NCBI GenBank assembly: GCA_001782015.1
Contig: MFNJ01000014.1
Coordinates: 1-38,235, forward strand
DNA: 38,235 nt
Source of the DNA: Candidatus Levybacteria bacterium RIFCSPHIGHO2_01_FULL_36_15
Lineage (GTDB): Bacteria; Patescibacteriota; Microgenomatia; Levybacterales; GWA1-39-11
Direction: 5' to 3'
The notes under the pieces were generated by a model. The model was not told where the DNA came from. It made no database searches and saw only the letters and a program-made list of their open reading frames with translations. The number at the start of each line of letters is the position of its first letter. The stretch's first letter is position 1. Below, piece after piece: positions 1 to 38,235 of the stretch. Both the position numbers and the translations under genes were made by a program.

Positions 1-5
1 AAATT

Positions 6-17
6 ATCACCTCCTTT
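6..17 (-). promoter_or_regulatory. Perfect Shine-Dalgarno for a gene off the left edge
   Basis: Read on the minus strand this is AAAGGAGGTGAT, a full complement of the usual 16S rRNA 3' end. It overlaps the TGA stop of the helicase-methyltransferase gene at 17-19. A further gene of the same operon should therefore start just outside the window. Most other starts here lack such a site, so it stands out. Confidence 0.7.
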
Positions 18-3000
18 CATTTAATTATTACTACTCCTTTTCCTTTTCCAAGGCTCTTAAATAAAACATAATTTTTCCCCAGCAATATTCGAACATACCC
101 GCTATGAACAATATCTTCTTTTGGAATGTTCTTAATTTTACCATAGATGCTCTTTAAACGTTCCCCACCTGCCGTAACTTTTTCTTCTTCAAGCATCAGG
201 GAGTAATCATCCTCGTTAAAATTGATTTGATATTTCTGACCGTTCATCTCAAACTCTTTTACGATTTTTCTGGAGTTTTTTAGTGCTTTACTTGTTTTTT
301 TCCATTTAAGACCATCGATGTTATCTTTACTCATATTCTCAGCAAGAGTTTCAAAACCTTCTTCAATGTCTCTTTGTTTTTGAAGAGTAATAATTCGCGA
401 TTTATATTGGTTACCCACTTCAACTTCTCCGCTGTATTCATCCAATACTTCAAATCCAAGCACTCTTGCAACCTCTTTAAATTTCTCAACGTCTCTCAAA
501 TCAAGACTATACATAAGATTTATTACTGTTTTTCCTCCGGTTTTTAAAACCCTGTTCATTTCTGTTAAAACTTTAACTCTTTCGTATTCTCCTTTACTTG
601 GAATAAATTTCGTATAATGTAAAGCAAGAGAAAGATTTGCGTAATCAAATGATTTATCCTGAACAGGTAAAGCATTAAAACTTCCTACTATCCGCTTGCC
701 GCCTTCTCCTTGGAAATGATGAGAATTTATATCGAGGCTTACAATTTGTTCTTGATATTCATCTGCAATATGTCTTTTTAACATTTCAGGTCCGGATGCA
801 ATATCCAATATTCTAATATCTTGAAGATTCTGTCCGTGTTCTTTTACTAATCTGTCAATTACAGTTCCGGAAATTCTGCATACGTTTGCTTGATAGCTTC
901 TGCTACTTAATTCCGTGTAACAATCCGCGTAATCCTTGCCGTATTGATTAAGGAATTTTAAGAAATCTTCCTCGCCTATTTCTTTTACGTACGAGAAGAT
1001 TTTCATCATTCTATCCCACGAAGAAAAGTAATACTGAGCAAGTTCAGGATTAACCTCCAGATTTGGATCCTCCTGCTGCTCATTTCTTTCAAGCAGTTCC
1101 TGTTCAATTTGGGATATGGGTATACCACGAAGCAGTTTTTCTATAGCTTTATACTTTATTTCTATATATTCATGGATTCCTTCCTCTATTGTGCCACGAG
1201 TTATAAATGTTGTGCTTGTTAGTGGATGCGCAAGCCCTTCTCTGTGTCCTCTTCCAAGCTGTTGTTTTTTATTATATTTTGTCCATGGTTCATTGTAAAA
1301 ATCTAAAGCATCCGCGCCGGAAAAATTCACGCCAACGTCTGCCGTCTGACCGCTTATCAAAACAAGCATTTTCCCGTTGGAAGTTTTGTTAAGTAATTTT
1401 TGAATTCTTTCTCTTTCTTCATCTTCTACATCACCCTCAATGACATAAACTTGCACATCATCCGGCAATTTTAATTTAGGCAGTATGGATTTGTCTCCTC
1501 TGATCACATTTTCAATATATCCGTTAACAAACATTACCACCTTATCTTTTGTTTGGAATGTTACCTGTAAATGTGTCCTTACTGCATTAATCTTGGAACT
1601 TTCTATACTGGGAGTCACATCAAGAAGTTCCGGATTTAGCAAAAATTGTCTTAATATCCTTATTTTATCTTTTGCTTCAATTTCATCTTCCTCCATTAAA
1701 ATTTCATACACTTCTTTTTCCTTTGCGGATAGGTCTACATACTGGATATTTTCTGAAAGTTTGGGAATATCAATGCTTTCCGCAAGGTCTTTCATTTGCA
1801 TGCGGGGGATAAGTAATTTTCTTATGTCAACTAAATCGCCTTTTATAATATTTCTAACAAGATCTTTATTGTCCATATTCTTAAATCTCTCCGGATAAAG
1901 CAATTTTAATATCATAGCCACATCCGAAACTTTATTTGGCACGGGTGTTCCGGACAGCAATGCAAGATATGAATCCTCTTTTTCAATTTTTGAAGTAAGC
2001 CTTAAAAGGTTTGACGCCCTTACACCTTCTCTTAAGTTTTTAAGCTTATGTGCTTCATCAACTATAAGCATTCCAAAACCTAAATTCTCAAGTTCAGAAG
2101 TATAATTATCATTCATTTTTTCCTGTGAGACTATAACATAATCATAAGAAGAAGTATCATTATCTTTTAAAGATCGGGGATCTTCAACCACCAGAACTTT
2201 TGGAGCAACACCTTTTTTGAAATATCCAATTTGTTTATCATTTTCAACTTTATCCGATAGATATTCAAGCCAGGTTGAAATAACATTACTTGGTGTGACA
2301 ATCAAAGCTTGTTTTACGCCTAAAGATTCTTTTGCAAGAATTGCCGACGCGCTTTTCCCAAGTCCCATACCATCACCTATTAACATTCTTTTTTTATCAG
2401 CAATTTCTTTAATATTAATTAACTGATTTACGTCTGGAAAATCTCTTCCTTCTTTGAGAAAACCAACTATTTGAACAGGTTTTGTAAAACTTAATAGTGA
2501 ATCGTAATATTTTTCTATTTCCGTAACAATATTATTGAGTTCTTTATTATCAAATCTGTTAAACTCACGCCTAATCCAATCAGTATATTCATCAAAAATT
2601 TGGTGATTGTTGCTAACATCTCCGGATTTTTTCTTTAGTTTATAAAATGCCAGGGCACCTTCCTTTATAACTTCCATAAGACCGTCTTTAAGGGTTGGCT
2701 CTGATAAATACTCAATCCCTCCCTCTATATCATCAGGTTTAAATTCACCTCTGGTTATTAAATAGTCACCCAAATAATCTGCCAGAATACTGCTGACTTG
2801 CTCAACTGGTATACCTTTGAATTCCGGCCTGCTTCTGTATAAAATATCAACAATGTTTGATGAACCAAAAAGACCAACAAGTTTCCTGAATGCTTGAGCA
2901 TCAAGAGTTTTATTTTGCGCAACGCTTTCTGCAAAATTCCTTAATTTATCTTCTGCTTTCTTTTTTTGTTTATTCACGTCTTTTCTATCAAGCGCGTCCT

Positions 3001-3415
3001 GAACATGTAATTTAAGATTATCCCTTAATTCAATAATCCTGGGGTCTAATTCTTTTTGATCTGTCCTGCCATGGAAAAAATCTCTTGCTAAAAACCTGAG
3101 ATTTTGATATCTTCCATCCTGTATTAATGCGATTGCTAAAACATATTTTTTGGCAAAAGTGTCATAATCACAGTCTTTACCGGATGATAATTCTGTATAA
3201 TAATCTTCAAATTTTCTCTTTAGCGGATACTCCGGTTGGGAAGGATCTAGAGTTACAATCTTTTCAATCATTTCAGGCCTTACTTTTATTCCGGTTTCAA
3301 TTATTGGAGGTTTAGGATTTGCCTCACCTGTTGTTTCAACAGGACTGTTACCACCCATATCTTTTGGGGCTGATTCAAAAACCGAACCTCTTAGTCTTAG
3401 ATCAAATTCTTTCAT
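17..3415 (-). CDS. SNF2-family helicase fused to a class I SAM methyltransferase
   Basis: This 1132-aa protein has three parts. Residues 1-20 are the MKEFD...SVF tag shared with the next two genes. A helical region of unknown role runs to about 300. A SNF2-type superfamily 2 ATPase spans about 310-770: motif I GDGMGLGKS at 347-355, DEAH at 453-456, motif III LLSGTP at 486-491 and an arginine-finger-like motif VI QLGRGHREG at 719-727. A class I methyltransferase follows at about 840-1010, with motif I ILDIASGP at 869-876, an acidic ribose-binding residue D895 and FDYANLSLALHY at 923-934. The last 120 residues are unassigned. No nuclease domain is visible. SNF2 proteins translocate on or remodel DNA; the methylated substrate cannot be told. 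The ATG lies 2 bp after the preceding stop, so translation is probably coupled. A role in DNA modification, defence or chromatin control is inference. Confidence 0.85.
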   Translation of the reverse strand: MKEFDLRLRGSVFESAPKDMGGNSPVETTGEANPKPPIIETGIKVRPEMIEKIVTLDPSQPEYPLKRKFEDYYTELSSGKDCDYDTFAKKYVLAIALIQDGRYQNLRFLARDFFHGRTDQKELDPRIIELRDNLKLHVQDALDRKDVNKQKKKAEDKLRNFAESVAQNKTLDAQAFRKLVGLFGSSNIVDILYRSRPEFKGIPVEQVSSILADYLGDYLITRGEFKPDDIEGGIEYLSEPTLKDGLMEVIKEGALAFYKLKKKSGDVSNNHQIFDEYTDWIRREFNRFDNKELNNIVTEIEKYYDSLLSFTKPVQIVGFLKEGRDFPDVNQLINIKEIADKKRMLIGDGMGLGKSASAILAKESLGVKQALIVTPSNVISTWLEYLSDKVENDKQIGYFKKGVAPKVLVVEDPRSLKDNDTSSYDYVIVSQEKMNDNYTSELENLGFGMLIVDEAHKLKNLREGVRASNLLRLTSKIEKEDSYLALLSGTPVPNKVSDVAMILKLLYPERFKNMDNKDLVRNIIKGDLVDIRKLLIPRMQMKDLAESIDIPKLSENIQYVDLSAKEKEVYEILMEEDEIEAKDKIRILRQFLLNPELLDVTPSIESSKINAVRTHLQVTFQTKDKVVMFVNGYIENVIRGDKSILPKLKLPDDVQVYVIEGDVEDEERERIQKLLNKTSNGKMLVLISGQTADVGVNFSGADALDFYNEPWTKYNKKQQLGRGHREGLAHPLTSTTFITRGTIEEGIHEYIEIKYKAIEKLLRGIPISQIEQELLERNEQQEDPNLEVNPELAQYYFSSWDRMMKIFSYVKEIGEEDFLKFLNQYGKDYADCYTELSSRSYQANVCRISGTVIDRLVKEHGQNLQDIRILDIASGPEMLKRHIADEYQEQIVSLDINSHHFQGEGGKRIVGSFNALPVQDKSFDYANLSLALHYTKFIPSKGEYERVKVLTEMNRVLKTGGKTVINLMYSLDLRDVEKFKEVARVLGFEVLDEYSGEVEVGNQYKSRIITLQKQRDIEEGFETLAENMSKDNIDGLKWKKTSKALKNSRKIVKEFEMNGQKYQINFNEDDYSLMLEEEKVTAGGERLKSIYGKIKNIPKEDIVHSGYVRILLGKNYVLFKSLGKGKGVVIIK

Positions 3416-3417
3416 AC

Positions 3418-4902
3418 TTATTCCTCAAACAACTTATCAAATTCCTCTTTTGCTTCCTGGGGAGAAATGGGTTCACTTCGGAATTCCTCTCTATGATTTC
3501 GGTTCCTCCCAATTACTCTTTCTATTTCTTCTATAAGCTTGGGGGATAGATGTTCAAACAATCGACCGTTAATTAAATACCAACGAAATAATTCTGGATT
3601 AGATAACCGTAATTTATTGCTTATATTACGTAGTACATATTCTCCTATCCCTAAGTCTAAAGCTAATGATCTTATTGTTCTCCAACCCTGAGGTGATGTT
3701 TCAGACAGTAAAACTTCCTGTTTAATGATATCCACTAATTCAGGAGAGTAGTATTCATGCTTGCCTCTACCCGCAGTTAGAAAAGAACGTAACCATTCCG
3801 GATGTGCTTTGCTGTATTTTAACGCTATTTTCCTAATAGTTTTAATTGCTTTACCTAATTCTTTTGCTAGTCCACCAGTTGTACGCCAACCAAAAACTAC
3901 TTTTTGTGGCAAGAGATCCCGGGCAACTGCTTCAGCTAATTCAGGAGAGTAGTATTCATGTGTACCACGAGCAGAAACAAATTCATGAAACCATTCAGGA
4001 TGATTAATTCTGTATTTTTCTGCTGTATTTTTTGTCGACTGAGGGGAAACTTCCAAATTTTGAGCTAACTTAGTATACGCCATCCAGCCTTCTGGTACTG
4101 CTGTTCTTAAATTAAACACTTTTAAATTGAATTGCTTAATTTCTCTGATCTCAAACCTAATTCCCCATGGTACAAATGCATCATGTATAACGTTAAAATG
4201 TGAATTATTAAAAGATAAATTGTACCGAGTAACCGCCCCAAATAATTTTCTAAAATTTCCTGAAAAGGACAACTTCTCTAAGACAAATCTTTTTGCTTCC
4301 TTAACTTTTTCAGGGTCGGCTTTACTTGTATCTTCTATTAGATATAGTTCGCAAAATTCTGGGTATTCTTCGACAAAAATTTTTCTAACAATTTCTAAAA
4401 TTTCCTCTTTAGTTTTATTTTTCCAAAGATCTCGTACTTTATTGAAATCTCTAATCTTGAATTTAATACCCCAAGGCTCAAAAGATTTTTTTAATGCTGT
4501 ATTAAAGGATCCTTCAAAATATGGCGTCCAATCTCTTGAATATGCAAGATTACCGAAAACAGTTCCAAATTTGTTCTTACTTCTAAGATGTTCCAAGATA
4601 AATCGTCTTGCATCTTCTTCCTTTCCTTTTTTAATTGTTCCTACTTTTCCTTCTTCAAACATCTCGTAAAATATAGGAAATTTCTCAAGAAAAAGTGCTT
4701 GAATATTTCTAATTCCAAGCTCTTCGTTTTGTTCTGGAGAATTTTCTGAATGTTTCCACGTTGCTCTTCCTCGTTTATCCCGAACTACAGTTGGAATACC
4801 CTCTTGTTTTTTCGTATCAGGATTAGAACTAACAATACTACCAGAATCCTTTTCCGGGAGCATAAAAACTGAATCTTTAAGGCTTGGATCAAATTCTTTC
4901 AT
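3418..4902 (-). CDS. Tagged repeat protein with three winged-helix-like modules
   Basis: I recognise no named family in this 494-aa protein. Residues 1-76 align without gaps to the 578-aa neighbour (MKEFDPSL tag, DKRGR at 42-46, SPEQNE at 55-60). A helical domain follows in two copies (about 63-155 and 167-256), each with a [YF]PxF-like motif near its start and WGI[KR]F near its end. Three modules of about 65 residues start at 269, 337 and 404. Each has a GW opening, a helix-turn-helix-like L-A-x-x-L segment, a [HN]PE[WL]-type motif (301, 367, 435) and an E[YH][YL]SP[EK]L wing-like motif (316, 393, 450). The tail PISPQEAKEEFDKLFE matches the neighbour. DNA binding by the modules is inferred from pattern only. 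The ATG is 3 bp after the upstream stop. Confidence 0.8.
   Translation of the reverse strand: MKEFDPSLKDSVFMLPEKDSGSIVSSNPDTKKQEGIPTVVRDKRGRATWKHSENSPEQNEELGIRNIQALFLEKFPIFYEMFEEGKVGTIKKGKEEDARRFILEHLRSKNKFGTVFGNLAYSRDWTPYFEGSFNTALKKSFEPWGIKFKIRDFNKVRDLWKNKTKEEILEIVRKIFVEEYPEFCELYLIEDTSKADPEKVKEAKRFVLEKLSFSGNFRKLFGAVTRYNLSFNNSHFNVIHDAFVPWGIRFEIREIKQFNLKVFNLRTAVPEGWMAYTKLAQNLEVSPQSTKNTAEKYRINHPEWFHEFVSARGTHEYYSPELAEAVARDLLPQKVVFGWRTTGGLAKELGKAIKTIRKIALKYSKAHPEWLRSFLTAGRGKHEYYSPELVDIIKQEVLLSETSPQGWRTIRSLALDLGIGEYVLRNISNKLRLSNPELFRWYLINGRLFEHLSPKLIEEIERVIGRNRNHREEFRSEPISPQEAKEEFDKLFEE
3431..3471. repeat. 41-bp direct repeat, copy 1 (3' end of 494-aa gene)
   Basis: This stretch is identical base for base to 4922-4962. 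It encodes most of the shared C-terminal tail PISPQEAKEEFDKLFE. The upstream coding regions of the two genes are much more diverged, so identity here suggests recent gene conversion or strong selection. Confidence 0.9.
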
Positions 4903-4905
4903 AAT

Positions 4906-6642
4906 TTAAGGATTTTCAAATAACTTATCAAATTCCTCTTTTGCTTCCTGGGGAGAAATGGGATTTTCATGTTTTTCAATAGTATCTCTTTCATCAATTA
5001 TTCTTTTTATCTCTTTAACTAATTCTGGAGCATAATATTCTGTAGATTTAGTCGTTCTTAAGGGTAAAAAATATGCAAACCATTCAGGATTATGCTGTCT
5101 GAATTGTTCCACAATACCATAGATTGTTTTATATGCCCTATTGTATTCATCAACCAAGCTCTTTGCGTTTCTCCATCCATCAGGAACTTTGTGATAACCA
5201 CTCACAGGATTACTTATTTCTTGTTGGATAGCTAAACATAGCTGTGGTGAATAATACTCTCCTGTATGCCCAAATCTTGTATCACACCTTCTAAACCATT
5301 CTGGGTGCGCGATACGATACCTATCAGCAGTTTTCTGAACTGTAACATGCAAAACCCTACCCACATCTCTCACTAAAAGTTTAGCTACAGACTCGCTAGA
5401 CAACCATCCTTCAGGTATACTTTGCTGATTACTATTTCTTTCATTAATACTTGTTCTTATAATGTCACATAAGGCTGGATGGTAATATATACTAGGTTTT
5501 CCTGTACCAGCGGTTAAACACTCTTGAAAGTATTGAGGATGTATCTTTTTATAACTATCAGCTATTCGCTTTACAGTTTTCGGAGCTACTTTAAGTTCTC
5601 CGCCCAAACGTTGACCATTTAACCAATTTTCAGGAGCTTGCTGATAAACAGGCAAAAAACCAGCTCTGATCTCATCTTTTAACTTATCTATCAATTCTGG
5701 GGAATAATGTTCACGAAGTTGTGAGTTTCCCCGAGAGTAATATTTCCTAAACCAATCTGGGTGTTCTCTTTTATACTCTAAAGCTGCCGCATGTAGACGT
5801 TCAGGATTCACATTTAACATTCTTGCTAATGCCTTGTTAGTTTCCCAATTAACTGGCGTTCCTGTATCTTCTGGTAGATCTATTCTTTTTAGTTTAGCTT
5901 TTTGTAATTCCTCCACTATATAAACAACTAACTCAGGAGAGCAATATTCCCAGTGGCGACCTAAATTAACATATTTTCTAAACCATTCAGGATGTTCTCT
6001 TCTGGCCTGCTCAGCAATTTTTCCTACATGATTTAATTTGCTGTGCACTTTTTTCGCTATAGCATATCTTGTAAACCAACCTGTAGGAATATTATTAGAA
6101 TGTTGGTCTCTTGGAACCCTTGTCAGAGCTTCCTCTGATACAGCTTTTCCTAATCTAATATTGCTAGATGGAAATTGTTCAAATCCTTCCATATCAAAAC
6201 CAAAATCAATCCCATATAGCTCAAATGTTTTTTTTATTACAGTAATATATCTACCTTCAAAGTACGGTACGTAGCGCTTTACCAAAGGAAAGTTACCAAT
6301 ATTTTTTTGGAATTTTCTACTACTACCTAGTTTCTCAATAATAAAATTTTGAGCATCTCTTCTTTTATCTTTTATTATTTTCCCATCTTCATCTCTTGGA
6401 AAATCATTGAATTCCGGAAATTTCTCTAAAAAAAGTGCCTGGACATTTTTTATTCCAATCTGTTCATTTTGTTCTGGAGTATTTCCAGGAAGTTTCCACA
6501 TTACTCTTCCCCTCTTATCCTTAAGCACAATTGGAATATCTGGTGATTTTTCGGCTTCAGAAGCAAGATTTGGCGTGTCTCCAGAGTCCTTTGATGGTAG
6601 CATGAAAACCGAGCCTGCTAGCCTTGGGTCGAATTCTTTCAC
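4906..6642 (-). CDS. Tagged repeat protein with five winged-helix-like modules
   Basis: First gene of the minus-strand operon; 578 aa, GTG start. Residues 1-76 align to the 494-aa neighbour, followed by one copy of the helical domain (about 63-155). Five modules with a period of 72-78 residues open at IPTGW 185, TPVNW 262, APENW 336, IPEGW 409 and VPDGW 486. Each carries an HPEWF-like motif (217, 294, 368, 446, 518) and an EYYSPEL-like motif (232, 311, 385, 462, 535). The segment between the GW and HPEWF motifs varies in the place where a recognition helix would lie. The layout suggests a modular nucleic-acid reader, but no experiment or named family supports that. The start is fixed by the conserved MKEFD tag and by a promoter ending 11 bp upstream. 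Confidence 0.8.
   Translation of the reverse strand: MKEFDPRLAGSVFMLPSKDSGDTPNLASEAEKSPDIPIVLKDKRGRVMWKLPGNTPEQNEQIGIKNVQALFLEKFPEFNDFPRDEDGKIIKDKRRDAQNFIIEKLGSSRKFQKNIGNFPLVKRYVPYFEGRYITVIKKTFELYGIDFGFDMEGFEQFPSSNIRLGKAVSEEALTRVPRDQHSNNIPTGWFTRYAIAKKVHSKLNHVGKIAEQARREHPEWFRKYVNLGRHWEYCSPELVVYIVEELQKAKLKRIDLPEDTGTPVNWETNKALARMLNVNPERLHAAALEYKREHPDWFRKYYSRGNSQLREHYSPELIDKLKDEIRAGFLPVYQQAPENWLNGQRLGGELKVAPKTVKRIADSYKKIHPQYFQECLTAGTGKPSIYYHPALCDIIRTSINERNSNQQSIPEGWLSSESVAKLLVRDVGRVLHVTVQKTADRYRIAHPEWFRRCDTRFGHTGEYYSPQLCLAIQQEISNPVSGYHKVPDGWRNAKSLVDEYNRAYKTIYGIVEQFRQHNPEWFAYFLPLRTTKSTEYYAPELVKEIKRIIDERDTIEKHENPISPQEAKEEFDKLFENP
4922..4962. repeat. 41-bp direct repeat, copy 2 (3' end of 578-aa gene)
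   Basis: Exact partner of 3431-3471. It encodes the same tail peptide with the same codons. Outside it the two genes quickly diverge. Confidence 0.9.
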
Positions 6643-6653
6643 AATAGCTCAGA

Positions 6654-6682
6654 ATTATATCAAATTAAGCCTATAGTTTCAA
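6654..6682 (-). promoter_or_regulatory. Promoter of the MKEFD operon
   Basis: On the minus strand TTGAAA (6677-6682) and TATAAT (6654-6659) are separated by 17 bp. Initiation about 7 bp further on leaves a leader of only about 5 bases before the GTG at 6642. It lies back to back with the murE promoter. Confidence 0.8.
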
Positions 6683-6703
6683 GTTGGAGATGATTTTTTA
6701 TCT

Positions 6704-6732
6704 TTGAATTAGAGCTAGCTTTGATTTATAAT
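6704..6732 (+). promoter_or_regulatory. Promoter of the murE wall cluster
   Basis: TTGAAT (6704-6709) and TATAAT (6727-6732) are separated by 17 bp. The ATG of murE lies 14 bp past the -10 box, so the leader would be about 7 bases. The -35 boxes of this and the divergent operon promoter are only 21 bp apart. Confidence 0.8.
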
Positions 6733-6746
6733 CTAAATTAGCATTT

Positions 6747-8012
6747 ATGAGTAGAAAGCTTAAGAACTTTTACCATTTACTTGAAGCAATAGCTGCAAAT
6801 ATAATCTATGGTTTTCCGTCAAGAAATATATTTATTATTGGCGTAACGGGAACAGATGGAAAAACAACTACAACCAGCATTATTTATCATATTTTAAAAG
6901 AAAGCGGAAAAAAAGTAGCCATGATTTCAACAGTTGGAGCAGCCATTGGCAACAAAACCTACGACGTTGGATTTCACGTGACCACTCCTTCTTCTTTTGG
7001 ATTGCAAAAATATATTAAACAAGCAATGGATTTAGGAAATAAATACCTGGTTTTGGAAACAACTTCACATGCAATAGATCAGTACAGGATTTTTGGAATT
7101 AAATTTTCAATGGCTGTTTTGACCAATATAACCCACGAACATCTTGACTATCACAAAACTTATGAAAATTACGTTAAGACAAAATCTAAATTATTAGAAT
7201 CAGCAAAGATTGCTATTGTGAACAGAGATGATGAATCATACCAGCATTTTGATTCAAAATTCAAAATTCAAAATGCAAAATTACAACTCAAAAATCAAAA
7301 ATGGGTTACTTATGGCATGAAAGAGAATGCAGATATTAATCCGGATAATTTTCCTTTTAAAACTAATTTGATTGGGAAGTTTAATAAATATAACTGTCTG
7401 GCTGCGATTGCTGTTTGTAGGGAATTAGGCATTAACGATGATTCAATTCGGAAGGCGATTTTAAGTTTCAAAGCGCCTATCGGGAGGCAGGAAATTATTT
7501 ATAATAAAGATTATATAGTTATGATAGACTTTGCTCATACCCCAAATGCTTTTGAAGAAATATTGCCTGAAGCGCGCAAAATCGCAAAAAAAAGATTAAT
7601 TCATGTTTTTGGTTCTGCGGGCCTTCGCGATGCTACAAAAAGGCCGCTTATGGGTAAAGCATCGGCTGAATATTCGGACATCATTGTGCTGACTGCGGAG
7701 GATCCGAGGACGGAATCAGTTGAGGATATTAACAAACAAATATTGGAAGGAATTTCTAATTCGAAATTTCTAATTTCTAATGAATTTTCAAATCCAAATT
7801 TAAAAATTCAAAAAAATAAAAAGTACGTATTTAAAATCCCCGACAGGAAAAAAGCAATAGAATTTGCGATTTCAATTGCTCAAAAAGGAGATCTGGTAAT
7901 CTGTACGGGAAAAAGTCATGAGAAATCGATGAATTATGGTAAAGGGGAAGAATCTTGGGATGAATTCGGTGTATCAAGACAAGCTATAAAATCAAAGGCC
8001 AGCTTAAGTTAA
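6747..8012 (+). CDS. murE: MurE-type Mur ligase (UDP-MurNAc-tripeptide synthetase)
   Basis: Cytoplasmic ATP-dependent ligase expected to add the third amino acid to UDP-MurNAc-L-Ala-D-Glu. At 421 aa it is shorter than typical MurE (about 490): the N-terminal UDP-binding domain is nearly absent and the ATP loop GVTGTDGKTTT sits at 32-42. Other family marks are TTPSS near 79-83, ETTSHAIDQ near 104-112, NITHEHLDYH near 127-136 and a late GKSHE at 388-392. The substrate motif reads EDPR (318-321). The arginine resembles the DNPR of diaminopimelate-adding enzymes, which suggests but does not prove that specificity. Two AT-rich stretches at residues 169-186 and 338-359 look like inserted repeats. 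First gene of the wall cluster. Confidence 0.92.
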   Translation: MSRKLKNFYHLLEAIAANIIYGFPSRNIFIIGVTGTDGKTTTTSIIYHILKESGKKVAMISTVGAAIGNKTYDVGFHVTTPSSFGLQKYIKQAMDLGNKYLVLETTSHAIDQYRIFGIKFSMAVLTNITHEHLDYHKTYENYVKTKSKLLESAKIAIVNRDDESYQHFDSKFKIQNAKLQLKNQKWVTYGMKENADINPDNFPFKTNLIGKFNKYNCLAAIAVCRELGINDDSIRKAILSFKAPIGRQEIIYNKDYIVMIDFAHTPNAFEEILPEARKIAKKRLIHVFGSAGLRDATKRPLMGKASAEYSDIIVLTAEDPRTESVEDINKQILEGISNSKFLISNEFSNPNLKIQKNKKYVFKIPDRKKAIEFAISIAQKGDLVICTGKSHEKSMNYGKGEESWDEFGVSRQAIKSKASLS

Positions 8013-8017
8013 GCTGG
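7999..8017. repeat. 19-nt perfect palindrome over the murE stop codon
   Basis: CCAGCTTAA-G-TTAAGCTGG, containing the murE TAA stop (8010-8012). As RNA it can form a 7-bp stem with a 5-base loop just before pgeF. No T-run follows, so it is not a standard terminator; an mRNA processing or stability role is possible. Confidence 0.7.
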
Positions 8018-8035
8018 AGTCCAAACTACAATAAC

Positions 8036-8758
8036 ATGCAGGCAAAATCAGATATTGTCACATTTAAAAAAATTAATAGAATGGGCTGCTTGACAGGAGT
8101 TTCAACCAGAAAATTCGGCAGCATCAAATCAAAAGGAGAGATTCTGCAGTCTAATCTAAACAGATTCCTAAAAACTTATAGTTTAGATCCGGTAAAAGCA
8201 GTTTTCATGAATCAGGTTCACGGCAAAAAGGTCGTTTACGTATCAAACAATAAAAAAATTGTCTTAAAAACCGACGGAATTTTTACGAACAAAAAAAATC
8301 TCATACTTTGTGTTGTTACCGCGGACTGCATGCCCTTAATTTTTTATTCCCCGACCAAAAAAATAACAGGAGTTGTGCACGCGGGATATAAAGGACTTTT
8401 AGAAGGAATAATACAGGAAATGCTGTTAAAATTTAAAAGTCATCATATAGAAGCGGAAGATATTTGTGTAGGCATTGGTCCCTGCATTGGGGATTGCTGC
8501 TATGATGTTCCAAAAGAAAGAGTAAATGCTTTTACTGGAAAGTACAGTTATCCGAATATTTATCAAGATAAAGGCGGTAAATATTTTCTTGACTTAAAAA
8601 AGATTGGTTTATCCATATTACTGGAAAACGGAGTTAAAAAGAAAAATATTGAAGTTTTACCGTTTTGCACAAGATGTAATGTTTCAAATTTTTATTCGTA
8701 CAGGGCAGACAATAAGCAGACTTTTGGTGAATTTGTTACTTTTATTGCAGTAAAATGA
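8036..8758 (+). CDS. pgeF: Peptidoglycan editing factor PgeF (YfiH/laccase-domain family)
   Basis: A 240-aa single-domain YfiH-like protein. The three metal or active-site residues of the family are visible: His62 in NQVHG, Cys98 in TADCMPL and His115 in VHAGYKG. A GIGPCIG motif near 155-161 also fits. Family members have been called polyphenol oxidases or purine nucleoside hydrolases/phosphorylases. The PgeF role, removing wrongly built UDP-MurNAc with L-Ser in place of L-Ala, fits best here because the gene sits between murE and murC. Its TGA overlaps the murC ATG (ATGA at 8755-8758), indicating coupled translation. Confidence 0.88.
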   Translation: MQAKSDIVTFKKINRMGCLTGVSTRKFGSIKSKGEILQSNLNRFLKTYSLDPVKAVFMNQVHGKKVVYVSNNKKIVLKTDGIFTNKKNLILCVVTADCMPLIFYSPTKKITGVVHAGYKGLLEGIIQEMLLKFKSHHIEAEDICVGIGPCIGDCCYDVPKERVNAFTGKYSYPNIYQDKGGKYFLDLKKIGLSILLENGVKKKNIEVLPFCTRCNVSNFYSYRADNKQTFGEFVTFIAVK

Positions 8759-10203
8759 ATATAAAAAAAATATATTTTGTAGGAATAAAAGGTGTTGGAA
8801 TGTCTCCTCTTGCCATTTTGGCAAAGCAGGCGGGATTTGTGGTTGCCGGCAGCGATATAAATGAAGCTTTTATAACAGATGAATATTTAAGCAGAGAAAA
8901 TATTTTTCCTCTAAGGGGATTTAGTGAGAAAAATATTGAAAACTTCATAGCAAAGAGCTTTAAAGATGAGATTCTTGTTATATCAACTTCTGCTCATAAT
9001 GGTTTTAATAACATAGAAACTAAATTTGCCCGGGAAAATAAATTTAAAGTTTTAACTCAGGGCCAGGCTGTGGGAAGTTTTATGTCCGGGGAAATTTTAG
9101 ACAGACATGACCTTGAAGGTATATCTATTGCCGGAACTCACGGAAAAACTACTATATCAGCTCTTTTTGCAACTACGCTTTCTATACTGGAGTTTAATCC
9201 GTCTTATGTTGTTGGTACGGGAGAAATATTCCCGTTGGGTGCACCGGGCCATTATGGTAAAGGTTCTGTTTTTGTTGCAGAAGCAGATGAATACGTTTCA
9301 GAGCCTAATTTTGATCCGGTTCCAAAATTCCTGTACCAAATGCCCAAATTTGCGGTTTTTAATAATATTGACTTTGATCACCCTGATTATTACAAAAATC
9401 TGGAAGCGGTTGAAAATGCTTTTATTGAATTTTCCGGGAAAATAAAAAAAAGCGGAATTTTATTTATAAACGGAGACAGTCAACGTATAAATAGTGTTAG
9501 GGAACGCATGAATAGTGGTATAAAAGTCGTAACTTACGGCGTTTCTGAAAAAAATGATTTTTCAATAACAAATTTTAAAGAGGCAGGAACAGGCAGCCGG
9601 TTTTCAGTTGAAACCAAAGGTATAACTCTCGGAGAATTTGATTTGTCTATACCAGGGTTTCATAACGCCAAAAACAGTCTACCAGTCATAGCATTGCTTT
9701 TAGAGTTTGGTGTATCGGTTTCTAAAATTAAGCAGGCTCTTCTTAAATTTTTAGGGACAAAAAGAAGGCTTGAAACAATTGGTAAGATAAACGGCAATAT
9801 TATTATTGACGATTATGCTCATCACCCAAACGAGATTAAGGCAACTCTTTCTGCCATAAAAAAAGCATATCCTGGAAAAAAAGTAATTTGCATATTCCAG
9901 CCCCATACTTATTCAAGAACAAAAGCGTTGTTGTTTGATTTTGTAGCTTCCTTCTTTGATGCGGATTTTTTGATTCTGCTTCCCATATATGCTTCGCTTC
10001 GGGAGAAAAAAGACGTTAATTTTTCTTCAAAAGACCTGCTTGACGGGTTTAGGAAAATAAGGCGCGACGTTCTTCTTTTGAATGAAAAAAAAATTGTGTT
10101 AGAATACATTAGTCAAAATTTTAAAAGCGGAGACTGCATAATTGTTACAATGGGCGCAGGAGATGTGTATAAAATAAGTCAAGAGTTAAAAGTAAAAAGT
10201 TGA
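8755..10203 (+). CDS. murC: UDP-N-acetylmuramate--L-alanine ligase MurC
   Basis: This 482-aa protein has all three Mur ligase domains. The N-terminal Rossmann loop reads FVGIKGVGMSPLA (8-20), the usual MurC form. The ATP loop AGTHGKTT is at 126-133, EADEY follows near 176, FNNIDFDHPDYY near 202-213, and the C-terminal DDYAHHPNE lies near 340-350. It ligates L-Ala to UDP-MurNAc in the cytoplasm. It overlaps pgeF by 4 bases, and its TGA stop at 10201-10203 lies just before murA. The length is normal for the family. Confidence 0.95.
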   Translation: MNIKKIYFVGIKGVGMSPLAILAKQAGFVVAGSDINEAFITDEYLSRENIFPLRGFSEKNIENFIAKSFKDEILVISTSAHNGFNNIETKFARENKFKVLTQGQAVGSFMSGEILDRHDLEGISIAGTHGKTTISALFATTLSILEFNPSYVVGTGEIFPLGAPGHYGKGSVFVAEADEYVSEPNFDPVPKFLYQMPKFAVFNNIDFDHPDYYKNLEAVENAFIEFSGKIKKSGILFINGDSQRINSVRERMNSGIKVVTYGVSEKNDFSITNFKEAGTGSRFSVETKGITLGEFDLSIPGFHNAKNSLPVIALLLEFGVSVSKIKQALLKFLGTKRRLETIGKINGNIIIDDYAHHPNEIKATLSAIKKAYPGKKVICIFQPHTYSRTKALLFDFVASFFDADFLILLPIYASLREKKDVNFSSKDLLDGFRKIRRDVLLLNEKKIVLEYISQNFKSGDCIIVTMGAGDVYKISQELKVKS

Positions 10204-10211
10204 AAGTTATT

Positions 10212-11546
10212 ATGAAAAAATATGTAATTAATGGGGGAATCAAACTTCAAGGTGAGGTTAATATCTCCGGATCAAAAAATGTGGTTTTGAAGGCAATAGT
10301 AGCTGCTTGCCTGACAAAGGAAGAAATAAAAATATCTAATGTTCCTCTGATCAGCGATTTTTATACCATGCTTGATATTTTTAAGGAAATTGGCGGTAAG
10401 GTAGGTATTTCTGGCCATAAAGTAACTCTGAGATTAAAAGATATTAAAAGCTCTAAAATTCCTCTTGAGATGGGAGCAAAAATAAGAACTTCTTCAATGT
10501 TTTTAGCACCTCTTCTTTTAAGAAGCAAAAAGGCGGTTATTCCAAATCCCGGAGGTTGCAGAATTGGTGCAAGACCCATAGACAGACACATAGAAGGCCT
10601 TGAGAAAATGGGAGCAAAAATAAGTTATGTACATGAAGACGGTTATTTTCATGCCCAAACTGACGGGCTTCACGGCGCAACCTATAAATTTAAAAAAAAC
10701 ACTCATACCGGTACTGAAACTCTTATTCTTGCGGGAAGTTTAGCACATGGACAAACTATTCTTGAGAATGCTGCGCAAGAACCTGAAATTGATGATTTGA
10801 TAGATTTGCTTAACCGAATGGGAGCAAAAATTAAGCGTTCAGGAAAAAGAAAAATAATAATAGAAGGAGTAAAGAATTTGCACGGAGCTTCTCTTGAGGT
10901 TATGCCTGACAGGAACGAATTTATTACCTTTGCAATTGCTTCTGCGCTTAGCGGCGGTAAAATTTGGATTAAAAACGGTGATCTGGATGAAATTTCTGTT
11001 TTTTTGGATAAATTTAAAACAGCCGGCGGAAAATGGGAAGAAAAAGATTCAAAAGTCCGGTTCTATTTGGACCGTAAAGTTATATCTGTTGACGTTAAAA
11101 CGTCTTCTTATCCAGGATTTATGACTGATTGGCAGGGGCCATGGGCAGTTCTGATGACGCAGGCCGAAGGTGGCTCATCCGTTATTCATGAAACCGTATA
11201 TGAAAGCAGATTTGGTTACGTGGATGAGCTTAAAAAAATGGGTGCAAAAATAGAATTATTTAATCCTGAAGTAAAAAACCCCACGGATTTTTACAATTTT
11301 AATTATGAGCAGATTAACGGAAAATGCAAACATGCCGCAAAAATTTACGGAAAAACGCCTTTGCATAACGCTGTACTTAATATTTCGGATTTAAGAGCTG
11401 GTGCCACTTTAGTTATAGCAGCACTAATCGCAAAAGGGGAAAGTGTAGTTTTTGGAATTGAACACCTTGAGCGGGGGTATGAAAACTTTGATGAAAGATT
11501 AAAAAAAATAGGAGCTAATATAAAATTAGTGGAGGAACAGGCATGA
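10212..11546 (+). CDS. murA: UDP-N-acetylglucosamine 1-carboxyvinyltransferase MurA
   Basis: First committed step of peptidoglycan synthesis: transfer of enolpyruvate from PEP to UDP-GlcNAc. The 444-aa protein shows the tandem EPSP-synthase-like fold marks, GEVNISGSKN near 14-23 and the active-site loop PGGCRIGARPID with Cys116. That Cys is the residue alkylated by fosfomycin, so the enzyme is predicted to be sensitive. I chose the ATG at 10212 because MKKYVINGG matches the usual family start; a TTG at 10200 would overlap the murC stop and add four residues. The stop overlaps the next ATG by 4 bases. Confidence 0.95.
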   Translation: MKKYVINGGIKLQGEVNISGSKNVVLKAIVAACLTKEEIKISNVPLISDFYTMLDIFKEIGGKVGISGHKVTLRLKDIKSSKIPLEMGAKIRTSSMFLAPLLLRSKKAVIPNPGGCRIGARPIDRHIEGLEKMGAKISYVHEDGYFHAQTDGLHGATYKFKKNTHTGTETLILAGSLAHGQTILENAAQEPEIDDLIDLLNRMGAKIKRSGKRKIIIEGVKNLHGASLEVMPDRNEFITFAIASALSGGKIWIKNGDLDEISVFLDKFKTAGGKWEEKDSKVRFYLDRKVISVDVKTSSYPGFMTDWQGPWAVLMTQAEGGSSVIHETVYESRFGYVDELKKMGAKIELFNPEVKNPTDFYNFNYEQINGKCKHAAKIYGKTPLHNAVLNISDLRAGATLVIAALIAKGESVVFGIEHLERGYENFDERLKKIGANIKLVEEQA

Positions 11547-12298
11547 AGAACGGACATCTTCCGGATTTCAATGAAATTTGGGCTGTAGTTCTTGCTGCAG
11601 GAAAAGGCAAAAGAATGAAAGCAAGAGAAAAAAATAAAGTAACTTACACAATAAAAGGGGTACCTATGATAACAAGAACTCTTAATATAATTAAGAGTGC
11701 AGGAATTAATAATATTGTGGTAGTAGTGGGTTTTGCGAAAAAATCAGTCTTGAGTTTACTGGATGAAAAAATTAAAACAATTGAACAGAAAAAAAGGTTA
11801 GGTACAGGACACGCGTTAAAGGTTGCTTTAAATACGATTCCAATTTCTGCTAAATATATACTTGTTCTCAACGGAGACGACTCCTTTTTATATTCGGGAG
11901 ATATTATTAATAAACTTATCAGGACACACATTAGAAACGAATCAAAATTTTCCTTGATAACAATAGAAGTTGAGAATCAATATGGTTTAGGAAGAATACT
12001 TAGAGACGAAAATAGGAAAATAATTGGGATAGTTGAGGAGAAAGACGCAACAGAGTCCCAGCGTAAAATAAAAGAAGTTAACCCGGCTTGTTACTTGTTT
12101 TCTTCAGATTTTTTGAGAAAATATATTAATAAGATACCAAAAAGCAATATTTCGGGAGAATATTATTTGGTAAGTCTGGTTGAAATGGCAGTAAAAAATA
12201 AACAGCCGGTAAGCGCTTTTACTATAAACAATTTGAGTTGGAGAGGGGTAAATACTCCGGAAGAGCTTTTTGAGGCTGAAAGGATTATAGTCGAATAA
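11543..12298 (+). CDS. glmU: GlmU uridylyltransferase half (separate gene)
   Basis: A 251-aa nucleotidyltransferase matching only the N-terminal domain of GlmU. It has the LAAGKGKRM signature at 17-25, RLGTGHA at 85-91 (usual QLGTGHA) and NGD at 110-112. It should make UDP-GlcNAc from GlcNAc-1-phosphate and UTP. Bacterial GlmU is normally one bifunctional chain of about 450 aa; here the acetyltransferase half is the next gene, 6 bp downstream. GGAGG lies about 7 bp before the ATG, one of the few clear Shine-Dalgarno sites in the cluster. A related sugar-1-phosphate nucleotidyltransferase specificity cannot be excluded from sequence alone. Confidence 0.8.
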   Translation: MKNGHLPDFNEIWAVVLAAGKGKRMKAREKNKVTYTIKGVPMITRTLNIIKSAGINNIVVVVGFAKKSVLSLLDEKIKTIEQKKRLGTGHALKVALNTIPISAKYILVLNGDDSFLYSGDIINKLIRTHIRNESKFSLITIEVENQYGLGRILRDENRKIIGIVEEKDATESQRKIKEVNPACYLFSSDFLRKYINKIPKSNISGEYYLVSLVEMAVKNKQPVSAFTINNLSWRGVNTPEELFEAERIIVE

Positions 12299-12304
12299 AC
12301 TTCT

Positions 12305-12955
12305 ATGACAAGCGGAGACGTGAAAGACCTTCAACCGGAAGCATATTTCAACCTGAATGATTGTTATTTTTCCGATATATTTAAAGATATTAATTTTGTC
12401 TGGGAAGCGCTATCGAAAACAAAAGATTATATAACAAATGTCTTTCACGAAGGAATTATAAAACCTGACTACAAAAATAACTTTGTGTTCATAGGAAAGG
12501 GAACAATTATACAAGAAGGAGTTCAAATACAGGGTCCTGCAGTTATAGGCAAAAACTGTTTTTTGGGTCACAGCAGTTTTATCAGAGAAAATTGCATCTT
12601 GGGTGAAGGAGTTCATATTGGACACGCTGTAGAAATTAAAAATTCAATATTTCTGAATAAAGCAGTTGCAGCTCATCTTAACTATATTGGAGACAGTATT
12701 ATAGGAAATAATGTAAATATTTCAGGAGGCGCAATTCTTGCAAACTTCAGACTGGACAAAAAAAGTGTATCTATAAAAAAGGGGGGTAAAAAAATTGAAA
12801 CTTGTCTTGATAAATTCAGTTCCATAGTTGGCGATGATGTGATTATTGGCGTTAACTCAGTTTTGAATCCGGGCACGCTTATTGGCAAAAATTCTTTGGT
12901 ATATCCGCTTACCTCAGTTTCAGGATTTTACGCGGCTTATTCAATAATTAAATAA
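12305..12955 (+). CDS. glmU: GlmU acetyltransferase half, left-handed beta-helix protein
   Basis: The 216-aa protein consists of hexapeptide repeats (IGKGTI, IGKNCF, LGEGVH, IGNNVN and so on) forming a left-handed beta helix. The catalytic set known from E. coli GlmU (R333, K351, H363, Y366, N377, N386) has counterparts at identical spacing: R94, K112, H124, Y127, N138 and N147. This supports glucosamine-1-phosphate acetyltransferase activity rather than a generic acyltransferase. The first 55 residues are not hexapeptide and may pack against the partner. It lies between the uridylyltransferase half and a CysQ-like gene, 6 bp and 3 bp away. Confidence 0.8.
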   Translation: MTSGDVKDLQPEAYFNLNDCYFSDIFKDINFVWEALSKTKDYITNVFHEGIIKPDYKNNFVFIGKGTIIQEGVQIQGPAVIGKNCFLGHSSFIRENCILGEGVHIGHAVEIKNSIFLNKAVAAHLNYIGDSIIGNNVNISGGAILANFRLDKKSVSIKKGGKKIETCLDKFSSIVGDDVIIGVNSVLNPGTLIGKNSLVYPLTSVSGFYAAYSIIK

Positions 12956-12958
12956 ATT

Positions 12959-13774
12959 ATGGATGGAGAACTGACAAAAATAGAAGGATTTTTTAAGGAA
13001 ATTATTTTAACAGCCGGATCAAAAATCAGAGAATTTTATATTAAAAAAAATTATAAAATACTTCCTAAAGCAGATGTTAATGATGCCCTTACAACCTCCG
13101 ACATAGTTTCTGAAGATTTTATAATAAACAAAATCATAAAAAAGTTTCCCAAATACAACATTTTGTCGGAAGAAAAAGGATTCATAGACAATAATTCGGA
13201 ATTTACTTTTGTTCTGGATCCTCTTGATGGTACAAAGGAATTTATCAGAAATATTCCGGATTTTAATGTTATTGGAGGAGTACAGTATAACGGAGAAATG
13301 GTTTTAGGAATTGTGTATAAACCTATGACTGAGGAATTTTTCTGGTCAAGAATTAACAGTGGTGCTTATCTTGGTAAGCGCAAAATTCACGTTTCAAAAA
13401 TATCGGATCTAAATAAATCTTATATCTATACAATAATTCCATTATTGTCTACTAAAAAAAATATTTCTGATTTGAGCTGGAAAAAATTGTCAGAGTTGAA
13501 TAGAAAAGTATACAGGATGAGGGGTATGGGAAATACAAGCAGCGCTTTTTGTTTAATCGCAAAAGGCAGTTTTGAAGGATACGTTAATACGATAGGCTTG
13601 ATTAAAGGTTTATGGGACGTAGGCCCAAGTATCATAATTCTCAAGGAGGCAGGAGGGACAATATCCAACTTGCAGGGAAGTATTTGGAAGCCTGAAAGAG
13701 ATTTGAACAAAGGTTTAATTGCTTCAAACGGACTGATACATGAAAAATTGATAAATGCTTTAGAGCCTGTTTGA
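12959..13774 (+). CDS. cysQ: Inositol-monophosphatase-family phosphatase, CysQ-like
   Basis: A 271-aa Mg-dependent, Li-sensitive-type phosphatase. The metal-binding marks are SEEKG near 71-75, DPLDGTKEF near 86-94 and LWDVGPS near 218-224. DPLDGTKEF is typical of CysQ, the 3'(2'),5'-bisphosphate nucleotidase that clears PAP, rather than of inositol monophosphatase. No sulfate-assimilation genes are nearby, so the physiological substrate is uncertain. It ends the first run of wall genes; a 96-bp gap with two hairpins follows. Confidence 0.8.
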   Translation: MDGELTKIEGFFKEIILTAGSKIREFYIKKNYKILPKADVNDALTTSDIVSEDFIINKIIKKFPKYNILSEEKGFIDNNSEFTFVLDPLDGTKEFIRNIPDFNVIGGVQYNGEMVLGIVYKPMTEEFFWSRINSGAYLGKRKIHVSKISDLNKSYIYTIIPLLSTKKNISDLSWKKLSELNRKVYRMRGMGNTSSAFCLIAKGSFEGYVNTIGLIKGLWDVGPSIIILKEAGGTISNLQGSIWKPERDLNKGLIASNGLIHEKLINALEPV

Positions 13775-13807
13775 AAAGTTCTTCTATTATCTTTGAGAGA
13801 ACTTTTC
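13773..13807. repeat. 10-bp perfect inverted repeat after the cysQ-like gene
   Basis: GAAAAGTTCT (13773-13782) pairs exactly with AGAACTTTTC (13798-13807) across a 15-base loop, starting at the cysQ stop codon. There is no following T-run. It may be a weak terminator or a processing hairpin. Confidence 0.65.
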
Positions 13808-13821
13808 GTGACAATGGTCTT

Positions 13822-13855
13822 ATGAAGCTGTTTATAATCTTTTAAACATCTTCAT
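13822..13855. repeat. 13-bp near-perfect inverted repeat around a TATAAT box
   Basis: The arms ATGAAGCTGTTTA (13822-13834) and TAAACATCTTCAT (13843-13855) pair with one mismatch across an 8-base loop. The TATAAT at 13833-13838 lies inside, 32 bp before the hydrolase ATG. The upstream -35 match is poor (GTGACA, 19-bp spacer). The element could be an operator over a promoter or a second hairpin in a read-through mRNA. Confidence 0.6.
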
Positions 13856-13870
13856 AGAAATGTAGCCTTT

Positions 13871-14623
13871 ATGAACAAAAAGAGTTCAACAGTTAAAAAT
13901 ATTATTGTACTTCACGGATGGGGGTTGTTTGGCGCAAGATATAAAAGTCTTGCTGAAATTCTTTCTTCTGCGGGATTCAAAGTGTATGCTCCTGATTTAC
14001 CAGGATTTGGGAACAATAAGAGTGTAAAAGGCGATCTGACTTTACCCGATTACGCTTCATATCTTAAAGATTTTATTGAAAAAAACAAAATAACCAGTGT
14101 AGTTTTACTTGGCCACTCTTTCGGAGGTCGTGTCATTATTTGTTTTTTGGATAAATATAAAGATTTAATTAAAAAATCTAATATAAAAGCGATCGTTTTA
14201 ACAGGAAGTCCTTTGACAAGATCCAAACTGTCTCTTAGAAAAAAAATTGGAATTTTTATCTCAAAAACCGGAAAAGGGCTGGTAGAAAGCATTCCGGTTG
14301 TTAATCCAAACAATGATTTTTTTAGAAAATTAGTCTATAAAATCATTGGAGAGTGGGATTATTATAAAGCAGGACAATTAAAAAAAACTTTTGTTAATAT
14401 TATCAACTATGATCTAGAAGATAAGCTAAGTGAAATTAATCTCCCCACTTTGATTATTTGGGGGGAAAATGATAGAATCGTATCTTATAGTGATGCGTTG
14501 AAGTTAAATAAACTTGTAACTGGTTCTAAATTAGTCGGAGTTAAAAACGCCACACATAAACTGCCCTACGAGCAACCTGAAATTTTTGCAAGCGAGGTAA
14601 TTTCCTTTCTAAACTCGTTGTAA
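13871..14623 (+). CDS. Alpha/beta hydrolase
   Basis: A 250-aa alpha/beta-hydrolase-fold protein with a complete catalytic triad in family order: nucleophile Ser83 in GHSFGG, Asp200 in WGENDRIV and His228 in NATHKLP. The oxyanion-hole motif HGWG is at 15-18. No signal peptide is visible, so it is probably cytoplasmic. Family members include esterases, C-C hydrolases and haloperoxidases, and the substrate cannot be read from the sequence. It sits between the cysQ-like gene (96 bp) and murF (6 bp), so it is probably co-expressed with wall genes. Confidence 0.85.
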   Translation: MNKKSSTVKNIIVLHGWGLFGARYKSLAEILSSAGFKVYAPDLPGFGNNKSVKGDLTLPDYASYLKDFIEKNKITSVVLLGHSFGGRVIICFLDKYKDLIKKSNIKAIVLTGSPLTRSKLSLRKKIGIFISKTGKGLVESIPVVNPNNDFFRKLVYKIIGEWDYYKAGQLKKTFVNIINYDLEDKLSEINLPTLIIWGENDRIVSYSDALKLNKLVTGSKLVGVKNATHKLPYEQPEIFASEVISFLNSL

Positions 14624-14629
14624 GAAAAT

Positions 14630-16342
14630 ATGACAAATGGTTTTTATTCAATAATTTCATTTTTTTTCTTTATCTTTCTTTTAAGAAATATTCTCTTCTG
14701 GGTTTCTTTATGGCAAATAAAAGAATATAGGTCTGATAGATTAAGAGCCCATCTTTTAAGTACAAGACAGGGCAGAAGTCTTATTTTCGGTTTTGAAAAT
14801 ATTATAAAAATTACCGTATTGCTGCTATTTTTCTTAATCATCTTTGTAGATAAACTGACTTTTTATTATTCAATCATTGTTTCCGTAATCTACCTGATAT
14901 CATTTATAAAAGTAATTTACGAACTCACTAATAAAAAATTTAAATTGCCTAAAATTACAATAAAGTCCATTTTAATCTTTTTTTTGACTTTTCTGATTGG
15001 TTTACTTTTATATCTTTTACCATTGCTTGACAAGTTCTTTTGGCTTGTTTTTGTTGATAAAATACTTACATTTATTATTGCTTTTGAGATTGCTTTGTTT
15101 TCAATTCCTTCGGATTTTTATAAAGACTTAATAATTTACAGGGCCGTTAAAAAAAGAAATTTATATAAAAAACTCCTGGTTATTGGTGTTACCGGCAGTT
15201 ATGGGAAAGGATCAACTAAAGAATATCTTGCAACAATTCTTTCTGGGAAGTTCAATATACTAAAAACTCCAAGCAATAATAATACTTCTATAGGCGTGGC
15301 AAAAACAATTCTATCTTCTCTTAATGAAAGAAAACAGATTTTTGTGGTGGAAATGGGAGCTTATAAGATTGGAGAAATAAAAGAAATTTGCTCAATAGCA
15401 AAGCCCAGAGTTGGAATACTTACGGCAGTTAACGACCAGCATATAGCTCTTTTTGGAAATTTAAACAACACAATGAAGGCAAAATATGAATTAATAGAAT
15501 CTTTGCCTAACAACGGTTTCTCCATGTTTAATGCCGGTAATCCTAATTCTTTGAATCTTGCATGCAAAACTAAAAGAAAAAAGATCATTTACTTTGCTGA
15601 TTACAATGACAAAACAGCGCAAATTTTAAAAGAAGCCCCTTCTTTGTCTCAGGAGACAGAATCCCTCCATATGTTACCGTATGAAGCTTGTGAGAATAAA
15701 AACTTGGAATATGACATAGTCGCTACAAATATTAAAATAGACAAATTTCAGATATCTTTTAATGTTGAACTTAAGAATAAAAATAAAAAGATATCTTCTC
15801 TTAAGGTAAGACTTCTGGGCGGGTATAATGTTGAAAATTTGCTTCCGGGAATCTATCTGGCAGACTATCTTGGTATGACAAAAAGTGAAATACGTGAATC
15901 TTTGAAAAAAATATTACCTATAAAAAAAACCATGGAGCCTTTTATAACGCAGAAAAAAACAGTATTTATAGATGACACATATAATTCCGGCTTTGCCTCT
16001 GTGGATTCAGCCGTAGAATACATGAAGCTTTACAAGGGTAAAAAAGCTCTGGTTCTAAGTCCTTTAATAGAGTTGGGAAAGAACGCATCTTTTGATCATT
16101 ACAGTCTGGCATTAAAAATTGGTGGGATCTGCGACTACCTGATTTTAACAAACAATGATTTTATAGAAGAAATCAAAAAAGGAATAGACAAGTCGCAAGG
16201 AGAATGTGTGATAATGGTAGATAGCCCTAAGAATATTGCCAGTTTTATCAGTGTAACATTTGCTAAAAACGATGTTGTAGTATTTGAAGGTAGGGAGGCA
16301 GGGTTGCCTTTAAAATTTTTAGAATATGAAAAAGTTAATTAA
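14630..16342 (+). CDS. murF: Membrane-anchored MurF-type Mur ligase
   Basis: The 570-aa protein replaces the usual MurF N-terminal UDP-binding domain with a membrane domain. About five hydrophobic segments lie at roughly 5-28, 57-73, 76-97, 111-132 and 136-156. The ligase part starts near 180: ATP loop GVTGSYGKGST (186-196), a PSNNNTSIGVAKTIL segment matching the MurF NxNNxIGVPLTLL motif, VVEMGAYKIGEI, NDQHIALFG, and a C-terminal FIDDTYNSG matching MurF DDxYNANP. MurF adds D-Ala-D-Ala to the UDP-MurNAc-tripeptide. Here the reaction would occur at the membrane, near MraY. It overlaps the following aminotransferase by 17 bases. Confidence 0.85.
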   Translation: MTNGFYSIISFFFFIFLLRNILFWVSLWQIKEYRSDRLRAHLLSTRQGRSLIFGFENIIKITVLLLFFLIIFVDKLTFYYSIIVSVIYLISFIKVIYELTNKKFKLPKITIKSILIFFLTFLIGLLLYLLPLLDKFFWLVFVDKILTFIIAFEIALFSIPSDFYKDLIIYRAVKKRNLYKKLLVIGVTGSYGKGSTKEYLATILSGKFNILKTPSNNNTSIGVAKTILSSLNERKQIFVVEMGAYKIGEIKEICSIAKPRVGILTAVNDQHIALFGNLNNTMKAKYELIESLPNNGFSMFNAGNPNSLNLACKTKRKKIIYFADYNDKTAQILKEAPSLSQETESLHMLPYEACENKNLEYDIVATNIKIDKFQISFNVELKNKNKKISSLKVRLLGGYNVENLLPGIYLADYLGMTKSEIRESLKKILPIKKTMEPFITQKKTVFIDDTYNSGFASVDSAVEYMKLYKGKKALVLSPLIELGKNASFDHYSLALKIGGICDYLILTNNDFIEEIKKGIDKSQGECVIMVDSPKNIASFISVTFAKNDVVVFEGREAGLPLKFLEYEKVN

Positions 16343-17573
16343 CGCGTCTATATCTCCAAATCTGGAAGGAAAAGACGTTTTGACTGCCTTAAGGCTTTTA
16401 TTCTCTCCTTTGAGCTTAAAATATGGAAGCTATATTAATTCCGTTGAGTCGTGGTTTAAATATAATTTCAGATCAAAATTCGCCTTTTCTTTTTCAAGCG
16501 GTAGAGAAGCAGAATATGCATTGTTAAGAGCGTTAAAAATCTGCAAGGAAGATGAAGTTTTAGTACAGGCATTTACCTGTGTAGCAGTTGTTAATCCAAT
16601 CCTTTGGCTTGGTGCAAAACCGATTTTTGTTGATATAGATAAACAGAATTTATCTATGGACATTGAAGATTTAAAACAAAAAATAACTGATAAAACCAAA
16701 GTTATAATACTTCAGCATACATTTGGAATCCCCGCACATATGGAAGAAGTCAAGAAGATTTGCCGTGAGAAGAAAATATTTCTATTAGAAGATTGTGCTC
16801 ATGTTATTGGGGGAAAGTATAAAAGCAGGAAGCTTGGAGAGTGGGGGGACGCTGCGTTTTTTAGCTTCGGAAGAGACAAGGCAATTTCTTCGGTTTTTGG
16901 CGGTATAGTAGTAACTAATAATAGAAAAGTAGCCGAAAGAATAAAAAGGATAAAAGATGTGTCTGCTTATCCTTCTTACTTTTGGATTTGTCAGCAGCTT
17001 ATGCATCCGATAGTTACATTTATTGTTATTAATGGTTTTAACGCGCATCCTGTTTTTGGCAAAATTTTCCTTTATGCTTTCAAAAAAATCCATCTCATAT
17101 CCCTTCCTATAATCCCTGAAGAAAAAATTTCACATATCGGAAATTATAGAACCCGAAAGTTTCCCAACGCTCTTGCAGTTCTTTGCTTCTCTCAGCTAAT
17201 GAGGCTTAACAGATTTAATAAAAACAGGCAACACATCTTCACGGTATATAGACATGAACTTACTAAATTAAAAAACAGACTAAATTTTCCGGAAAAAAGT
17301 GCATACTACTTAAGGATTCCAATCATGGTAAGCAAAAAAGAAAAATTGCGAGCTTTTTGCAAAGAAAATTCCATATATTTAGGAGACTGGTACTCACACA
17401 TAATAGATCCAAAGAATATTAATTTAGAAAGAATTTTTTATAATAAAGGAAGTTGCAAAATGGCTGAAAATGTTTCAAGAAACATTCTTAACCTGCCTTG
17501 TTACCCAAGAATGACCGATGAGGATGTAAAAAGAGTAAGTTTGTCAATAAAACTGTTTTATGGAAAACAATAG
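16326..17573 (+). CDS. DegT/DnrJ/EryC1-family PLP aminotransferase
   Basis: A 415-aa fold-type I PLP enzyme of the sugar aminotransferase group. Visible marks are SSGREA near 57-62 at the phosphate-binding end, EDCAH at 155-159 with the ring-contacting Asp, and the probable Schiff-base Lys185 in FSFGRDKAIS. Family members usually transfer an amino group from Glu or Gln to a keto-sugar nucleotide, though some act as dehydratases. It overlaps murF by 17 bases and the FemX-like gene by 14, a strong sign of shared function. A modified amino sugar in the wall precursor is one possibility; the substrate is unknown. Confidence 0.85.
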   Translation: MKKLINASISPNLEGKDVLTALRLLFSPLSLKYGSYINSVESWFKYNFRSKFAFSFSSGREAEYALLRALKICKEDEVLVQAFTCVAVVNPILWLGAKPIFVDIDKQNLSMDIEDLKQKITDKTKVIILQHTFGIPAHMEEVKKICREKKIFLLEDCAHVIGGKYKSRKLGEWGDAAFFSFGRDKAISSVFGGIVVTNNRKVAERIKRIKDVSAYPSYFWICQQLMHPIVTFIVINGFNAHPVFGKIFLYAFKKIHLISLPIIPEEKISHIGNYRTRKFPNALAVLCFSQLMRLNRFNKNRQHIFTVYRHELTKLKNRLNFPEKSAYYLRIPIMVSKKEKLRAFCKENSIYLGDWYSHIIDPKNINLERIFYNKGSCKMAENVSRNILNLPCYPRMTDEDVKRVSLSIKLFYGKQ

Positions 17574-18591
17574 TCTTAAAATCTTAGAAATTAAGGACAA
17601 AAAAATCTGGGAAGACTTTAACTTAGGATGTTCAAATCCGGCTTACTTTCAATCATGGACTTGGGGAGAAGTTGAAAAGAAAAGAGGAACCGGAGTTTAC
17701 AGATTCGGTATTTTTGAACGGGAAAAAATTAAAGGGATATTTCAGATTTTTGAAATAAAAGCTAAGCGCGGACATTTTTTGCAAATCAGGCAGGGTCCAG
17801 TTTTGAAGGAATGGAAAAAAGAGTTATTTATGGAAATTATTAATTTTGTCAAAAAATTGGCTCGGGAAAAAAGCGCCTCGTTTATCAGAATAAGCCCTCT
17901 CTTGGGAGTTTCAGATCAGGAGCTTTTGGATCTTACAGCAGCAGGTTTTAGAATGTCTCCAGTGCATAACGTTGATGCTGAAAACAGATGGGTTCTTGAT
18001 ATTAATAAAGATCAAAAAGTTTTACTTTCCCAGATGAGAAAAACAACAAGGTATATGATAAAAAAAGGGGAAAACATTAAAATAAATGTCATTCGTTCAA
18101 AAGACAGTAAGGATATAAAGTTATTTTTAAAAATTTACTATCAGACCGCCAAAAATAAAAAGTTTATACCCCATTCCCTGATTAGTGAAGAGTTTGAGGA
18201 ATTCGGAAAAGAAGGAGACTCAATTTTATACTTGGCGGAATTGGATAAAAATATTCTTGCCGGCACGCTTATTATTTATTACGGAAAAGAAGCGATTTAC
18301 AGGCACGGTGCGACAAGTTTTGAAGGAAGAAATACCCCGGCATCATATCTGCTTCAATGGGAAGCTATAAAAGACGCAAAGGAAAAGGGCATTATAAGAT
18401 ACAATTTTTGGGGTATTGCCAGAGACGATAACCCAAAAAATCCCTGGTACGGCTTATCCTGCTTTAAAAAGGGATTTGGAGGCTACCAAATTGACTTTGT
18501 TCATTCAATGGACTTACCCACAAAACCTACTTACTGGATTTCGTTTTTAATAGACTACTTTACTAAAGTAAAAAAAGGTTATAACATTTAA
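17560..18591 (+). CDS. FemAB/FemX-like aminoacyl transferase (GNAT-type)
   Basis: A 343-aa protein made of two GNAT-like halves, as in FemX/MurM. Typical features are an early FQSWTWGEVEKKRG (30-43), RQGPVLKEW in the first half and, in the second, a long helical stretch around 190-215, HGATSFEGRNTPASYLLQWEAI and a late YNFWGI with FKKGFGG near the C-terminus. Fem proteins add amino acids from aminoacyl-tRNA to the lipid II stem peptide to build an interpeptide bridge. That role fits this operon; which amino acid is used cannot be told. The stop is 95 bp before mraY. Confidence 0.82.
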   Translation: MENNSLKILEIKDKKIWEDFNLGCSNPAYFQSWTWGEVEKKRGTGVYRFGIFEREKIKGIFQIFEIKAKRGHFLQIRQGPVLKEWKKELFMEIINFVKKLAREKSASFIRISPLLGVSDQELLDLTAAGFRMSPVHNVDAENRWVLDINKDQKVLLSQMRKTTRYMIKKGENIKINVIRSKDSKDIKLFLKIYYQTAKNKKFIPHSLISEEFEEFGKEGDSILYLAELDKNILAGTLIIYYGKEAIYRHGATSFEGRNTPASYLLQWEAIKDAKEKGIIRYNFWGIARDDNPKNPWYGLSCFKKGFGGYQIDFVHSMDLPTKPTYWISFLIDYFTKVKKGYNI

Positions 18592-18611
18592 TTATTGCCA
18601 ATATATACGCT

Positions 18612-18640
18612 TTGTTTTGAAAAGAGCCGCGTGTTATAAT
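18612..18640 (+). promoter_or_regulatory. Promoter of mraY-ftsW-murG-ftsQ-ftsA
   Basis: TTGTTT (18612-18617), a 17-bp spacer and TATAAT (18635-18640) with an extended TGT before it. The start codon is 46 bp past the -10 box, giving a leader of about 40 bases, longer than at most other promoters in the window. Confidence 0.75.
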
Positions 18641-18686
18641 TTAGAAGCTGCAGTTTTCATACAAAGAGAAAAATTCTTAATATAAT

Positions 18687-19697
18687 ATGGATAGGATATT
18701 CGGGCTTATTATTTTGTCGTTCTTTATAACCGGAGCCTTGCTTGTTCCTTTCATTGATTTTTTATACAGACTCAAGCTCCAAAGAAAAAAACAAATTACC
18801 AGAGACGTTTTTAATCAAAGGACTCATTTTTTTGATAAATTTAATGATTGGAAAGTTGGAACTCCTTTTGGCGGAGGTCTGCTTGTTATTTTTGTAGTAA
18901 CTATCCTTACTTTTTGGGCCTTTGGTTTGTTTAATCCTGAAGTAAAATTTTGGGAACTGTTTGTTTTGATTTTTTCTTTTATGTCTTTCGGATTGCTTGG
19001 ATTTTATGATGATTTAAAAAAAATATTTGGTGTTAGCGAGAGTAAATTTTTTGGTTTAAGGTTTGTTCATAAATTTGTTATTCAGTGGATTTTTGCTCTG
19101 ATTATTGGCTCGGTTTTTTATTTTGAGCTTGGGTACTCCTTTTTTTATATCAGATGGTTTGGAGAAGTAACATTGGGATTGTTTTTTATACTTTTCTGCG
19201 CTTTTGTAATAGTTTCATTTGTTAACGCTTTCAATGTCACAGATGGATTAGACGGACTTTCTTCCGGACTTCTCGTGATTTGTCTAATAGCCTTTTTAAC
19301 CATATCCAGAAATATGCTGAATAGTTTTCTGGCGATTTTTATTGCGATTCTCTTAGGATCGGTTGTGGCATTTTTATATTTCAATATTTATAAAGCAAGA
19401 ATCTGGCTTGGTGACGTGGGGTCGCTTTCACTTGGGGCGGTTCTGGCGGTAACAGGCCTTTTAACCGGAAAAATAGTGCCATTGGCATTCATAGGAGGCG
19501 TGTTTGTTATAGAAATAGGCTCTTCCTTAATTCAAATTTTAGGGAAAAAATTTCTTCACAGAAAATTACTTCCCATAGCGCCTTTGCATTTATACTTTTT
19601 AAAGATAGGATGGGAAGAACCTAAAATTGTTATGAGAGCTTGGATTCTGGGTTTACTTTTTGCTGTTTTTGGGTTGTTTATAGCCTTTTCAGGATGA
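18687..19697 (+). CDS. mraY: Phospho-MurNAc-pentapeptide transferase MraY
   Basis: Integral membrane enzyme (336 aa, about ten hydrophobic segments) that moves phospho-MurNAc-pentapeptide to undecaprenyl phosphate, forming lipid I. Conserved marks are VGTPFGGG (57-64), FYDDLKK (106-112) with the paired catalytic Asp, NAFNVTDGLDGL (180-191) and LGDVGS (241-246). The canonical PLHHHFE loop reads PLHLYFLK (299-306), with only the first of the three histidines kept. Its TGA overlaps the ftsW ATG by 4 bases. The context (murG, ftsW) makes MraY much more likely than WecA. Confidence 0.93.
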   Translation: MDRIFGLIILSFFITGALLVPFIDFLYRLKLQRKKQITRDVFNQRTHFFDKFNDWKVGTPFGGGLLVIFVVTILTFWAFGLFNPEVKFWELFVLIFSFMSFGLLGFYDDLKKIFGVSESKFFGLRFVHKFVIQWIFALIIGSVFYFELGYSFFYIRWFGEVTLGLFFILFCAFVIVSFVNAFNVTDGLDGLSSGLLVICLIAFLTISRNMLNSFLAIFIAILLGSVVAFLYFNIYKARIWLGDVGSLSLGAVLAVTGLLTGKIVPLAFIGGVFVIEIGSSLIQILGKKFLHRKLLPIAPLHLYFLKIGWEEPKIVMRAWILGLLFAVFGLFIAFSG

Positions 19698-20764
19698 GAA
19701 AAGTCTCTTTTCTTCTATTTTTAGTCACTGTTTTTCTCTCAATAGTTGGGCTTTTTCTGATATATGAGAGCTCTTCTTATACGGCCCTTTTTTATATAGG
19801 AGATAAATTTCATTATATAAAATACCAAGCTATTTGGGTGGTGGCCGGAATATTCTTGTCACTTATTGTCTCAAGGTTTAATTACAAAAAGCTTTACAAT
19901 ATTTCCCTGCCGCTTCTTCTAATTACTATATTTCTTCTTTTGGTTGTATTTGTTCCGGGTCTTGGCATAAAGTTAAAAGGCGCTCATAGATGGATAGACC
20001 TGAGAGTATTTTTAGTCCAGCCTTCTGAACTCTTAAAAATCTCCTTGACTTTATATCTTGCCGCATGGCTTTCAAATAAAGAAAAAAACAGACTTTTTGC
20101 TTTTTTGATTCTGTTGTTTATCTGTGTATTTTTAGTAGCCATAGAGCCGGATTTGGGAACAGCGCTTATAGTTGGAGCAACATCAATAATTGTATATTTT
20201 ATTTCCGGAGCAAAGATTCCTGAAATGTTTTTTATATTTGCTACGCTGATAATTGCATCATTAATATTGATAAAAGTTGAACCTTACAGAGTTGCAAGGC
20301 TTGCATCATTTAAAGATTTTAATTCCGGTTCTGTCTCAAATACATCCTACCACGTGAAGCAAATTCTGATAGCGCTTGGTTCGGGAAACGTTGCTGGAGT
20401 TGGCATTGGTAAATCAATACAAAAATATGCATATCTTCCGGAAAATACAACGGACTCAATTTTTGCGATATACGCAGAAGAAATGGGCTTTATAGGCTCT
20501 TTATTTTTAATAGCTGTGCTTTTTTCACAAATATTTTTAGGGTTTCTTATAAGCGTTAATACAACCAACAAATTTGGAAGTCTTCTTGCTGCTGGAATAA
20601 TTACGTTTATCGGAACGCAGACTTTGCTTAATCTTGCGTCTCAGGTAGTTCTTGTTCCGCTAACCGGCGTACCTTTACCCTTTATTTCTTACGGAGGATC
20701 ATCCATGCTTATAAATTTTTTCTCTATTGGTATATTATTAAATATAGGAAACAAGATAACTTAA
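19694..20764 (+). CDS. ftsW: FtsW/RodA/SpoVE-family SEDS glycosyltransferase
   Basis: This 356-aa polytopic protein of the SEDS family polymerises lipid II glycans. Visible motifs are GAHRWIDL with QPSELLK in the first half, EPDLGTALI, the YHVKQILIALGSG loop, a LPENTTDSIFAIYAEEMGF segment and the terminal PLPFISYGGSSML. The ATG at 19694 overlaps the mraY stop (ATGA), which is preferred over a TTG at 19640 that would lie inside mraY. Its position next to murG and ftsA/ftsZ favours the division paralogue FtsW over RodA. The partner transpeptidase FtsI is not in the window. Confidence 0.92.
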   Translation: MRKVSFLLFLVTVFLSIVGLFLIYESSSYTALFYIGDKFHYIKYQAIWVVAGIFLSLIVSRFNYKKLYNISLPLLLITIFLLLVVFVPGLGIKLKGAHRWIDLRVFLVQPSELLKISLTLYLAAWLSNKEKNRLFAFLILLFICVFLVAIEPDLGTALIVGATSIIVYFISGAKIPEMFFIFATLIIASLILIKVEPYRVARLASFKDFNSGSVSNTSYHVKQILIALGSGNVAGVGIGKSIQKYAYLPENTTDSIFAIYAEEMGFIGSLFLIAVLFSQIFLGFLISVNTTNKFGSLLAAGIITFIGTQTLLNLASQVVLVPLTGVPLPFISYGGSSMLINFFSIGILLNIGNKIT

Positions 20765-21883
20765 ATGAAAGTTGTTATAACCGGAGGACATATTTCACCA
20801 GCCTTATCAGTGATTAAAAAATTAAGAAAAGTATCACAGATATATTTTATGGGGAGAAAGTTTACTTATGAAGGTGATACTGTAGAGTCATTTGAATATA
20901 AAATTTGCCAGGATTTTGGAATTAAGTTTATTGAAATAGATACAGGCAGGCTTCAGAGAAAATTTACAAAATATACTATTCCTTCAATCTTCAGATTTCC
21001 CAAAGGTCTTATAAAATCAGCCGTCTCTCTCAAAAAATTAATGCCCGATATTGTCCTTTGTTTCGGAGGATATATTGGTCTTCCCGTGTGTGTTGTCGCA
21101 TATTTGCAAAAAATTCCTGTTGTGCTGCACGAGCAGACCCAAAAAGCAGGACTTTCAAATACAATAATTTCCTATTTTGCAGATAAGGTATGCATATCGT
21201 TTGAATCTTCCAGAAAATATTTTCCGGCAGACAAGACAGTTTTGACAGGAAATCCGGTCAGGGAGGAAATATTTGAGGTAAAGGAAAATTTGACTGTTCC
21301 TCCAGGCTTAAAAATAATTTATATTACCGGGGGAAGCGGGGGATCACACTTTATAAATAGTCAAATCGCCCAAATTATTCCGGAAATCCTTGAGAAATAT
21401 GCAGTAATACTTCAAACCGGTAATTCCACCGCCTTTGATGATTTTGAAACTTTAAATAAAATTAAAAATAATCTGGAGAAGGACTTGCAGGGAAGGCTTA
21501 TTTTAAAACACTTTATACTACCCCACCAGATTGGTTGGGTTTACAAAAACGCTGATTTAGTAATTGGTAGATCCGGTATTAATACGGTCAGCGAATTAAT
21601 CGTACTTCATAAAAAATGTTTACTGATTCCTCTTCCCCATGCTCAGTTAGGTGAGCAGCTGGACAACGCAAGACTGGTTGAAAAGCTTGGTATAGGTGAA
21701 TACTTGGAGCAAAAAGATGTGACACCAAAGCTTCTGGTTGAACAAATTAATAAAATGATATCCAAAAATATCCAAACAAGTAAAAAAGATACAGATAAAT
21801 ATGTTTTTAAAGATTCAGATGCTAAAATAATAAATGTATTAAAATCCGTTTATGAACAAAAGAAGGCTGCGCAGAAGATTTAA
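20765..21883 (+). CDS. murG: MurG, lipid II-forming GlcNAc transferase
   Basis: A 372-aa GT-B glycosyltransferase that adds GlcNAc to lipid I at the inner membrane face. The N-terminal loop reads ITGGHISPALSV (5-16), one glycine-rich turn shorter than the usual GGTGGHxxPALA. LHEQTQKAGLSN replaces the common HEQNxxxGxxN. GGSGGSHFINS and the UDP-GlcNAc-binding GRSGINTVSELI with PLPHAQLGEQLDNA follow. It starts directly after the ftsW TAA with no gap, and its 3' end overlaps the next gene by 32 bases. Confidence 0.93.
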   Translation: MKVVITGGHISPALSVIKKLRKVSQIYFMGRKFTYEGDTVESFEYKICQDFGIKFIEIDTGRLQRKFTKYTIPSIFRFPKGLIKSAVSLKKLMPDIVLCFGGYIGLPVCVVAYLQKIPVVLHEQTQKAGLSNTIISYFADKVCISFESSRKYFPADKTVLTGNPVREEIFEVKENLTVPPGLKIIYITGGSGGSHFINSQIAQIIPEILEKYAVILQTGNSTAFDDFETLNKIKNNLEKDLQGRLILKHFILPHQIGWVYKNADLVIGRSGINTVSELIVLHKKCLLIPLPHAQLGEQLDNARLVEKLGIGEYLEQKDVTPKLLVEQINKMISKNIQTSKKDTDKYVFKDSDAKIINVLKSVYEQKKAAQKI

Positions 21884-22274
21884 ATTAATCACCCATTTTT
21901 TTTTGATACTTTTTTTTGTGTTTTGTCTGGTTTGGTTTGTAAAAGCACTAACGGGAAACTTTTCCAAACTTCAAAATTATCTTGGACTTACAAAAGATAA
22001 ATCTTTAATAAAACCGCAAAGCGAAAGTAACGATATATCATATTTCGAAACAAAACTTAAGGAAGCAAATATTTTGATTAGCAGCCGCAGAGAAGATCAA
22101 GGTTCTTCTTTTGAAGTTGTATTGAAAGACGGGCCGATTGTATTATTTTCAAAAGAAAAAGACGTAAATTGGCAGGTAATGTCTTTGCGGGAAATTTTAT
22201 CAAGACTTACAATAGATAATAAAAAACCTAAAAAAATAGATTTTAGATTTGATAAGCCTATTGTAAATTTTTGA
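21852..22274 (+). CDS. Minimal FtsQ/DivIB-like bitopic membrane protein
   Basis: This 140-aa protein has a strongly basic start (MNKRRLRRRFK), one membrane segment at about 14-33 and a short extracytoplasmic domain. The ending KKIDFRFDKPIVNF resembles the terminal strands of FtsQ (idlRf..kpvv). Its place between murG and ftsA is the usual ftsQ place. Classical FtsQ is about 250 aa with a POTRA domain, which is not recognisable here. I call it FtsQ-like by position and C-terminal resemblance, not by firm homology. It overlaps murG by 32 bases. Confidence 0.65.
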   Translation: MNKRRLRRRFKLITHFFLILFFVFCLVWFVKALTGNFSKLQNYLGLTKDKSLIKPQSESNDISYFETKLKEANILISSRREDQGSSFEVVLKDGPIVLFSKEKDVNWQVMSLREILSRLTIDNKKPKKIDFRFDKPIVNF

Positions 22275-22295
22275 TACATATACTAACATTATCTT

Positions 22296-23588
22296 ATGAG
22301 AGATTCTAACATTATTGTGGGAGCTGATATTGGAACCTCTAAAATTGCTACTGTTATTGCGCAAGTTCAGGAAGAAGGAATAAATATTCTTGGAGTTTCA
22401 GAAGTTGCTTCGCGCGGCATACGAAAAGGTCAGATAGTGGACATTGAGGAAGCATCCAGTGCTTTAAACGCGTCTCTTAATACAGCTGAGCGAATGGCGG
22501 GCTATTCAATTGATAAAGTTTTTTGTTCTATCAGTGGTTTAAATATTGAAAGCCAGAATTCAAAAGGCGTAGTTGCTGTTTCTCAGCCTGAAGGAGAGAT
22601 CATATATCAGGATGTAGATAGAGTTTTGGAGGCAGCCTCAGCCATTTCTCTTCCGTCAACAAAGAGCATTCTTCATGTAGTTCCCAGGACTTTTACCGTT
22701 GATGGCGAACCGGGAATAAAGGATCCTGTCGGGATGAATGGAGTCAGGCTTGAAGTTGATACTCATATAATAACCGCCAATTCTACAACTATTAAAAATA
22801 TTCAAAAAGTTCTGGAAGCAGAAGCAGGTGTGGAGTTAAGAGCACTGGTTTTTTCAGGCTACGCTTCATCCCAAGCTGTTTTAACAGATACGGAAAAAGA
22901 ATTGGGTGTTATTTTGGTTGATATAGGTGCGGGAGTTACCAACATAGCTATTTTTGTTGAAGGAGCGCTTTCTTATTCTTCAGTGATACCAATAGGTGCA
23001 AAACACATAACCAACGATATTGCCATAGGGTTAAGGGTTTCCCTGGAAAGCGCTGAGAAAATAAAGCTTTTCCTATCAAAAAAGCAGAATAGAAAATCAA
23101 AGTATGATAAAGATGAGGACACTTCAGAAATTGAATCCGATGATGTGGATTTGGGAAGCCTGCGGCTTATAGAAGAGGTTAGAAAAGTTTCAAAAAAGAC
23201 GCTTGTGGAAGGAATCATAAGACCGCGCTTAAACGAAATATTTACAATGGTTTTAATAGAACTTAAAAAAAGCGGTTTTCTCACACAAACTCCGGCCGGT
23301 GTTGTAATAACCGGAGGCGGGGCAAAAACGGTTGGAGCGGTTGATGCTGCAAAAAGAATGCTTTCAATGCCTGTCAGGATTGGCATGCCGTATGGAATGA
23401 CAGGGCTCATTGATGAAGTAGAGGACCCTTCATTTTCTACAGTATGCGGTTTAGTAATGTTTGGTAAAAATTATAAAGCTTCTGAGCCATTAGGGATTAT
23501 GCCTAGCTTTATTCCTTCATTAAATCTGAAGTTTTTATCAAGCGTAACCAACAGATTGAAAAAAATACTTAAAAGCTTTCTTCCATAA
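22296..23588 (+). CDS. ftsA: Cell division protein FtsA
   Basis: A 430-aa actin-fold ATPase that tethers FtsZ to the membrane. Phosphate 1 motif GADIGTSKIA is at 8-17, the 1C-domain region follows, phosphate 2 is VDIGAGVTNIAIF and the adenosine motif is VVITGGGAKTVG. A charged insert (KYDKDEDTSEIESDD) lies near 270. The C-terminus forms the expected amphipathic membrane-targeting helix (LSSVTNRLKKILKSFLP). The ATG is 21 bp past the ftsQ-like stop. Length and motif order are normal. Confidence 0.95.
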   Translation: MRDSNIIVGADIGTSKIATVIAQVQEEGINILGVSEVASRGIRKGQIVDIEEASSALNASLNTAERMAGYSIDKVFCSISGLNIESQNSKGVVAVSQPEGEIIYQDVDRVLEAASAISLPSTKSILHVVPRTFTVDGEPGIKDPVGMNGVRLEVDTHIITANSTTIKNIQKVLEAEAGVELRALVFSGYASSQAVLTDTEKELGVILVDIGAGVTNIAIFVEGALSYSSVIPIGAKHITNDIAIGLRVSLESAEKIKLFLSKKQNRKSKYDKDEDTSEIESDDVDLGSLRLIEEVRKVSKKTLVEGIIRPRLNEIFTMVLIELKKSGFLTQTPAGVVITGGGAKTVGAVDAAKRMLSMPVRIGMPYGMTGLIDEVEDPSFSTVCGLVMFGKNYKASEPLGIMPSFIPSLNLKFLSSVTNRLKKILKSFLP

Positions 23589-23639
23589 CTTTATATTCTT
23601 TAAAACTTTTATTTTCGCTCAAAATTATATTTGCCTCCA

Positions 23640-23668
23640 TTGATTCCACTATAAATATGTGTTATTAT
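23640..23668 (+). promoter_or_regulatory. Promoter of ftsZ
   Basis: TTGATT (23640-23645) and TATTAT (23663-23668) with a 17-bp spacer and a TGT extended -10 element. The ATG is 28 bp past the -10 box. It allows ftsZ expression independent of ftsA. Confidence 0.65.
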
Positions 23669-23696
23669 TTGTTCATCTTTTTAAGATAAACTTTAT

Positions 23697-24788
23697 ATGT
23701 TAATCAGACCTCAAACTGCTAGTCTTGCAAAAATACGAGTAATCGGAATTGGTGGAGGAGGAGGAAACGCGATTAACTCCATGATTTATCAGTCCCAAAT
23801 AAAAGGCGTAGATTTTATTACCGTTAATACAGACGCGCAGGCACTCCTTATGAGCCAGGCGGTCACAAAAATTCAGATAGGTGAAAATCTCACAAAGGGT
23901 CTTGGTTCTGGCGGAAATCCGGAAATAGGCAAAAAAGCCGCTGAGGAAAGCGCTGAAAAAATAAAAGAACTTTTGGAAGGATCGGATATGGTTTTCTTAA
24001 CTGCGGGAATGGGTGGAGGAACCGGAACAGGCGCAACACCTGTTATTGCGGCAATTGCAAAAGACGTTGGTGCGCTTACGGTGTCTGTTGTTACCAAACC
24101 TTTCATGTTTGAGGGGACGCGCAGGATGGTTGCTGCTGAAGGAGGAATAGAGGATCTTAAAGATAAAGTTGATACTTTAATTGTTATTCCAAACCAGAGA
24201 ATCTTAGAAACTGTTGATAAAAAATTATCTCTTCTTGAAGCTTTCAGGGTTGCGGACTCGGTTCTGACGCAGGGCGTGCAGGGCATAGCGGATCTGATTA
24301 CAGTCCCCGGACTTATAAATGTTGATTTTGCGGATGTTAAAACAATCATGAATGATTCAGGTTCAGCTCTCATGGGTATTGGAGTAGGAGTTGGTGAAAA
24401 CAGAGCCCAGCATGCAGCACGCCAGGCCACAGCCTCCCCTCTTCTTGAAGTTTCCATGGAAGGAGCACGTGGAGTACTTTTTAACATAACAGGAGGGTCA
24501 GATCTGACCATGTCAGAAGTTGATGAGGCATCAAGAATAATTTCATCAGCCGCTGATCCGGACGCGAATATTATTTTTGGGGCAACAATTGATGAAACAC
24601 TACATGATCAGATTAAGATTACAGTTATTGCTACCGGTTTTGATGAAGCAAGGAAAAGACTCAAGCAATTGGTTTCAAACGCAGACGCGGCAGAAGAACA
24701 GGTTGTAAAAAGAGAAGAAAGCGGAAGAGCAGAAAATGAAGAAGAAAGCATTTTTGACATCCCCGCATTTCTTCGTCAAAAGAATTAA
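23697..24788 (+). CDS. ftsZ: Cell division GTPase FtsZ
   Basis: A 363-aa tubulin-like GTPase that forms the Z-ring. Visible motifs are the N-terminal GIGGGGGN (17-24), NTDAQAL (44-50), the tubulin signature GGGTGTG (106-112) and the synergy loop [12 protein letters not shown] short charged linker leads to the C-terminal peptide DIPAFLR (354-360), which binds FtsA. All parts expected for a working FtsZ are present; the linker is short. A separate promoter precedes it, and a 120-aa orphan begins 20 bp after its stop. Confidence 0.97.
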
Positions 24789-24808
24789 ATTAGTTATAAA
24801 TATTTAAT

Positions 24809-25171
24809 ATGACTAGAGGTAAAGAAAATCCAGATTTTACAGATGCATCCTCAAGAGGGGTAGTGATTCAACTTGAAACTAAATTCAGATGGAAAAGAGG
24901 TCCTCAGTTTGGGGAGCGTTTTGTTGCTGTTCCTTATGAAATAGACGGGAAAGGAAAAAAACATTATAAACAAAATATGTCTGGAGGATTTTGGGCATGG
25001 TTTAATTGGAGAGGCAGACGGATAGAAGGGCCTGATATATGGAAATCTCCAAAACTAGAAGCTACTCTGGACGGAATAGGAAGAATTGAATCTGTAGGGT
25101 TTGTACTTGCAGAAGGACAGACTAAATCTATTGTCGAATCCAATAATGATCCCCGTAAAAACTCTACTTAG
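24809..25171 (+). CDS. Hypothetical 120-aa protein after ftsZ
   Basis: I do not recognise the family. The protein is soluble, rich in Gly, Lys and aromatic residues (FWAWFNWRGRR in the middle), with no membrane segment. The pattern suggests a small beta-rich fold. A TATAAA box at 24795-24800 ends 8 bp before the ATG, consistent with a leaderless mRNA, although the -35 match is poor. It may also be read through from ftsZ. No repeat or frameshift is visible. Confidence 0.7.
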   Translation: MTRGKENPDFTDASSRGVVIQLETKFRWKRGPQFGERFVAVPYEIDGKGKKHYKQNMSGGFWAWFNWRGRRIEGPDIWKSPKLEATLDGIGRIESVGFVLAEGQTKSIVESNNDPRKNST

Positions 25172-25180
25172 CCTCAAAGC

Positions 25181-25204
25181 TATGTCGTAAACTTGTGCGA
25201 CATA
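25181..25204. repeat. 7-bp inverted repeat upstream of the ATPase-STAS promoter
   Basis: TATGTCG (25181-25187) and CGACATA (25198-25204) pair perfectly across 10 bases. It lies 10 bp after the preceding stop, so it could be a weak 3'-end hairpin or an operator. TGACAACTT occurs just after it (25208-25216) and again at 25241-25249 in the promoter. Confidence 0.5.
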
Positions 25205-25235
25205 ATGTGACAACTTAGTTTACAACTACAGATAG

Positions 25236-25250
25236 AAAGTTGACAACTTT
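25236..25250. promoter_or_regulatory. 15-nt palindrome covering the -35 box (candidate operator)
   Basis: AAAGTTG-A-CAACTTT is a perfect 7+1+7 palindrome that contains the TTGACA -35 hexamer. A protein bound here would block RNA polymerase. The product itself has a winged-helix N-terminus, so autoregulation is a natural hypothesis. Confidence 0.6.
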
Positions 25251-25268
25251 TGTATATAGTTATATAAT
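25240..25268 (+). promoter_or_regulatory. Consensus sigma-70-type promoter, leaderless
   Basis: TTGACA (25240-25245), a 17-bp spacer and TATAAT (25263-25268), an exact consensus. The ATG at 25276 is 7 bp past the -10 box, so transcription should begin at or next to the start codon. This rules out the in-frame upstream TTG at 25240, which lies in the -35 box. Confidence 0.9.
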
Positions 25269-25275
25269 ATGTCTT

Positions 25276-26316
25276 ATGGATATTAAGCAAGCTATTTTAA
25301 ACGTAGCTAATAAAAACAAAACTTTTAAGACTGCAGACATAGTGAATTATTACAAAGGACAATACACAAGACAATATGTAAGTTCTGTAATAAATCAAAT
25401 GGTTAAGCAAGGGATACTTCTTAAAGGCGGTAGCACTGCCAGTGCATTTTATGCTTTACCACAAAATACTGATCAGATATATGAAGCTATTAAGCTGAGA
25501 TTTAAGAGAGAATCATTGGAAGAACACAGAGTGTTTAATTCCATTAGAGATAAACACGATCTTATTAAAAATTTACATGAGAATGTATCAAGTATTCTGT
25601 TTTATGCATTTACCGAGATGTTGAATAATGCAATTGAACACTCGGAGTCAAAATATGTAGAGATAGAAATGAGAGTGGACGCAAGAAATTTAAACTTCGT
25701 AATTAACGATTTTGGTATTGGGGTATTTAGAAACGTTATGAAAAAAAGAGGACTGAAATCGGAGATAGAAGCAATGCAGGATTTATCAAAAGGTAAGACT
25801 ACCACTGTACCTCATTCACATACAGGAGAAGGAATATTTTTCACATCTAAAGTTGCTGATATTTTTGAGTTAGACAGTTTTGGCTACAAAATGAGAGTAG
25901 ATAATCTTATTAAGGATGTTTTTTTTCAAGAAACAACCGAGATTAAAAAAGGTACAAAAGTAACTTTTACAATTAGCATACATTCTAAAAAACATCTAAG
26001 TGATATATTTAATAAATTTGTAACAGAACCTGGTGAAGTTGGATTTGATAAAACAGAAATATTAGTTAGATTGTTTATACAAGGTACTATTTATATTTCT
26101 AGATCTCAAGCGAGAAGAATATTGGCAGGTTTAGAAAAATATAAAACTATTGTTCTAGACTTTGATAAAGTTAAAACGATTGGACAGGCTTTTGCTGACG
26201 AAATCTTTAGAGTCTTTCAACAAAGACACCCTGAAATAAAAATACAGCCAATAAACATGATTGAACCTGTAAAGTTTATGATAAATAGAGTAGAGAAACC
26301 TCAAAAAACCCAATAA
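25276..26316 (+). CDS. Winged helix - GHKL ATPase - STAS-like (DUF4325) fusion regulator
   Basis: Three domains fill 346 aa. A winged helix-turn-helix lies at about 1-62. A GHKL (histidine-kinase/anti-sigma type) ATP-binding domain spans about 95-235, with N-box EMLNNAIEHS (114-123), G1 DFGIGV (145-150) and G2 HTGEGIF (182-188). A STAS-like DUF4325 domain spans about 258-337, with LDFDKVKTIGQAFADEIF at 294-311. This recalls an anti-sigma kinase (SpoIIAB type) joined to its STAS antagonist (SpoIIAA type) plus a DNA-binding head. The Ser phosphorylated in SpoIIAA has no clear counterpart in TIGQAF. No phosphotransfer His box was seen. The partner and signal are unknown. Confidence 0.85.
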   Translation: MDIKQAILNVANKNKTFKTADIVNYYKGQYTRQYVSSVINQMVKQGILLKGGSTASAFYALPQNTDQIYEAIKLRFKRESLEEHRVFNSIRDKHDLIKNLHENVSSILFYAFTEMLNNAIEHSESKYVEIEMRVDARNLNFVINDFGIGVFRNVMKKRGLKSEIEAMQDLSKGKTTTVPHSHTGEGIFFTSKVADIFELDSFGYKMRVDNLIKDVFFQETTEIKKGTKVTFTISIHSKKHLSDIFNKFVTEPGEVGFDKTEILVRLFIQGTIYISRSQARRILAGLEKYKTIVLDFDKVKTIGQAFADEIFRVFQQRHPEIKIQPINMIEPVKFMINRVEKPQKTQ

Positions 26317-26367
26317 TTGTGCGTTATCTTGACATGAGTAGTTTGCTTTGTTAGATTTATCTTGAGG

Positions 26368-26419
26368 ACTTAAGAATGCAGAATTCCTTTTGGGTGTCTT
26401 AAGTAGAGATTGAATTTAT
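26368..26419. repeat. Intergenic repeat element, copy 1
   Basis: This 52-bp stretch matches 28498-28549 in the same orientation at 40 of 52 positions by eye. The copies lie on either side of the large membrane-protein gene. This copy also contains a short inverted repeat, ACTTAAG (26368-26374) and CTTAAGT (26398-26404). The rest of the 292-bp gap (26317-26608) shows nothing else I can name. Confidence 0.6.
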
Positions 26420-26608
26420 ACCACTTTGCTTTGATTTTCTTAAAATTGCATATACTTCTGTAGCTTCAAACCGATGTGTTCATAACAAATTAAAATTAAC
26501 CAATAAAAACATTAAAGCTACGAGGTATATAAATTATATTTTGAAAGCTCAAAAAGAGTATAAAAATACTTTCTGTTATAAAATCCCCATATCTCTCAAA
26601 CAGAAGAA

Positions 26609-28384
26609 TTAAAGCTTTATAGATAACTTTTCTACATTTAATTGTGTGCGCTTGATAAATCTTTTTGCTGATATTAATACAGATTGTCTTGCTGTAAATA
26701 TAGTACATAAAGTTAATAAAATAAACGTAAAAATACTAATTGATTGGGAAAAACTTCTAACAGGAGTGTTGTTGAATATGAGTTCTGTTTTATATAAACC
26801 TGGGTTTAAATCAAAAGTAATGATTCCTAGGTTATTAAGATTTTGATAATTAATTTTGTGTAATTTGTTATTGACCATTAATGTCCAACCTGGAAAATAG
26901 AAAGTATTTTCTTTAAATGTGGTTGCTTCTTTTACCTGCATTATGTACTCATGTTTTGTTGGGTTTCTGTTTATTTCTAATAAATTAGCCTTGCCTGTTA
27001 CGATTTCAATGTTTTTTCCAGAAGGTCTTTTCAAGATGTATCCATCAAAATTATAATTTTTTTGATAAAATGGATTATCTCGTTCGTAATATTCTGTATA
27101 CATTTCTCCATATCCCACATAAATATCTCTGTTTTCAGGAACCATTTTTCTATTGCCCCAGTTAAGTATTGTTGTATATATTGTGAAAATACATATAAGC
27201 ACTATTAACCATTTTTTATTAATCTTTCCCACAACTATACCAGCAATTGCAGAAGTAACAAAAGAAATGGGTACAAGGAGTCTTGCAACAGATTGAATAT
27301 TGTTAATATATGGGATCAGTTTCCATATTGGTTTTGAAATAGGCAGCATTAATAGTATTAAAATGCTAAAAGATCCCAAGAAAAATAATAAAATAATTTT
27401 TTCATGCGTGTTGAAAATTTTTTTTAAATAAAAAAAGATTGATATAAATAATAAAATTAGATGTGCATAGCCAATTAAATTATATGATTTACCCTGATTA
27501 CCTTGAAAAAGTAACCCAAATAACGCAGGAGAATATAGTAATTCTTTTATTGTCAGAAATCCAGGTATTGGTAATGTTAAAGTATACATTGTGTATTTCT
27601 CCTCTGATATTAGAGGTAACCAATAAAAAATTGAAAGCATTAAACCGAACAATATAGAAATAAAATAATACACTATAAGTTTGACTTTTCTCTTTTTTTT
27701 TAAGAACCAAATTATTAAAGCATAAACTATTAAAAAATAAAAAATTATTATCGTCACCATAGGATGCGTTAGAATTAAAGAAGCTACACTTATACTAAGC
27801 AGTACAAAGAAAACAGTTTTGCCTGTTTCTATAAATTTTTTAGTAGAAAAGAAAGCTAGTGGTATGAAAGCAAAAACCGCACTTTCTCCCAAACTGACAA
27901 CAAAATGCATGTCAACAAGATGGGCGGGGGCAAAAAGATAAAGGATAGCTGACACAAATCCAGGTATTTTCCCGAATTCTTCTTTTATCCAAAGATACAT
28001 GGTTATTCCGGAAAGAATATAGGTAAAAAATAATACGAGCTTAACACTATTAAGAAAAGAAAATCCAATAAAATGGAAAATAGATGCAGCATAATAAGGT
28101 AGCGGATATTGAAAAATATGAATAGGAAAGCCATAACCGATGTCTGCCCATTGAGGAAAAATATTACCTGCAATTAAATTTTCATAGAATTCAATCGTAT
28201 AATTTACGTGTAAAGCTAAGTGGCCGCTTTCATAAGAACCTTTTCTAAGAATACTAATTACGGGAAGCAAAGATATAAGTATTAACGCCGCTAAAAAATT
28301 AAATTTTTTTTTAGGCCATACAAAGCAATAGATTAGAAAGGATATTCCTAGCAGGGAGGATATAAATATATTAACGACAATCAT
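26609..28384 (-). CDS. Polytopic membrane protein, PTPS-related/YfhO-like
   Basis: About 590 aa with a dozen or so membrane segments. The first extracytoplasmic loop has the pattern typical of the 6-pyruvoyl-tetrahydropterin-synthase-related membrane family: H..FYENLIAGNIFPQW, GYGFPIHIFQYPLPYY. The C-terminal soluble part (FYFPGWTLMVNN..., then ...LNPGLYKTEL) resembles YfhO proteins, which have a GT-C glycosyltransferase-like architecture. It probably transfers or handles a lipid-linked sugar at the cell surface; the substrate is unknown. I prefer the ATG at 28384 (MIVVNIF); an in-frame TTG at 28438 would add 18 residues. It is the only gene of its unit. Confidence 0.8.
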   Translation of the reverse strand: MIVVNIFISSLLGISFLIYCFVWPKKKFNFLAALILISLLPVISILRKGSYESGHLALHVNYTIEFYENLIAGNIFPQWADIGYGFPIHIFQYPLPYYAASIFHFIGFSFLNSVKLVLFFTYILSGITMYLWIKEEFGKIPGFVSAILYLFAPAHLVDMHFVVSLGESAVFAFIPLAFFSTKKFIETGKTVFFVLLSISVASLILTHPMVTIIIFYFLIVYALIIWFLKKKRKVKLIVYYFISILFGLMLSIFYWLPLISEEKYTMYTLTLPIPGFLTIKELLYSPALFGLLFQGNQGKSYNLIGYAHLILLFISIFFYLKKIFNTHEKIILLFFLGSFSILILLMLPISKPIWKLIPYINNIQSVARLLVPISFVTSAIAGIVVGKINKKWLIVLICIFTIYTTILNWGNRKMVPENRDIYVGYGEMYTEYYERDNPFYQKNYNFDGYILKRPSGKNIEIVTGKANLLEINRNPTKHEYIMQVKEATTFKENTFYFPGWTLMVNNKLHKINYQNLNNLGIITFDLNPGLYKTELIFNNTPVRSFSQSISIFTFILLTLCTIFTARQSVLISAKRFIKRTQLNVEKLSIKL

Positions 28385-28497
28385 CCTATAGGGGTCTATC
28401 ACAAAAATTATTGTAAAGTAATAATAAAAAAAATGCAAGATTATCTACGACGAATTTGTGATAACTGATTTTTTATTTCTTTGATAATGTTCTAAAA

Positions 28498-28549
28498 ACT
28501 TAAGGATACAAAATATCTTTTAGGATTTTTTAGTAGAAATTGAAGTTAT
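28498..28549. repeat. Intergenic repeat element, copy 2
   Basis: Partner of 26368-26419, same orientation, 2.13 kb away. It lies between the membrane-protein gene and the stop of the 91-aa gene. No open reading frame or strong hairpin is evident in this copy. Confidence 0.6.
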
Positions 28550-28599
28550 TAATTGTTTTTGTTTATAAAATACCGGCCTTCCTCCAACAAAAATTAAAT

Positions 28600-28875
28600 T
28601 TAGCAAAATTTCTTTGCGTAGTTTTTACATATTACACTATGCATTAGAATATCTTCTGCAATTCGGTCTTTTCCAGAATCTCTAAGAACTAAAGTTAGCT
28701 TTTTAAGAATTTTTGCAAAATAAGGTTTTACATGTGACGCATCGATTTCACTACATCTTTTTTGTGCTTCTTTGGAAAAACGTTTTGCCATTGAAATTGA
28801 TCCTCTTTGGTAACCTAGTGCGACTCTCATAAGATCCATTGAAAGTGATTCAATTGCGATTTTTTGGTTATTCAT
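28600..28875 (-). CDS. Small all-helical hypothetical protein (91 aa)
   Basis: I do not recognise it. The sequence predicts three or four helices with alternating charged and hydrophobic residues and no membrane segment (MDLMRVALGYQRGSISMAKRF, then YFAKILKKLTLVLRDSG). It has three cysteines. A TTGACA (28898-28903) with a 16-bp spacer and TAATTT (28876-28881) lies right before the ATG at 28875. Transcription from it would start inside the first codons, so Met13 or Met16 may be the true start, or this promoter is not used. Confidence 0.65.
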   Translation of the reverse strand: MNNQKIAIESLSMDLMRVALGYQRGSISMAKRFSKEAQKRCSEIDASHVKPYFAKILKKLTLVLRDSGKDRIAEDILMHSVICKNYAKKFC

Positions 28876-28907
28876 AAATTACTTGAAAAAAAATTTTTGT
28901 CAAATCT

Positions 28908-29015
28908 TCAAATCTTTTTCTTAATATCTATAACTGTTTTTATATAAGTATCAAATTTCTCTCTAAGTTTTTCAATTCCTTCTTTTGTATAAAGAGTTGA
29001 TTTTGTAGTAATCAC
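28908..29015 (-). CDS. 35-aa leaderless ORF, possible truncated DUF5674 relic
   Basis: GTG start, 35 residues (MITTKSTLYTKEGIEKLREK..., ending TVIDIKKKI). TATAAT with a TGC extension (29023-29031, minus strand) ends 7 bp before the GTG, the same geometry as other leaderless starts here. The peptide resembles, from memory, the first third of DUF5674 proteins, which continue with a conserved GGELHAD-type or similar segment; here a TGA follows at once. It could be a pseudogene start or a real microprotein. Its 3' side runs into the promoter region of the 91-aa gene. Confidence 0.4.
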   Translation of the reverse strand: MITTKSTLYTKEGIEKLREKFDTYIKTVIDIKKKI

Positions 29016-29022
29016 AGATAAG

Positions 29023-29031
29023 ATTATAGCA
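29023..29031 (-). promoter_or_regulatory. Extended -10 promoter of the 35-aa ORF
   Basis: TGC-TATAAT on the minus strand, 7 bp from the GTG. No good -35 box was found, which extended -10 promoters can tolerate. It is divergent from the glycosyltransferase promoter 30 bp away. Confidence 0.5.
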
Positions 29032-29056
29032 ATTTTGGTAAAAAAAATCCTGTAAA

Positions 29057-29065
29057 TGTTATAAT
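29057..29065 (+). promoter_or_regulatory. Extended -10 promoter of the glycosyltransferase gene
   Basis: TGT-TATAAT ends 6 bp before the ATG at 29072, so the mRNA should be leaderless. The best -35 candidate (TTGGTA, 29035-29040) has a long 19-bp spacer when counted to TATAAT. Confidence 0.6.
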
Positions 29066-29071
29066 TCTCTC

Positions 29072-29934
29072 ATGGAATCATTAATTAGTGTTGTTATTCC
29101 AACATATAACAGGAATACTTAGTTGCTGAGGCAATAGGAAGTGTTTTGCTACAAGAACCTAAAAATTATGAAGTAATTGTTGTTGACGATGGATCAATCG
29201 ATGGAACAAAAGAACATCTTGGATCCCTAAATTTACCTATTAGGATTATTTCAGTTGATCATAGTGGTATATCAAAAGTAAGAAATATAGGCATTAAAAA
29301 TGCGATGGGGCAATATGTTGCTTTCTTAGATTCTGATGATTTATGGCTTCCTGGTATTTTGAAAGAACAACTTGATTATCTGAAATCTCATCCGGGTATT
29401 CCTCTTGCTTATACAGATCAATATATAGAAGTTGACGGAAATAAATTGGAAAAAACACGATTTCAAGCAACAAATATGTCGGATGAAAGAAAAAGAAGAT
29501 TTAACTTACCGGGATTCGTACAACTTACTCCTATTCATATATCATCGGTTATGGTAAAAAAATCTATTTTTGATCAGATGGGATATTTTAATGAGGATTT
29601 AAAAATTCATGAAGATACAGAAATGTGGAATAGAGTCAGTGAAAAATATGAACTTGGTTTTATAAATATACCCTTAACGATCTTCAGATGGGAAAAAGAC
29701 AAAGAACATATATTAAAACCGGAGTTAAGAGGCTTATTTATTGCTGAAGGAAGAAAATACATGAAAATTTACGAAGAGAGAAGAGAGCAAAAAGGATTAA
29801 CAGGAGAAGAAAAAAGAGCTATCGAAGAAAGTTATAGAAGAATTGATGAATTAGAAAAATTAGTTGGTTTACGAAGGAGTGAGGCTATAACAGAAGAAGA
29901 ATTTCATGAGAAAAGGGAAGAATTATTTAAATAG
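29072..29934 (+). CDS. Family 2 glycosyltransferase with an N-terminal frameshift
   Basis: The true start is the ATG at 29072, which gives MESLISVVIPTYNRN and then a stop at 29120-29122. One base lower in frame the protein resumes as YLVAEAIGSVLLQEPKNYEV, restoring a textbook GT2 start, so one base appears missing near 29116-29119. The remainder shows VVDDGSIDGT, SKVRNIGIKNA and the metal-binding FLDSDD with W after it. These enzymes move a sugar from a nucleotide donor to a surface acceptor. The last 60 residues are charged and helical. The change may be a real mutation or an assembly error; without it the chain would be about 287 aa. Confidence 0.82.
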
Positions 29935-29935
29935 A

Positions 29936-30055
29936 ATGAAAAATTCTCCGTCCGATAAAATATATCTTACTGAATCTGCTATTCCAAAGGCTGAAAGAAG
30001 AGTTTTTGTACGCTATCAATTGATCTTCATCCTTCTGTTGACTATAATCATATAA
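29936..30055 (+). CDS. 39-aa ORF with a hydrophobic C-terminus
   Basis: An ATG 1 bp after the glycosyltransferase stop opens 39 codons that end directly before the next ATG. The first 26 residues are charged (SPSDKIYLTES, PKAERRVFVRY) and the last 12 are hydrophobic (LIFILLLTIII), like a tail anchor or the cut start of a membrane protein. The promoter of the next gene lies inside its 3' half. It could be a relic rather than a working gene. Confidence 0.35.
   Translation: MKNSPSDKIYLTESAIPKAERRVFVRYQLIFILLLTIII
30020..30048 (+). promoter_or_regulatory. Leaderless promoter of the SGNH hydrolase gene
   Basis: TTGATC (30020-30025), 17-bp spacer, TATAAT (30043-30048). The ATG at 30056 is 7 bp further, so the transcript should begin at the start codon. 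Confidence 0.8.
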
Positions 30056-31525
30056 ATGCGTGGAAAAATTTTGGAGTTATTAAAGCCTGATGCGATTAAG
30101 AAACTTTTTAAAGAAAATCCGTATCTTTATATATTACTTATAAATTTAGCTGCTATTTTATTCATTTTAATTCCTGAATATATCCCGCAAGAAACCAAAG
30201 ATTTATTGTTAAGAATATTTTTACTGGTTGCATTTTTAAGCCTTTTAAATATTTGGATAAAAAATACAATATTTACTTTTTTCAGAAACCTTCAGGTAAG
30301 TATATTTATTTTTATTTTCTTTATATTGCTTGCTCAGTTACTGTATGTTGTCTTTCCTTCAATTTACCCAAGATATATTGCGAATTTTGTTGAAAGTAGT
30401 GTTACGAAAGAAATGAAAAGTAAAGCGGTAGAGTATCTTGATCAAAGTCCATTCGCAAAACCAAAGGCAAATGTCCTCATCCGTGTTCCGGGTGAATATG
30501 GTAATGAGTATGATTTTGAATATGAATGGGTAACAGATAACCGTGGATATAAAAATAATCTCAAACTTTCCAAAAGAAATCAGTTTGATGTTATTGCGCT
30601 TGGGGATAGTTTTACTGAAGGGCTGGGAGTAAAAACTGATAACACTTGGGTTTCAAAACTAAATTCTTTGGGTATCAATGCTTATTCTTTAGGCGTACAA
30701 GGCTATGCACCTTCCCAGATGAATGGAACTTTTAAATTATACGGTCTTAAATTAAAGCCCAGGCTTGTCATAATTGGTTATTTGACTGGTGCATATGACC
30801 GTGAAGGTCTATTATTAGGGGATGAAAAGGAAATTGCAAAAAGCAGAAATCTTCCAAGCGCAATCGGGCGCTTAGTACAACACGATATAAGCGGTGGTAG
30901 TGAAGAAAGGGTACAATTCAAATTTGTTATTTCGGCCGCGTTGTTTTTTGTGTGGAAAAATATCAACCGCACGATAGAACTTTATAAATACAGTACTGAC
31001 CCCGTATATTCGAAGGACACAAGATTCATGTCTGAAAAATTGATGATTGCGGATAAAATGATATCTATCGGTAAAATGCAAAGATATAAGAAAGAAATGG
31101 AAGATGCATTCAATACAATACTTAGCAAAAACAAGCTTGAGGAAAACCAGGAATGGAAAAAAACAATATCCTCTTTTGAGGAAATTTCAAAAAAAGCAAA
31201 AACTGAACGTGCCAAAGTAATGTTACTTGTATTTCATAATAGGGGTGAGATTTACCTAAATAAAGCAACCGGAAGAAATCCTGGTGAGAAGAATCAGGCA
31301 ATTGTTGAAACTAAACTTTTAAAAGAATTTGCGTCAGAAAATGATTTATTTTTCCTTGATACCGGAGGCACGTTCAAAGATTACGTAAAAAAAATTGATG
31401 ATAAGACTGATATTTCCCAGTACCCATATTTAAAATATGACGGTCATTTAAGCAGTAAAGGAAACGAAATAGTTGCAGAACAAGTGGCAAATTATATTAA
31501 ATCTCATTATTTATTAAGCAATTGA
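30056..31525 (+). CDS. Membrane-anchored SGNH/GDSL-like hydrolase or acyltransferase
   Basis: A 489-aa protein with three N-terminal membrane segments (about 22-43, 50-68, 81-104) followed by a large domain of SGNH type. Block I is ALGDSFTEG with nucleophile Ser185. A late DGH (Asp462, His464) supplies the remaining triad residues. Related proteins (AlgX/AlgJ-like, or partners of surface polymer synthesis) add or remove acyl groups on polysaccharides outside the membrane. Lying next to a glycosyltransferase and a DUF5989 gene, it probably acts on a surface glycan. The exact activity is unknown. Confidence 0.78.
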   Translation: MRGKILELLKPDAIKKLFKENPYLYILLINLAAILFILIPEYIPQETKDLLLRIFLLVAFLSLLNIWIKNTIFTFFRNLQVSIFIFIFFILLAQLLYVVFPSIYPRYIANFVESSVTKEMKSKAVEYLDQSPFAKPKANVLIRVPGEYGNEYDFEYEWVTDNRGYKNNLKLSKRNQFDVIALGDSFTEGLGVKTDNTWVSKLNSLGINAYSLGVQGYAPSQMNGTFKLYGLKLKPRLVIIGYLTGAYDREGLLLGDEKEIAKSRNLPSAIGRLVQHDISGGSEERVQFKFVISAALFFVWKNINRTIELYKYSTDPVYSKDTRFMSEKLMIADKMISIGKMQRYKKEMEDAFNTILSKNKLEENQEWKKTISSFEEISKKAKTERAKVMLLVFHNRGEIYLNKATGRNPGEKNQAIVETKLLKEFASENDLFFLDTGGTFKDYVKKIDDKTDISQYPYLKYDGHLSSKGNEIVAEQVANYIKSHYLLSN

Positions 31526-31541
31526 TGCTTACATTATTACT

Positions 31542-31733
31542 TTAAAATAAACGGTAAATAAAAGATCCAAGTCCTGTTCCCTGGGTAAATATAAGAATGA
31601 ATATAAATAAAAGTAAGAAAAGAAATATCGGAATAGTCCACAAGAGTTTATTTTTCCAAAGATAACCAGGAAATTGAGAGATAATGCCAACCTTTAAAAC
31701 TGATAAATTTGGTTTTATCATAAATTGTTTCAT
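31542..31733 (-). CDS. DUF5989-like small membrane protein
   Basis: This 63-aa protein has a short cytoplasmic part, a single membrane segment (about 31-50) and the ending GSFIYRLF. The W-x-I-P-I-hydrophobic run and terminal [PS]FIYxLF match my memory of DUF5989, often found beside SGNH proteins and carbamoyltransferases. Here it faces the SGNH hydrolase gene, with 16 bp between the stops. TGT-TATAAT (31747-31755, minus strand) lies 13 bp before the ATG. A start at Met5 is also possible. Confidence 0.7.
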   Translation of the reverse strand: MKQFMIKPNLSVLKVGIISQFPGYLWKNKLLWTIPIFLFLLLFIFILIFTQGTGLGSFIYRLF

Positions 31734-31746
31734 CCGGCTAAAAGTA

Positions 31747-31755
31747 ATTATAACA
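31747..31755 (-). promoter_or_regulatory. Extended -10 promoter of the DUF5989-like gene
   Basis: TGT-TATAAT on the minus strand, 13 bp before the ATG at 31733, so a leader of about 6 bases. No clear -35 box. Confidence 0.5.
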
Positions 31756-31886
31756 CAACATTTAATATCTAAATTTCTGCCAGCTTACTATTGTTATAAG
31801 TCAGGTGTTTTAAATTAAACTTACAGCTTAATTTAAATAATTAAAAAAAGTGTTAAAATATATCCTGAAAATTTGGTAACTGCTTC

Positions 31887-33008
31887 ATGAGTAAAGAAAG
31901 GTTTGCTAATTTATTATATAAGCATGCAATTTTGCCTGTAACTTCCTTTGATCCTGAAGCAACGCATGATCTTCTTTTTAAAGTATTCAGCCGTTTTGAA
32001 AAGTCAGATTTATTTTTAAAAGCTGTAAAACAGGAATTTGGGATAGAAGATAGAAAGCTTGTGGTGGAGATGATGGGAATTGAATTTCCATCACCAATCC
32101 TTCTTGCTGCCGGAATTGTCAAGTATGGACCTGGTGCATGTATAATTGCCGCGATGGGAGCAGGAGGAGAAGACATTGGTACTTTTACTTTTCAAAAAAC
32201 AGACGGTAATCCAAAAGTAGAAACATTTCCAGACGGAAGAAAAGTAAAAGTGAAAAGAATAAGAAGATTTCCCGACGGGACAATCGTTAATTGGATGGGA
32301 CTGCCCAACCTGGGAACGGAAAAAGGCGTAGAAAATATAAAGAATGTTCAGGATAAAATTTGTAAACCGTTTGGTTTTAACCTTGCGCCAACACCTGGTC
32401 TTGGTGATATAGAGTCTTCTGTTGCGGATTTAAGACAAAGCCTTGAAATTGTTTATCGCATTCATCCTTCATGGAATACGCTTAACCTTCATTGCCCAAA
32501 CACCTTAGACTCTGAGAAACAAAAACGTATAGATGAAGCGGTGCAAACCATGAGAGGATTTGCAAAAGCTGCGGATACAATTGAAGCAAGAACTGGTATT
32601 ATAATACCTAAAATTGCAAAAATCGGTCCTGATATGACGCCGGAAGACATAAAATTAATTGTTCTGACTGCCAAAGAATGCAATTTTCAGGCAATAAAAG
32701 CTACAAATACAACTACTGACAGAACTGGCGAAAGAGAAAAATACGCGGCTTACAAAGGCGGTTTAAGCGGACCGTTGCTTTTTGAAAGGTCACTTTCCAC
32801 AATGGAGCAGGTAACTAAATTTGACAGGGAATTGGGAGGCGATCCTTTAGTTAAAATTGCTTGCGGAGGAATTGGGAGCTTTGATAAACTAAAAAAAATT
32901 CAAAGAGCCGGAGCTGATCTTTTTGAATGCGCAACGCCGTTTATTTTTGGCGGCCCTTACTTTTGGAAAAGAATGAATAGAGATTACTTAAATTCTTTCA
33001 GAATCTGA
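31887..33008 (+). CDS. pyrD: Dihydroorotate dehydrogenase-family flavoprotein
   Basis: A 373-aa FMN-dependent TIM barrel. Family marks are SPILLAAGIVKYG (69-81), GTFTFQKTDGNPK (98-110), NLHCPNT (200-206), KATNTTTDR and GGLSGPLLF, with a terminal GGIGSF. The order and the N-terminal helices resemble quinone-type class 2 enzymes, which convert dihydroorotate to orotate. The catalytic-base position, Ser in class 2, is Cys203 here as in class 1. No other pyrimidine genes are near. The promoter is unclear: only a TGT-TAAAAT box 27 bp before the ATG was seen. Confidence 0.82.
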   Translation: MSKERFANLLYKHAILPVTSFDPEATHDLLFKVFSRFEKSDLFLKAVKQEFGIEDRKLVVEMMGIEFPSPILLAAGIVKYGPGACIIAAMGAGGEDIGTFTFQKTDGNPKVETFPDGRKVKVKRIRRFPDGTIVNWMGLPNLGTEKGVENIKNVQDKICKPFGFNLAPTPGLGDIESSVADLRQSLEIVYRIHPSWNTLNLHCPNTLDSEKQKRIDEAVQTMRGFAKAADTIEARTGIIIPKIAKIGPDMTPEDIKLIVLTAKECNFQAIKATNTTTDRTGEREKYAAYKGGLSGPLLFERSLSTMEQVTKFDRELGGDPLVKIACGGIGSFDKLKKIQRAGADLFECATPFIFGGPYFWKRMNRDYLNSFRI

Positions 33009-33111
33009 TTAATGACTTTTTCAGTAAATAATTAACTCAATAATTACTTTAAATTAGAAGTATTTTATACTAACTTATATATTAATTATATTATCCTATT
33101 GACTTTTATGC

Positions 33112-33140
33112 TTACTTTGATAGACTTAATTTAATACAAT
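33112..33140 (+). promoter_or_regulatory. Possible promoter of the 122-aa orphan
   Basis: TTACTT (33112-33117), 17-bp spacer, TACAAT (33135-33140); the ATG at 33154 is 13 bp past the -10 box. The -35 match is moderate. Confidence 0.45.
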
Positions 33141-33153
33141 CAATATTTAAATT

Positions 33154-33522
33154 ATGGTAGAAAATCCAAAAAATCCTGTCGAAGAATATTACCGAGTCAC
33201 AGCTTTATCGAGAGTGGGTAGAATAATGGAAGGTGCGGGCATAGATGCTCACACTTGTGAACGAGTAATTGATGTTGCCAGAGGTCACGTGGAAAAACTT
33301 GCTGTTGCCGGTACGAACGCGTTGATGACTGTGTGCTCCGCCTCAACAGCAAGGTCAAGTCGATCCATAAAACATCATATAGCTCCTGGAGAAGCTGTGG
33401 GTCAAGCTGTTTCTTCTACGATGAGAAAAATAATGGAAGAAGAAGGTTGTGCTTTGGATATTAAGCAAGCAATAGATAAAGCATTTCCGGTACATCAGGA
33501 ATTAGATGTGAAGTGCCACTAA
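33154..33522 (+). CDS. Hypothetical 122-aa soluble helical protein
   Basis: I do not recognise the family. The sequence is soluble, mostly helical, with four Cys (36, 61, 99, 121 roughly), an Ala/Ser-rich centre (MTVCSASTARSSRS) and a His pair (KHHIAPGE). No membrane segment or signal peptide. It stands alone, convergent with the ABC transporter gene (55 bp between the stops). Base composition looks slightly richer in G and C than its neighbours by eye. Confidence 0.65.
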   Translation: MVENPKNPVEEYYRVTALSRVGRIMEGAGIDAHTCERVIDVARGHVEKLAVAGTNALMTVCSASTARSSRSIKHHIAPGEAVGQAVSSTMRKIMEEEGCALDIKQAIDKAFPVHQELDVKCH

Positions 33523-33577
33523 AATTTATATTTATAATACAAGTAATATTATTTGAGATATCTTTTTTGATTTCTAA

Positions 33578-35395
33578 TTATTTATATCCTTTTGCTTGTG
33601 TTTGAAACATGTGTGCGTATTTACCGTTAATTGCCAATAATTTATCATGTGTACCTCTTTCTATAATTTGTCCATTTTCTATCACAAATATTTTATTGGC
33701 ATTTCTGACAGTTGAGAATCTATGTGAGACAAGAATTAATGTTTTATTTTTGTACTCTTTCTCAAGATTATTGAATATTTCGTATTCTGCTTCTGCGTCA
33801 ATAGCACTTGTTGGTTCATCTAAAATCAAAAGTGGGGAGGACTGATAAAATGCTCTTGCTATTGCCAGTTTTTGCCACTGACCAATTGACAGCTCTACTC
33901 CTTCTTCATACTCACGCCCAAGTACTTGATCAAATTTCTTTGGAAGTTTATCTATAAATTCATGCGCTCCTGCTTTTTTGGACGCTTCAACTACTTGCTG
34001 TTCATCTACTTTACTGGGGTTTCCCAAAATGATGTTATCTTTTACAGTAAGGTAATAATGAACAAAATCCTGAAAAAGCGTTCCCATAAATTGATACCAG
34101 TTGGAAAGTTTTATGTCTTTTATGTTTACTCCGTTTACTAAAATTTCTCCTTCGGTTACATCATAGAAGCGGCAAACAAGTTTAATAATAGTTGATTTAC
34201 CGGCTCCGTTTTCCCCAACAAAAGCAACGCTTTCTCCAGGTTCAATAACAAGAGAAATATTTTTGAGTACTTTAGGTCCATGCGGATAGGCAAAAGTAAC
34301 ATTCTTAAATTCTATTTTGGGAGGAGCAATCTTTTCAAAAACAACAGCTTTTTCTGCTTCTTTAATAAGTTTTGGAAGCTTTGAAATTTCAAGGTAGTGA
34401 TCAATATATAAATTATGCTCGTACATTTCACCAAAAGTAATTACGGAGGCGGAAACACTTCCGTTTAGCTGGTCTATCATATTAATTAACAGCGTGAAAC
34501 TACCTATTGTAATTATTCCTGATAGGACATTAGGTAATTGTAGATAGGCAATTACAAATAAAACAACAGCTTCTAAAATCGGAGGATAGGTGAGCTGGCG
34601 AAGATAATTATCAAGAGGTTTTTTATTTAAATTAAAGAGATACTCCTGAACCTCTTTCAATCTTTGAAGAAGTGTTTTTTGAGATTGGAATATTTTCATT
34701 TCTCTTATCGCTTCGGGTGAAGCAAGAAGCCAGGTTAAATACCATAATTTTCTTACTTGGGGAGCGCCTGATCCGTAAATAGACCATTGGATTGTTCCGT
34801 ATCTTGCTCTTAACAAAAGTCTTGGTAGTGCTATTAGTGTGATAGCTGTCGGAATCCACCACCCAAAAGGCAACAGAATAATAAATGCCGCAATATAGGA
34901 AACAAAATTACCGAAAAAATATGAAAATTCTCTCAAAAAATCAGGCGGCCGCCAGGTAACAGTATCTCGTACTTTGGAAATCAGGTTTTGTGTTTTTGGG
35001 TCTTCCAGATATGCAATATCTAAATTGGACAGTTTGTCATAAAATTTTCTGTTTAGTTCATTTTGAATTTTGTAACGGAATAAATAATCAAAATAAGTTC
35101 TGCCTAATCCCCATTGAATAATATTTTCTGCTAAGGAAAGTATGTATCTGGTTGCAAGAACAACAATTATAATAAAAGGAATTGAGGTAGAAGCTTTAAG
35201 TGTTCCGTTTGCAATAAGATTGTCAATTAAATATTTAAGCGTTAAACTTCCAATAAGGGGAGTGAATGCTCCTAAAAATGCCGTAAAGTAATAACCGAAA
35301 GTTACTCTTCTATCCATCTGCCAGGCTAAAATAAGCATTTTCCCCAAATTTGTGAATACATGCTTCACTTGTTTGAACCCGCTTTTAAATCTCAT
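33578..35395 (-). CDS. ABC exporter half-transporter (fused membrane and ATPase domains)
   Basis: A 605-aa type IV-fold ABC exporter subunit that would work as a dimer. Membrane segments fall in about 35-330. The nucleotide-binding domain has Walker A GENGAGKST (394-402), Q-loop FQDF (441-444), signature LSIGQ (502-506, a variant of LSGGQ), Walker B LLILDEPTS (522-530) and switch His558. The substrate (lipid, peptide or drug) cannot be inferred. A TGC-TAGAAT box ends 7 bp before the ATG, again a leaderless layout. No partner subunit lies next to it. Confidence 0.92.
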   Translation of the reverse strand: MRFKSGFKQVKHVFTNLGKMLILAWQMDRRVTFGYYFTAFLGAFTPLIGSLTLKYLIDNLIANGTLKASTSIPFIIIVVLATRYILSLAENIIQWGLGRTYFDYLFRYKIQNELNRKFYDKLSNLDIAYLEDPKTQNLISKVRDTVTWRPPDFLREFSYFFGNFVSYIAAFIILLPFGWWIPTAITLIALPRLLLRARYGTIQWSIYGSGAPQVRKLWYLTWLLASPEAIREMKIFQSQKTLLQRLKEVQEYLFNLNKKPLDNYLRQLTYPPILEAVVLFVIAYLQLPNVLSGIITIGSFTLLINMIDQLNGSVSASVITFGEMYEHNLYIDHYLEISKLPKLIKEAEKAVVFEKIAPPKIEFKNVTFAYPHGPKVLKNISLVIEPGESVAFVGENGAGKSTIIKLVCRFYDVTEGEILVNGVNIKDIKLSNWYQFMGTLFQDFVHYYLTVKDNIILGNPSKVDEQQVVEASKKAGAHEFIDKLPKKFDQVLGREYEEGVELSIGQWQKLAIARAFYQSSPLLILDEPTSAIDAEAEYEIFNNLEKEYKNKTLILVSHRFSTVRNANKIFVIENGQIIERGTHDKLLAINGKYAHMFQTQAKGYK

Positions 35396-35402
35396 AATTA
35401 TT

Positions 35403-35411
35403 ATTCTAGCA
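35403..35411 (-). promoter_or_regulatory. Extended -10 promoter of the ABC exporter gene
   Basis: TGC-TAGAAT on the minus strand, 7 bp before the ATG at 35395. The -35 region has no good match. Confidence 0.5.
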
Positions 35412-35446
35412 GAATTTTTAAGGGATAAATTTAAAAACTTATAGTT

Positions 35447-35926
35447 TTAGCTGTTCCGTGGTGGTGCAGATGTAGGTGTTAGAATGTGTAAATTAAAACA
35501 GGTTGTAACAACAGATATAACATGCAAGCCTTTCCCCCTTTTTTTATTAACAATTATTATGGCATTTGGTAATTCCCAAATATATTTTTTGGAAAGAAAC
35601 GGATGTTTGTCATATACATGAAATTCTCTATTAAATAAATTTATAATTACGTGCATAATTGAATTTGCCTGTTCCTTATCTTTTTCCTGATGCTCAAGCA
35701 GAATTTCATATATCCTTCCGTTTCTGGTCCCAAGCGTTGGTTGCCAATCCGGCGTAATCCATTCGTAAGGCTCTCCTATGTATAGCTTTTCGCCTTCTCT
35801 CAGGGATTTTTTGTCTTTTTTCTGAAAAATGTCGTATTCTTTTCTGGAGAATTCATGTGCCGTAATAACGGTATCAATCTCCTGTCCGAACCAATATTTT
35901 CCAAATATATCAAATTCGTGCTTCAT
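35447..35926 (-). CDS. Hypothetical 159-aa protein
   Basis: I do not recognise the family. The protein is soluble, rich in aromatic and charged residues (FGKYWFGQEIDTVITAHEF, PYEWITPDWQPT), with no membrane segment and a Pro/Thr-rich tail (TPTSAPPRNS). TATAAT on the minus strand (35939-35944) ends 12 bp before the ATG; TTGACA (35958-35963) is present but only 13 bp upstream of it, too close for a standard promoter. It is divergent from ileS. Confidence 0.65.
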   Translation of the reverse strand: MKHEFDIFGKYWFGQEIDTVITAHEFSRKEYDIFQKKDKKSLREGEKLYIGEPYEWITPDWQPTLGTRNGRIYEILLEHQEKDKEQANSIMHVIINLFNREFHVYDKHPFLSKKYIWELPNAIIIVNKKRGKGLHVISVVTTCFNLHILTPTSAPPRNS

Positions 35927-36026
35927 GCTTATAAATTTATTATATACTTTATTTCTTTGTCAAGGACTGCTAAAAACATATTTTTCACTTTTATTTTTTT
36001 AATACATTTTGATATGATAAACAAAC

Positions 36027-36055
36027 TTGAAGATATAAGCTTCTTTCTCTATAAT
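36027..36055 (+). promoter_or_regulatory. Promoter of ileS
   Basis: TTGAAG (36027-36032), 17-bp spacer, TATAAT (36050-36055). The ATG at 36065 is 9 bp past the -10 box, so the leader is nearly absent. An in-frame ATG at 36014 lies upstream of the promoter and is therefore unlikely as a start. Confidence 0.8.
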
Positions 36056-36064
36056 ATTCCTATC

Positions 36065-38235
36065 ATGTTCAAAAATGTATCAGCTAAAGTTGATTTTCCA
36101 AAACTTGAGGAAGAAATATTAAGATACTGGAAACAAAACAAGATTTTTGAGAAATCTGTTAAGAACCGCCCGGAAGATAAAAAATGGACATTTTTGGATG
36201 GTCCGCCTTTTATTACCGGTCTTCCCCATTACGGAACCCTATTGGTTTCTATTCCAAAAGATATTTTTCCGCGCTTTTGGACAATGAAAGGGTATAGAGT
36301 GAGACGCGTTTGGGGATGGGATGTACATGGTTTGCCTGCAGAAAATAAGGTAGAAATCAAACTAGGTATTAAAAGCAAGCGTGAAATAGAAGGAAAAATT
36401 GGAGTAAAAAGGTTTATAGAAGAATGTAAATTATATGTGAGTGAATCTTCCAAAGAGTGGGAATGGTATATAGATCATATTGGCCGCTGGGTGGATTTTG
36501 AAAATGCATACAGAACAATGGATTTATCATATATGGAAACTGTGATGTGGGTGTTTAAACAAATGTATGATAAAGGGCATATTTATAAAGGCCTAAGGGT
36601 GTCGTTATATTGTCCTCACTGCGCAACTCCTATTTCAAATTTTGAAGTTGCTATGGATGCTGAAAACTATAAAGAGATTACCGATCCGGCTTCAGTTTAT
36701 AAATATCCGTTGAAAGATTCAAAAGATACTTATATCCTTGCTTGGTCAACAACTCCCTGGAATAAAATTGTGACTCTGGCTTTGGCTGTTAATCCTGATC
36801 TTGTATATGTGAAGGTGAGGCAGGGCGGTGAATATTATATTTTGGCCAAAACCACCTTAAAGATGCTTAAAAATGAGCCTTATGAGATTGTGGAAGAATT
36901 TCAAGGTAAGAAGCTTATTGGGAAAAAATTTGTTCCGCATTATGATTATTACCCAATAGAGATTGGTGAAAAAGCATATGAGCTAATCGGTGGGGATTTT
37001 GTTACCGCAGAGGAAGGTACGGGAGTTGTAACAATCGCTGCTTATGGAGAAGAGGATTTGGCTGCAATGAAGAAAGACAACATACACATAGAAATGCATC
37101 TTGATGAAGAAGGGATAATAAAAAAAGATGTACCTAAATTTGGAGGAATGTATTATCTTAAAGCAAATAAAGAGGTTAACCAGGACTTGGCTGAACGAAA
37201 TTTATTATATAAAGATGAAGAGCTGGTGCATAGTGTCCCATTGTGTTGGCGCTGCCATACAAGACTCTATTATGCTCCCCAGAACGCATGGTTTGTGAAC
37301 GTACAAGATCTTAAAGAGCGGCTTAAAAAGAGTAACGAACCTATAAACTGGTTTCCCAAACATTTCAAGTATGGAAGATTCTTAAAAAGTCTGGAGGCAG
37401 CACCCGACTGGTGTATTTCAAGAAGCAGATATTGGGGTTCGCCTGTGCCTGTATGGGAATGTCAGAGATGCCAAGAGCGATTTATTCCTGGTTCAATTAA
37501 GGAACTTGAGGAAACCTCAGGACAAAAGATAAATGATCTTCATAAGCCTGAGATCGATGAGATTACTGTAATCTGCAGTAAGTGTGGAGAAAAATCAAAG
37601 CGGGTGTCGGAAGTGCTTGACAGCTGGATAGAAGCAGGTTCTGCGCCTTACGCGGAGCATCACTTTCCTTTTGAGGAAAATATCAGACTGGAAGATTTCT
37701 TCCCAACGGACTTTATAGTTGAGTATACTGGGCAAATTCGGGCGTGGTTTTATGTTTTGCATGTAATTTCAACTGCTTTGTTTGACTCAAACGAATACAA
37801 GAATGTAGTTGTTACCGGTGTGATTCTGGGAACAGACGGCCGGAAAATGAGTAAGAATTATGGTAATTATCCTGATCCAAAAAAATTACTTCAGCAGTAT
37901 GGTGGAGATGCATTGCGGCTTTACCTAATGGGTAGCCCGGTAATGAAGGGAGAAGATATTTTGATTTCTGAGGAACAATATAGAAATCAGGTGAAAGGAA
38001 TGATGCTTATACTCTGGAATATCTATAATTTTTTTGTTTCTTACGCAAATGTAGACAATTATCAGATTTCAAGTACAAAATATAAATTAACTCATAATAT
38101 TCTGGATAAATGGATTGTTTCGCTTCTTCATCTTTTGATTAGAGAGGTTACTGATAATCTTGAAAAGTATGATACTATAAGCGCTATCGCAAATGTGCAA
38201 AGATTCATAAATGATTTTTCAACTTGGTATATAAG
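36065..38235 (+). CDS. ileS: Isoleucyl-tRNA synthetase, 3' end cut by the window
   Basis: Class I synthetase charging tRNA-Ile; 723 codons are visible and the frame is open at the right edge. The start MFKNVSAKVDFPKLEEEI is typical. The HIGH motif reads HYGT (55-58), followed by PKDIFPRFWTMKGYRV and WGWDVHGLPAENKVE, the style of archaeal/eukaryotic (type 2) IleRS. The editing domain shows TTPWN and GTGVVTIAAYGEED. CWRCHTRL and later CxxC pairs suggest zinc sites. The KMSKS loop reads KMSKN (594-598). Type 2 enzymes are often mupirocin-resistant. The missing part should be the anticodon-binding C-terminus. Confidence 0.95.
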   Translation, partial: MFKNVSAKVDFPKLEEEILRYWKQNKIFEKSVKNRPEDKKWTFLDGPPFITGLPHYGTLLVSIPKDIFPRFWTMKGYRVRRVWGWDVHGLPAENKVEIKLGIKSKREIEGKIGVKRFIEECKLYVSESSKEWEWYIDHIGRWVDFENAYRTMDLSYMETVMWVFKQMYDKGHIYKGLRVSLYCPHCATPISNFEVAMDAENYKEITDPASVYKYPLKDSKDTYILAWSTTPWNKIVTLALAVNPDLVYVKVRQGGEYYILAKTTLKMLKNEPYEIVEEFQGKKLIGKKFVPHYDYYPIEIGEKAYELIGGDFVTAEEGTGVVTIAAYGEEDLAAMKKDNIHIEMHLDEEGIIKKDVPKFGGMYYLKANKEVNQDLAERNLLYKDEELVHSVPLCWRCHTRLYYAPQNAWFVNVQDLKERLKKSNEPINWFPKHFKYGRFLKSLEAAPDWCISRSRYWGSPVPVWECQRCQERFIPGSIKELEETSGQKINDLHKPEIDEITVICSKCGEKSKRVSEVLDSWIEAGSAPYAEHHFPFEENIRLEDFFPTDFIVEYTGQIRAWFYVLHVISTALFDSNEYKNVVVTGVILGTDGRKMSKNYGNYPDPKKLLQQYGGDALRLYLMGSPVMKGEDILISEEQYRNQVKGMMLILWNIYNFFVSYANVDNYQISSTKYKLTHNILDKWIVSLLHLLIREVTDNLEKYDTISAIANVQRFINDFSTWYI

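Follow-up and report, generated by a model that had tools for sequence, protein, structure and literature searches.

Locus-specific terminal peptide tags suggest a multi-subunit DNA-acting assembly around a motor-methyltransferase protein

Introduction

The effector-associated domains (EADs) of bacterial conflict systems are small, mostly α-helical domains that fall into 12 recurring families (PMC7159879, PMC8195603). Within a system or operon they sit as small elements at the ends of proteins that are otherwise unlike, and they are proposed to recruit these proteins into one complex (PMC7159879, PMC8195603); in this they resemble the tags described below. The docking domains of polyketide and non-ribosomal peptide synthases are short N- and C-terminal regions of subunits that enforce correct assembly (PMC9113145). 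A further likeness is to DrmD of DISARM, BrxH of BREX, DpdE of Dpd and HmaA of Hma, which share an SNF2-type motor with the protein P0001 of the present locus.

Here we describe a gene cassette at one edge of a 38,235-nt window (the window being the whole stretch of DNA that was analysed), in which unlike proteins carry matching terminal peptides. Judged from sequence comparison, the probability that the locus specifies a DNA-acting machine of several subunits, put together by such tags, is about 0.5.

Results

An earlier note on this DNA had described three consecutive co-directional genes with gaps of 2-3 bp and a single promoter. The three minus-strand open reading frames (17-3415, 3418-4902 and 4906-6642) agree with this description, as do the measured gaps of 2 and 3 nt and the one strong promoter-like site (6682-6654, 11/12) ahead of the GTG of P0003.

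17..3415, minus strand: P0001 (S), SNF2 ATPase-methyltransferase of 1132 aa with an N-tag (ORF and Pfam)
3418..4902, minus strand: P0002 (M), module-repeat protein of 494 aa with N-tag and C-tag (ORF; paralogue of P0003)
4906..6642, minus strand: P0003 (M), module-repeat protein of 578 aa with N-tag, C-tag and GTG start (ORF)
6654..6682, minus strand: promoter-like site, TTGAAA-17-TATAAT with extended -10, 11/12
1..16, minus strand: Shine-Dalgarno sequence of the presumed fourth gene (E), E itself lying off the window (orientation, Shine-Dalgarno sequence, start codon)
G000:C49:18197-18766 (= L128:10198-10767), minus strand: E, 189 aa, of a family found directly downstream of S elsewhere

The promoter-like site lies a few bases 5′ of the GTG at 6642, and the cassette transcript may be leaderless because the -10 element is only about 9-12 nt from that codon. 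The three genes are present as the note had it, but they are not the complete cassette, which is truncated by the contig edge: the window begins 16 bases beyond the P0001 stop, and within those 16 bases lies a strong Shine-Dalgarno sequence. The gene for E lies on contig C49, at the end that faces the window, in matching orientation and with its GTG about 3 bases from the edge. From the orientation, the Shine-Dalgarno sequence and the start codon we infer that E is the fourth cassette gene and adjoins P0001.

The domains recognized in the three window proteins are these.

1238..2398, minus strand: SNF2 helicase-like motor of P0001, residues 340-726 (Pfam)
524..811, minus strand: SAM-methyltransferase domain of P0001, residues 869-964, without [DNS]PP[YFW] (Pfam; motif scan)
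2894..3253, minus strand: N-terminal DGRY domain of P0001, about residues 55-174, proposed C-tag socket (profile of six split loci)
3499..4101, minus strand: three helix-turn-helix modules of P0002, residues 268-468 (module alignment; homologous modules match HTH Pfams)
4993..6093, minus strand: five helix-turn-helix modules of P0003, residues 184-550 (module alignment; homologous modules match HTH Pfams)

P0001 matches the Pfam families SNF2-rel_dom (1.8e-19), Helicase_C (1.9e-10) and Methyltransf_11 (1.4e-8), and the [DNS]PP[YFW] catalytic motif of amino-group DNA methyltransferases was absent on a motif scan from the window S and from the S of 14 of the 15 other loci. Phage and plasmid records match the motor region of P0001 alone, with identity below 60% everywhere and at most 27% among the matches listed, and the viral contigs searched gave no match; with the matches so confined and the viral contigs blank, there is no sign of a viral origin of the cassette. 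AlphaFold models of P0001 residues 790-1132 with L034 (pLDDT 43.8) and of P0003 with P0002 (pLDDT 38.5) were too poor for a fold search. P0002 and P0003 matched nothing significantly in Pfam or NCBIfam, their PADLOC matches were weak and partial at most, and neither these M proteins nor the DGRY domain is named in any library searched. Homologous modules exceed the HTH Pfam cut-off in L142, where they sit on an SF2 helicase, and in L143, and the window-type modules are helix-turn-helix repeats. Module types vary from locus to locus.

The terminal tags of the window proteins are as follows.

3353..3415, minus strand: N-tag of P0001 (MKEFDLRLRGSVFESAPKDMG)
4840..4902, minus strand: N-tag of P0002 (MKEFDPSLKDSVFMLPEKDSG)
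6580..6642, minus strand: N-tag of P0003 (MKEFDPRLAGSVFMLPSKDSG)
3421..3471, minus strand: C-tag of P0002 (PISPQEAKEEFDKLFEE)
4909..4962, minus strand: C-tag of P0003 (PISPQEAKEEFDKLFENP)

That all three proteins start with one tag, as the note had claimed, is borne out: among the first 21 residues, 12 are the same in all three, and over the first 30 residues P0001 scores 58 against P0003 and 52 against P0002, far above shuffles (p = 0.0005 each) and to be read against a 95% limit of 25 for the N-terminal scores of between-locus pairs. The body of P0001 is unrelated to those of P0003 and P0002 (BLASTP E of 2 and 0.2). The description of the carriers as very different proteins thus applies to P0001 against the other two but not to P0002 against P0003, which are whole-length paralogues (34% identity, E = 5e-69), and therefore only the tag of P0001 is surprising. 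Conservation at the protein level with differing codons, also claimed, holds for the N-tag, since the three pairs show 3, 8 and 9 synonymous codon differences. It fails for the C-tag, whose DNA is identical in P0002 and P0003 at 46 of 48 nt, with 2 synonymous differences, so that this tag is, judged from the DNA, a recent copy or a product of gene conversion.

A profile search with the N-tag, which the note had proposed, returned P0001-P0003 alone in the genome and no convincing carrier among the 374 genomes of the class; the tag is unique to the cassette in its own genome, and its sequence is not general. Kinship with the N-termini of L010, L034 and L129 was considered and set aside, since the scores did not reach significance (shuffle p from 0.15 to 0.92). 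No Pfam domain was found at the N- or C-tags, the tag being about 20 residues long.

The C-terminus of E (ENPLVDPEEVNRKFERFLEV) resembles that of P0003 (ENPISPQEAKEEFDKLFENP), with a C-terminal score of 45 (shuffle p = 0.0015), and scores 35 against P0002 (shuffle p = 0.02), a moderate match between M and E. In the window genome the N-tag is therefore carried by S and both M proteins, and the C-tag by both M proteins and E. The S proteins compared at their C-termini carry no convincing C-tag; the S of L029 shows a weak likeness to its own M2 there (score 28, shuffle p = 0.0085).

With the window's genome counted each time, S homologues occur in 4 genomes among 99 relatives, 9 among the 374 from the class, 3 among 82 from the order and 6 among 380 from the phylum. 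Co-occurrence of the genes in relatives, on which the note had staked its reading, was observed: counterparts lie together in other genomes, and the same cluster of S, M and E is present in other Patescibacteria-like genomes. A contig scan of 80 loci gave L034, from a Patescibacteria MAG, as the only clear relative (49% identity), the remaining matches covering the motor stretch alone; by this kinship the window would belong to the same phylum. A search of the order of G281 for further loci suited to an independent test returned known loci only. Two arrangements occur. In L010, L034 and L129 the modules are fused in cis to S and E is absent; L011 and L027 to L033 are split, with separate M proteins and usually E. 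The E-like proteins of L032 and L033 are assigned by position and alignment, because the former matches the E profile weakly (7e-4) and the latter not at all.

Across nine loci the C-termini of E and M pair by locus, although the bodies are unrelated (sum 313, permutation p = 3e-5, computed on the same loci in which the tag pattern was first noticed). Without the related locus L033 the permutation p is 8e-5; for the stretch immediately before the C-tags it is 0.054, for the C-termini of S and M 0.064, and for the N-termini of S and M 0.024, the last driven by the window. The M and E proteins share PTDLE[RK]LLE in L028, TTE.AN in L031 and S.EEL in L032 and L033, and in L029 DQWL[DN][ED]ML ends three M proteins with unrelated bodies. 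In L034 the N-tag FGLNPFNPEE is common to S and an unrelated phosphoribosyltransferase-like protein X (score 68, shuffle p = 0.0005; PF00156 at 1.5e-5, slightly below the cut-off). Tag codons in these other loci also show synonymous differences, and the C-tags of different loci have a loose acidic, hydrophobic pattern in common. The E proteins of L011, L027 and L030 have no tag. Most split loci thus have unlike proteins that share a terminal tag, and the tag is a different one each time. The general feature across loci is the C-tag, and the N-tag sequence is confined to the window genome. The E-M pairing and the L034 N-tag lend comparative support to the note's proposal that the tag serves to dock or assemble the proteins of a single complex.

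At the N-terminus of S lies a domain of ~115 residues with a DGR[YF] motif, which we call the DGRY domain. It is recognized in the window, L011, L027, L028, L029 and L031 with leave-one-out E-values of 2e-16 to 5e-23, and by profile it is absent from the fused L010, L034 and L129 (E > 0.05); it was not detected by profile in the S of L030, L032 and L033, though tags occur around S there, and no relative was found in the PDB. A tree built on the motor-methyltransferase core places the window and L027 within the fused clade (support 96/99), far from L011, L028, L029 and L031. Because presence of the domain and the core tree are discordant, the domain was either gained with the trans arrangement or lost on module fusion, and either history would tie it to the trans partners. 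We infer that the DGRY domain is the socket for the C-tags.

E belongs to a family of small proteins encoded directly downstream of S in split loci. The window E has no PF02245 match, and the best family member, the E of L132, reaches 22.8 bits (E = 6.6e-5) against a Pfam cut-off of 27 bits, so that formal membership is missed and this one member alone gives a sub-threshold score. Human AAG chains were the sole PDB matches to the E profile (E 0.02-0.05). By hhalign, E without L132 aligned to two MPGs with a probability of 13% (E 0.0022), rising to 95% (E 3e-8) with L132 on the MPG side, and reversed and shuffled controls gave 0.1% (E about 0.5-0.7). The likeness to MPG/AAG (PF02245) runs across roughly the first 100 residues, with Glu at the catalytic position, as taken from the alignment with human AAG, in 6 of 8 E proteins and an aromatic residue two positions further in all 8; E is, however, shorter, and Glu is replaced by Gln in L028 and L031. 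E is probably a remote, divergent relative of methylpurine-DNA glycosylases, below formal membership. An EVE domain (PF01878, E = 0.017 in one member) was dropped in favour of MPG.

Discussion

In the assembly that we favour, S would be the hub, combining motor and methyltransferase, the M proteins would be interchangeable arms that recognize DNA through arrays of modules, in the window of the helix-turn-helix type, and E, small and akin to methylpurine glycosylases, would be the subunit that reads altered bases or takes them out. The tags at the C-termini of M and E are acidic, probably helical and about 10-18 residues long; they would dock in trans, most likely in the ~115-residue N-terminal DGRY domain of S. 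Tag and socket would co-evolve, giving each locus its own code; where the modules are fused to S in cis, both the DGRY domain and the E gene are absent, and the second, N-terminal tag of the window would add a contact between S and M. Short matched tags, different in each cluster, probably join the parts. The locus would likely serve in defence, by recognizing DNA that is foreign or marked, a role suggested by the rarity and patchiness of the locus and by the toxin-antitoxin and nuclease genes (AbiEii, Fic with MazE, PDDEXK) nearby in L027, L028 and L033.

The tags might instead bind one another, by homotypic helix bundling, and the tagged proteins would then make up a scaffold in which S needs no socket. 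The same tag on both members of a pair, be it M and E, S and M of the window or S and X of L034, is what such self-association would require, and for the N-tag above all there is no candidate socket, but 10-18 residues are short for stable bundling, the hub lacks a convincing C-tag and the DGRY domain tracks the trans arrangement, so that we regard a homotypic scaffold as unlikely. Signals to a shared host factor, such as a protease adaptor, chaperone or localisation factor, would likewise be short, terminal and placed on otherwise unlike proteins, and might account for the loose pattern common to the C-tags of different loci. A common reader should, however, keep one tag across genomes and have it on other proteins too, whereas the tags vary by locus and the window N-tag is limited to three proteins; a host factor in place of docking between subunits is accordingly quite improbable. 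Least probable, and by our estimate very much so, is that the tags are functionless by-products of gene-end duplication or recombination: the paralogy of P0002 and P0003 and their recently copied C-tag are what such events would leave, but most tag pairs sit on proteins with unrelated bodies, the codons differ synonymously, and the tags recur in many loci.

Docking of the tags between subunits, as first set out, could also hold with a different role, namely DNA repair or nucleoid organisation. A methylpurine-glycosylase-like subunit and an SNF2 motor would suit a search for damaged bases, an ordinary MPG is rare in relatives (1/60), and the genes flanking the cassette in the window are housekeeping genes. 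The locus is nonetheless uncommon and scattered (in the order, 3 of 82 genomes have it), with variable modules and, elsewhere, with the toxin-antitoxin and nuclease neighbours named above, and we consider a housekeeping role possible though rather doubtful.

The earlier note knew of no described system with this make-up, and the open-access papers searched describe none like it. The locus may represent a DNA-targeting assembly of a new class, in which a peptide docking code particular to each locus brings exchangeable DNA-binding arms and a glycosylase-like subunit to a motor-methyltransferase hub with a socket, and in which the hub, by gaining or losing the socket domain, passes from the cis-fused to the trans-docked form or back; we hold this tentative classification at a little short of even odds. 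If the docking is real, each locus would come with a tag-socket pair that is insulated by nature, and the existence of both a cis-fused and a trans-docked form opens the candidate socket to direct test. Ultra-small, Patescibacteria-like bacteria would then possess a candidate DNA-recognition or defence machine, an undescribed and possibly anti-virus device for handling DNA with its own plug-and-socket code.

Compared with DISARM, BREX, Dpd and Hma, P0001 matches the PADLOC helicase models in the motor only (HmaA 7.5e-15, BrxHI 2.7e-14, DpdE 2.5e-13, DrmD 2.1e-7) and differs in that a Methyltransf_11-like methyltransferase is fused to the motor. A full-length helicase of these systems is not indicated, the NCBIfam cut-offs being far off (DrmD 41 of 610 bits, DpdE 47 of 500), and none of their hallmark partners was found among P0001-P0003, the cassette proteins compared with PADLOC; P0002 has no PADLOC match and P0003 weak partial ones at most (BrxB, 3.6e-5, 67 residues). 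Pfam places no known EAD-family adaptor domain at the tags, and, unlike EADs, whose systems centre on other NTPases, each tag is a peptide of 10-21 residues that differs in every locus. What the sequences do offer is the mark of docking peptides, matched and locus-specific termini on unlike subunits. In the synthases, complementary ends meet in a synthase chain (PMC9113145), whereas here the same C-tag is found on several subunits, the presumed socket is a separate domain, and the system is an unrelated, DNA-acting one.

Terminal tags and a promoter-like site in the window

The stretches encoding the C-tag, the short C-terminal peptide common to the module-repeat paralogues P0002 and P0003 (window 3421-3471 and 4909-4962), are the same at 46 of 48 nt, and the remainder of the two genes has diverged. 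Because so close a match lies within otherwise diverged genes, the sequences point to likely gene conversion confined to the C-tag. Within window 6642-6660, a -10 box lies very near the GTG start of P0003, so that the transcript may be leaderless.

Tag partners and genes at other loci

At L034, where the modules are fused to the SNF2 ATPase-methyltransferase (S), the partner sharing an N-terminal tag with the adjoining S is a phosphoribosyltransferase-like protein (13057-14295), in place of a module-repeat protein or the small protein that is probably a divergent methylpurine-DNA-glycosylase (MPG) relative. The sole match to an ordinary MPG among 60 relatives (L134:1401-2150, genome G005) is broken by an in-frame TGA.

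Close to S loci with separate module-repeat proteins lie the following genes:

L027:5501-6133, AbiEii toxin family
L028:14738-15384, Fic/DOC with MazE antitoxin
L033:2575-3237, PDDEXK_1 nuclease

A gene at L031 resembles AbiEii by eye only.

Elsewhere, a long helicase-like gene is directly followed by a gene of ~500 aa (MTITLTKTDYILYRECP...):

L057:9776-14786
L058:9776-15370
L066:9770-14793

By eye, recombinase-like genes lie close to this pair at L057 and L058.

Window-type HTH modules also occur in stand-alone proteins (L143:5426-7360 and 12194-14501), with no SNF2 gene among the nearby ORFs seen, and six of them are fused to the C terminus of a 939-aa SF2 helicase (ResIII, Helicase_C; L142:5508-8327).
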